A DNA stretch of 64,000 bases from Edaphochlamys debaryana (lineage: Eukaryota; Chlorophyta; Chlorophyceae; Chlamydomonadales), in NCBI GenBank assembly GCA_016858145.1, contig JAEHOE010000010.1, forward strand, positions 620,001 to 684,000, read 5' to 3'. Positions 1 through 64,000 of this stretch are shown here, one piece after another. Below the pieces are notes generated by a model. The model saw only the letters and a list, made by a program, of their open reading frames with translations. It made no database searches and was not told where the DNA came from. The position numbers were made by a program, and so were the translations under genes. Position 1 is the stretch's first letter, and each line of letters opens with the position of its first letter.

Positions 1-572
1 CATGTTGAGCGCTGGACCGGGGGTTGGAAGGTCACAAGGTCACAACCCCTACTTCAGTGGGGTCAGGGTCGTGCAAGCCCCGTCCCCGCCTCCCGCCCCC
101 GCCCGCACCGCACCTCCAAGTTCTCCGCCACTCCCGCCGCAGCTGTAAGGCGGATTAGCAGACGCCTCCTGGCCACAGGCAGGCTGCTCACTCGCTCCTG
201 TGGAGGGCGAGGTCGCAGGGCTCGGTTTCACCCTGGCCGGGGAAGAGGGCAGCTGGGGGCAGCCGGGGGCCCAACCCCTCGAGTCAGCCCGCGGCCGCGG
301 TGCCGGTCTGCCATGACCGCACCAAAGTCCTTGCAGGCAACCTGCTATTCAGGTCCTACCTCCGTCCAGTGCTCCGCGAAGGATGCGGGCGCACATGGCA
401 GGGACAGCCGTGACAACGTGCAATCAGCAAACCGCTTGCTATAGGCCTTGTCAACACATCTTATGCCAAGCGCGATGTCGTTGACGTTGAGAAAGCTGAA
501 CACGCGTTCGCGGAGGTCAGCATGCAGTCCAGACCAAAGCGTGGAAGGCTGGCTGCCGTCTGGAGGTTCCAT
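1..572 (-). CDS. F-box-like N-terminal exon, probably of an ankyrin-repeat family protein (partial)
   Basis: The ATG at 572 opens an exon reading MEPPDGSQPS, then LRERVFSFLNVNDIALG, which looks like an F-box-like helix pair, then RLSLPCAPASFAEHW. The order of an LRERVFSFL helix, an NDIALG turn and a short RLSLP strand resembles the head of a large algal family in which an F-box-like segment precedes ankyrin repeats. No ankyrin repeat is visible in the window, so that assignment is inference. The exon probably ends at a GTAGGA donor near 353. The next exon could not be fixed; an open stretch at 231-49 has low complexity and may be intron. The gene continues beyond the left edge. Its start faces the 3' end of the next gene, so both are transcribed leftwards. 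Confidence 0.5.
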
Positions 573-1454
573 TCTGCGCCGCTGATAGTCTACTGGAGAG
601 TTTGAGACGGAGAGGAGTCGGCGAAGGGACTAGCGCTGTCAACTACTGACGGTTTGACAGAAGCAGTTCGCCACAGCTCGCATTTTGCAAGTGGCTAACA
701 CAGCGAATCGTGAGCTCAGCAAACACATATAGCCCGGTGGCGTACAGCGGCCACCTGGCACGCCTGCTCGCGAGGCTTACGTTCTCGCAGTGTGAAGCAG
801 CGATTACAGTGGCGAGGGAGTGTCCCGCAGTGTCCCGCCCAGAGTCCCGCGCTTTCCCACGCCTCCGCGGCCCCTCCGGTGCCACTGAAACCCATCCCCT
901 CAACACCCACGTGCATTGAAGACATGTCCCCGCTGCACTCCCACCATACGTTGCCTTGACCATCTGGCCCCAGCCCCCAGGCCTCTTGTGCCACTAGGCT
1001 TCCACAACCGCTGCAACCCCCTGGCCCCCCTCGCAACAAAGCCCTGACTGAGGTGCACCCTGTCCTTACCCGACTTCCCGACTTCAGTACCCAGTGCTAT
1101 GCACACCCACATGCACTACAACACAAGTTCACACCCGCCTCACAGCCCAGCCCTTGCACCATGGCGTGGCGGCGGCCTGGATGCCCGAAGCCAACCGCGT
1201 CTGTCAGCTCTTGAGTCTTGACTCCATGTCTACCCGCACCGCAGCCTTCAGCCCGTCCCGTCCAACAACAGCCGTATTCCCACAGCGATGCTCCAAACAA
1301 AACCTAGCTCCGTATATGCATAGCACTCCGCCGCATCGCCCCCAAGACACTGCCATGTTGCGAGCCCAACAACGCTGACTGCACGCCGCAAAAGGTTGCA
1401 CGCGTGCATGCAAGGATCCGCTGTCGTACGCGCCGCGCCGCGCCTCGCCTCGCG
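573..1454. other. Intergenic region with 3'UTR of the CFAP92-like gene and promoter of the F-box-like gene
   Basis: No exon is supported here. The open frames on both strands overlap each other, lack recognisable domains and are expected in GC-rich DNA. The right part should be the 3'UTR of the gene ending at 1455. The left part should hold the promoter of the gene starting at 572. Confidence 0.5.
804..808 (-). terminator. Candidate TGTAA poly(A) signal of the CFAP92-like gene
   Basis: On the minus strand this reads TGTAA, the usual chlorophyte polyadenylation signal. It lies about 650 bases downstream of the stop at 1455, which is plausible for a long algal 3'UTR. It is the only such motif I noticed between the two genes. 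Confidence 0.35.
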
Positions 1455-4400
1455 CTACTGCTGATAGTACTTGTCCCTTGTGGAAGCAGTCCAGGAGGTG
1501 TCGTTGGCGTACGGCACCTTGTGTACGGCGGTCTTGGGCTTGGCCACCACGTGCTTGAAGTCCTTGCCTGTACGGAAGCCCGGCAGCAAGAAATGCGGGC
1601 GTCAGCGATCAACACAAGGCCGCGTAGGACTACTGAGACTACTGTCAGAAGCGCACATGCAGCTCTTGACGCAACAATAGGCCTGAGCTGTCAGAGACGT
1701 AGGCGTCCATGCGAGCATGAGCAGCAACACATCAGGCCCAACAGCTAGCCCCTGTCGCGCGACCATGACCCCACCTGGTTCCGTGAACAGCGTCTTGTCG
1801 TCCTTGCCGCGGCTCAGGGTGGCGGTGCCGCCGGAGACGGGGTCGGTCCAGGGCACCGCGAGCTGCGGGGGCGAGAGGGAGAGAAGAGGCCCAGGGGCAG
1901 GGCGGCGTTGAGACGCTTAGCGGGTCAGGCAAGTGAGCAGCGCAAGGGGACGGGTGTAGGTGAGTCACGGCAGCGGGGTCCCGGTGTCAGGCCGTTATGG
2001 ACATGATGTGTGAGGGGCGCAGGTGCGTACAGTGATTGTCAGTGCGGGTCGCTGGGAGCGGGGGTGGGCAGGGCACTGCGCCGATCTAGCCTTCTAGGGC
2101 CGCGGCGCAAGCGCAGGGACTGACCTGAGCGTTGATGGGGGCTGGCGGGACGTGCGCAATCTTGAAGCCCTTTTTGGACGGCTCGTCCTGCAGGCCAGGA
2201 TGGAAGCACCCCGGCCGAGGCAGCGCACAGTGAGGCCAGGTGCCTCCAGGAGGCCCGGAATCGCCATCACACCGCACCCACACCCTACTACCTTTCCCCC
2301 CTCTCCTGCCCACGCCCTCACGCTCCCTCCCTCCCCACTGGCGTCCTCAACCCCTGCCCTCACGCCCCGACCCCGACCCCAGGGACCTACCTTGAGCAGC
2401 GGCGCCAGCTTGTCCGCCTGCGCCACCGTCAGCGGCAGCTGCGGCAGCACGGTGCGCATGACGGGGTCCGCCACCACCAGCCGCCGCCGCCAGTCCTCCG
2501 CCTCGGCGCGCCGGGTGGCCTGCAGCTCGGCCTGCGGGAGGGGAGGGGCAAGCGTGCATGTGTGCGTCACGAAGGGCGGCAAGGGCGCAGTAGGAGTTTG
2601 TGTGGGAGGCCGTGGGTGACACATGTTGAAGCGCACGGGCAAGTAAGCCCCGTGCCCGGGGCACAGCATCTAGATCGTGGCCCCCTTCAGCCCACCTCTC
2701 TCCCCACGCCGCCCAGGTGCACCGTCTTCCAGTACTCGGCGTCCTGCATTTCGTGAACAGGGCAAAGGCAAGCCAGGTGACCGCACGCAAAGCTTGTCGG
2801 CAAGATACGCAACCTCTGCTAAGCGAGGCAGCATGTTCGAGAAGGCAAGCCAGACCCAACGCTCGTCGTGACCCGCCAGTGGCCGACTCATCGAGCCCGA
2901 CGGTCCCAAGGGGCTACTCCGTCCGACATGAGCAGCTAGGCAGTCCGTCCCGCGTCTCCACATGCACAGCGTCTGTCGGCCTCTGCCCACGGCGTTTCAA
3001 TATGATCACCTTTCCCTTGCCTCACCGTGCCAAAGAGGCCCGTCTGGTCGCCCCGGATGGCAGTGAGGAAGTCCGGCGCGCCGCCCCCGAACCCGGGCAG
3101 CGGCCCCCCGCGGAACTCGATGCCCCGGTGCAGCGTGCCCTCCTCCCACGGCTCCGCCAGCTCCTCGACCCTGGGGGGCGGAGGACGCACAGCGCACAAC
3201 GGCTTAACGGTGTGCTCCTTTAATGCGCAGATGCGGGCGTTACTTTGCCGAAACGGCGTCCCGTTCCAGCTGACTACAAAAGGGGCTCCTGGCTGTCGCG
3301 CACCCAGCGCTGGTTTTGGCTATTCAGAATCGAGGGGCAAAGGTCAGGGTTCTGTCCACACGTGCCTGTAGTCGCTTGGCTTGTTGGAGATCTCCCGGTA
3401 GGCCTCGGGACGCCGCGGCGAGGGCCAGCGGAAGGGCGAGGGGTGCGGGTACCAGCCACGAGTCACGGCGTCCTGAGAGAGGGGGCGGGGCGGAGTCCGG
3501 ACGAAATTAGCGAGTGGAGGGAGGTGGTGGGGGTGAACACGTGGCTAGCAGGCAGGGACGGTGCGTTGTGCAAGGGACCGGACAGACGCACGCTACGCGA
3601 GGAGCAGAAGCTTGTGTGCTAGGTGTATGTACGCCAGTGCAACCCACCCCTCGCGAGATGAGCCCGGGCCGCGGCGGCGGCTCCCAGCGCTTGTTGGCGT
3701 GCATCGCCGCCAGCTCCTGCGGGACGGAGGGAAAGGTGTGGCAGACACGAGAAGCTGAACAAACGTGCGCGAGGCTCGATGCGCCTCTATGACCTGCTTG
3801 GGGTCCCCCACTCTGTCGAGGCTGCGCCCCACACGGCCTCCCACACGCGTCTGGCCCCGACAGTGAAGCCCCACCTCTGGCCCGATGTTGCCCGAGGCCA
3901 GTGCCGCCAGCAGCTGTTCCGCGGCGGTTCGCTGCGGGTTCCACTCGCGCCAGGACTCCTGTAGGAGAGGTACAAGGGAGTGGAACAAGGGGAAGGAGAA
4001 GGGGAGGGGGAAAGGAAGGAGCGAGGAGGGTCAGGCGGAGGAAGAGGGTGAGGAGAGATGAGTGGGGGCGTCGGGCGAGACGTTTGAGCTTGGCCAGCTC
4101 CTGCCCTCGCTGCCCGTGCCCGCCTGCCCCTAAACTCCTCAAGCCCCACCTTGATCTGCCCCGTCCGGGACTCCAGCTGCCGAACGGTGTCCCGGTTGAG
4201 GGACAGGAAGTCCTGAGGCGTGGGAGGAGCAATTGAGGTAAGGACAGTGCAGGGGCCTTGAGCCACGCCCCCGACGTGGCATATGCATACGAGCCCAGCC
4301 GCTATTTGCAACTGCACGGCTGCAACGTCTGCTCTACGCGACGATCTTCACGACAGGCCGGCGGGCTAGCTCGTCCGCTGCTTCCCGGGCTCTACAAGTA

Positions 4401-7400
4401 GAAAGCAGGTGGAAAGCGTCTGTGCGCGCCGCACCCCACCGCGCCCCACCCCACCGCACCGCATCCCACCCCACCCCGCACCCCGCCGCACCTGCTGCAG
4501 CCGCCGCATGCGCGCCTCGGCCCGCATGTGCAGGTAGCCGTCGTTGCGGGTGTCCAGGGGGGGCACGCGCGAGGGCCGGCGGGAGCGGTTGGACTTGGAC
4601 TTGGCGCCCTTGGACTTGCCCGACTTGCCGGACCGGGCCGACTTGCCGCTGGGCAGGCGCAGCAGGCGAGGGCGTGGGGCGGTAGAGGTGAGGCGAGGTA
4701 GGGTTGGAACACTGATTGTCTACGACGACTACTTCTGTTGCTGCTGAAGAGTGTGCCGTCTAGCCCGTGGGCCCCAGGTGGGGAGCCCCAGACCAGCGCC
4801 ACGGGCCGTCGCCGCTCGCCGTGCCCTTCATGCCTCCCCGCTCCAGCCCTCCGTGTATGCCCCTCGCACAGCCTTCAAGCACGCCTCCACACCCTCTTCC
4901 CTCCCTCTTCCAAGCCCAAGCGGCTGCCGACGCACCTGCGCCGCGAGCGGCTGGACTTGCGCGAGCGGGCGGAGCGGGAGGAGCGCGCGGAGCGGGCCTC
5001 GTCCAGCAGTCCTCCAAGCGCGCGGCCGCCGTCGTCGTCAGAGTCGGGCTCGTTGGCCTGAGCGGGTGGCGGTTGGTGGTTACTTAGCGGTTGATGGTTG
5101 GCGGTTGGTGGGTAAGACAGTGTACCCTGGCCGCGGCTGATGAAGGCCAGGCGTCTGAGCGTCCAACCCACCCACTCTATCCAGCGCGCCTTGAGTGACC
5201 AGCACCTAACCCAGCCACAGCCGCCCACGCGGCACCCTCCAGGTGTGTACGACAACCGTACGGCCGGCAGTACGGCAGCTCACCTCGACGCCCAGCACGT
5301 CCGCCGCCAGCAGCTCGCCCCCAAACTTCTTGTCCACCAGCTGCAGCTGCGCGGGCGAGGGCCACAGCGACAGGTCCGCGGCCTGGCGGGCCCACGAGGC
5401 CACCGAGCGCAGCGCGCCCAGGCGGCGGAGGCCCTGCGGGGGAGGCGGCGGTTGCGGGGAGGCATGGAAGAAGGGTAAGGAGCGGAGGAGTGGTCGACGA
5501 CGGGATTGGCATGATCACGGTTGGAGGCTCTGGGCACTGGGGACTTGGATTGAGGTCGGTTGATTCGCGTGGCGACCCCGGTCCGCACCTGCACGCAGTC
5601 GGGCCGCACGCGGCCCGTTGCGAAGCTCCCCGGCTCGCCCAGCAGCTTGGGCAGGGGCGCCCTGCGGGCAAGGCATTGCGAGGCAAGGGGCAAGCTGATG
5701 ACACGCGACATTCACGCGACCAGCGACGAAAAGCGGGAAGCCGGCGTGACGACTTACCCGAGAACCACACCACTGCGGCCGCACCGTCTCGCAGCCATAC
5801 CGCCCCCACGCACCTGAGCTTGACGATCCACAGGTCTGCGCCCAGCGGCGCGTACAGGCGTGAGGCGGTGCGCAGCGAGGGCGAGGCGTTGAACAGCACC
5901 ACCCGCCGCCGCCAGCCCTCCTCTGGCTTGACGTCCTCCAGGGCCCAGTCCGCAATGCCCTGTGTCGAGGGGGATGGGAGGGCGACAGCGATGAGCACCG
6001 GGAATTGGGCGTCCAATTGGGCCTCCTGAAGGGCCGTGTCGAGCGCAGAACGCCTACCGCTGCCTGCCGCCGTGCATCCCTGCTTGGTCGCATCTGCTCC
6101 CTCCATGTCCCAGCCCGCCACACGTGTTCCTCATCCACCCCCACCCACACACACCTTGACGATCTCCATGGCCCCCTCCGCCAGCCCCTCCACCACGACG
6201 ATCCGCTCCCGCCCGTCCACCAGGTGCCACCCCGTCAGCAGGTCCAGCTCCCGGTCCTTGGCCTGCTCGGGCGTCAGCTGGGCGGTCGACAGGGCCTGGG
6301 GGCAGCGGCGGGAGGGGCGGGGTGATTGGTGAGGGGGAAGTTTGCGGCGGGGATGGGGTGGGGCAGCGGCAGGATTGCGGAAGGAGATAGAGGGGAGCCT
6401 GCTGCCCAGCTCGGGGACTCGCTGAGCGGACCGGTGTGTAGCGGCGGCATTCACCCACCCTCCCCGCTGCCTTGAAGGACCCGCGTCCCCTGAGCTCGCC
6501 TCCCGCCAACCGCCAACCGCCACCTGCCTGCAGCTCCCGCATCTCCAGGCTGATGCGGTCGATGTCCACGCACAGGCGGTCCAGGGCCTCCTCGGCGGCG
6601 GTGGGGGGCTCGTCGGGCTCGTCGTCGGACTCGGAGTCGCCTGGGGGCCGGTGGCGTGAGATATGTTGCGGACCGAAGCGCAAGCAACGGTGGTTGGCAA
6701 GTGGGAGGCACCCGCCTACCAACCACGATGGCCTACCCCCACACTTTCCTACTGTAGGCATACCATCGCCCTCGTTGCCTCCACTGAGTAGCGGAACTGG
6801 ACAACGCTACGCCCGTCAGCCCCGCACTCACTGTCGAAGAGCACGTGCCTCCGCCCCGCCCCGTCCAGGGAGCCCATGCGGTCCATGGTGCCGGGGGACA
6901 CGGACTCGCGGCGGCTGAGCGGGTTGGGCGAGCCGGGCGCGGGGCCGGGCAGCCCAGGCCCCCGCGCGGAGGGCGCCAGGCCGCCGGCGCGGGGCGGGCT
7001 GCTGGTGCCCAGGTTCTGAGGGGCGGGACAGGCCGGCGCGGTAAGGCAGGGGACATGGAGTGAATGCTGCTGCCCCCAATGGCTCAGCTCTGGACTATGG
7101 CTGCGGAGAGGAGGGCCTATCGAGTCAATCCTGGAGCCCCTGAGCGTACTGGCTCCTGGCTCCCCCTTCTGCCCCCTTCACCGGCCCCGGCCCCGGCCAC
7201 CGTCCCTGCCCCGGCCCCATGCCCGCCGCCCCGCTCACGATGCTGAACCCGGGCGACTGCGACTGCTGCTGCTGCTGCGCCTTGAGCTCGGGCGGCATCT
7301 GGTCGGGGCTGATCTTCTCCGCCGGCTCCGTCAGGCCCAGCTTCCAGGCGTTGTTCTTGCGCAGGACGTCCTGCGAGGGGTACCGGGGGGCACAGCCTCA

Positions 7401-10400
7401 AGCGGTGTGGTCAAGATCTTAACCCCCAAAACACCACAAATGGTCGAGGTTGGGGGGAACGGCAGGAGCGGCAGGGCACCGACGCCCGCCAGCACCCCAG
7501 CACCCGCCCCAGCCGTCGGCGGCTCCGCACCTCGAGCGTGTGGAACAGGTCGCTATCCCGGTAGTCCATGAGGAAGAGGGCGCGGCAGAAGACGCGCGCG
7601 CGCGGGTCCGCGCCCCGCGTTGCGGCCAGGGGCGCGGCGCAGCGAACCTCGCCCTTGAGCAGGGAGCCGGCCTTGGGGGAGGGCGAGGCGAGGGGTTGGG
7701 GTCGGTTGGGCAGGGTGACGGGGCGGGCTTTGCACTGTCCGTCGCATGCCCTTCACGCTCCCGCCTTGCATACGCTCCGCCGTCCACTTACAGCAGGCGC
7801 CTGCGCCCCACCTCTTCTATTCCCCGTATGCAGGCCCCTCCCCGATGGGCCGGCCCCTCCCCCAAAGGCACCCCTCTCCCTCCTCCCACCAAAGCCCCGC
7901 CTCACCTCTGCGTAGTTGCCCGGCCGCTTGGTCCAGTCCAGGGACGCGGCGCCCCGCACCGTGGTGTGTGGGGCCAGGTTGGCCGCCACCTTGAAGCGCG
8001 TGTAGCCTGAGGTGGTGGAAGGAGGTAGCAGGTAAGCGAACAGCAGGGGCCACCATCTCAGTGACATTTCTCCAAGTCCCCCGCAGGCCCTGCACGTATG
8101 CCTTCGCTACTCCCGCATTTCCCGAAGCCCCTGCCTCCGCAAGCCCCTGCCTCTGCCTACTCCTCTGCCGGCCTCCCCACGGTCCACGACCCAGGACTTC
8201 CACGTGCGCATTCGCTCACCCCGGGCCAGGTCCAGCAGGGGTATCCGCGCCAGCGCGCACACGTAGCCCTCCGACTCGGCCGGCGGCGCTGCGGCACCGT
8301 CCGGCGGCGCCTCCCCAGTGGTCGTGATCGTCTCCTCCACGGGGAACTCTGGCGGCTCAGGAATGGCGGTGCGGTCGTGAACCTCCACCAGTAAGGGGGA
8401 GTCGCGGGCTAGTGCCAGCGCCTCCTCCCCGCCCCCTGGGAAATCGCCAGCGAAGAAGATCTCCGGCTGACCGAACAGGATGTAGCGCCGGCCGGAGGAG
8501 GGCGGCACGCGAGACATGGCTGCGCCTGCTGGGCCCGCCAGAATGACTGTGTCAGGGGAGAGCGAGGGGGAGGGCGCGCGCGCGGAGGCGGAGGCAGGCG
8601 CGGAGCCAGGGGAAGGCGTGGGCGGGGCGGAGCCTGGGGCGCCAGCCACGGCGGGGGGCTTGTTGGGCACGGGCGGGGGCGGGGGCAGGGGCTGGTCGGG
8701 TAGCTGCCAGGGCGAGGCCAGGCCCGGCTGTTCCCGCGGGGGCAGCCCCGGGGGCCAGCGCAGGAAGAGCGCGGGCGCGGCGCAGTGGGCGTCCAACTGG
8801 TTGCGAGTGGCTGGGGCCGCCGGCAGGGACTTGGCCTGCACAGTCGGAGGGATGGGGCCGGGCAGAAGCCGGGTAAGTAGGTCTCATTCACAAGCGTGTG
8901 GGTGGGAGTAGGGCGCGTGCCCTGCCCGAGCCCGGTCCCTGTGGCCAGGTCACTTGCTAGATTCGGGAGGCCACGCCGCCGCTTAACCCAACCCAGGTCT
9001 CCAGTCGGCACTCGCCTTGCGTAGGGATATGACGATGGGGTTGAGCTGCGTGGCCAGCTCCGGGGGTAGCAGGCCGATGGGCTCCCCCGGCAGGTCCTGC
9101 GGCGAGGACGAGACGCCGCACACAGGGGTGAAGTTGAAGTGACCCCATGGCCATACGGGGCGCCTTTCTGTGACACCAACCTGAGGCCACTATCCCCTCT
9201 CCCTCCACCCCCTGCAGCCCGCTCCTACCTTGAGCTCCGGCTCCGGCGGGGGCACCTCCTTCTTTTTGGTCGCAGAGGGGGGCTTCTTCTTGCCGCCCGG
9301 GGGCGTGGGCGGCGGGGTGGCCTTGGGCGGCAGGCTGAGCAGCCGCAGGTCCGCCTGCCAGCATCGGCGTCAGCGGGGTGAGTGAGCGAGGCTGAGCTGG
9401 GCCATCCAACTCATGTCCGCGCCCGTCCACCTCCCATCGCCTTGCCCCCCCCACCACGCCATGCCTCCCCGCCGATGCGACCTCTTCCCAAGCCCCCACC
9501 TCCACCTCCAACCCCCCCCCCCGCTCTCTTTCACGCCTCACCTCCATCCACTCCGTCACCTCCTCCATGCTCCGCGGCAGCCCCTTGTTCTTATCCGGCC
9601 ACTCCGTCCGCGCGGCCGTGTCCCCCACCAGCAGCCCGCTGGCGTCGAGCATCAGCACTGCCTCGTACAGCCGCGACGGCGCCGCCGGGACCTCCGGCCC
9701 CAGGTCCTTCTTGCTCTTGGCCCCAGCGGCCGGCTTCTTGGCCCCGCCCGGCCCCGCCCCGTCCTCCGGCAGCGGCGAAGCCAGGGCAACGCTGAGGGCC
9801 ACGAAACCGTGCTGCGCCGCCAGGCCCCGCACGACCGCCTCGTCGATTACCAGCTTGGCGTGATGCTCTACGTCCACCGTTGCGTAAGGGGGCGGGGGCC
9901 CCGGTATGAGGCCGCTGGGCCGCGGGCTGGCGGTTATGGAGGTGGGCCCCGGGGCTGGGGCGGCGGCTCCGTCCGGGGTGGCCGGGGCGTCTTCTGGGGA
10001 CTCGGTTTTGACGGGTTTTAGCGGCCCAAGGGCAACCTCGGCGCCGGTGAGCGGCGTGAATTTGAGCGTGAATTGGAGGGTGGCGGGGTCGACTGGCTTT
10101 GCGAGCTCTGCTGCCAGAGCGGCGGCTGCGGCCTCGGCGGCGGCTGCAGCTGCGGCGGCTGCCACGGCCTTTTTGCCTGACATGGGCTTGGTTGGGCTGG
10201 CGGGCTTCTTGGGGGGGCTCTTGCCCCGGCCCCCCTTGCCCGCTGACCCGGGCGCAGACGGCTCCTCCACGAGCGCAGCGGTGGGTGAGGGTGGTGGCGG
10301 CTCCTACAAAAATGAACGAGTGCAGGTGCGTATGGTCGTGGCAGGAGCGTGGACTGGCACACGTTACTCATCAGTCCACGTGTCGATCCCCTATTCCCGG

Positions 10401-10815
10401 GACAGCCTCGCTGGTCTCGCCCTCCAGGCTGCGGACGGCAGTCAGGGCATGTGAGGGCCCCGTGCCACAAGCATAGCCCGACGTCAAGCCCACCTGCGGC
10501 GGTGGCTCCGGCGCCGGGGGCTTCAACCTCATGCGGAACTTGAGCCTGCGTCATGTAGAAGCGCGCTAGCGTGAGGTTCGGAAACCCAACGACAGCGCAG
10601 TGGGCGAAGAAAGGGGCGGGTGCCAAACCCGACCGCCCGAGTCTCATCGACCCCTCCGCAACCCGCACGATAGCTCACACAAAGTGCAGCTCGCGAGACG
10701 GCCCCGGTGGCGGCGCCTCCTCCACCAAAGCTTTCCTGCAAAGACACAGGGAGCAGCCGCATTCGGCTGTGCTCGCGCGCGCATGCGCCCATTCCCCGAC
10801 TCACTTGGGCGCCAT
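1455..10815 (-). CDS. CFAP92-like (KIAA1257/DUF4550-type) cilia- and flagella-associated protein
   Basis: The start is ATG at 10815 in a tiny first exon (MAP plus two bases) spliced to 10,739-10,688. That reads KKALVEEAPPPGPSRELHFV, and the next exon continues LKFRMRLKPP, all in phase. A Pro/Ala/Lys-rich region follows, with a first beta-rich segment (LQFTLKFTPLTGAEVALG). Around 9,100-8,000 there is a C2-like segment: LNPIVISLRKAKSLP, then RYILFGQPEIFFAGDF, then SPLLVEVHDRTAIPE. Later exons read WHLVDGRERIVVVEGLAEG and WRRRVVLFNASPSL. A Ser/Arg/Lys-rich run (about 5,030-4,560) and a C-terminal helical region close the protein, ending KYYQQ at the TAG at 1455-1457. The LNPIV...VEVHDRD pattern and the VVEGLAEG segment match what I recall of the CFAP92 family, an axoneme-linked group of unknown mechanism. 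About twenty exons, most with GTGAG/GTGCG donors. Gene structure is well supported; the family name is moderate and needs a profile search. Confidence 0.6.
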
Positions 10816-12002
10816 CTTCGCGCCGCACGCCCCTCCTCCTCAGCTCCTACTGTCTTGGAGCTGCTTATAGTGGATGAAAGCAGTCTAGCATCTCTCTGGG
10901 CTTGGCGCGGCCCACAAGCGGACCGACTTAGTGCCTTCGAAAGATGGACCTGGACTCAAACTTGTTACACGTATCGATAGACTACTTTCAGTTTGAGTTA
11001 AGTTGCGATTAGGTAGCCCGGCAAGTCATCGCTAGTGAAAGAAACATCCCACTGCATCGGGGTTTCCTCGTTCGCGGCTTTTCCCCAGTAATGACGCTCT
11101 TCAGTGTTTATCTACCACTGCTTTTATCGTTGGCCGCAGGGGGGTGGAGGGGGCGCACCAAGGGCGCGATGGGATGGCCATCCGGCGAGGGGCTGGCCGT
11201 GCCCTTTTGCTTGGCAGACAACCCTGAGTTGCTGTGGGGTGCGAGGGGTGGCGTGCTAGAAGCCTGGGGGGACTCCGCTTCACCGGCCCCGGAGAGGATG
11301 TTGCGAGAATGGAAGCGTCGGAACGTGCCAGCCCACACGAGTCAAAATCGATGCCAACTCGATAAGGGTGGCCTGCTCGAAGGCAGGACAAAGGCTGAGC
11401 CTCGTAGTGCCCCCATGGAGTTCAACTTCAACCCTCGACCCCTCGTAACCACCGGACGCACCACGGCATTCCGGCTCGCACCCGGCCCGTGCGGCCATTA
11501 CTTCAACTAGGTATTGGGTTGGGGTATGACAAATGACAGAAAGCGCAAGACAAGGGTGGCTGCCCGAAGGCAGCCCCGTGGCCCCCCGTGGAACTGATTT
11601 CCTTTCCGTCCCGCACTCAGAACGCGCTGATGTCTTCAGACCCCTCATCTTTTATCGTGCAGCGCCGTCCACTGCTCCTCGCAATCTTCGAATTGGCTCC
11701 ACATACCCCGATTAGTCCCATGCACGCCCACGCCCAGAGCCCAGCGCACCCCTCCTGCTGAGCCACGCTGCCTGCGGAGGCACTACACAGCCACTGCTAC
11801 AAGTGACCTGCGTGCGGTGCACGGCACCTGCATCTATCCGCCCATGCATCTACACCCCCCCCCCCCTGCATAAGACGCACTCCTGGACTACTCAACCAGC
11901 CGCGTCATCACGGGCTCAGATGTCCACAACAAACCTTTCGGGCCCCCGGTGCAGTCCGCTGACCAGCATCACATTGAACCCAGTTGTGAAGGCGTTGGGC
12001 GT
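10816..12002. other. Intergenic: CFAP92-like promoter and 3'UTR of the F-box/LRR gene
   Basis: About 1.2 kb of somewhat lower GC content. It should contain the promoter of the gene starting at 10815 and the 3'UTR of the gene ending at 12003. The only sequence landmark is a run of twelve C residues at 11855-11866. No conserved exon, RNA gene or clear poly(A) motif was seen. Confidence 0.5.
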
Positions 12003-14120
12003 CTACCGCTGCCTATGCTGCATGGGCGCAGGCAGGCCCTGAAGGAAGGTTGCCAGCGAGGTGACCCACTCCAGGCAGCGTGCGGCGCCGTGCCCAACGC
12101 CGGCACTAAAAGCCTCCTGAGCCACCTGTGCCATCAGCACGGGAGTGACAGCACACATGCGGTAAGGGGTGTGATGAGCGTACGTAAAGGATAGCAGGAC
12201 CCGCTACGAAGCCTAGCCAACAGCTGGCCCTCACCTGCTGCACTGGCCTTGAGATGTAGTGCGACGGTTGGTGCGGGCCAGTGCCCAGGGGGCGCACATG
12301 CAGTGTGCCCTGGGGCCGATCCCGAGCTGCTGCCAAGGCCCCTGCCATCAGGGCCTCCGCAACGCCCTGGCCCCCGTTGCAGACGACCAGCACCGCCGAT
12401 GCCGACGGCAGCAGCAGGGCAGCGAACACAGCCTTTCCGCCATCTTGAAGCCACTGCACGCTGCCGTGGCCCTCCCCGACTGGCACCGCCGTTTGTGTCA
12501 GCCCCTCAAGCCAGGACAGTACGAGCTCTGGCGTGTACGCCAGGGTCCCCACGAAGGGCCCGTGCAACACGAGCGCGGGCATGCCCCATCCTTGCGGCCA
12601 CCAGCACGACTCCCACCCCTCGCGAGGGGGGATGCGGTCCAAGGCCCGCTGGAGCACCTCCGCTGGCTCAGGCAGGGCTGCAGGAGCGGCTCCGGGAGGC
12701 TGTTGGTCGAAGCAAGCCGCGAGGCCCGTCAGTCGCAGGGACAGGCTGTTCGTGACCTCGGGGACGTTGTGGTAAAGAGTCCAGACCAGCGCGGTCGCAG
12801 CCGTCGCCCCCAGCAGCTGCAGGGCCTGGAGTGCAGGCGCGCTAGACGGGTTGTCCGAAAGGTGAAACTCCCCGAGCTCGATGCTCGCACAGCGCTGTGC
12901 GAAGGCTCGCAGCGGCTCGACCTCGCTCGGCGGCATGGGATCTGCTCCAAGGGGCAGGCGGTGCAGCGTTACGGTCGGCCCCCGCTGCAGGCCGAGGGTC
13001 TGGGATGGCAGCAAGACATGGGAGCAGAGCGCAGAAAGCTCGGCGATCTGTCCCGTGAACGATAGCTCGTGAAGAAGGCCCTGGCGGTGTCTGGTGCCGA
13101 AGTACGTATCCAGACAGCCATGGGCTGCCATCGGGCGACGCCACGTCTGGTGCCAATGAGTCAAGGAGGATCTCGAGCTCTGGCCTGGCCAGAGGAAGCA
13201 CGTTCAGCAGATGGAGCAGGACGTCCATGGAGCACTGCGCTTGGCTGAAGAAGAGGTCGTTCAGCTGCTCAAGCTGGTTGATGCAGGCCACAGCGTCAGG
13301 GGTGATCATGAAGTCCCGGCCGCCCGCCGACCTGAGCTCCAGCCGCCGGAGGCTGGTCCGCAAAGCCTCGACGCCCTCGAGCACGTTGGCGGGCATGAAG
13401 AGGGACTCGAGCTGGGGCAGGGTGGCGAGAGCGGCGTGCATGGCCCGCGAGTGGACTGGAGAAGGGCTGGCGAAGAAGGTTTCCAGCGTGAGCTCCCGCA
13501 GGTTTGGGAGCAACAGCGCCAGCGATGCAATTGTGAGGGGAGAGATGGGAACTGGGTTGCTGCCGAACAGTGCAAACTCGCGGCTGATCAGAAGCGAGGA
13601 AAGTCGCTGGCGTGCGGAGAGGGGCTGGGCGGTGATGGGCAGCAGCGGCATGGCCTCAAGCCGCACCCATGGATGCAGGCCGCCGCCTCCGCCCTCTTGC
13701 TGGCCCTCTTCCACAGCTACCAGCTTCTCCCAGGTGTCCTCCACGCGCAGCTCCAGGCTGGTGAGCCGCGGCCATTGGAGCAGGCTCGGGGCCTTGAAGC
13801 AGGAGCGACGGGGGTCGGCGGGGGAGTGGGGAAGGCAGTGAGCGAACGGCGGGCCCAGTGCGGACTGACCTCAATCTCGGCTCACCTCCTGAATCCCCTC
13901 TCACCTGATGCTCCAAGCCCGCTCGCGCGCGAACTCTGATCCTCAGCGCTTGCCGGCTGCCGTCTACGAGGTTGCGCAGAGACCGGCATGCCAATCGCGT
14001 GTTGGCGAGGGGAGAGGTGTCATAGGGCCCGGAAATGGCTTTTACGAGTGCGTCAGCAGCATCAATGCCCAGCTCGTGGAGAAGGCTGTTTAGCGATGGC
14101 CCTTGTGTTGCGAGCGCCAT
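12003..14120 (-). CDS. F-box-like leucine-rich-repeat protein with a one-base phase break
   Basis: The first exon starts at ATG 14120 (MALATQGPSL...) and holds an F-box-like helical head, with a GTGAGA donor at 13904. The second exon begins near 13792 (APSLLQWPRLTSLELRVED). It carries irregular leucine-rich repeats such as LLPNLRELTLETFF, LPQLESLFMPANVLEG and LRRLELRSAGG. After ELEILLDSLAPDVASPDG the sensible reading moves to another frame, which continues LLHELSFTGQIAELSALC and stays protein-like to 12,240. There a GTGAGG donor leads to a last exon (VAQEAFSAGVGHGAA...) with stop TAG at 12005-12003. Removing 25 bases at 13081-13105 (GT...AG) or one base restores the phase, but 25 bases is too short for a normal intron. 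It is therefore either a broken gene or an assembly error. Likely role, by family, is substrate recognition in ubiquitination; this is inference. Confidence 0.6.
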
Positions 14121-14770
14121 TCTCGGAGTGCGCACTCAGAAGCCCGATGTAAGAGGCTTGCTAGGACGTATTTCGCGCAAGATGGCGTATGCATGCGATA
14201 GAGAGCGTAGAAGTTCGCAAAGGGTCCAACGGCATGTTCGTCGTCCGTGCCGTGCCGCATGCTGTTCAGCCACACTGAGCAGCCGTGCACTAGTCATGTC
14301 CGCTGCTCCGCCCTGGCACGGCACGGCACGCTCAGGACTTGAGGCGGGATAACAGGTCGGAGCCGTCCCAGCAACAGCAGCCGCCCATCCAGCCTTCCAC
14401 GCGCCCCTGCAGGGCCCCGCACGCCCAGCACATCTGGGGCCCCTCTCCTCCTCCGTGCCCCGAGCCAACCGTGACCCACTATGAACCTCCGAGCTGCGGT
14501 GTCTGCACTATCCTGTAAATGCCCTGTACAGAGCTTTCAACCCTGAATACCACTGGACCTGGCCCCATGTCCTCCCTGCTGCATGACGAATCAACCCTCG
14601 TGCCGGCAAGACTCCCCAGACAATGCACGAGCTGCCTGCGCCCACACACGTCACCACAATACCTGCGAGACCTACCCCCAAGGGCCATTACCCCCCCAAA
14701 CCGCGCCCCTCCCTTCGCTTCTGGGTCCCCAGCGCGAGCTTCCCCTTGCCGGCCCACGCCCAGGCCCCGC
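14121..14770. other. Intergenic between two minus-strand genes
   Basis: About 650 bases between the stop of the RNase H-like gene (14771) and the start of the F-box/LRR gene (14120). It should hold the 3'UTR of the first and the promoter of the second. Open frames here are short and featureless. I see no RNA gene. Confidence 0.5.
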
Positions 14771-17700
14771 CTAGCCCCGCAGTTGCTGTCGCTCCACTGC
14801 CGCCCGTACCGCCGGCCGCGACGCAAGCACCCGCTCCAGCTCCTGCTGCGTTTCCCACACCTTGCGCTGCGTCTGGCGCACTCGCTCGTGCGCCTCCCGC
14901 TTGGCCTTAGCGATCTCCGCCCGGGCCGCCTTGGCAGCCTCGGGCTCGCCTCGAGCCCGGCGCAGCGACGCCGAACGCTCCGCCGCCTCCGCCAGCACGG
15001 CCGCCTCTACCGCCTCCGCCTCCGCCATCTCGGCCTGCGCCTCCGCCACCCGCGCCACCGCCACCTCCGCCTCCGCCAGGTCCGCCTGCCACCCCGGCGT
15101 CGGGCCGGCCCCTGATGCCGCCTCCGCCGCCGCACCGTCCGCCGCCGACGGCGGCGCGGCGGCGCCCTTGGCAGCGGCACAGGCGGCCTCGGCCGCGGCG
15201 CTGAGCACGGTTGCGACTTGGCGCCGGGCAACGGCCTTGATCTTGGCACACGTGGCCGCGTTGCGGGCAGTCACCAGCTGCTTGGCCTGCCGCCTGGGTG
15301 CGGCGGGAACGGCGTCGGCCGTGGGCTGTGTGGAGCGTGAGCCGCGTGTCCCGGCCCGTGCCACCACGGGCTTGGGCTTGGAGGCCGCCCCTGGGAGGGA
15401 GCGGTCGGCGCTGGGCGCGGGGGTCCGGACGCGGGGCAGCGCGCGCGGCTGCAGCGCCGCGGACGATGGCCGGACCCGGGTGGCGCGAACGGCGGCAGCC
15501 GCCGTCGGAGAAGGCGGGGGCGCTGCGGCGGCACCGGGGCTCCCGTCGTGCGGCCCGTCCTGGGGGGCGGCGTGGGTGGGTGAGGAGAGGGTCAGGAGGG
15601 AAGGGGAGGCCTATCTGCTACTTGCAAAGGCCGGCACATGCGCACGTGCAACTGTCTCAACCTCGATAGCCTCTGCCCGGGTGAAGCCGGCCGGCATGCC
15701 CACTGACACGCATCCGGTCCCTTTAACCGCGGCACCCCAGCACATTAGCGTCCCACAGCGACCAGCCCAGCCGACACCGCCCCTCACCAGCAGCTGCTGT
15801 AGCTCCTGCCGGAGCAGCTGCAGCACCCAGGCCCGCCGCCGCGGCTGCAGCGGGTCGGGCGCCCCGTGCGCTTCCAGGCAGCCGGTGAGGCTGTAGGCGT
15901 ACAGGAAGAGAGCCTGGGGACCGAGGAGGAGGAAGACGCATGAGCCTTGCGCGCGGCCATGCACCGGTCGCCAGTGTGCCTCTCAAAGCGACCCGGCCGC
16001 CATGCTTCCGGCCCGGCTGCCGAGTCCTTCCATTGCGCCTGCTAGTCCCTCCCCCCTCACCAAGGAGTGGCTGCTGGTGGCCGCCTGCTCCTCCTCCTGC
16101 AGCTCCAGGGCCAGGAGGGAGAGGTCCGCCCGGGGCCGCGCGTCCAGGGTTGCCGCCACACGCAGGAGCCGGGATATCTCCGCCTCCGTGTCCTGGGGCG
16201 GAGGTGATGGGGCGGACAAGGCAGTGCGTTAGGCGGGGAGTAGACCTGGGCAGGAATGGAGCGTGAACCGCCTATCCTTCTGTGGTGCCCCGGTGTCCTG
16301 TCAACAGCGAACCAAGCCCCACGAGCCACCGCCTTCCAATGGCGGAAGGGCTCGTCGCCAACAATCCATACCACAACTGCATCGCCCTTGCAGGAGCCCC
16401 ACCTGCAAGAGCTCCTGCGCTGCCGCCCGCGTCATACGCGCCGCCCACTCATGCACCATGGGCCACACGCAGCCGGCCATGCGGGCCGCCTGAAGAGCCA
16501 TGAAGTAGGCCTCCCTGCGGGCGGGGTGCAAGCAGAGGGCTAAGCTTCAGGTCCATTCAAGAGAACCCTAGCCAAGATGCGGCTGGCCCGCCCAGACGCC
16601 GTACGCCTTGCCGAGTGCTTCAGGGACCTTCCCAGGCTCGAGACTGAACCCGGGTCGCTGCTGTCCTCCCACCTGCTGTTGCTCGACCCGATGGAGCCCA
16701 GGGGTAGGTTGTCGGTCAGCCGGCGCAGCTCATCCTGCGGGGGGGCACAGCAGGCGGGCAGTGGTGTTGCAGCAAGGCGGCGTGTGCGTGTGGGGCGGCA
16801 TGTGGATACCCACGTAGCGAAGCGATAACAATGCAGCTGCCACAGGGGCGTTGCACCATGCACACCCCAGTGCCGGGTGTACCAAGCATAAGCACAAAGG
16901 GCGGAGGCCGTGACTCTACACCCAGAGCACACATCGGCCCGCACGGCCCGCACGCACCTGCAGAGGCTGCACGGACGGCGGCAGCAGCGGCCGGGACCGC
17001 TTCTCCCAGATGATGCGCCACTCCTCCTCGGCCGCCTTCACCTTGGCCTGCGCCTCCGCCTCGAGAGCAAACACGCGGTCCTCGAAGGCCTCCTGCGACT
17101 CGCCCTTCTGGCGCGCCACGGGGGTGGCCCAGAAGGCTGTCAGGGCGGCCTGCGTGTAGTCGTCGGGTGCGCGCGGTCCGGGCGGCTCCAGGCCCGAGCC
17201 CACCAGCTCCACGCGCTGAAGCTTGTGCGACACGGCCCACTGCGGGAGGTGGGAGACGGGCGGGTCGGGTCAGGTTGTGCGGGGACTACCCGCGGGAGAA
17301 GCGACGTAGATGCATTTTGCCGTGTAGACCCTTAGGCCTCAGCTGCCTGCAGCCACCCTGCCCCGCCCAGCAGTGTCCGTCATCTCAGAGCTGCCCACCT
17401 CGAGCCCCATGTTCAGGGCGCGGTACGGCCCCTCGAGCGGGTGCGCCACCTTGAACATCCCCGCCGGGCAGGCCACCTGAAGCAGAGGGCAGCGCCGGTA
17501 CGGTATGTCAAGTGAGCGGGAAAGTGGGGCCAGCTGGGTCGTGGCATTCCGATCCACGACTCTGTCGGTTCCCGCTGCCCGGTACGTCTAGCTGCTGCCA
17601 TACGCACCCATTCCTTACGCTTCCTATCGCATGCCTGTGAGCCCGCGTGACACCACCCGCTCCTCACCAGGCGCTTAGACTCCACATCTAGAAGCAACAC

Positions 17701-20700
17701 CGCGTAGGCCACCGGAATGGAGGCGGGCGCCGAGGCTGCAGAGGTGGAGGCACCGTCGGAGGACGATAGAGAGCCGCTGTGGGTGGCGGGTGGCGGTTCC
17801 GCGGGCAGCAGCGGGTGCGCGTGGTAGGCCTGCGGGGTGCGAGCAAGGGTCGGGGTTCACGTGGCGGTTGCTGCTAGATACCGGATAAAGGGGAAGCAGT
17901 GGCGATTGCGATTGACGGCTGCGAGCGGGGGGCGCAACTGATCGATGCAAGTGAAATCAGCGATGCCCCCTGAACAGGACAACTCACCAGGGTGTATGAC
18001 CGCTGCGGATCTATCCGTGCGTCTGGCTTCAGCTCCTCGAACCCGATCGGCTCCTGGTCCAGTGCTTCCGGCGCCCTCGGGAGGCTCTCACGTGCCGCCG
18101 GCGTCCGAGGCTTCCGAGAGCGCCCCGACCCCTCCACTTTTGCAGTGGCAGACGCCTGCAGACGCTCCCCCGCGTCAGTTCCGTTGGCTTTGCGTGCAGC
18201 CCCGGCAGCCCTGGAGGGTGCCCTGCGGGTTGCTGAAGGGGACGCCGGAGCGACTTCCGCGGGTGCGGACTTCGGTGGCCGTCCCCTGCCCCGCTTGGGC
18301 CCTGCTGAGGTCTCCGCTAGTGACCCTGACAGCTGGCGTTCGGACCTGGGTTCCCCACGCAGGCCCGAGGCCTGAGCGCCGGCACCTCGAGAGGAGGACG
18401 GGGCCGACTCAGGCGAGGCGGGCTCGGGCAGAGGGGTCTTCCGCGGCCGGCCCCTGCCTCGCTGCAGCGGGGCCCCTTCTCTGGGTAGCGAAGAGCTGGT
18501 CGAGGCAGAGGCGGTGGTGGCGGCTGGTACAGTGGAGGTGGAAGCCTGGCCGTGCGGCTCCAGCGGTGCCTTGCGCGGCCTTCCCCGCCCCCGCTTGGGC
18601 GCCGGGTCGGAGGCCGCGGAGGCGCCATCGGCGGCGGCTGACAAGGGCCCGACGGTGACATCTTCGCAAGACGACGAGGACGCTTCCGCCTGCACCGGGG
18701 GCTGCGAGTCCGACGCGGAGGCAGCAGATCCTGCCGGCTCCGAGGTTGCCGAGTCAGCTGAAGCAGAGGCTCCTGGGAAACGTTGCCGCGTGGGGTCTTC
18801 CCTGGCCGAGCCCTGCAGACTGGGCCACTCGGAGCTTGAGCCCGCCAAGGCATCGTCCGGCTGTGGCCCCTCGTCGCCCGCCACACCCCCATCGCCAGCG
18901 TCCCCGAGCGCGGCTGCAACGGCGAGCCGCACCCGGCGGCCTGACACGCCCCCGCTGCGCATGGCCGCCGCTGATCCCCCGACGCTCGGCAGACCCGGGT
19001 TGTATGGGGTCATGGGCGCATTGATGGCGGGGGACGCGGGCAGTGGCCGTGCGCCGGTGCCGCCACCACCGCTGCCGCTGCGCCGCCGCCCCACAGGATG
19101 GGGGTCCGCGTCCGCCGCCGCCAGCGCCAGCGTGACAGGCTGCGCCACGGTCGGCGGCGACAGCTGCTGCCCCACGAAGTCCTCCATGCTATCCCAGGAC
19201 TGCAGCAGCTCCTCCCTTGCTGCCGTGAGCGCGGTTGCGCGCGGCGGGGGCGGCAGCCGGTAGACGTCCTCCTCCAGCTCTGCCTCGCTGATAGCAGCGG
19301 CCTCGAGGACCGGAACAGAGTGTACCGCTGCGGGGTTGTCGAGGGCCGGAGGCGGCGCGAGTGCAGCCTCCTCCGCCTCCAGCTGGGCCGTGACCGAATC
19401 GCCGAACGCGAACACCCGAGCTTCGTGGAGACACCTGCGGGGACAAACGAGAGGTGTTTTGGAGGAGGAATGGGCTTGGGGGGGGGGCGTGGTGGGCAGG
19501 TTGGGTAGGTCTAGGGTAGCCGCCCGTTGCATGAACGCGTGATGTGGGCCGACCAAGTCTGCATGGCGCTCCCTACCGCCGGCGCCTCCAACAGGTTTTG
19601 TCCAAGCGGCACCCTCAGCGTCTTACCCGAAGGAGCGGTGCTCCGCGTATGGTGCACCCCGAATGGCCTCCTGGCATTCCTGCGTCGAACCAGTGGCAAG
19701 AGCCAAGGCTTACACAAATGTGGGTCCAGCACACAAGTTGACGCGGGCCCTCGTAGCAGCCGACTGGCCCTCCCCCGGATGACCTTAGCACCAGGCCTCC
19801 TGGCCACATGCCTGCAGATCTCCCCGCATCCATGTCCCTCCCAAACAATAATACCACCGCCCAGGCCAGCAATACTCAGGACCCGGGCTTACCGAAGTCC
19901 ACGCACATACCATGCCCCTGACCTACGATCGAGCTCCATCCCTTATGGCCCTGGCACCATTTCCCGTACCAAAAGCCCCCTGTGCTAATGGTATATCGTC
20001 CCGCCAACCCAATCCCGGCTCCCACCTGCCAGCTCGTGTACACCGCCGGCGCTCCGCCCTCCGCCGCCACGAACCGGACTGCGTACCACTTCCGGAAGTA
20101 CTCCCGGGTGGGCTCCCGCACGCTCGCCAACTCCGGCATCACCTGCAGGGGTCGGCACCGTGAGTCTCAGCTTTACTGCATGAACGCTCCAGAGCATTGA
20201 TCAGGTGGAGTACTACTGATCAACATCGAGAGACGTCAATGCTACGCCGGCATAGCGCTGGTTACGACAAGGCAGAGCCTTACCTGGGAGGGCGCCTCCC
20301 AGGGCCGACGCCCTGAAGACCGCTTGGGCTGAGTGGAAGCCCCGGAAGCAGACGCAGAGGGGGCAGAATTGGAGGTGGCGGGGTCAGAACCGGCGGCGGG
20401 GGTGGAGGCGGTGGACGGGGGGCCGGGCGGAGTCGTGCGGTTCGCCCGCACCGACTGGCGGAGCGGCTCGAGCCCAGCGCTCTGCACCACACGTAAGGCG
20501 ATGGCAGGATGTCAGCGGTGACATGGAGAAGGTCAGGGCGGCAGGGCGGCAGGGAGGACGAATGGGCTGAGAGAGTTCCAGGCCTCGCACAAACCCCCTG
20601 GGGCCACGACCAACCCCTCCCCCCTTCCCCCCTAGGCTCTCCTTGGGGCTCTGCTACTTCCCACCCCCTGTACACGTCCCCTGTGCCAGTCCTGAGGTCA

Positions 20701-21040
20701 GCACCTGTTGCATCAGGCGCAGCTGCTGCTCCTTCAGCCACTCGAGGGCCGCAGCCTCGGTTGGGAAGCCCTGGAACTCGTGCCCGCTGTGGCCTTGGAC
20801 CAAGTCCCTGACTGCTGCCCAGCTGCAATATATGCCTTGGAAGCGTTCCGGCTGCGCCACAGCATACCACTTTCGTCGCGCCCCCGCAATTACGAGGGCG
20901 CGCGAGGCCGTGCGAGGCGTCGAGGAGGCGGCACGGCCACCGACGCCCGAGCCGACGCCACAAGGCGACCACGGTAGCTGTGGCATCCTGGCCATGCTGC
21001 GGGCCGCTGGCGTGGAGGTAAGCACGCCCTGCGCCGACAT
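14771..21040 (-). CDS. Double hybrid-binding-domain, AT-hook, degenerate RNase H-fold protein
   Basis: The start chosen is ATG 21040 (MSAQGVLTS). HBD1 (RNase H1 N-terminal/viroplasmin type): RRKWYAVAQPERFQGIYCSW, then LVQGHSGHEFQGFPTEAAA (about 20,910-20,720). After a Ser/Pro-rich exon, HBD2 reads FRKWYAVRFVAAEGG and AVYTSWQ (20,140-20,028). Its end, EARVFAFGDSVTAQLEAEEA, lies in the 19.4-kb exon; the exon between could not be resolved. Three AT-hooks follow: KRGRGRPRK, QRGRGRPRK and KRGRGRPPK (18.6-18.28 kb). An RNase H-like fold comes next: RSYTLAYHAHPL, AYAVLLLDVESKRL, GPYRALNMGLEWAVSHKL, RVELVGSGL. In active RNase H these strands carry Asp (YTDG), Glu (AEYxAL) and Asp (GDS). Here those sites read His, Pro and Ser, so it is probably non-catalytic. 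The rest is helical, with a coiled coil (EAQAKVKAAEEEW) and an Ala-rich tail ending QLRG at the stop 14773-14771. Expected role: binding of RNA-DNA hybrids or DNA in nucleus or organelle, not cleavage. The function is inferred. Confidence 0.65.
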
Positions 21041-22195
21041 CGCCTTGTGGTCGCGGCGAGGTCGCCGGAGTCGGCTCGTCAGCACCCGCTAGCTTATGCG
21101 GCTGTCATAATGAGGTAGCAGTCGACGTCACCCGCTCAGTTTGGAGCACTATCAAGCGGGAAGGTCACAGAGGGTTGTAGTCGCTATTACCGCAGAGCCG
21201 AACAGCCGCGAGAGGGTAGAAGCTTAGCCGAAGATAGTGAGTGGTCTGCAGTATGCAATTGATGTTTTGGCGTGGAGAGCTTGGGGCGGAGCGCATACCG
21301 CTGACGCGACCGTCGCCAGATGCATGTGCCCCTCCAGCTCCCCCGCCGTCCCGGGCGACCCTGACCTCTCACCCAAGCCCTGGCACCGACCAGTACCCTG
21401 CCTACGGCAATAACGCTCTTTCATCTGGCCTTGCAGGTGGCCCGGCCACTAGAGGCCACTTTGCAACCGAACGACATATACATCACGTCTGCCGCGGCAT
21501 GCTGTAGCCCCCTCGGGTACCAGTTCCCCTTCCTCATCACAACCCACCGTCACCCATGCGGCTTCATCATGCTTGACGGACGGCGCTTGAAGCGGGATAC
21601 ATTCGCCCCATTGGTGCTGTCCCAGGCTGTCCCTGCCTCCAGCCCTCTGCACCCTCCTCGACCGCGTATGTTGGTGACTACTTTAGGGAGTCTAGGCCAT
21701 TGACCGACGCCCCATCAGAAGTCTATGGAGGCAAGTGGGGCGAGCGCGTATAGTCCAAAGGTCGACGTGTGGGCCGAGCCGGGCCGGGCTGGGCCGGGGG
21801 GTCTGGGGGCGTCCAAGGTGTGTTTGCCGATCCCGCGCGTGCGGCTTTCACTGCATTAGGCCTCGCCACCTGCAGCAGCTTCTCCGGCATTGCAAACATC
21901 GACATACACGCTCGCACTCCGCTTTAGAACGCACATTCTGCGGCAGCCCGGCTAGGCAGAATCGCTGTGCGCGACTTACGCATACCCACGCTTTCGCCGT
22001 TCTTGATTTAACGCTTGTGATAGGTTGGTCAAGTGAATTACGGTGCTACCGTGGTTGCTCAGCTGCTCACCGCCAACGCTAGAAAGGGTGGTTGGGGCGT
22101 CTTGCGATGGGGCTGCACGGCGTCTGGAGCTTTCAGCAGTGGCAAGCTGAGCAGCTGTTCTAGCTGCTGGAGCAGCTGGCAGCGCGGTCAACGGG
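21041..22195. other. Divergent intergenic region
   Basis: This separates two genes transcribed away from each other (starts at 21040 minus and 22196 plus), so it should contain both promoters and 5'UTRs. A 90-codon open frame at 21431-21703 (plus) has no recognisable domain and I do not call it. A GGGCC-rich patch lies near 21,770-21,815. No RNA gene was seen. Confidence 0.5.
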
Positions 22196-25100
22196 ATGGC
22201 GGACAACATCAAGGTCATCAACGCAGGCGACCTGCTGAAGGGTGTAAAGCTCAGCTTTGCGCAAGGTCCCGCAGATGTTGCAGCAACTTCAGTTGCGGTG
22301 CAGAAGGAGTATGGAGCAGGTCAGGGTGTGTTGTGTGTGTGGGTCGGCGACCTACCTTTCACCCGGCGGGCTCGGGCTTCTGAGGGCAAGGGAGCGATCT
22401 TTTGTCCGGGAGGCTTGGACATCGCATCTGACTGAGGGCTGACGAGAGACACAGCGCTGCCGGCTGGGAGGCGGAGAAGCAGAGGAGCTGGAGCTGGAGG
22501 TGTGGGGCTCGTCTCTACCCCGGTGCCCTAGCCAACCGGTGCCCTACCACCAAACATCCACATCTCAGCGCCTAACTAACTGTTGAATCTCTTTACCAGC
22601 GCATATACAGCTGTTCGTTACATGAGGTGGATCCCTCCCGCAAAGTCTCCTCTTTCCAACCCACTACCCACAGGTCCGGGTGGCGGGCGACCTGCTCTTC
22701 GCGCCTCGACCAGCAGTGTCCCGGCCGCGTCTCCGCTGAATGACGTGGCTTCCTCCCTAGCGGAGCAGTTTGCTGCCAGCGACTGGCTGGTGCCTCCTGG
22801 GCAGCCCAATGACTGGCGGTTCATGGTAGCGGTGGCGAGGGCGGTGAGCTGCACGGGTGGAGGCGGGGCACGACGAGGGACTGGTACGTAGACCATCTCG
22901 ATTAGGAAACGCAGGACACAATGCGGGGGCGCACGTGTCTGGCTGTCGACGCGACCGCTCTAGACGGTACTAACTACCAGCCTCAACTGGCCTTAACCTT
23001 GGCAACCCTTGACTCGCAGGCTCTCGTGGCGTGGTACACCCCCGCTGAGACCCTGCGGGAACGGCTGGGGGTGGTGGAGGCGCTCGCGCGGGCCTTCGGG
23101 CTGGGCGAGGACGAGGTGGAGCAGGTGGGGGCAGAGGGGGCTGTCGGAGGATGTGCGTGTCTTCAACAAACGTCCAGATGCGGGCAAGGGCAAGGACAAG
23201 GGCAAGGGCTGGGGCCACTGCCACCCTGCTCCGTGCCCTTTCCTGTCACATGAACGCGTGTGAGGGAGGCCCTTTTACGGCTACCCGACGCCTTCGGTGC
23301 CAGGTGGTGGCGGAGGCGCTCCAGGCCAACGCCCACGTGGCATCGCAGCTCGCCCTGCAGCTCGTGGCGCTGGCGGCGGGGTCGTTCGCTGTGGGGCCCG
23401 ACTCCTGGCCCTCGGAGGCGGAGGGCAAGGCGGGCTTCCCCGTGTACCGACGGGAGGTGCGTGGGGCTGGGGGGGGCCAAGTACCCCGGACAGCGAGCGA
23501 AGCGGGATCAAGAATGACCCGTCAGCTTTGGGGGGTTGAGCAGAACGCATTGCACGCTCGGTGGACTCCCTGGCATCCCGGGCTTGTGGAAATCGGAAGC
23601 AGAGCCGTGTCCCAGCCGGGACGTGTGGGCCTGCCCGGCACGTGTAGCCTCCTCTAGCCCGCACGTGCCGTGTCTCGCCCCTCCAGACCGCTTTTACACC
23701 CTCGTCCCCAGGCGATCCCCGAGCTGGTCCAGCTGCTGCAGCAGCAGCAGAAGCTGCCCGCCTTCAACGGACTGCTGCAGGTGCGGGGGCAGGGGCAGGG
23801 GCAAGTTTCTTTTGCGGACCGGGTCGGGAAGGGCGCCAGACTGGGGGATGCGGGGCCGGCAGGGCAGCCTTTGGTCGAGCAGCGCACATCCAACTTTTGC
23901 GTTGCCGCTCTCGCCACACGGACAGGCCAAGGTCATGGCGGCTGTGAACCTGCGAATTCCCAAAGGGTGAGGGGTGGACCTTTGCTGGGAGTGGCAGCGG
24001 GGGATTGTGTTCATCTGCCAAGGGTCGCTCGCTCCTTCACACCTGCCAGTAGCTTCAGGCCGCCATCGCGTTCAGTGCCATTGGCCCCTGCAGGAAGGCG
24101 CGGCAGCTGCACCCTTACGCAGAGCTCTGGGTCAGCCCGCCGGGGGCCTCACGCAAAAGCGACCGCCGAGCGACGAAGGCAAGCTCTGAGCGGGGCGTGG
24201 CAGGGCAGGGCGGGGCGGGGCGTGGCGATTAGGGCAACCCAGGACAGGGCAGGGCAAAGGCTTAGTACAAGGACGCGCGTGACGGCTGCCCTGCCTGCTG
24301 GCCTCTGCGCCCCTGTCCTCCAGGTGCTGACGGACACGGACCACCCCGCCTGGGAGGAGCCGCTGGAGCCGCTCATTGTGGGCGGACCCGACTGGGAGCT
24401 GACCGTGCACGTGAGTGGCCGGGAGCCGGAGGCGGGGGCCACGGGTCAGGGGCCGTGCTGCCGTGCCGCGTGGGCCATACAGCCGCAGCCCCACGGCTGT
24501 ACACACTTGGCACCGGCAGCGGTCCCGTGTACTTGAAGCCGCTCGCGAGCCCACATGGCAACAGCCCAGGGTCAAGTCCACACAACAACGCCCCTCTCCT
24601 CTGCCGCAGGTCAAGTCTGCTCTGGACCCCGACCGAGGCCCTTCCTCGAAGGACCCGCTGCTGGGCCGGGCCGCGGTCCGCCTGGCGGGCTTGGCGCCCG
24701 GCCTCTCGGCCACCATCAAGGTGGTCGTGTTCGGGCCCCGGGAGGCAGCAGAGCCGTCCGCGGGTGCAGCCCAGGGCGCAGGCGGCAGCGGAGGCGGCGG
24801 CGGGGCCAGGAGCTCTGGGGCCAAGAAGGGGAAGGGCGGGGGCGGGCTGTGTGGGTGCTTCGGAGGCGGCGGGGGTGTCAAGGGCGAGGAGGAGGAGGCG
24901 GGGCAGGAGCCGGAGGAGCCGCAGCGTCGGACTCCGCAGGCGCGGCCGCTGCCGGTGCCGGTGCCTGCCGCTGGCCCCGAGGGCGGGGAAGAGGGCGAGG
25001 AGGGCGGGCCACGCACCGTGTACGACCCTGCCTCGGCCATGACCAGCGGCGCCGCGGGGCGGCAGGAGCGGGGGCAGCTCACGCTCATCCTCCGATACCT

Positions 25101-28100
25101 ACCCGAGTGAGTCATCGGGAGCTGGGGCATCGGAATGGTCAGCGACACTGGAAGGGTGGTCCGTTGGCTGACCCAGGGCTTGATGGCTTTGCTGACCCTT
25201 TGTTACTAGCAAGTGTAGCGAACCCAAAGCGCACAGAGCGAGACCATGGCGGAAGCGGGCTGGCCCTTCATGGGTGTGTACGTCCAGGCTTGTGCCGGGG
25301 CCGGGACGTGGCATCTATGGCAGGCTTGCTGCAGCCGCATAGGGCGGGACTCCCGAACGCTTGTGGCCGTGGACTTTCGCCCCTACAGGAAGCGCGAGCC
25401 GGTGCCAGCGGCTCTGCAGGCGGCTGTGGTGGCGGTCACTGCGGCGGAGGCAGGTGGTGCCGGCGTCGGTGGCGACCGGCCAAGCCGCAAGGTGGGACCT
25501 GCGGGCGGATGGCGAGCGTGCGATGTGGGCTGCCCGGTGCAGTTTGTGGGTCGCGGATGGCGATGTGGGTTGCACACGCTCGGCGCGAGAAGCCTCGGCG
25601 CTAAGTACAACTTGGTCCGTCACCACCCCTCAGGCCATCGCGATCCACTCCCCGCGCGGGGAACCCCACGACACCCCCACTGCCGCTGCCGCTCGCTCCG
25701 TCGCGGTGCGGGAAGCCAGTGCTGCGCTCGACCCCGCGCTGCAGGCGGTGGTGAGGCAGCTGGGGTCGCGATTGTCCGCACTCCACGCCCCCCAGCCCGC
25801 TTCTATGAAGCTCTTGAGGCGGTTGGACAGGTGGGGCGACGGGGCTGGAGGGAAGGCTAGAATATGAGAGGAAGATACAAGCCATCTTAGGGAGGCCCCT
25901 CCAGGACCCGTGCCAGTTGAGAACTCTTGCGTAGAGACTCCCCCATCCTCCCACCATGGCTTGCGCCGTCTGCGCATTGCATTGCGGACTGCATGGCATC
26001 CTGTGCAAGCTCTCACGGCACTCACTGGGTGGCCTCCCTGCCCACTCCCCTCCCCACCCCCAGCCGCAAGCTGGACCCGAAGGAGCTCCTGAGCCCGGCC
26101 AACGACTTCGGTACCACCCTGCGCAAGCTGGCCAAGGCCCTGCAGACGCTGGCACGTGACGGCAGCGGCAAGCTGGCGCGGGTTCCGGACCCAGGTGGGG
26201 CAAGGGGCGTGGCGGGCCTGGGCGGGTAGGATGGGAATCGTGTGAGGGAAGACATGACATCGAGGCCTGCAGTGAGGTCAAGTGCATGAGAGAGTGTGGT
26301 GACAAGTGGCGAGGTGAGGCCCTGCCCGGGCAGGTCCGGCCGTCCATCGCCTCTTGCTGACGGCGCATTTCCATGCCTCTGCCTCGCAGGCCTTCCGCTC
26401 ACAGCCCTGGGCCCCCTCGGCGAGTGGATGGACGACCAAGGCCTGGAGCAGCCCGTGGGCCGGCTGCTCCCCTACGCCGGCCTGCCGCCGCCTTGCCTTT
26501 CGCTGCTGCTGCTCTTCGCCCGCCTCTACCGCGTGCGTCGCGCCACGACCCAGATCGCGCTCGCACACTCGCTGATTGCGGGCGGCTGGCCCGCGGGGGA
26601 CAGGGCCGGTCGGGGCGGGGGTGGAGGCGAGGCCGGGGGCACCAGGGAGCCGCCCGCGTGGCCCGCAGACAGGGCGGGCAAGGAGTACCTGGAGGTGGTG
26701 TACCGGCTGTGGAAGCCGACCATGGAGGTGCGTTGCGGGCTTTTCTGCGTGTTCGGGAAGCCTGGGGTGGTTGCGTGGTACGATGGTGCAATTGCGTGGT
26801 GCCGTGGGGCTGTGACGCTGTTGCAGTGTCGGAATGGCTGGGTCGGGCAGCAGCCCTGGGAAAGTTTCCCCACGATAGTGCAGCGCAGGAGCTTCGTCAG
26901 GCGGAAGCTCTTCGAGCTGTCCGTATGGTGTCGTGTTGACCCACCACCCTTCCTGCCTGCCCTCTGGCCTGCTCACCCCCACAGTGGCACTGCTCGGGGC
27001 GGCTCACCAAGGTGGAGGCGGAGGGCCTGACGGGCTGCATGGCCTCCTTCCTGGAGGGGGCCATGCCGCTGCTGGCCGACCACTACCGAGCCATCCCCGA
27101 GGGAGAGCAGGTGCGTGGCAGGCAGGCCGAGCTTGCGTGGCCTCGAGCAGCCTCCCATCTGGCTGGTGACTGGCTGAACCTGCGAGCTGTTCCTGCTGCG
27201 GCTAGCTCCTCCACGCACGGTGCCCTGCCGTACCCCGGCCGGTTCCCAGATCCTCCTGATGTCGTGACCCGTGCCCCTACCCTACCGCCCGCTCCCGTTC
27301 CGGTCCCAAGCAGGCCGTGCCCTGCCTGGTCCGACTGCTGGAGATGACGGGCTGGGCACTCACGTGGGACCCCTCCAAGCCGCCGCCCCTGCGCCTTCTT
27401 GCGGAGCACCTGCTGACCCGCGCGGCGGTCACACGCGCTGCCGCCGAGGCCGAAGCCCTGGGGCGGCCGGGGCCGGACACGCTGCCCCACGATGTCATGG
27501 CCCTCGCGAGGGCGGCTGAGCGGCAGCTTGAGGACCTGACGAGGGACCTGGAGCTACAGGTGGGCACGGCTCGCGGCCACGGGCGCTGGCAACGGGCAAC
27601 GGGACAACGGCTCATGCAAGGGGTACTCCTTCGCGGCAGCAGCTTGTTACCTGACCCCTTGATTTGCGAAAACTTTCCAAGAGGCCCAACCGCAAACCCC
27701 GTTGGGCAACCCGTGTCAACTCTCCGCACCCTCCTCCCGCTTCCGCTTCTCCATTCCGCAGGCCGCCGCGCCGGGCCTCGAGGGCCTGGCCCGACTCAAC
27801 ACGCCCATCCGCTACCACGCGCTGGTGGACAGCCTGGAGACGCTCTTCATGTACCGCCCGGGCTCCTCCAACGCGGCCGCCACGGCCCTATGGAAGCTGG
27901 AGGCAGACGTCGTGGCACTTCACACCGCCATGATCCGGTGCGCGCCTGCCCACTGCCCACTCAGAAGAACACAGGAGACGAGTCGCCTTATCAGGGACCC
28001 GTACTGTAGCCGTGTCGCCTTCATTGCGCAGAAGCGCTGCGGCTACGGTCTGGTCTCTTCAATTGGAGCCCTCCTCAGCCTCCCCTGCTGCCGCCTCGCT

Positions 28101-31100
28101 CTCCTACCGTAGGCATGGACTGGGCCGCGACCCCCGCGCCCCCGTCTCCAAGCGCCGCCTCAACGCCAACGGCGACCGGCCAGGTGCAACCGCCAACGGT
28201 CGCACTGCCAACGGTCAAACCGCTAACCGCCCGGCTGCCAACCGCCGGCAGGCATCCGACTCGGACTCGGACGTCTCGCCCATCTCATCGGCCGTTTCGA
28301 CGCCCAACGCACGAACACCTCAAGCCCGGACTGCGAAGAGCCACGCTCGCCCGGGCCTGGTCGTTCCGCAATCGCGGGAAACGGAGGACGAGGACGGCAG
28401 CGGCGAGGGAGAGGACGAGGACGAAGAGGGCAAGGGCGGACTGCTCGAGGACGGGGGTGAGGGGACTGCTCCGGTGGTGCTGTTCGATCTGGAGGGCCAC
28501 ATGACCGAGGCTCTGGCGCAGTGGGCTGAGCTGGAAGGTGAGCAGGCTGCTGATGGATTAGGCCCATACATGCAGTAGTGTACGGGCTACAGATCAGGCC
28601 GGCGGGGGAGCTTTATCTCATCGCTCTTCACCTGCATGCTCAACGCATTACGGCATGCGTCCAACCCCCTCATGACACTCTTGACCCACTTTCCGTATGC
28701 TTTTGCAACGGCACAGGCGACGACCTCAAGCGAAAGGTGCTGCGCCTTCTTGAGCGGGACCCCATCTGGCCGCCCCGGAAGGGCGGGGACGCAACGGCAG
28801 GGAAGGGCGGTGCCGAGCCGGCTGGCCGAGGGGCCGACAAGGGCGCTGGGGCGGCCGGGGGCGGTGGCGCGGCGGCCAAGGGCGGCAAAGCGCGCAAGGC
28901 CCTGGCGGGTGGCGGCGCGGGAGACAGCGCGGTGGAACTGTTCAGGCTGATGCAGGTGCGCGTTAGGGCCTCTGGTGTGCGAGTCAAGAGACGCATGCTT
29001 TTCGCTGACATAACCTGAACGGACCAGCTCAAGATCCCAAACATGCGCATACAAAGCTGTGAGGTCCCATCCTGCTCTGCCATTGTTATCCAAAAACATA
29101 TCCGACCTGCTGCGCACCTCCCAGGCCTACCTGGACGTGAGCCTCGAGCGTGCGCTGGGCGGCAGCCCCGAGCGGCCCCCCGCCATGGGGCCGGCGGTGT
29201 GTGAGGCCGTGGTGTCCGCCCTGCGCATCTACCTCCACTTCGCCATGCGGGCGTGGGACCAGGTGCGGCCGGGAACCGCCTGTTTGGCCCCAAACGGCTC
29301 GTGCTTTGCGCGTTGTGGGGTACATGCGGGGTCCTTGCGGCCGCTGGGGGGCCGCTTGGCAAATTGCCATGTACGTCACTGTCGGCATCTTAGTCTCAGA
29401 TTTGCGCGGTGATGCATGCTCCCGTGACAGATCATTGCGTGCCGGATGATCCCAGCCGACGGCCCCGCCGGGCACCGCCACGCCAAGACGTTCTCCGACC
29501 GCCTCTTCGGCGGGCCCGGGGCCGGAGGCACGCCGGGCGGTGGCCCCGCCCCTTCTGGGCCCTCGGGAATCTTCCCGATCGCCTCGGGAGCTAGCGTCGC
29601 GGGTGCCTCTCCGCACGGCCCCAATGGTCCACCGGCGTTCGCCCACGGCCGTAACATCTCGATTTCACGCCACACCCCCGGAGTCGGCGGTGGTGTCTTT
29701 GCGGCCAGTGGCGCCGTCGCAGCCGCCGCCCTCGCCGGCGGCAGCCCAGCCGCCACGTACTCCGTACCCGAGTACGGCGCTATGCTTCCGTCGTCCATTA
29801 GTACTGCCGCTGGGTCGGTCGCGGCGTACGGCTTGGGCGCGATGGGGGGCGCCGGCCCCAGTGGGTTTGTGGGCGCGGTGGGTGGCGGTGCAGGGCACGG
29901 CCCTTCGCCGCTCAAGTTGCCACCGCCGGCGGGAGGGCGGCACCGGCGCGCCAACACGGCCGACGCAGAGGCTCTCGCCGCTGGCGCTTTCGCGACAGGT
30001 GCGTCAAGGATTGCGGATGTCTGTGTCCCAGCATTTGAGCCAACACGGCAATCTGGCTCTGTTCAATGTCGTGTTGAAACTCCTTCTCACGCTCCCCTTC
30101 GCCCTTTCTATGATTGCAGCCGGGGCGGCTGCCGCAGCTGCAGCCGCCGCAGGCGGCGGTGGGCCAGGCGCAGGCGGCGGCGCGCGTCACGCCCCCACGT
30201 CTTCCCTCAACGCTCCGGCGGCCGCCGGTGCTCCGCCCTTTGCCTCCCCTATGCCCTTTGCCTCGGGCGCCATACCCCAGGACGTGCTCCTGGACCTAGC
30301 CGCAGAACAGGGCTTCGTGTCTTGCTCGCCCCTCGTGCGGGTCCGCAACACGCTCGCGGCCGTGGCGGACGGAGTGGAGGCGATGCGGACAGACACTCTA
30401 TCGGTGCTCATCCCGCGGGCATCGTTCCTGGGGGGTCGGGCCGACGGGCCGGGGACCGGCCCGCCACCGAGCCAGCCCGCGTACCTGGCACGCGCTGTCG
30501 CCGAGCTGCGGCAAGCGATGTCAACTGCAGCGGGTGAGTGGCCCCGCCCACACGCAGCGCGTTTGTACTTGGTCTGCGGCTCAGCGGATTTCGCGGTCCT
30601 TGCGTTGCATATCTGCCGTACAGGTCACTGTGTGGCATCGTACGGCCTGGCGCTGCGTACTGCTCTCCTCCAGCGCCTTATTGGCGCCATGGATCCCGAG
30701 GGCAAGGCGACGCCCTCCAAGCAGGTGCGTTCACAACTATGGGGCGGAAACTGCCGGTAACCTGCCATGGGGACGCACGGCATGGGCAGCCGCGCAGCCC
30801 TGATTGGTACCGGTCATGGCCAGTGGACTACTTGCCAGCTCTCAAACGCCCAGCTGACAGCGGCTAGCATGCATGTCCTGCCTTGCTCCACTAATGCTCC
30901 CCTTACATTACATGCGCTGCAACCAACACTGCCCGCAGCCTGCAATAGCCCAGTGCGGTACACCGATGTCGGTCGGTCAGTAACCTTTGCGTGTCCCATC
31001 CTGCAGCCGATCGAGGGCATTCTGGGCGCCCTCTACACCGAGCTCAGCGCCTTGGCCGGCGACCTGGTGTCGGGGCCCGTGGCGGGGGCGATGGTGGGCG

Positions 31101-34100
31101 CAGCCTGGGGCGCGGCGGTGGGGTGCGTCACGGCTCTGGCTCTGGGCCAGGCGGGCTTCCGGCCGCTCACGGAGGAGGTGAGGGGTTTTTGCCGGGTTTG
31201 CCGAGAAGAGGGCAGCTACAGCAAACGAGTGCCACAAGCGCCGTCGGTGAAACGGGCGATGTGCCGTGTCAATGCCTACCTCGGGGATGGTTCATTAGCC
31301 TTCAACCAGGGCTGCGTGACCAGGGCTGTGATATGTTGGTTCCGCGCGGTCTCCCGCGCGGTGGGTTCCGGTCATCCACTCACACCCAACTGCCCAACCG
31401 CGCGTCGTGGTCCCGCAGGAGGCGTTCCTGCTCCGCGACTTCCTGATCGAACTGCAGGTGGGTCGTTCGGGGATCGAAAGCTCGGCCGTATGACCGACCC
31501 ACGCGCTTGCCACGTCTGCCGTGTCATGCCACGACCGAAGCTGCTGGTTTTGTCCAGGCCAAGCGGCCTCTCCGCCTCCAGGGCCCCTGCCAGGGCCAAC
31601 CCCGCGCGCTCCCGCATGCGCCCCCCTACAGGACCTGTTCAGAGATGTGGTGGACGAGCAGCTCGAGCCAAAGCAGAAGGCGCACGCGGCATCAGGTGCG
31701 TCTGTGGACACCAAAGTGGTCAATGGGGAGGATATCCTCTCGACGAGGACACCGCTTGGTTCTGTGACACTCACTGCATCTGTGCTCATTCTAACGCAGA
31801 CCCCGGTATGCCCCTCACTTGACACGTCCCCCTGCTCATCTCTTGCACCTGCTCCGCGTTCCGCCCCTCCATCTCCGTCCTCCCCAGGCGGGCCGCCCTT
31901 GGCTGTCATCCCCGTTGACCTGGTGGACGCCAACAGTCGGGCCCAGGGCTGCGCTCTGACGTCAGCGCTCCTGCAGAGCACGGCAGCCGCCTCGCAGGAC
32001 CTGATTGACATGTACAACGCGCAGGTCCGTACCTTTTTATGAGTCACATTGACATGGATTCGTGGGGAACACGGGCGCGGGCTGCTGGTCGCGGTGACGG
32101 ACTGCATGTGGACAACTCAGTGGGTAGACACGCGCTGGGCCTTCTGTTTTGCTGAAGGCTGGTCGCTGACCTCTCGTCGTCGTGTTCCTTCTCCGTTCAT
32201 CCGCAGGTCAGCTGCCTCCAGCGGGTCGAGTCGCGGCGGGAAGGTGCGCGACGCCCGAGCATGCGCCTCCCATCCAGCATTCACGTGATCGCTTGACCTC
32301 CTCATCCTCTTCTATCCGCACTGCTCCGCATCTGCTGACCGTGGCCCTCCGCCCATACCCCCTGGCCCCTCCACCTGCAACCCGCAGACGGTGCCCCGCT
32401 GGCCACCCACCAGCTGTCCCTGCTGGACCTCCTGCGCCTGCTGCGGCATCGACGAAAGACCGACACGGTTGCGCAGGTGGGTGCGCGGGTACCGGGCCCG
32501 GGTCGGGGCGTGCCCGCGCGGCATCGTACAGTTTGGCACCACGGCGCTCAAAGCCATGGGAACCTGTGCTTGCAGAAGGGCACGTGTGGTCCTCGCCTCG
32601 TGGCCGATCTGGGATGTAATTTTGGGCTGCTTCAAGGGAACTTGGGAGTCCGGTAGCTAGCTAACCTGATTGCTCCTTACCGCGCCATGTGCCCGCCGTC
32701 TGTCAACATCCTGAGCAGTCCTTCGTGACGGAGCAACTGCGCCTGGCGGGGAGCAACGTGCTGCAGGTGGGTGTTTCGGAGCAAGGTACCGGTCGCAAAT
32801 AATAACCCTAGCGGGGCTTTGCTGTCCATGCCCCTATCCTGCCCACCTTGCGCTCACGAGCTCCTCCCGCTTTGAGCAGTTGCTCCGCTTGCCTTCAGCC
32901 AGGCCTCTGCTAACGCTGGCTTCCTCTCTCTCGCTGCGTGACGCTGCTGCTGCAGGGCCTCTTCGGACTCGGCCCCAAGGAGCGCCTCGTGGCTTCCTCC
33001 CCCTGCTCCGTCACCTACCTGCCTGGCCTGGCGGCCTTGGCAGCGGGCGCAGCCGGCGGCCCCGCCACTCCCGCCGCCGCAGCAGCTACCGCCGCCGCGA
33101 ACGCCCTCGCCGCTGCCGCGGCGGCCGGGACCGTGAGCACCGCCTTTGGCCAGAGCCTGGGCGGAGGCCTGGGGATAGGCCTGGTGGGCGCAAGCCCGGG
33201 GGCGTCGTCCAGGGAGGGCTTCCTCTACGTCACGCCGCGCATGCTGGGGTTCTCCACGCTGCTGGGGGCGGACCTCAAGGGAATGACCGACACGACCTTC
33301 AAGCTCCGACTCAACGTAAGGCCCACAGGCTTCGTGCGGAGCTTTGGCATTGAGTTTTGGCTCTTCAACGCCTAGCTGCGTTTGGGTGCTAGCGAGTGGC
33401 TCACGGGTGGGTGAGCCGTTGTGGGATGGACCCCAACACCCTTCGCCACCATTTTGCAGGACGTGCGGGAGACGGTGCGAGGCGAGACGGCCGACTGCCT
33501 GGTGGTGGCAACCGCAGGTGAGGGGCAGAAGCTTCCCTGGCGCACTTCGGCCAAAGGGATCTAGTTCTCAACTCTGGTTAACACTCTGGCGACCCCTCGT
33601 ACGGTACCTCAACCCATCGTCGCCTCCCACTCGCACAAAGCTGCTGCGCTCCCTTTTCCTCCCTCGCCCCATTAGGTGGGGACGTGTACCTCTTCACGGG
33701 TCTGGGTCCAGGCGAGAGGGACCGGCTGCTCGGCCTGCTCACGGGCACCCCGGTACCGGGGACCGGCACGCACCCGCAACTGGCGGCTGTGGCGACGGCA
33801 GGGGCTGGAGGTCGCGGCAGCAGCGGCGGCGTAATGTCGGACTCGCCGCAGGCCTCCGTCGCCGGAGGTGGCGGCGGTTCGGACTCTACCACTCCACGCG
33901 GCGGCATGGCGGCGGTGGTGCGGGGGATGATGGGGAAGGGCTCGAGCTTGGGGCACTCGAGCAATGCAAGCGGGACCGTTGCAGCGGCGGCAGCGGCGCT
34001 GAGCTCGGCTGTCGGCGGCCCAGGGCCGGCACAACTGTCGGCCGCGGCGGCACCGGCGGCGGCGTCAGCACAGGCGGCGACAGGCTCCGCCGCCACCACG

Positions 34101-34730
34101 GCTGCCACAAAGGCGCAGAACGTGGCGGCGAAAGCCGCTGATGCAATCGCGGCTGCCGCCGCCGCTGGTGGCGGCGCCGTCACTGGTGCTGCGCGCGCCG
34201 CTGCCGAGGCCGCCGCCACGGCTCATGCCACGGCAGCGGCCGAAATTAAGGCCGCAGCGAATGAGGCCAGCGCGGCAACGGCCCGCGCCTTCGGGTCCTT
34301 GTTCTCATCCCCTAGCGGCGCCGCCAACCCCTTCACGTCCGCCGCACCCGCCGGCACGGCTGCGCCCGCCGCGCCGCCCCGCGCTTCACCCGCGCCTGGC
34401 ACAGCGTCCCGCCCGCCCGAGTCCGGCGCCCTGCCCCTCGTCTCCACCCCCTGCCACCTCGTCTCCGTCCTCCGCAACAAGGACGGCCACCTGCACCTCT
34501 ACGCCGACCGCCTCGACTTCATCTGCCCGGCCGACCCGGCCGTCTCCAGATCCTTGACTCTGAGCTCCATCAATAACGTCTCGCAGCGGCCCGGCGGCTG
34601 GGGCGGCGGCAGCGTGTTAGTCATCGCACTGGAGGGGGAGCCCAAACCGCTGCTATTCGGGGGCATGGGCGATGCGCTCCTGGCGCAGCTGAAGCAGAGC
34701 GTCAGCGAGCTTTGCTTCGCACGCGGATGA
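22196..34730 (+). CDS. Munc13-like protein with C2, MHD2-like and two GRAM-like domains
   Basis: The start is ATG 22196 (MADNIKVINAGDLLKG), with a donor at 22320. More than twenty exons can be joined in phase to the TGA at 34728-34730. A helical head (23.0-23.8 kb) leads to a C2 domain: VMAAVNLRIPKGKARQLHPY, then WELTVHVKSALDPD. It is interrupted by a Gly/Glu-rich insert and ends RGQLTLILRYLP (25,108). A long helical region follows (26-32 kb). Within it PIEGILGALYTELSALAGDL, then FRPLTEE, then AFLLRDFLIELQ (31.0-31.46 kb) resembles the Munc13/BAIAP3 MHD2 module. Disordered inserts occur at 28.1-28.5, 29.45-30.0 and 33.8-34.4 kb. GRAM-like 1: LFGLGPKERLVASSPCSV, then REGFLYVTPRMLGFSTLLG, then GGDVYLFTGLG. 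GRAM-like 2 ends the protein (DGHLHLYADRLDFICP...). By family it would tether or prime vesicles at membranes, with C2 and GRAM as lipid binders. The domain calls are by eye. Confidence 0.65.
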
Positions 34731-35829
34731 GCGATGGATGCGGGTGTGCGGAAAGGTGCGGGAGTGCAGGTGTGCGGGTGCGGAGAAGCGTAGCGCGCGA
34801 GGAAAGTGGGGGAGGGGATAGAGAAGGGGACGAAAGCGTGAGCGCGGCTTTGAATGTGCGGTTGTGTGGGGCGAATGCGGGGTTCTCGGGCAGGTTGGTC
34901 GGGCGTGGGGCGGCAGCGCAGTGCGGTATTGCAGGGGTGAGCGGAGAAGGGAAGTGTGGGGGGGGGGTAAAGAGAACAGGATGGACAGCGCCGATGCGGC
35001 TTCAGTTGTGCGCGCGGTTGTGAGGGTGCAAGGTGGGGGTCTCTGGCAGGTTTGTGGGTGTTGGGCTAGCGGCAGCATGCTGCAGGAATGCAGGGGTGAG
35101 CGGAGAAGGTGCAGTGTGCTGAGGAAGGAAGTGGGAGGACGGTGGATCGCACGAGGCCACGAGCGGCTCGGTGGCGAATTACGTGGCGTGTGGCTTGGAC
35201 GGGTACCGGTACGCAGCAAAGGCGATGGTTGGCGGGGAATTACGTTGACACCTGGACGCAGGCTTGTTGAGACCAGTGAGGTTGGATGTGGCTTCTCCCG
35301 AGGACGTGAAACTACGCACGTACGACGATGGTGTGAACTTGGCCCATGGCATGCTCGCAGAGGTGAGCGCGCAAGACAAGTTCGTTCCGTCAAACGAACC
35401 ACTGACTGGGAACACGGCCAGTCGCCAAGGGCCTGTGACTTGAGCTGTGCTCGTGGCGTCGTGGGCAGTCCAACCTAGACCCAGGGACGATACTTGCCTT
35501 GATCCTGCTTGGTCCGCAAGGTGTGCTAGTCATCTGATTCACAGCCGATCGCACACTGGCTCGGGGCTCCTACGTCGTAAGCTCTCTTACATCCTGCGAG
35601 GCCGGAGTGGCTTAGCAGTTAGCACTGCCTGGCCTTGCTGCCATCCGTTGCCGCGGTGTCCCCAAACCTGTACGCTGACCCTAGCCCTGTCGCCCTCCAA
35701 CCAGGAGTTATAAACGAGCAGGAACCGCGCCCCTCCGCCCCTCGTCCGGGCTTGTGTGCTATTCCCTAACCGCCCCAACCGTGTATAACCACCCCTACCC
35801 AACCGAACTGACCTGCCTGGGAAGAGTGC
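34731..35829. other. Intergenic, low-complexity GT/GC-rich 3' region
   Basis: The region holds the 3'UTR of the Munc13-like gene and the outer flank of the palindrome. The first 400 bases are rich in GTGCGGG and GGTGAGCGG-like strings and contain a degenerate direct repeat, listed separately. I found no TGTAA signal on the plus strand and no exon. Confidence 0.45.
34833..35125 (+). repeat. Degenerate ~150-bp direct repeat
   Basis: Two neighbouring stretches (about 34,838-34,965 and 34,995-35,122) share the same order of blocks: a GCGGTTGTG block, then GGCAGGTT, then CAGGGGTGAGCGGAGAAGG, followed by a GTG-rich end. The last block is the best preserved (near 34,932 and 35,091). It is probably an old tandem duplication in the 3' flank. 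No function is apparent. Confidence 0.45.
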
Positions 35830-36103
35830 ACTGCCCAAGTCGACCTGGCCCACTACTGCGGCATAGCTACCTGTCGATCCCCTCCAAAGTATAAATGCTA
35901 TATCTCTTGTCGGGAAGCTGGCCTGGCTTCGCGCCATCAAACGGATCATCACATGTCCGTTGTACGCACACTGCAAAACGCATCTAGGGCCGCGGGAGGG
36001 GTGACCCTTCCGCCTCCGCACCGCCCCCGCCCGCCCTCGCCCTGCCAGGGCCCAAGTGGGGCCAGCCCCTCTCTGTCTATCTCGCCAGCCGCACACACGG
36101 CGC

Positions 36104-38301
36104 TCAGCATACGATGTTGGCGGGCCAGTTGCACACGGTGCCTCCACGCGAGTCCATGGCCGTGCCCACGCCGCACTGCTGGTAAACCGCGCCGCCGTTC
36201 CAGCACTGCATGCGGGGCGGGGAGGGAGACGTGGACAGAGCACGAGAGTTAGAGAGGTCCACGGACTTGGGGGGTGCGTGCAGGCAAGCAAGGGGAGTCC
36301 GGCGTGCTACGCTAAGCACAGCGATAGGACGGCTCCATCCCGTGCACCACACCCGGCGTGCCGGGGCTCGTCTCACGTTGTAGAACGAGTTGCAGGCCTT
36401 GCACTTGTCGCCGTACAGGCCGGGCGCTTTGCCCGCGCAGAAGGTGGAGGCCGGGGGCGAGGTGCACGGGCCGGGGGCGGTGACGGGGCTGGGGGTGGCG
36501 GTGACGGGGCTGGGGGTGACGGTGACGGGGCTGGGCTTGACGGTGACGGGGCTGGGGGTGGGGCCGGAGCCGCCGCCGCCGGTGATGAAGATGTCACTGA
36601 GCGCGCGGAGGGGCAGGAACAGGCAAAGCGCGGGGGACGTAAGGCACAGGGGGGGGCTGAGGAATGTCATACGGCAATCCCAATCATGCTGCTGACACGT
36701 AAGCCTTTATCATCGCCGGCGAAGGCGTACGGTGCCGTACGATGCCGTACGTGCACACGCACCTGCAGTCCTTGAAGATCTCCGTCCGGGGAGCTGCCCC
36801 GTTGGTGCCGCACACGGGCAGAGGCCCCAGGCCAATGACGCGGCTGTACTGGGCGGCGTAGCCATCGCCGCACTCGGCGGCGGAGCACTGGTCGACGCAC
36901 GAGTTGGCGGTGCGGTAGGTGCTGCGCGGGATGGGGCCAGGTGGCGGGCAAGGTCCTCAGGTGCACTGACAACGCAGGGGCTCCGGTGCGGACGGATCAA
37001 TGCAGCCTCGAACACGGGTCCCCTCGCTGTCCCCGACACAGCCCCCGTCCCCTTGCCATCCCCTGCACATCCTCCCGCTTCAGTCCCAGCGGCCCGTGTC
37101 CCTGCAGTCATGCGGCGGCGGGTGGCCCCCGGCCCCCGCACTCACAGCTGCATCACGTAGCGCCTGCCGCTGCTGCCCGATGCCTCGACGTTGGGCAGGC
37201 GCCAGCGGATAGTGTAGGTGTACTGGCTGGACTGGATCCACCAGCGGGTGTACGACGTGCCGGACACGGTCGCAGGGAAGCTGTCGAAGCAGGACTGCGG
37301 AAACAAGGTGGGGATGGGACGAGAGAGGGTTAAGGGGTGTCACGAGCGCTCTCGGGGCGGGTAGGTTGGGGTAGAGGGCTTCGAGGTGGGTTACACAACG
37401 CTTCATTCCTTCACGGCGGTCCGACTGCTCTGGCCCCAAAGCATGCCGCGTGCCACAGCCGCCCCTGTACCCTCCGCTTGCCTGTGTGGGGTTGACCGTG
37501 GTGGGGCAGACCTTGAGCATGAAGTAGCCGCCGTGCTGCGCGCGCACAGTGATGGTGATGGAGATCTCGCTGCCGGAAGCGTAGGTGGCTGCAAGCATGA
37601 AGCAGCAGGGACAGATGTGAGCGGCGGATTCCACAAGGCGTGTGCAGTGAGCAGGCGGGCGGGGCCGGGTGTGCACAAAGGCGGGGCCCCATGACACGCC
37701 ATGCAGCGCAATTCTGCAATGCACGCACCCTGGACGGGCGTCTCGATGGACTTGATGAAGAAGCTGCTGCTGTCCTGCACACGCATGGTGCGTGGGTGGG
37801 CACAAGGTCAGGCATGGAGAAAGAGCAGGACGAGGGGACGCCGGCTCCGTCAGTCGATCCCACGCCCCTTAACCCCGATCCCCATGCCAGCCGGGATGCC
37901 CCTCACCTGGTGGGGGTCACCGCACTCATCCGGCTTGTCGCTCACAAACGTGCCATCAGGGTACAAGGGAAAGGGCCTTGGACCCAGGCCGTTGCCTGCG
38001 GGTTGGCGAGCAAGGCGGGCAACATGATGCGGGGCCCACGCGCCGAAACCTGCTGCTGCTAGCCGCTCAACGAGTGCCGGGGTGCCACAACAGTTGGCCG
38101 ACACGATGCGCTCAGCCGCCTCGCTCAGCAGACCATGTGGAGGCGTTGCACTCGACCCTCACCTGCACTGGCATCGTACTCGCCCCAGCCCCTGCCCGCC
38201 GCCAGCACGCGCGAACGCGGGGAGGACAGGAAGGCGTGTGCGTCGGTGCCCCGCGCCAGGAGTACAGCGGCCGCCGCGACCAAGGCCAGCAGAAGGGGCA
38301 T
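36104..38301 (-). CDS. Secreted AA15-like lytic polysaccharide monooxygenase with CBM14 module (left copy)
   Basis: This is the mirror copy of the gene at 41238-43432. ATG 38301 begins a signal peptide (MPLLLALVAAAAVLLARG) cut before HAFLSSPRSR. That puts a histidine at the mature N-terminus, as LPMOs need for the copper brace. The second copper histidine is in VRAQHGGYFMLKVCP. Further AA15-type marks are NPTQSCFDSFP, YTYTIRWRLPNV, RRYVMQLTYRTANSC and FKDCRDIFI. A Pro/Thr/Val linker (TPSPVTV repeats) leads to a CBM14-like Cys-rich domain (FCAGKAPGLYG to NWPANIVC), stop at 36106-36104. Exon 1 ends at 38163 and the phase to the next coding stretch is off, as in the other copy. An intron with a GC donor follows NPTQ. 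I see two residue differences from the right copy: Met for Arg after GGYF, and Lys for Thr in the linker. Expected role is oxidative cleavage of chitin or a similar glycan outside the cell. Confidence 0.8.
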
Positions 38302-38377
38302 CGACCTGCGCGAGTACCAGCATGCGTGGGTGATCATCACGTCGAGGTATGTTGACCCAGGGCTGGTGGTGGTGCGA

Positions 38378-38395
38378 TTTCGCGCCATTTCGCGC
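38378..38395 (-). promoter_or_regulatory. Two E2F-like TTTCGCGC motifs upstream of the left LPMO
   Basis: TTTCGCGC occurs at 38378-38385 and 38388-38395, ten bases apart and about 80-95 bases upstream of the LPMO start codon. TTTSSCGC is the E2F/DP binding consensus conserved in plants and algae. The right copy has three such motifs in the same place. Binding is inferred. Confidence 0.4.
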
Positions 38396-41134
38396 AACGG
38401 GAGTGCACATGACAACGATCTCGACTCGCTCGCGATCTACAAGCTAATGTATACCGCTGGACCATGGTGTATCTATGCAGTCACACGGTGTTGCAGGGAG
38501 CGACCGCAGCGTCAATGCTTCGTCCCAACGGTCCCACCGGGCCCACACCCGCGACACGCAGGGCCCGGCCCAGGCCCACGGGACGCTCACCTCCCGATCA
38601 TCATGGTTTTTTTGCTGTGATGGTTGTCTGGTGTTGATGGGGAAGTCTGCGAAACACAGGGAAGCGGGATGTCACGTTCCCGCCATCCATCGATACCGAT
38701 GGACAGCCGCACACGATTAGCGGGCGCCGTGCCGAGCCCTACTCGAGCAATGTCCCGATGTCCTAGTGCACGGCCCGGTGTATGGTTGCAGCTTGCTCTG
38801 GAGATGCCGAGCGGGGGCAAGGGCTGTGGCTGGGGTAGGGGGCGCCGGCGGCGTCGGCGGTACTTGCCTGCAAGCGTGCGTGTCACGGCGCGGGCTCTCT
38901 CCACCGGGAAGCCAAGGAGGTCTGGGGTGGCGCTGATTGCAAAGCGTGTGATAAGGAAGACAGCCGATCCACAGTGGTTTAAGTAGGCCTGGGTGGGAAA
39001 GCCCACCATGCGTGCATTGTCGTGGGGCCCCGCCCGTGAGGGGGCCTGACTCGGGCCCAGGCCCTAGAGAGGCCTACTTGATTGTCTACCGCTGAACAGG
39101 CCTGGGCCTGGGCCTGGGCTGGGATATTCTGCACATTCACAAAGTCTGTGCATACAAGCAAGCGGGGCAAGCAAGGTTGGCGGTGATGATGCAAGGAGCC
39201 GCTCGCTGCAGGGGGGCGCCTATGTAGCCATGGCTGTGTGTGGCATCCCCGGGGGTGCGGTGCGTGGCGTGGGAGGGTTGCCCGGCCTGCCCCCGCCCAG
39301 GCCTAGCCCAGGCCTGGACTGCGGCTCTCCACCCCTGCAGCCCGTTTTACTCGGCCTTTCTGGCACTGAGGTAAAAAGCGTTATTGCCATGACATGCGGG
39401 CTTGCTACCTTCGTGGCATGGCACCGGCTTGGTGCGGGGGGATGCCTGTAGGACGACAATTGGCTGACCACTGAAACGCCGCGTGAGGCAGGTTTCATGT
39501 CCAATGGCGCACCATGTACAGGCCGGAACCGATGCAGGCTCATACGCTGCTCGCTTGGGACCTCAGAATGAGGTTCAGGCAGCTGCGGGGAGGCAACTTG
39601 CCTTTGAAAGGCCTTGGAGCCGCACCCCATACGGCGGTGATTGCGCTTCGGAGCTGTCGCACATGTGGAAGATAGCGCCTGGGCGAATCACTGGCTATGT
39701 CGGTGCGCGTACGAGCGAGGCCCCGCGAGAGTATCAGGCCCGCCCTTGCTGGCTCGCTTGCCAGGGTGCATGATTGCCCTGGGGTCATTGGGAGATCTAC
39801 CGCGTGCGGGACATATCAGGTTTGTGAATGGCTTCATCTGACAAGCGCATGAGCTCTTGGAGCAATGGCGTGTGGGGTGCTGCTTCAAGGCCCACGCCTG
39901 CCCCCAGGTTGCCTGGACCTCATTCTGGGTCTCCTTGCGAGGGACAGGTCCGCCTTCATGCCGGCTGGCGGAGCCTCAGGCTCGGTCCTGTCCATCGTAC
40001 GCCTTCAGACATGAGGCATGCCTGATGCAGTGTTTCCGGTGATCAGAATACCCCTGCAGCCATGCCTTCCCCGCCGCACCACGGCAAGCCGATCCCATGT
40101 CACCCAGCAAGCAAGCAAGTGAAATCTAGCCAGCATGTCATGGCGGTTATGCTCTTTACATCAGCCCGAGTTGTAGGGGTGGATGGAGAGCCGCAGTCCA
40201 GGCATGGGCTAGGCCTGGGCGGCGGGGGCAGCCCTCCTACGGCACCCCACGCACCGCACCGGGGATGGATGCCACGCGCACCATGTACACCATGGCTACC
40301 CCGCTGTCCGCTGCAGCAAGGGGTCTAGTGGGTCTCCGCATCATCCCCTCTGACCTTGCTTGCACCGCTTGCTTGCATGCACAGGCTCTAGCTATGTGCA
40401 GGATATCCCAGCCCAAGCCCAGGCCCAGGCCTGTTCAGCGGTAGACAATCAAGTAGGCCTCTCTAGGGCCTGGGCCCGAGTCAGGCCCCCTCACGGGCGG
40501 GGCCCCACGACAATGCACGCATGGTGGGCTTTCCCACCCAGGCCTACTTAAACCACTGTGGATCGGCTGTCTTCCTTATCACACGCTTTGCAATCAGCGC
40601 CACCCCAGACCTCCTTGGCTTCCCGGTGGAGAGAGCCCGCGCCGTGACACGCACGCTTGCAGGCAAGTACCGCCGACGCCGCCGGCGCCCCCTACCCCAG
40701 CCACAGCCCTTGCCCCCGCTCGGCATCTCCAGAGCAAGCTGCAATCATACACCGGGCCGTGCACTAGGACATCGGGACATTGCTCGAGTAGGGCTCGGCA
40801 CGGCGCCCGCTAATCGTGTGCGGCTGTCCATCCGTATCGATGGATGGCGGGAACGTGACATCCCGCTTCCCTGTGTTTCGCAGACTCCCCCATCAACACC
40901 AGACAACCATCACAGCAAAAAAACCATGATGACCAGGAGGTGAGCGTCCCGTGGGCCTGGGCCGGGCCCTGCGTGTCGCGGGTGTGGGCCCGGTGGGACC
41001 GTTGGGACGAGGCGTTGACGCTGCGGTCGCTCCCTGCAACACCGTGTGACTGCATAGATACACCATGTTCCAGCGGTATACATTAGCTTGTTGATCACGA
41101 GCGAGTCGAGATCGTTGTCATGTGCACTCCAGTC

Positions 41135-41162
41135 GCGCGAAATGGCGCGAAAGGGCGCGAAA
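41135..41162 (+). promoter_or_regulatory. Three E2F-like GCGCGAAA motifs upstream of the right LPMO
   Basis: GCGCGAAA (reverse of TTTCGCGC) stands at 41135-41142, 41145-41152 and 41155-41162, in perfect ten-base steps, 76-103 bases upstream of ATG 41238. One helical turn between sites would place them on the same DNA face. The left copy has two. Function is inferred from the E2F consensus. Confidence 0.45.
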
Positions 41163-41237
41163 TCGCACCACCACCAGCCATGGGTGACATACCTCGACGT
41201 GATGATCACCCACGCATGCTGGTACTCGCGCAGGTCG

Positions 41238-43432
41238 ATGCCCCTTCTGCTGGCCTTGGTCGCGGCGGCCGCCGTACTCCTGGCGCGGGGCACCGACGCA
41301 CACGCCTTCCTGTCCTCCCCGCGTTCGCGCGTGCTGGCGGCGGGCAGGGGCTGGGGCGAGTACGATGCCAGTGCAGGTGAGGGTCGAGTGCAACGCCTCC
41401 ACACGGTCTGCTGAGCGAGGCGGCTGAGCGCATCGTGTCGGCCAACTGTTGTGGCACCCCGGCACTCGTTGAGCGGCTAGCAGCAGCAGGTTTCGGCGCG
41501 TGGGCCCCGCATCATGTTGCCCGCCTTGCTCGCCAACCCGCAGGCAACGGCCTGGGTCCAAGGCCCTTTCCCTTGTACCCTGATGGCACGTTTGTGAGCG
41601 ACAAGCCGGATGAGTGCGGTGACCCCCACCAGGTGAGGGGCATCCCGGCTGGCATGGGGAGCAAGTAAGGGGCGTGGGATCGACTGACGGAGCCGGCGTC
41701 CCCTCGTCCTGCTCTTTCTCCATGCCTGACCTCGTGCCCACCCACGCACCATGCGTGTGCAGGACAGCAGCAGCTTCTTCATCAAGTCCATCGAGACGCC
41801 CGTCCAGGGTGCGTGCATGCAGAATTGCGCTGCATGGCGTGTCATGGGGCCACGCCCATGTGCACACCCGGCCCCGCCCGCCTGCTCACTGCACACGCCT
41901 TCCGGACTCCGCCGCTCACATCTGTCCCTGCTGCTTCATGCTTGCAGCCACCTACGCTTCCGGCAGCGAGATCTCCATCACCATCACTGTGCGCGCGCAG
42001 CACGGCGGCTACTTCAGGCTCAAGGTCTGCCCCACCACGGTCAACCCCACACAGGCAAGCGGAGGGTACAGGGGCGGCTGTGGCACGCGGCATGCTTTGG
42101 GGCCAGAGCAGTCGGACCGCCGTGAAGGAATGAAGCGTTGTGTAACCCACCTCGAAGCCCTCTACCCCAACCTACCCGCCCCGAGAGCGCTCATGACACC
42201 CCTTCACCCTCCCTCGTCCCAACACCACCTTGTTCCCGCAGTCCTGCTTCGACAGCTTCCCTGCGACCGTGTCCGGCACGTCGTACACCCGCTGGTGGAT
42301 CCAGTCCAGCCAGTACACCTACACCATCCGCTGGCGCCTGCCCAACGTCGAGGCATCGGGCAGCAGCGGCAGGCGCTACGTGATGCAGCTGTGAGTGCGG
42401 GGGCCGGGGGCCACCCGCCGCCGCATGACTGCAGGGACACGGGCCGCTGGGACTGAAGCGGGAGGATGTGCAGGGGATGGCAAGGGGACGACGGGGGCTG
42501 TGTCGGGGATAGCGAGGAGACTGGTGTTCGAGGCTGCATTGATCCGTCCGCACCGGAGCCCCTGCGTCGTCAGTGCACCTGAGGACCTTGCCCGCCACCT
42601 GGCCCCATCCCGCGCAGCACCTACCGCACCGCCAACTCGTGCGTCGACCAGTGCTCCCCCGCCGAGTGCGGCGATGGCTACGCCGCCCAGTACAGCCGCG
42701 TCATCGGCCTGGGGCCTCTGCCCGTGTGCGGCACCAACGGGGCAGCTCCCCGGACGGAGATCTTCAAGGACTGCAGGTGCGTGTGCACGTACGGCATCGT
42801 ACGGCACCGCACGCCTTCGCCGGCGATGATAAAGGCTTACGTGTCAGCAGCATGATTGGGATTGCCGTATGCCATTCCTCAGCCCCCCCCCTGTGCCTTA
42901 CGTCCCCCGCGCTTTGCCTGTTCCTGCCCCTCCGCTCAGTGACATCTTCATCACCGGCGGCGGCGGCTCCGGCCCCACCCCCAGCCCCGTCACGGTCACG
43001 CCCAGCCCCGTCACCGTCACCCCCAGCCCCGTCACCGCCACCCCCAGCCCCGTCACCGCCCCCGGCCCGTGCACCTCGCCCCCGGCCTCCACCTTCTGCG
43101 CGGGCAAAGCGCCCGGCCTGTACGGCGACAAGTGCAAGGCCTGCAACTCGTTCTACAACGTGAGACGAGCCCCGGCACGCCGGGTGTGGTGCACGGGATG
43201 GAGCCGTCCTATCGCTGTGCTTAGCGTAGCACGCCGGACTCCCCTTGCTTGCCTGCACGCACCCCCCAAGTCCGTGGACCTCTCTAACTCTCGTGCTCTG
43301 TCCACGTTTCCGTCCCCGCCCCGCATGCAGTGCTGGAACGGCGGCGCAGTTTACCAGCAGTGCGGCGTGGGCACGGCCATGGACTCGCGTGGAGGCACCG
43401 TGTGCAACTGGCCCGCCAACATTGTATGCTGA
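41238..43432 (+). CDS. Secreted AA15-like lytic polysaccharide monooxygenase with CBM14 module (right copy)
   Basis: ATG 41238 opens a signal peptide (MPLLLALVAAAAVLL), then mature HAFLSSPRSR with the N-terminal copper histidine; a Met twelve codons upstream is less likely. Later exons: 41763-41808, 41948-42054 (VRAQHGGYFRLKVCP, second copper histidine), 42242-42390, 42618-42776, 42940-43159 (TPSPVTV linker and first half of CBM14) and 43331-43432 (NWPANIVC, TGA). These join in phase. The intron after 42054 begins GCAAGC, a GC-AG intron. Exon 1 has a good GTGAG donor at 41377. The following coding stretch (TPPHGLLSEAAERIV to CGDPHQ, ending 41631) is out of phase by the five bases GTGAG with no room for a normal intron. 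The AA15-type landmarks (CGDP, HxGYF, C-F, LP, FxxC-DI) and the chitin-binding C-terminal module point to a chitin-type substrate; the real substrate is unknown. Confidence 0.82.
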
Positions 43433-44703
43433 GCGCCGTGTGTGCGGCTGGCGAGATAGACAGAGAGGGGCTGGCCCCACTTGGGCCCTGGCAGGGCGAG
43501 GGCGGGCGGGGGCGGTGCGGAGGCGGAAGGGTCACCCCTCCCGCGGCCCTAGATGCGTTTTGCAGTGTGCGTACAACGGACATGTGATGATCCGTTTGAT
43601 GGCGCGAAGCCAGGCCAGCTTCCTGACAAGAGTTACTCCAGCCTATGGAGGGGATGGATAGGTAGCGGTATATATGGACGTGCGCAGCAGTAGTGGAAGT
43701 TGGACCGAGTTGGACTGTGCACTCGAATGACAAAGAACTGGGCGGCTGAGTCTTGGAGCGCATGCATGCATGCGCACCTTGACGGATGAAATAGTTGTAA
43801 GCGTATGCTTCGCCTTGTAGATTTGGGGGAGGTGCGCGCGTCGGTGGCGTGGGATGTGTCGGATGTGTGGGTGTCAAGCTTCAAGCCACGGGCAGGCGGC
43901 CGCATGCAGCCATGCAGGATGTAAGCAAAACACATCAGTGACAGCCGCTAAGGGGCTTCACCATTGCTCCGGTGAGGGTTGGGTTTGCCACGCCGACTTC
44001 CCATCGATGCCCTCGTGAGATGAGCTGGTGAGTTTTTGTCCAGCCAGGCGCAGCAGGATTGCGGCGACTTGGAGCCAAGCTTTTGCTATGGTGACCTTTG
44101 TGTACCTCGCTTCTTAATTGCTGGGCGTGATGCGTCGCGGTGGGCCCAACCGAGGCCCAGGGTTCCTAACGTGGGTGCCTAACGGGCGCCTCGGGTACGC
44201 ACACGTAGCCCAGCAGGACGTGCCGTCATGATTGCTACAGCCCAGAGGTGCAGGAGTCCTGGTTTTGGGCTTGGTTCAGCTGCGGGCAGCGCCCAGTCGG
44301 GCTGGCCGGCGGGACCCACGCCCGAACCAAAGCGGGGGGAAGAGGGTCGTGGGGCCCTATCACACGCCACACGCCATATCACACGCCTATTATGTACCGA
44401 CATAGCAGCCTGACTCGGCCTCCGCTCGCCCTCCGCGTTAGAAAGGTTGTGTAGTGCACATTTCCAGCAACGACTCCAACCGGACAATAGACAGGATTGA
44501 GCCCGGACATCTGTTCCGTAAGATTAGAATGCAGCTGTTACGGGAACAAGCGTTCCACCGTGGAGCCCAACGTCTGAAATGGACTCGGGGACTCAGGGAC
44601 GTCCCCGGGAGCGGGCTTCCGCAACCAAGCTGCAGCATGTAAGGGCAGCGTTTGGTCGTGCGCGATGCGCGCGGAGGAGCAGCTGTGAATCCTCGCGGGC
44701 GAG
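43433..44703. other. Intergenic: LPMO 3' region and 5' region of the beta-helix membrane protein
   Basis: This holds the end of the palindrome arm (to about 43,725) and then unique DNA. No exon is supported. An in-frame ATG at 44579 could extend the next gene by 42 codons, but the downstream ATG 44704 gives the better signal peptide. Confidence 0.5.
43797..43801 (+). terminator. Candidate TGTAA poly(A) signal of the right LPMO
   Basis: TGTAA lies about 365 bases downstream of the stop at 43432, just outside the palindrome; a second TGTAA is at 43920-43924. If used, the two LPMO copies have different 3'UTR ends. On the left the nearest minus-strand TGTAA is at 35591-35587. Confidence 0.35.
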
Positions 44704-47700
44704 GATGCCGCTCGCTGCTGGCGCTGCTTCCTGGGGACTCCGCTCGCTGCTGTTTCTGATGTGGTTACTGGAGCCTGGAATCTTACAACCGGCGTGGCGT
44801 GTGGGCGCCGTGCCCCCAGCGAGCACGACACCACCCGCCCGGCCACCCAAACCCCCGAAGGCGCCTCGGGGCTTCCAGCCGATCCCCCGCTCTGCAGCCG
44901 CCATCAACGAAGCCCTCCGCATCAGATCATATGTCAGCGGCGGAATCTTGCTCGTCACCTTCCAGGAGCCCGAGCCGGGCGAGGACCCGCAAATGGTTCA
45001 GCTGGATGACACGGTGGTCGTGGACCAAAGTTTTTGGGGCACCTCCATCGTTTGGGCCCCAGCCAACGGCCCACGCCTCGTCATGGTCTGCGGGCCTCAT
45101 GTGGGGACCGCAATCCTTGTCAGGAGGTACGCAACTGCTGCACGGGGGAGCAGCGGCGGTTCAACGGGGTGTGCAACTACATGGGGTGTGCAAGTTCACG
45201 GGGCGTGCACGCTCATGGATCCGGCTAGCAGGCTGAATGCTCTTTCAGCATAAGGGCCACCCGCGCCCCACAACTCAGCGGGCCTCTGCTTCTCCTGGGC
45301 GGCGCTGTCCTGCCCTGCCTACCTCCCCTCAGGCCCAGTGGCATGGAGGTGATCATGCGAGGACTGGAGCTTCGTGGCTGCACGGATACGGCACTTGTGG
45401 TGGAGGCGCTGCCCTCAACGTCCCCGGGGTGCGTGGCAGGGGGGCATGCCCCGGCGTCCGCTCCCGGTCCGCGCCAAGGGGCCGGTCCGGAGGCGGCACC
45501 TGGGTGGACGCGTACGCTTGGCACAGGTCGCGGGTTGCTATGACCTGCTGTGGGTCCAGGTAGTCCAGGGTCGCGCAATAGCTTGTCCCTGCAGTGGTGG
45601 CGGCAATGGTGCTGGTGCGAGCCGAGCAGCGAGGGGTGTGGTTCCTTCCTATGGGTACTAATGCGTTCCGTGTACCCGCTGCAGAGGTCCCAAGGGCTCC
45701 GAGTCATTGCTCAGCCTTGGGTCCATCGCCTTTGTGAACAACACCGGTGGGTCGTTGCTGCAAGGCATGGGGCGTGGGGGGATGGGGCTCGGGACGCCCG
45801 ATGATATCGTTTCTCCGCGTGCTCCATCCCAAGCAAGGCTCGCGACTTGTCCCCCTGGACTGCAGGCATCCTGGGTGGAGGGCTGCGGCTGGGCACTCAA
45901 GGGACGGCCGTCTCGTGAGTACCTGGGGTCGGCGGCTGGCGAAAGGCCGGGTCGAGGATTCAGCCTTGGCCTGGGTTGCCTTTGCTTTACTCCTCATTGC
46001 CTCCGCAGCTTCCTGTTCGACGTGAACTTCACGGGCAACCACGCGCACAAGGGTAAGCTCATGTCAAGCACAAAGCGAGGGATCGGAAGCGGCCAGAGGG
46101 TTCTGTGCGCGAGCTGATGTACAAGCCCGTTGAGTCATCGTTCCCTGGCCTCCCGCCTGAGCCACGTTGCATGACGAGCTCTTTGTCGCCCTTGTGACGT
46201 CAGGCTCTGGGGTGTACCTTGCCCCGAGGACTCGACTATTCTTGACCACACCTCCAAGCGGCACTTCGTACGCATGGCACAACAACACCAGGTGGGCAGC
46301 CCGCAGCTGGCGGCAGAGGGAAAAGAAGCATGAAACATACTCTGGGTGTGCACATGAGCAACCCACGCAAGAAAACGTTCATCACACGAAACTCCCGCCG
46401 CATGCTGCCCTACCTCCAGGCGCGAAGCGGTGGACTCGGGCCCGGCGCTCGGGAGTGCTGTGTTTGTGGAGGCGGGGGCGTGCCTGAGCGTGCAGGCGTT
46501 CGACCTGACTGACATGGTGACAAACACGACCTTCCTCCGCTCACCCCGGCTGGAGTTCAGTGGCAACTACGGCGCTTGCGGCGGGGCATTGCACGTGCAG
46601 CAGGTGCGGACGGGCGGCCGGCGGGGAGCGGCTGTGGACCTGGGGTTTCCGCGAACCAGGGGTCAGTCGTGTCCAACTCCAGGGCCAACAGTCGTTGATA
46701 GGAATCGTGCCGTTTCGCTTTAACACGGATAATCTAGCTAGACGGCAAGGTCAAGGATGCGCACGGTAGGTCGGGGTTTGGAGGCCCAGCCGAGGCCTAG
46801 ACGAGGCCTAGGGGGCTAGAAGTGAAGCGTCCTCCTCCATCCCTGTTCCCCCTCGTGCCCACCCGCTCCCCTGCTGCCCACCCAGAGTGCCAATGCGCTT
46901 CTACCCGCAACTCTGGGGTCCAGCATCTGCAGCGACGACGACCCCACGTGTCAGCTGCTGATCCTTGGGGCCAGCTTTGTGGCCAATGCGGCCGCAGAGT
47001 CGGGAGGGGCCATCTGTGTACTGCAGTACAGCGAGAACATATTCTCAGTGAACATTCGAGACGCGCGGTTCGAGCGCAACACGGCGCCCTATGGGTGAGG
47101 GGCGGAGACCGGCGGGCTGTGGGGCCGCGGCGGTAGGGTCCTCGCCGCAGTCTGTCCCTCCCGCCCCACTGCAGCCTGCCTTCTGCGCTGTAGCCACTGA
47201 CCCGCCGCCCTCCATGCACTGCCCGCCCTCTTCCCCCAACAGGGGCGCCGTGTTCCTCCAGGGCGCCACCGGATCTGCCTTCAGCCTGAACAACACCCTG
47301 GTCGCGCATAACGCCGCCAGCGTCGCAGGCGGCGGCATCTGGTTCACGGGCGAGAGCTCGGCGCTCTGGCTCCAGAACGTAACCTTGGCCTCCAACTCGG
47401 TCGTCCTGGCCAACGCCTCCGCGGCTTCTCTGGTCCCACCTGTGTGGGACTCGGCGGCGACAGAGGGGCGGTGGGATGCTCTGGCCGCTTGGGCCAACGT
47501 GTCGGGAATCGACCCTGCGTTGGTGCGGCCCTTCGACTTCCCCATGCCGTTTGGCGCCTGGGAGGCCTTGGGCAATGGCGGCGGCGTGCTGGGGCTGGGC
47601 GGTACCATCAAGGTGAGCCCACGGGAGAGATATCGGAAGGGAGGAACGTGGCGTCGACGGAAGCGCGCATGCTCCTGACAACGCTTGCACCGCCCCGCCG

Positions 47701-50700
47701 TCCCACCGTCCACAGGTGCACCTGTCTGGTTCTGTCGTCACGGCCAATACCTCTCCACTGCAAGGCGGAGGCGTGTACTGCAAGTGAGGCCTCGGGGAGC
47801 GTGTGTTGCGGGGCCATGACACCTCACAAGGGCTGTGACACCTACATATCTATTACCTGCCCTCCACGCGCAGACACTGCACAGTGCTCGACATCATCAA
47901 CAGCAGCGTCTCGCACAACGGTGAGTCATATCCTCCTGCTTTGCGCGTCTTTCCCTCTCGCTCCGCAACGAACGCTTGGTTTCGCTGACGATTGCTACCA
48001 CACTGATCGACCCCATGCAGTTGCCGCCTCGGGCGGTGGCGTGGTGCTGCACCTGGTGCGCTCCAACTCAACGTTCGCGGACAGCGTGTTCAGGAACAAC
48101 ACGGCCCTGCCCTCGGAGGTGCTGCTGCAGGCGCGTGGGCTCGCTGGCTGCTGGGGGCAGGGCCGTGGGGCAGGGCTCTTGCATGCCTGGGCAAGCTCAA
48201 GCAAGTTTAGGTGCTAGCGAGGCAGACTGCACGTCCCTTGACGTCCTCGCTCGTGCCCTGCTCCTCCTTACCGCATCCATATCGACAGGTGATCACTCTC
48301 GACGACGAGCCCGCGCCGGCGGCTGCCTCCGCCAGCATCCCGAGCGCATACCCCGCCGCCGCCACGCCACCGCCCGCAGCGCGCCGCTCCCTGCTCGCGA
48401 CGGGTCCCGTGCGGGCGCCGATGCCCTTTCCCACCGACGCCCCCGACTCCTCATCCCATCGCGCCGCGTGGGTTGCTGCGCTCGCCGCCCGGGGCGCGCT
48501 AGTGGCGCCCGCCAGCCCCGCCTCCCTCCCCAGCGCCCTGGCCGCGGCAGCGGTGGCGCCTGGCTTCAGGCGGCTGCTCGCGAGCGGCGAGCTCAACGCC
48601 ACGTCAGCTTCAGGCGGGGCGGTGCTGCCGCTGTCGGCCCTGGTGGCCCCTGCGTCCATGCCCTGTGGCCCCGGCTCGGGCGGCGCGCTGTGCGTGTCCA
48701 CGCTCTCCCGGCTCGTGTCGATCCAGCGCTGCAGCTTCGAAGCCAACAAGGCTGCGCTGACCGGTGCGTGTGCAGCCCAGATAGATGTGTGCAGGCGCGC
48801 TTGGACATAGTGTGGAAAGCGAGGGCTGGTTTTGGGTTGAAAGACGGGTACGATCGCTTCTTACTTGTCTTGTTCCCTGGCCTTTGATGACGCAGGTGGC
48901 GCCGCCTTCCTGCGCTCGGACCTGTGCGGCCGTGTCGACTTCTACGGCTCTGTGTCGGGGCCGCAGGACCTGGCGGAGAGGCGGGGAGCGCCCGGCGTCG
49001 CCAACGACTGCCAGGCGAGTCGTGGGGTGGAGCGGAGTTGCACCAGGGCGGGGTTGTCCTGGAGCTGTTTAGGCTGTCCTGTGATACGACGGCTACAATT
49101 CCCAGCTTCTCACACATGCATAGCATCGGTTGACGCATGATCACACGTTGCCACGCACGGCCCTCACAGATTGCGCTGTCGGATGTGGCCTTTTGGGGCA
49201 ACACCGCGCTGTGCTCTGGAGCGGCGCTGTTTGTGAGCGATGGGACGACCACGGTCAGCTTTGCCTGCACCCGTGCGCACGGGCCGCCGTCGGGCACGGG
49301 GCGGACGCCGACGGCAGTGCGGGTCTCTGCGGCCGACGCTCTGGCGCTGTACGGCAATGCCTCGGCTGCCGTACCGGGGTCTGCACCGGGGTCCGCGGGA
49401 GCAGGTTGCGTTCTGCAGCAAAACCGCGTCCTGGCGAGCAGCGCTGCTGCATGCAAGGGCGCGGCGGCGTTGGGGCAGGCGAGCCTGGAGCCGAGCGGAA
49501 CGTCCGGGCCCTCGACGGCTGACGTGGCCGACACCCTCTGGGAGCTGCTTAGAGCTGCGGACGGCCCGGCCCCTGCTGCAAGCACGGGTGCCCCTGCTAC
49601 GCCACCCGCCTCCCCAAACTGGCCGCCCCCCTCCACGCCAAGCGCCCGCCTGCCCTCGGACGTGTACGTCACTGGCGAGGCTGGCCCGTCCAGGCCGCCG
49701 GCGGCTCCAGCTCAAACGCTCCTTCTCTCCACCCCTTCCGGGCCATACCTCCCTCTCTTCGAGGAGCGCCTCGCCCTCTCCTCCTGGCCGACTCGGATGC
49801 AGCTGGCGGCTGCCGCCTCCGACCCGAAGGACCCTCGCTCCCTGCCATGGGCCTACGTGGCCGCAGATCCGAGGAGCCGGGCCGAGATCCAGCGCGGGCC
49901 GCAGGTGCGTGCCTGCGCATTTTGAAACCCGCTCGTCCGCTCCATGACGTACAACAATTCCGGTACCCGTTTTATTGTCCGGTATTACGTTTGAGCTCAC
50001 GTGCGATCTGCGGCCCCATGTCCTGCCCCTGCAGCTGGGTCCCCACCTGGGCGATGCGGAGCGCGCTGCGCTACGGACCGCGCCCGGCGCACCCCTGGCG
50101 GTCCCCAACGACCTGGCCTTCGATCTGGCCCTGGCCCTGCTTGACCTGTGGGGCGCTGAGGCGGTGCTCGACCTCAACAGCAGCCTGCAGGCGAGCAGGA
50201 CCGGGGTCCACGCGTACCGGGGTGCAGATAGGTACCGGTATGCTGCCAATGTGTGCACTGGCTTGGTTCGACGCTGCGCTGCGGAGTCTGGCGTCTGCCT
50301 AAATGTGTTTGACGCGTCTCTCCGCTCCTCTCCTGTCCAGGTGACAGTCTCGTCACCCACCGCGCTGCTGTCCCCTGGGGAGGTGTACCAGAACGGCAGG
50401 TGGGTTGCGCGCGTGGAAGACGGGTATGGCCGCCTTAGGCCCAGGCAGCCCCACGAGCACCTCTATCCCATGCAAGCCCTTCTATCCTATGCGAGTCCCT
50501 CGCCCCCCACCCATCCCCGCAGCCGCCTGGAGCTCTCCCGCCTGCGTTTCTTCACGGATGCCGGGGCGCTGGACCGCTGGCACAACGTGGAGGTATCGCT
50601 GCGGGTGCAGGTGAAGAGGCGGGGAAGCGCCGAAGCGGCAGCGGCCGAATCGAACGCGGGCACTGCAAGGACACCGACTCTTTGCGGCAGATAGCGGGTA

Positions 50701-53700
50701 ACTGAACGACGCCATTACTGTCGTACGCAGGGCTGGGCGACGGCGGCCACCATCGTGCCCGTCTTTGTGCGGAGCTGCCGGCCGGGAGAGATAAAGCAGG
50801 CCACAACCTGCAAGGTGCGGCACGGGCAGACGGGGCCGTGGAAAGGGACTCCGTCACCACAGGCCAGGCACGGCCGCGGTTGATTGGATCGGGGCGCTGG
50901 CTTCAGTTTACCACTGACAAGAGGCATCGGTCATGGAGGCTTATTCAGCATTCGCCAACCTCCTTACAGGTCTGCTCCAACCGCTTGACGACGCCGCTGG
51001 TGCCCGGAGATGCGTGTGTGGGCTGCGACTTCTCTTTCGAACCGTCCCGGGACGCCTGCGACCGCTGCCCCGCCGAGGCCGACTGTGACATGTGGTGAGA
51101 ACAAGGATGCGGGAATCCACATGCTGTGAGCTTGCCGTGACCACGAACCACACGGGCCATGGGGATGGGAACCGTGCGGGCTAGTCGTGGTCACTGCGGA
51201 TGATCGCGCACGTGTGTCATGCGATTGGTCTCTTGAGCTGTGCTCTGTCCTGCCTGGTCGCAGGTGGGTGGTGCCTCGCGTGGGCTACTGGTCCTCGCAC
51301 CCGCGCTCCACCCTGATGCATGAGTGCCCCCTAGCGGGCGCGTGCGCTCCGACCAACCGCACCGACTCCCTCGTGTCATGGAGCCAGGTGGGACACTGCC
51401 CTAGGGCCACGCTCTGACGTTGGAGAGGGGCTGGACTGGGAAGGACCAGCTTTATGGCGATTGCGCAACTCAATACCGCCCATGTCCCTTGCGGGCCTGC
51501 CACAGAACCCGACTCGGCGCCTGGGCTGGTTCAATGCCTCGGACCTGCAAGACTGGAGCAAGCTGCTGTGCGCCCCCGGGTACAACTCGACGCTCTGTGG
51601 AGGGCAAGCAGGGGTGGCTCGGAGCTCTGCAAGTTAGCTGCCCTAGAGCGACAAGCGTTAGCACGAGCACCTGAGCAACACCCATGTGCGCTAGGTACCT
51701 GCAAGCTGACCCAGAGCGACAAGCGGTCCTGGCAAAGACCGCTGACACAACCTGCCTCACGCCGCTGCCGGCTTCCTTTCTTTCGCTGCAGCTGCGCGCG
51801 GGGCTTTGGGCGCATCGGCGCCTCCTGTGTGGCGTGTGACGCGACCAGCCTGCCGGCGGCCTTCGCGCTGGTGGGCAGCCTGCTGATGGACATCTTGATC
51901 GTGGGCCTGTTGGTTTACTCCCGGTGAGCTTGTGCTTGTGTGGGGTTCCAACGTGACCGTGTCCCTGGCGCACAACTGTTCGACACCTGGTGGGACGCTA
52001 GACCGTCACGACTCAACGGTTGGAGCATATCCTTCCCTTGATTGCTTGAGCTCACGTGCTTTTCCTCGATCCTCGATCTTGGATGATGATGCCGCACCTA
52101 GGGCCATCACGGATGAGGATGCTGGGCACCCCGAGGCTCGTGAAAGCGAGGGCTCTGGCGATAGGGCGTCAGGACATACCGGCGAGGCGCTCCATCAGTC
52201 GGCGGCGAAGAGAGAGGAGCACGCCGCCAAAGCGCATGCTTGCAGCTCGGGAAAACCCGCGGAGGGCAGTGCGCCGGCCGCTGCCATCGGCGCTCCGTCG
52301 GCCCCCGGCTTCGAGGCACGAGGCATCCCGCCACCTGACGCCGAGGCTGCAGCCAAGGATGCCCCTCCAGTTACGAAGGCCCAGGCAGGGATCCGCCGAC
52401 TGGCCAGCGTCGTCTGCGGGTGGCTGCCCAGCGGGACGAGATGGCACGCGGAGCCGGGGGAGGTGGTCGACGTCGTGCTCAAGTGAGTCCGGCTGAGTCT
52501 GGGCGGATGGGGCCACACGGATTAGGTTGAGCACCAAAGCCTAAGCTCTGCTCCATCCCGCTCCGTCCGACCATGCGTACAGGTACGTGCAGCTGCTGGG
52601 CCTCCTGGCCACCTCGAGCCCCGGAGTGCTGGATACCGTCAGCGGCGTGTTCGCCTCCATCAACCTGCCCTTCGCCCGCGACTGGTGAGCGATGCTTTGC
52701 GTCAGTCACAAGGGCCTGACCTATCTGCATGCGCCAGTCGATGTCCTGCCCTGCCCGATGCGCCCCTTACTTCATACTCGATCCAGACTGGGCCCTCTCC
52801 CGCGCGCCTGCCCTCCTTCCACATCCCTTCCCAGGTGGGCCCCCATCGAGTGCCTGCTGCCCGACAGCCCCAACCGCTCCCTCTACAAGACAGTCATTGT
52901 GGTGCTCGCGCCCATCCCCGTCACCGCCGTGGTCTACTGCGCCACGCTCGGAGGCCACACGATTCGGCGCGCGCGGCACTTCAAAGCCGAGGCTGTGGGC
53001 GCCATCCCGCCGGCCCATGGGCCCGACGGCGAGGACGAGGCCCAGGCCAATATCAACGGCCTGGAGCTGCCGCCGCCGTCGATCCTCACCGTCAGCCGCG
53101 CCGTCAACTCATTCGTGGGGTCAATCGCGGGCTGGAGGTCCCCGCGCTTCCCCGCGCCTGACTCTGCGGCCGCCAGCCGCCAGGCCTCAGTGACCGGCGC
53201 CGCAGCCACCGGCGGGTGGCGCAGTCCGCGCGTTTGGCAACCGAGCGGCAGCCCAGCCGCCCCTGCCTTCGGCAGCACGGCCGTTATCGCGGGGGCGAGT
53301 GTGTCGGGCAGCCCGCTCAGGCCCCACTCGCGGCACGGGTACCGCGCGTACCCCTGCTCGCTCTCTGGCACACCGTGCGCGTCCACCTCGGGTCTGGCAC
53401 ACGGCAGCAGCCCGCGTGTCTTGGGCTGCGGAGCTCCTGCCCCGAGGCTCTCCACTCCTGGCACCGCCGCCGGGCCCAGCTTTGCTGGCTCGGTACCAGC
53501 TGCGGGGGGTGGCGGCCGCCGGTCCCTTCTGGGCCCACGCCAGCCCACAGGAGGAGGATGGGGCGAGGCGGGAGCGCTTGGTGGTGCTGGCGATGCGGCC
53601 GGTTACGCTTCCACCCCGGAGAATGGCTTGGCCAGCCCCATGAGCCATCCGCAGGCAGCCTTCGGCCCCACTCCTTTCTATCGAGGAAGCTCGCCCGGCC

Positions 53701-56700
53701 TCCTCGACCACGATGGCGCCCATGCGTTCACGCCGTTTCGCCTCGCCGGCGGCGCCATCTCCTCCTCTGGCCCCAGCACCCCTGGCACCGGCACGCCTGG
53801 CGTTGCGTCCAGTCCAGCCGCTCAGCTGGAGCCTGCGCCACCCTCCTCGTCTCTACCGCAATCTCGCTCCGCGGTTTCATCAGCTCCCGGCCCCGACCCC
53901 AAGTCTGCTGGCCTCCTGGGGCAAGACGCCGGGGCCCCGTCGCCCCTCGGAACGCCACCACCAGCCCATGCTTCAGTCGCTCAGCAGCTCCAGTTGCCCG
54001 AGGTGGGCCTAGCGATGGAGATGGAGGCCGGGCCATCGCTGGCCCTGGGGCTGGACCCCGCGTCGTCGCCCAAGTCGCCGTCGCCGCTGCGAGACTGGCC
54101 TCTGCTGCCGAGCCGGTTCCGCAGCCCCGGCCCGGGCCCCGTGGCGGAGGGGCAGGAACACCCGCAACACGGGTGAGATGGCCAGGGGTGTTACAGACCA
54201 TGCACTCTGCCTGTGGTCCCCGTGTGTCCGTGAATGGCAGTGCCCTCACTGTCCCCCACAGGTGGGAGCAGGCCGCTGGCGGCACCGAGGGACTTATTAG
54301 GTGAGTTGTGGCTTGGCCTTACGGTCGGTAGACGTGTACTTCACGAGTCGGCCCATGAGCGACCACCTTGCCCTGGCGCTGAGTTCGCGTCACGCGCCCC
54401 AACTCCGCAGTCCGCCCTGGGCTCTGCCTCCTGACCAAGGAGGGTCACTCCTGCCGCCGCAGAGGTAGGGCGAGTTGGGGCGCTTTGGGCCTGCATGTGT
54501 GCCGTAACGCACCGTGTCGTGGGGCTCGCACGCAGGAGCCTATGTGAACCCCCACACGGGGAGTCCCTCATGTTTCCCGCGATCGGCGCTTTCGGGTGCG
54601 CCTGCTGCTCTCTTGACTGACGGTCTGCTGGCTCGGTCGTGGCGGGTCCTGGTAGTCCTGGAGGCTGCCAGTGGTGGGGGATGCAGGGAAGGCTGTGATG
54701 CCCCGTTGACCTTCCCGCCCCGTACCAACATGTAGGAGCCCGCGGGGGTTGACCTTCAACACGTCAGAGCATCAGGGACACCCGGCGCCGGCATCGCCGC
54801 TCAGGTGGGACCAGTATGACAACTTCACTTCAGGGTCAAGAGCTAGGGTTAAGGGTCTGCTCTGGACTGCAGCCCGACCGCCCTGGTTACGTCATCTCGT
54901 CCGCCCCGCAGGAACGCCGTGCCGCAGCCTGAGAGCTCCCAGTACCAAAGGTCCGTACTGCGTCAGCGTGCGGTCTGTCAAGCATTGCTTCTCTACCGCA
55001 CAACTACTAATGCGCACATGGAATTCTTCTGCAGGAGTCCCCTCGCTCCTGCTCATAGCGCCCCGCGGCCAGATGCCTTGTATCACCCAGAGGGGTGCGT
55101 TTGTACGTGCCTGGCGTGACGTTTTGCAGGGCGCCGGCTGTACCTCTAGTGGCTGCGTCTGGGGTGGCATCGCTGCGGAACACGCGCACCGTCCCTGGGG
55201 ATGGAGGTAGTAAGCCCTTGCCCTCGGCCCCTCAGGAGCCACGCTGGCCACAGCGTTGCAAGGGGTAGCAACCACCAGAACAGCGGGTGAGTCTTCGTTG
55301 CTGTTGTCGAGGGGCCGGGTCTTTAGGGGCCACGACGCACTCCGACGCGCCTTTCCCTCCCAATCCCAGGAGCCACGCTCCAAACAGCATCGCGCGAGGC
55401 GGACCGCAGAAGCCCAGGTAAGCCTTGGCCCGTTGCAAAAATTGCCTACCTGCTCCCAGCCTGCATCTCCCCTTGACCCCACGTACCATGCCTCTTCCAA
55501 CCAAAACTCCTGCTCCTGCCGGTTTCCCCTCCCTCCGCCCTCCTCAGCCGGGTCAGCGCGCACGCCACATCGCACGGCCAAAACTCCATCGCAGCCACAA
55601 GCGACACCCTCGCCAACAACCCCCGCTGCGCCTGGTGGGCCCGCGCGCGGCAGCGCTCCCCGCGGCTGCGGTACGCCACCAAGGGCCTGGCGCTGGCGGC
55701 GTGGCACGTCATGCTCCGCACAGTGGTCGCCTCCATGACGTACTACTACCCCTCCATCACCTCGCGCCTGCTCTCCATCTTCGCGTGCGTTTCCGTCGAC
55801 TCACCAGAGGACCGCTGGTCGCTGTACCCCCAGTACCAGGTGGGCTCGCACCGGGCGGCCTGGAATGTCGTCTGCAGTCGCGTCGATGGGCAGGATGGGC
55901 AGGGGTGGCGCCTGAGGGATGGGTAGTGGGGGAGCCGCTGCTGGGGGCAGCTGAGGAATGCAAAGCGTGCTGCTGCTGATTGATCATGTGTGCGTGACTG
56001 CCCTTGGTTCATTCGCAGACGGCCAACGCCACGTACTGGGTGCTCGACTACTCGGTGGTCTGCTACCAGGGCAGGTGGGCCCCCGAGCACGCACCTCCCG
56101 CTTTCCTGTCTCATTCAAGCTGTCTTGGAGCGCACCTGCACTTCTCCATACCTCAACCTGTCGGCTTAAATGACGCTTTCCCTCCGTGCCTGGGTCTCCG
56201 CCTCCGCAGCCACCTGGCCTTGGCCCTGGCCCTGGGCGTGCCCGGTCTGCTGCTCTTCACCGTGGGGCTGCCGCTCTTCTTCGTCCTCACGCTGCGCTCC
56301 GTGTTCGGGAGCTCGCTGCCCGCGATGCCGGACGTCCCAAGCGGGCCGCCGGTGCACGGCACGTGGCGGCGTCGTCGTCGTCGGTCGCACCCCAACGGGG
56401 GGCAGGTCCTCAATCGCGAGCCGTCCTACCAGCCTCTGTCAGGCTGGCCGTACTCCACGGCACAGGACCGCTTCCCCTACTCGGCGGCGACGTCCTCTCA
56501 CCCGGTGGACCAGGGCCCGCCGTCAGCCCAGGTCCCCGCCTACCCTGGCGCCTACGTGGAGGCCATGGCTCAGAGTGGAGTGGACAACTACTCGGGGTCA
56601 GACCGGTTCCGTGCAAGCTCCGCCGACTCTCTTCCGTACGGGAGCAGGGCGGGGCCCGGCTCGGCGGCAGGAGCTGGGGGCGCGGCTTATGCCGCCGTGC

Positions 56701-59242
56701 CAAGGTCGGCCGGCGTCATGAGTCGCCTCGGCCGCAGTCCGGCCCAGTCCCCGGGGCGGAGCCCGGCGATCAGCCCTGGGATCACTCCCTGCCCCAGCCC
56801 TGGCATCCGGCATCGGGGCCACCATGTCAACCCCAACATCACCAGCGGCCCTCACAGCAGCGTCCTGGCGGCTCCCAACCCTCCGCCGCCGCTGTATGCC
56901 TCGGCATTGCTGGGCACTGATGTGTCGCCCACGGGGAACACAGGCTCAGAGCTCGTGGACCCAGAGCCAGCGGTGCAGCAGGGATCGGGCCACACACCCA
57001 ACGCCTCGGGTTCCTTAGCGGCAGTGATGGGGCCGGCTCGGGCCGATGCACCGCGCTCCGCTGTGCCAGCCGGTGCGGTTGCGTTGGGCAACCGAAGCAT
57101 GGGCGGGGGCTCGTCTCGCCGCATGCGTCCTGCGGTCGGACTGCAGCCGGTCCTCGACCCGGTGCAGGAGCGGTCCCTCGAGGTGGCCATCAGTTTGTCG
57201 CCAGCGGTCACGCCACCGCTCCCCCCGCTACTGACACCCCGCGAGGCGCCGCCTCAGCCTCCGCCGCTCCCTCCACGGCCCCCAGCCCCGCCTCTGCCGC
57301 CGCCGCCACCTCCCCAGCCGCCCCCATCGCTGCCTGCACCCTTCCTGGCCCTCCCACCACCGGGTCTGGGACCACCAGCGTCAAGCTGGGGAGCCCAGCC
57401 GCCTCCGCCGGCCGCTCCAGTCCCATCCGGCCCCGGGCCCCCCGGGCTGCCTGGCCCCGCTCCTGACCCAACCGAGCCGCCACCGCCGTCAGAGCCCCCG
57501 TCAGCGGAGCCTGCACCACAGGAGCCGCCGCGGTTTCAGGCGTGCCCGACCTTCTCCCACCCAGCCTCTGCGTTTGCCGACGCGGAGCTGTTGTCCTCCT
57601 CGGATGGCGACGCCTCCCAGCACACCGGGGACTCAGTGAGGCTCGCCCCAACCGAGTCCCTCTGGCAGCCGGACACGCTCCAAGCGGCGGGCTCCACCAG
57701 GGCGCCCGTCTGGCCTAACACGGGGCCTGCGCCCTTGTTCCAGCCCCCGGTAACCGCGACCGCGCAGCCGCCGACCGGTGCGCCGCCGATGGTTCTGCAC
57801 GGGGTAGGGCTCCAGACGGCGCCACGCTCTGCAAACTTCGCCCCACCGTCAACCGGCCCGGGCTTTGCTGCTCAACAGCTGTCGAGCGCACCGCGGGCCG
57901 TGGCAGTGGCCCTCCCGCCTCCACCGCACGCGGTCACGTGCGTGGCTGGGTTCCCTGGCCACCATCCCTACCAGCCCCACCCCGAAGGGTGGGCAGGCGC
58001 ACCGGGCGCAACTGGAAGCCACGCCGCAAGTGGCGGGCGCCAGTACGGCATCAGCTCAGTACCACCCAGCGTGGCAGCTGGCAGCGAGTGGGAGTGGCAC
58101 TTTGTGGCGGATAGCGGCGACGGAGTAGGCCCTGGGGACGGGTCTGGGCGGGACGCGCCGCCAGGGACGGACGATGAGGCGATCAGCAGCCTGCGGGGCC
58201 TGCCGGGACTGGAGGGCGTTGACTGGGTGGCGTGGAGGTCCCTGCCCCACAGCACAAGGCGCCTGACGCGCGGGAGGTGGCTCAAGCACCTTCGGCGCAA
58301 GCGGGTGGCCGAGCAGATCCTGGTGCCGTACAGGTATGTCGCATGCGGCTCGTACGGCAGAGGAAGCCGGTCGCGCCATAGATTCGCTGCTGAGCGCACG
58401 GCTTAGCTCGGGGTCATGTGCCTGTTGTTGGTGCGCTGACCGCAACCCATGGTGAGTACTCCGTCGCCTGCCCCCCTAATGTTGCCCCTGCAACAGGCCC
58501 GAGCGGTACTGGTGGCACGGAGTCGCCTGTGCGGAGATGGCTCTGCTCTCCCTCATCTCCGTTACCCTGCACAGCTTTGGTAACTATGTGAGTTTGGGCG
58601 TGGTTGCATGCGGGGGGTGGGGCGAGCCGTCCTTGTGGAGACTGGCAAGCCCAGCTAGCTGTCCATCGCCGTCTCCGGCCACCGGCGGGATCCCCACGTG
58701 GGCCCCTGTGGCCCCGTCTCACTTGCCTGGACTCCTGCCGTGCTGACCGCCATGCCGCCCCTGTCCCGCTCATCCTACCTCAGGTCCAGCTCACGACCAG
58801 CACCCTTGTCATCGCAGTCATGCTACACCTGTACGCGGCGTGGCGCCCGCTGGAGAACTTCGCGGTCCGGCGCTTCTACACGCTCGTCCTGTACGCTCTG
58901 CTTCTGACGTCCTTTCTATGCTCCATCGCCTTTGTGGAGAGCATGCTGATCAACGGGAGCCCGGGACAGCCACATGAGGAGTCTACTACTGAACTGGCCA
59001 TCAGCATTGTCTGCATTTGCTTAAACGCGCCAATCCTGCTGGCGATTCTCCTGGAGCTTGCGGGGCAGACCGTGCGGATTCATCGGGAGAAGCCGCGCGC
59101 GTACCTCCTGAAGTGGCCCCTGGGGGTGATTCAGTCCGTGCGGGGAGCGGCGACGGAGCTGAGCCGCTGGGTTGCGGGCTCGTTGCAGCGGCAACGGGTG
59201 AACCCCGTGCTCGTGGGAGGCGTGCCCAAGGACCATCTGTGA
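44704..59242 (+). CDS. Giant beta-helix (polymorphic-membrane-protein-like) polytopic membrane protein
   Basis: ATG 44704 begins a signal peptide (LRSLLFLMWLLEPG). The ectodomain (45-50 kb) is a repetitive right-handed beta-helix with motifs like FVNNTGG, SGNYGACGGALHV, FVANAAAESGGAI, VAHNAASVAGGGIWF and FRNNTALPSEV, as in Pmp/pectin-lyase-like proteins. A Cys-rich segment follows (VPGDACVGCDFSFEPSRDAC, 50.97-51.1 kb). Then come about nine predicted membrane spans: AAFALVGSLLMDILIVGLLV, YVQLLGLLATSSPG, YKTVIVVLAPIPVTAVVY, AAWHVMLRTVVASM, LALALALGVPGLLLFTVGLP, MALLSLISVTLHSF, TLVIAVMLHLYAAW, LVLYALLLTSFLCSIAF and ELAISIVCICLNAPILLAIL. Two very long disordered loops (52.95-55.6 and 56.3-58.3 kb; the second has a polyproline tract) lie between spans. 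Exons join in phase throughout 52.8-56 kb; stop TGA at 59240-59242. The layout is typical of algal surface proteins with a TRP-like polytopic tail; channel activity is conjecture. Confidence 0.7.
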
Positions 59243-60717
59243 GTACACGCTTGCGGGATGAATTCATACTTGCTTCTGGTAAATTGGTGGGTGCCTTCCG
59301 CGTGGGTACTTCATGAGTGTTTCACTTTGTACGCTGGGCACGGCGTGGCCCACAAGGAACGTTATGCATCGTAATCCTGATCGCATGGTGCAGAGGGGTA
59401 GGCGGGGAGGGGATGGATGCGATGCAGGGAGGGCGCATTATCTATCTGGGGGAACAGTCCGATGGACCTGGATGAACTGGACCAGCTGGATAGGACACAG
59501 GATGGGGCTGAATTAGCTTGAGCAAGAGTGACGTCGTCGGAAGGTGGCAAGTATGCTTGTACGAGCTTGACCCACATGATTGTGCGGGAGGTGGGGCTTG
59601 CGGGAGAGGTGGGGCGGGGCGGGGCGGGGGCGGCGGGGCACTGCGAGCGAAGAGTGCCCCTTCCGTTACTGACCGTGCCCCACCCCTTCAACCCTGTGCA
59701 CGCGTCGCTGAGGGGTCTATACTTGATCAAACCGAGGAGCGAGTCACAACATAGATATAACAACTAGATATAGCTTCCGTCAGGGGTGAGGGGTGGGCAA
59801 CTCGGGGGCTGGAGCGAGTTTGGCGGCGTGCACCCGCCTAAAACTGCATATGGCAGTTCTATACCACCATAATGAGCCATAGGTGCGGTCCTGGCGGCCT
59901 GTAGGGCCCCGAGGCGCGACCCGACTCGTGTTCGACATGCCATCCTTCAGCTCGCCGGGAAAGCGTGCCGACCTAAGTTTGCCAAGCTGAAGCAGTCCAT
60001 ACTGCTCTAGGGACCAGTAGGGGCCGGTTTGCGAGGTTGGAGGACCCATACGGTCTCGCGGCGAGGCTGCAAAGTCGGCATGTCTTGGAGTTTCGACTCG
60101 ACTTTCGACTCACCCCTGGCTTCCGTATCACCTTCCGTATCACCTGACGGCTGCGAGCGTACCCACACATGGTTGCGCGCGCACGGTACGCGCTCTCCAG
60201 CATCTGAGCGTCTGCTACCAGGTAGACTGCTATCAGAGTTAACCGCTAGCCCTATTCATGCCGGCTCAAACAGAAACAACTCAGCCGGCGACCAACTTCT
60301 AGCTTCCCAGCTTGCCAGCTTCAATTGGGGCCCAGCTGCTTGAAGGCCCAGAGTGCAACGACATGCGCAACCAGCTTGAAGGCCCAGAGCACCGCGCGCA
60401 CCGCTTTGGACTTCAGCATGTACCTGGTCGTGCGGAGCAGTAGTGGCTCCTGGGAGACAAGGGTGTCTGTCCTCCTGAAGTCGGCCGGAAGTCGGCCGGC
60501 CGACGAGCTCGCGCGGAGGCCCAGACCGCGATGCAACAAGCTTTCTTTTCTCATCTCTATCTTATGTAGGCGAGGCCAGGAAAACTTTATCGACCCCGTG
60601 CGCAACTTGCGCAGTGCGCTTGTTACGCTAGGCAACAAACACAACTAGGGTTGGACAATTGAAGGCCTTTGGAGTGCAGCGCAACCAGTATACGAGCGCA
60701 TCGCTGTGGACTCCAGC
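59243..60717. other. Intergenic with a duplicated 5' region of the LysM gene
   Basis: The first half shows a GGGGCGGGGC block near 59,610 and no exon. The second half (from 60,330) contains a degenerate copy of the 5' end of the LysM gene, listed separately, and a self-complementary GGCCGGCC core near 60,490. No RNA gene was seen. Confidence 0.5.
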
Positions 60718-60743
60718 ATGTGTTCACTGATTCGAAGCAGTGG
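60339..60743 (+). repeat. Degenerate direct repeat of the LysM-gene 5' end
   Basis: The stretch 60,339-60,447 (TTGAAGGCCCAGAG ... CGCAACCAG ... TTCAGCATG ... GGAGCAGTAGTGG) matches, in order, 60,657-60,743 (TTGAAGGCCTTTGGAG ... CGCAACCAG ... TCCAGCATG ... GAAGCAGTGG). The second copy contains the start codon used for the LysM protein. The first has an equivalent ATG at 60418 (MYLVVRSSSG against MCSLIRSSGK) but loses the signal peptide afterwards. A short TTGAAGGCCCAGAG unit is itself doubled (60,340 and 60,377). Confidence 0.5.
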
Positions 60744-63700
60744 AAAGCGCGAGAAGAGGCTCCAAGTGGCTCCACAGTGGCTCCAAATCTTGGCCCGCCT
60801 CGCGACGCTGGTCCTCCTCTTCCTGTGTGCAACGCGCATCGCTGCACATAGCACTGGTGAGCACGGTCACTCCGCGCAGCAACACGAGAACGATTGCAAC
60901 CATCCGTGCCAAACCCCGCCCAAATCACCGAGCCGGGTCGGCCCCGGCGCTAGCCCCCGGCGGATGTGACGCCCCCCTTCAACCTCGAAGCCCCTTAGTA
61001 TGTTCTAGCGTGAGCTCCACTGCCGTTCACAGGGTGCACATGTGCGCTCCCCCGACAGGCTGCACCGGAAGAAGCGTCACAGTGAAAAAAGACGACACGT
61101 GCTATGAGCTGTGGATGGCGGACGGCCGGGCATGGGATGCGGACGCCCTGACAGCCCTGAACCCGGGGCTCGACTGCGACGCGTTGACTGTCGGGCAGCT
61201 GGTGTGCCTGCCTTCCGCGTCCATGCCCTCTCCTCCGCGAGGGCCCTTGCCGGGTGAGGTGGCGGGTGTTATTTCCAAGCGTGTTGAGGCGGGCGATGCA
61301 AGTGCGGACGCCGCAGCACCCGGCCAGACTGAGTACGGTCTTGCTTGCACTCGACTCGTCCTTCGTGTCATCCACACTTGCTCATCCGCATCGCCCTCTG
61401 TGCCATTGCCTGACCCTTCAGGCTGCACCGGAAGAAGCGTCACAGTGAAAAAAGACGACACATGCTATGAGCTGTGGACGGCGGACGGCCGGGCATGGGA
61501 TGCGGACGCCCTGATAGCCCTGAACCCGGGGCTCGACTGCGACGCGTTGGCTATCGGGCAGCTGGTGTGCCTGCCTTCCGCGTCCATGCCCTCTCCTCCG
61601 CGAGGGCCCTTGCCGGGTGAGGTGGCGGGTGTTATTTCCAAGCGTGTTGAGGCGGGCGATGCAAGTGCGGACGCCGCAGCACCCGGCCAGACTGAGTACG
61701 GTCTTGCTTGCACTCGACTCGTCCTTCGTGTCATCCACACTTGCTCATCCGCATCGCCCTCTGTGCCATTGCCTGACCCTTCAGGCTGCACCGGAAGAAG
61801 CGTCACAGTGAAAAAAGACGACACATGCTATGAGCTGTGGACGGCGGACGGCCGGGCATGGGATGCGGACGCCCTGACAGCCCTGAACTACCTGAACCCG
61901 GGGCTCGACTGCGACGCGTTGGCTATCGGGCAGCTGGTGTGCCTGCCTTCCGCGTCCATGCCCTCTCCTCCGCGAGGGCCCTTGCCGGGTGAGGTGGCGG
62001 GTGTTCCTTCCAAGCGTGTTGAGGCGGGCGATGCAAGTGCGGACGCCGCAGCACCCGGCCAGACTGAGTACGGTCTTGCTTGCACTCGACTCGTCCTTCG
62101 TGTCATCCACACTTGCTCATCCGCATCGCCCTCTGTGCCATTGCCTGACCCTTCAGGCTGCACCGGAAGAAGCGTCACAGTGAAAAAAGACGACACATGC
62201 TATGAGCTGTGGACGGCGGACGGCCGGGCATGGGATGCGGACGCCCCGACAGCCCTGAACTACCTGAACCCGGGGCTCGACTGCGACGCGTTGGCTATCG
62301 GGCAGCTGGTGTGCCTGCCTTCCGCGTCCATGCCCTCTCCTCCGCGAGGGCCCTTGCCGGGTGAGGTGGCGGGTGTTATTTCCAAGCGTGTTGAGGCGGG
62401 CGATGCAAGTGCGGACGCCGCAGCACCCGGCCAGACTGAGTACGGTCTTGCTTGCACTCGACTCGTCCTTCGTGTCATCCACACTTGCTCATCCGCATCG
62501 CCCTCTGTGCCATTGCCTGACCCTTCAGGCTGCACCGGAAGAAGCGTCACAGTGAAAAAAGACGACACATGCTATGAGCTGTGGACGGCGGACGGCCGGG
62601 CATGGGATGCGGACGCCCTGACAGCCCTGAACTACCTGAACCCGGGGCTCGACTGCGACGCGTTGGCTATCGGGCAGCTGGTGTGCCTGCCTTCCGCGTC
62701 CATGCCCTCTCCTCCGCGAGGGCCCTTGCCGGGTGAGGTGGCGGGTGTTCCTTCCAAGCGTGTTGAGGCGGGCGATGCAAGTGCGGACGCCGCAGCACCC
62801 GGCCAGACTGAGTACGGTCTTGCTTGCACTCGACTCGTCCTTCGTGTCATCCACACTTGCTCATCCGCATCGCCCTCTGTGCCATTGCCTGACCCTTCAG
62901 GCTGCACCGGAAGAAGCGTCACAGTGAAAAAAGACGACACATGCTATGAGCTGTGGACGGCGGACGGCCGGGCATGGGATGCGGACGCCCTGACAGCCCT
63001 GAACTACCTGAACCCGGGGCTCGACTGCGACGCGTTGGCTGTCGGGCAGCGGGTGTGCCTGTCGGCCGCCTCCCCTGCCGTGCCGCCTTCCGCGCCTCTG
63101 CCCCCTCCCTCACCGCGGCCTCCGCCGCCCGCCAGTAAGGACAGAAGGAAACGGCTCTGCTGCTGGTGTTATGATACCGTTTCTTATGCGAGCTGCAGTC
63201 TTGGCTATAGTCGCTCTACGGGGTCCAGTCCCGTCACCGGCCGTCTTGTGAGCAAGCGTGAACCTGCTCTGCGCTTCCCCCGACCCACGCCCTCCTCCTA
63301 CAGGCTGCAATGGCAGACGCGTCACCGTCAGAAAGGGCGACACGTGCAGAAGCCTTTGGCGGGCTTCCGGCCATGCTTGGAACCAGAAATGGTTTTGCAT
63401 CCTGAACCCGACAATGAACTGCCGTCGTCCGCTGCTGCGAATTGGCCAGCACATGTGCATCCCAGTCAACACAGCGCCTCGCAGCCGCAAGCCGCCGCCC
63501 CGCAAGCCGCCGCCCCGCAAGCCGCCGCCTCGCAAGCAGCAAAGCCTGCAGCAACCCCCTTGGAGCCCGCCGTCACCGCCCTCTGTCAGTGAGTCATTGT
63601 CGCGGGGCAGTGATGACTCGTTGTCCCAGCTTTGCGTGTCTTGCCCTCGTAGCTCTACTCAACCCCTTCCTCCTACAGTGCTGCATGCTGCTGCTGCCAC

Positions 63701-64000
63701 CCTCCCGTTGCAGGCTGTGGATCCTTTGCCGCGGTCGACCAGAACAACGACACATGCTTTGACCTCTGGACCGCATCTGGACAGGAATGGAGCGAGTTTG
63801 CCTTCATGGCTCTCAATCCGGGGGTGGACTGCAACTCGCTAGACCTGGGCCAGCAGCTGTGCGTGGCACCCCCGGGCCCGCCGCCGTCACCCCCCGGGGC
63901 AGGTGCGTGCGCTGCGCCACTCCGGGGCAGGGTGGGCTCGCCCCTCTCCAAGCCAGCTACCGGTATCTGTCCCAGCGGTAATGGAGCCTTGCACGTACGA
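60718..64000 (+). CDS. Secreted multi-LysM-domain protein (partial at the right edge)
   Basis: ATG 60718 starts a signal-peptide exon (60718-60856; WLQILARLATLVLLFLCATR) ending in phase 1. Eight LysM exons follow: 61059-61253, 61422-61616, 61785-61988, 62157-62360, 62529-62732, 62901-63134, 63304-63588 and 63714-63902. Every one is a multiple of three and phase 1 at both ends. A typical repeat reads GCTGRSVTVKKDDTCYELW, then DADALTALNPGLDCDAL, then VGQLVCLP. That is the LysM pattern with three cysteines typical of algal LysMs. Repeats 1-6 are near-identical; 7 (CNGRRVTVRKGDTC) and 8 (SFAAVDQNNDTCFDLW) are diverged. Repeat 7 is followed by RKPPPRKPPPRK. LysM binds GlcNAc-containing polymers, so a wall- or prey-binding role is likely. 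Whether a catalytic domain follows is hidden by the window edge. Confidence 0.8.
61059..63060 (+). repeat. Six-unit tandem array of LysM exon plus intron
   Basis: Units start at 61059, 61422, 61785, 62157, 62529 and 62901, with periods of 363, 363, 372, 372 and 372 bases. The nine-base gain is an in-frame insertion that turns ALNPG into ALNYLNPG, present in units 3-6. The 168-base introns are copied as faithfully as the exons. Units 3 and 5 share a variant (CCTT in the intron where 1, 2 and 4 have TATT), pointing to duplication of a two-unit block. Confidence 0.92.

Follow-up and report, generated by a model that had tools for sequence, protein, structure and literature searches.

Two genes lying head to head in inverted arms, almost identical over most of their length, raise the question of when the arms were duplicated and how they have stayed alike. 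Here, we address this question for an LPMO gene palindrome in a 64,000-nucleotide stretch (the window) of contig C10 of the volvocine green alga Edaphochlamys debaryana. The palindrome had been described as near-perfect, which proves wrong: each arm is made up of three strata, with a core that differs by 2% between ends that differ by ~20%. We consider it very probable that an old inverted duplication had its gene-bearing core overwritten later by arm-to-arm gene conversion.

Gapped local alignment pairs positions 35824-39666 in inverted orientation with 39841-43724, giving arms of 3.84 and 3.88 kb around an unpaired centre of 174 bp (Table 1). The initial annotation had proposed ~3.8-kb inverted arms at 35830-43725, a spacer of at most ~0.2 kb, and a full head-to-head LPMO gene in each arm, and this layout is borne out by the measured span of 35824-43724 and by two complete gene models with matching splice sites. 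Self-comparison of the window with blastn returns a single large inverted pair, 35866-39334 with 43666-40181 (95.8% identical, E 0.0), and the gapped alignment carries the homology past this pair, inward to 39666/39841 and outward to 35824/43724. Aligning the inner part gives a score of 341, whereas 300 dinucleotide shuffles peak at 54; with 0/300 shuffles reaching the observed score, chance similarity of the spacer halves is ruled out. The outer stratum, extended from the core border, scores 60, a value approached neither by 200 shuffles (at most 16) nor by 200 random window pairs (at most 21), and beyond the outer tips no significant homology was seen in the inverted alignment.

Table 1. Coordinates of the palindrome and its genes within the window
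Feature	Position	Strand	Basis or remark
Outer stratum, left arm	35824-35912	+	pairs with 43624-43724; ~19% diverged
Homogenised core, left arm	35913-39127	+	two-change-point maximum likelihood; 1.9% non-coding divergence
Inner stratum, left arm	39128-39666	+	pairs with 39841-40402; ~20% diverged
Unpaired centre, 174 bp	39667-39840	.	outside best inverted alignment
Inner stratum, right arm	39841-40402	-	alignment and change-point fit
Homogenised core, right arm	40403-43623	-	change-point fit
Outer stratum, right arm	43624-43724	-	alignment and change-point fit
Left LPMO gene, 8 exons	36104-38337	-	38337-38163, 37995-37907, 37774-37729, 37588-37482, 37294-37146, 36921-36763, 36596-36377, 36205-36104
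Right LPMO gene, 8 exons	41202-43432	+	41202-41376, 41544-41632, 41763-41808, 41948-42054, 42242-42390, 42618-42776, 42940-43159, 43331-43432
21-bp repeats encoding TPSPVT-type linker, catalytic domain to CBM14	42976-43058	+	left-arm counterpart 36476-36561

Divergence between the arms changes abruptly along their length. The core is mismatched at 50 of 3207 aligned columns (1.56%) and at 41 of 2160 non-coding columns (1.9%), and its 50 substitutions are accompanied by 7 gap runs, including two in which a single-base run has changed length. The inner stratum, ~0.54 kb per arm, is mismatched at 99 of 491 columns with 30 gap runs, a gappiness that makes its 20% divergence dependent on the alignment; the outer stratum, ~90 bp per arm and thus short, is mismatched at 16 of 83 aligned columns with 5 gap runs. 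Fitting two breaks to 2734 non-coding columns (156 mismatches) locates them at 35913 and 39128 and gives rates of 19.3%, 1.9% and 20.2%, raising the log-likelihood from -598.2 under one rate to -490.6 under three, a gain of 107.6. Applied to all 3781 columns, the fit gains 132.7; a coarser grid yields 130.0, where 100 permutations reach no more than 12.3. JC distances are 0.23 for the inner stratum (39141-39666, 94 of 478 mismatched) and 0.21 for the outer one (35824-35911, 15 of 82). The alignment continues colinear through both core borders, which are sharp. The earlier statement that the arms are almost identical over genes, introns and flanks therefore holds for the two cores and fails for the inner and outer parts.

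That both ends are equally old, while the core between them is ten-fold younger, points to conversion of an old inverted duplication. This reading is supported by the agreement in age of the two unconverted strata, which lie 3.2 kb apart, and by the homogenisation of introns and 5' flank rather than exons alone. We propose that an old inverted duplication of ~3.8 kb set two AA15-CBM14 LPMO gene copies head to head, and that the arms went on to accumulate ~20% divergence where sites were free to evolve. Intrachromosomal gene conversion would later have copied ~3.2 kb from one arm onto the other, in a tract comprising the whole gene with ~0.8 kb upstream and ~0.2 kb downstream, while the innermost ~0.54 kb and outermost ~0.09 kb would have escaped and retained their original age. 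Drift since conversion would account for the ~2% that now separates the cores at non-coding sites and for coding changes that are mostly synonymous. That the copying was gene conversion, and not a process such as break-induced replication through the arm, is our inference, as is the number of events. In C. incerta, the mutation rate is reported with a mean of 11.6e-10 and a median of 7.6e-10 per site per generation (PMC8383909); a rate of ~1e-9, borrowed in this way from another genus, would date the last homogenisation to the order of 1e7 generations ago and the duplication to that of 1e8.

The core could in principle have been kept alike by purifying selection on the gene within a uniformly old duplication, and coding sequence is indeed the more conserved (9 of 1047 columns, 0.86%) compared with introns (26 of 1180, 2.2%). 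Six of the nine coding differences are synonymous (binomial P 0.0095), a leaning consistent with both LPMO copies probably being constrained. Yet Ks is just 0.024 (Ka 0.004), and the introns, together with a 5' flank mismatched at 15 of 789 columns (1.9%), lie ten times below the adjoining strata. Introns and synonymous sites cannot be kept alike by selection acting on the protein, which contradicts this account and makes it the least probable of those we considered. The three replacements, right versus left, are R127M, P203A and T262K, one more than the two amino-acid differences previously counted.

The E. debaryana assembly (141.9 Mb in 502 contigs) is reported to derive from PacBio reads, taken from a library size-selected at 15-50 kb and corrected with Illumina data (PMC8226300). 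That combination of long reads and correction argues against an artefact, in which a fold-back read or two haplotypes joined in inverted orientation would have produced the palindrome. A fold-back would moreover give one uniform divergence, not 19%, 2% and 20% in succession; an inverted haplotype join, too, should not leave both ends of a 2% core ~20% diverged. Neither the lack of significant homology past the outer tips nor the unpaired central 174 bp fits such an origin, which we judge extremely improbable.

Genome searches point to the other arm as the source of the converted sequence. The inner piece 39141-39760 matches only itself and the other arm, and matches to the upstream piece and to two outer non-coding pieces are likewise confined to the two arms. 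A transposon or repeat as the source of the inner or outer similarity is rejected because three pieces each match both arms only, in a type of search that can miss repeats. Outside the arms, 36500-38500 matches only paralogous exon pieces of 76-88%, none near-identical, and 38340-39140 has no near-identical counterpart. A third donor copy of the core is thus rejected over these two searched pieces, and with no near-identical sequence beyond the two arms, the likely donor is the other arm. A search for RNA families gave no match at gathering score.

The distribution of differences within the core bears on whether conversion happened once or repeatedly. The 41 non-coding differences fall in clusters (P 0.006 for gap variance, P 0.046 for the longest clean run), and the 3' flank of the core is free of mismatches (0 of 191 columns) next to the values given above for the 5' flank and introns, as expected if arm-to-arm conversion recurred and is perhaps still ongoing. 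The differences are few, and their clustering could also reflect local constraint or heterogeneous mutation. We regard repeated conversion, as opposed to one past event, as quite possible while leaning slightly against it; it would refine our explanation and does not compete with it. The palindrome had been presented as either very recent or actively homogenised. Very recent it is not, since core ends ten times more diverged than the core show the duplication to be old; later homogenisation is upheld, and the clustering weakly favors more than one event. A signature of GC-biased conversion is absent from the comparison of core 5' flank and inner stratum (GC 0.627 vs 0.623).

A second palindrome in the same genome, from the same gene family, serves as an unconverted comparison. 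On contig C197, 57647-61925 and 62835-67080 likewise place two AA15-CBM14 genes head to head, in arms of ~4.3 kb around a 909-bp spacer that differ by 3-4% (129 of 4155 columns in one alignment, 158 of 4162 with MAFFT). In contrast to the C10 palindrome, its arms lack diverged end zones, and no homology is detected inside or outside them (scores 33 and 40 vs shuffle maxima of 40 and 58). Without homology beyond its arm ends, C197 looks like a plain duplication. The comparison comes from one locus that is not perfectly homogeneous: a two-break fit gains 16.5 log units against a permutation maximum of 9.8 (15 permutations), owing to a 22-bp patch at 61396-61418 in which the arms differ by 42%, flanked by stretches at 3.1% and 2.0%. 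Exon 1 of the two C197 genes differs by a 5-bp insertion, present in the right copy; a Ks of 0.122 between copies a and b was set aside as inflated by a misread exon 1 of copy b.

C197 also bears on the idea that the C10 palindrome arose by a single recent inverted duplication whose centre then diverged rapidly through hairpin-linked mutation or deletion. Closely spaced inverted repeats are described as fragile to a degree that depends on spacer and identity (PMC10164571), which lends this idea some plausibility. The C197 palindrome, however, whose arms differ by 3-4%, has no diverged inner zone, the stratum borders at C10 are sharp, and the outer C10 tips, ~3.8 kb from the centre, have diverged as much as the inner part (19.3% vs 20.2%). 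We therefore view rapid divergence of the centre as very unlikely and retain conversion of an old duplication as our explanation.

The same literature tempers the argument, made in the initial annotation, that such a palindrome is unstable unless actively maintained. In wild-type yeast, recombination induced by inverted repeats is reported to fall 300-fold when a 12-bp spacer is lengthened to 100 bp, and the repeats to lose their instability once identity is down to 75%, although such repeats regain it in long single-stranded DNA (PMC10164571). The near-identical cores at C10 are 1,273 bp apart, and the intervening stretch is ~80% identical and gapped. Given this separation and imperfect pairing, there is no need to suppose that the palindrome is particularly unstable under ordinary conditions, and the argument is weaker than stated.

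Both genes appear intact, are oriented for transcription outward from the palindrome centre, and are predicted to be expressed and active. Alternative starts lie at 38301 in the left gene and 41238 in the right, and intron 4 is of the GC-AG type. Homologue sequences run on across the exon joints, supporting the 8-exon model; spliced alignment of the derived protein also returns the right-gene exons, less the terminal stop codon, as a consistency check rather than independent evidence. The 348-aa product consists of a hydrophobic N-terminus, an AA15-type catalytic domain, a TPSPVT-type linker and a CBM14. By phmmer, residues 92-209 match 5msz (Thermobia AA15; E 2.7e-7), the nearest solved structure, and residues 295-348 match Pfam CBM_14 with 26.6 bits (cut-off 22.1). 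The full protein has no match to Pfam LPMO_10 (PF03067) at E <= 1, and one open frame scores 17.2 bits, below the cut-off of 23; the homologues P0003, P0004 and P0006 carry this domain.

Two histidines are candidate copper ligands. H34 follows the hydrophobic N-terminal stretch, aligns with a histidine in homologues that have this region, and likely stands at the start of the mature chain. H122, in RAQHGGYF, is the candidate second copper histidine: it is invariant among 10 aligned sequences, the window locus included, and aligns with the histidine of QAPHIGFFEF in 5msz. The replacement R127M falls five residues beyond it. For the Volvox homologue P0003, 50% identical to the window protein, the predicted structure is weak (pLDDT 52, TMt 0.52), and 5msz is its sole PDB match at E <= 0.001 (8.4e-10). 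The window genes probably encode AA15-type LPMOs, which we predict to cleave chitin.

A first protein search returned this locus only (7992 best-sharing candidates scored), and a search restricted to residues 34-250 retrieved 11 proteins, the first being this locus (P0001). The named ones among the other matches to the catalytic region are 44-50% identical and belong to Volvox africanus, Gonium pectorale and Tetrabaena socialis. At this locus, the public 222-aa model HYH03_003634 (P0001) covers part of the left gene, to which its variable residues assign it, and is without the signal-peptide exon and the CBM14 exons. AA15 LPMOs, some of them fused to CBM14, have been described with Chlorophyta already among the holders of the family (PMC5823890); the C10 copies resemble them in both candidate copper histidines and the C-terminal CBM14. 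Unlike relatives with CxxGCVLQ, the C10 copies and those on contig C14 lack the cysteine pair of this motif, which is kept in C197, C183, P0002-P0006 and P0008, and a disulfide may possibly have been lost in the C10-C14 lineage.

These probable chitin-active LPMOs have been amplified in this green alga. The LPMO protein gives 78 exon-level matches (E <= 0.01) on C10, C14, C197, C178, C123, C183 and C63. The genome contains no fewer than 14 AA15-like loci, and many of them form arrays, direct or inverted. We modelled 12 copies outside the window (8 on C14, 3 on C197, 1 on C183), several of them partial: C14 models 1, 2a, 5 and 7 are partial or odd, C14_6 and C14_8 begin inside exon 1, and the C183 model stops short of the CBM14 end. 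A protein tree built with FastTree joins the C10 pair to the C14 copies with a local support of 0.996 (Ks ~0.67), and the C10 and C197 gene pairs are distant paralogues (Ks ~1.0). In the region C14:184-246 kb, some AA15 copies, of which there are at least 8, lie in direct and others in inverted orientation; those in direct orientation are up to 99.9% alike, and inverted stretches range from ~80% to 99%, the longest being near 94%. C14 copy 2 is split by a ~2.5-kb insertion (190923 to 193415), part of which recurs inverted at 238642-239865. On C178, at least three places join the same CBM14 module to other domains, one of them with GTSMATPHVAG, which we take to be a subtilase-like motif.

A broader reading is that fold-back duplication followed by arm-to-arm conversion recurrently expands and keeps AA15 LPMO genes in E. 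debaryana, separately at C10, at C197 and within the C14 array, with the diverged C10 centre acting as a poorly pairing spacer that stabilises a converting palindrome. We raise this as a speculation and think it rather unlikely.

The kind of system seen at C10 is already known. Palindromes undergoing gene conversion are described on mammalian sex chromosomes, including the human and chimpanzee Y and the primate X (PMC3403216, PMC8981503), and C10 shares with them inverted gene-bearing arms whose identity exceeds what the age of the duplication predicts. It differs in core divergence (~2%, compared with 0.02-0.03% reported for the mammalian palindromes in PMC3403216), in its 3.8-kb arms, in its unicellular algal host, in encoding a predicted secreted carbohydrate-active enzyme, and in showing both unconverted edges. 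Willow sex-chromosome palindromes are likewise discussed with gene conversion and belong to the green lineage, but are sex-linked and from a land plant (PMC7023750). In the open-access literature we searched, conversion-maintained palindromes are mostly sex-chromosomal, and we found no paper on arm-to-arm palindrome conversion in Chlamydomonas, or on inverted duplication with conversion in green algae. The three-stratum record in a single-celled alga is thus a good new example, and because both unconverted edges are kept, this one locus records the ages of both the duplication and the homogenisation.

Elsewhere in the window, a neighbouring chitin gene cluster is rejected: 191 stop-to-stop frames reach 140 aa, 19 pass a GC3 filter, and none of the 10 of these that were searched has a Pfam match at E <= 0.01. 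A 953-aa open frame at 60731-63592 (+), ~17 kb from the palindrome and searched separately, has five LysM matches. Within it, at 61056-63061, a 372-bp unit recurs 5.4 times in copies 98% alike, and the frame could possibly be another chitin- or peptidoglycan-binding gene.
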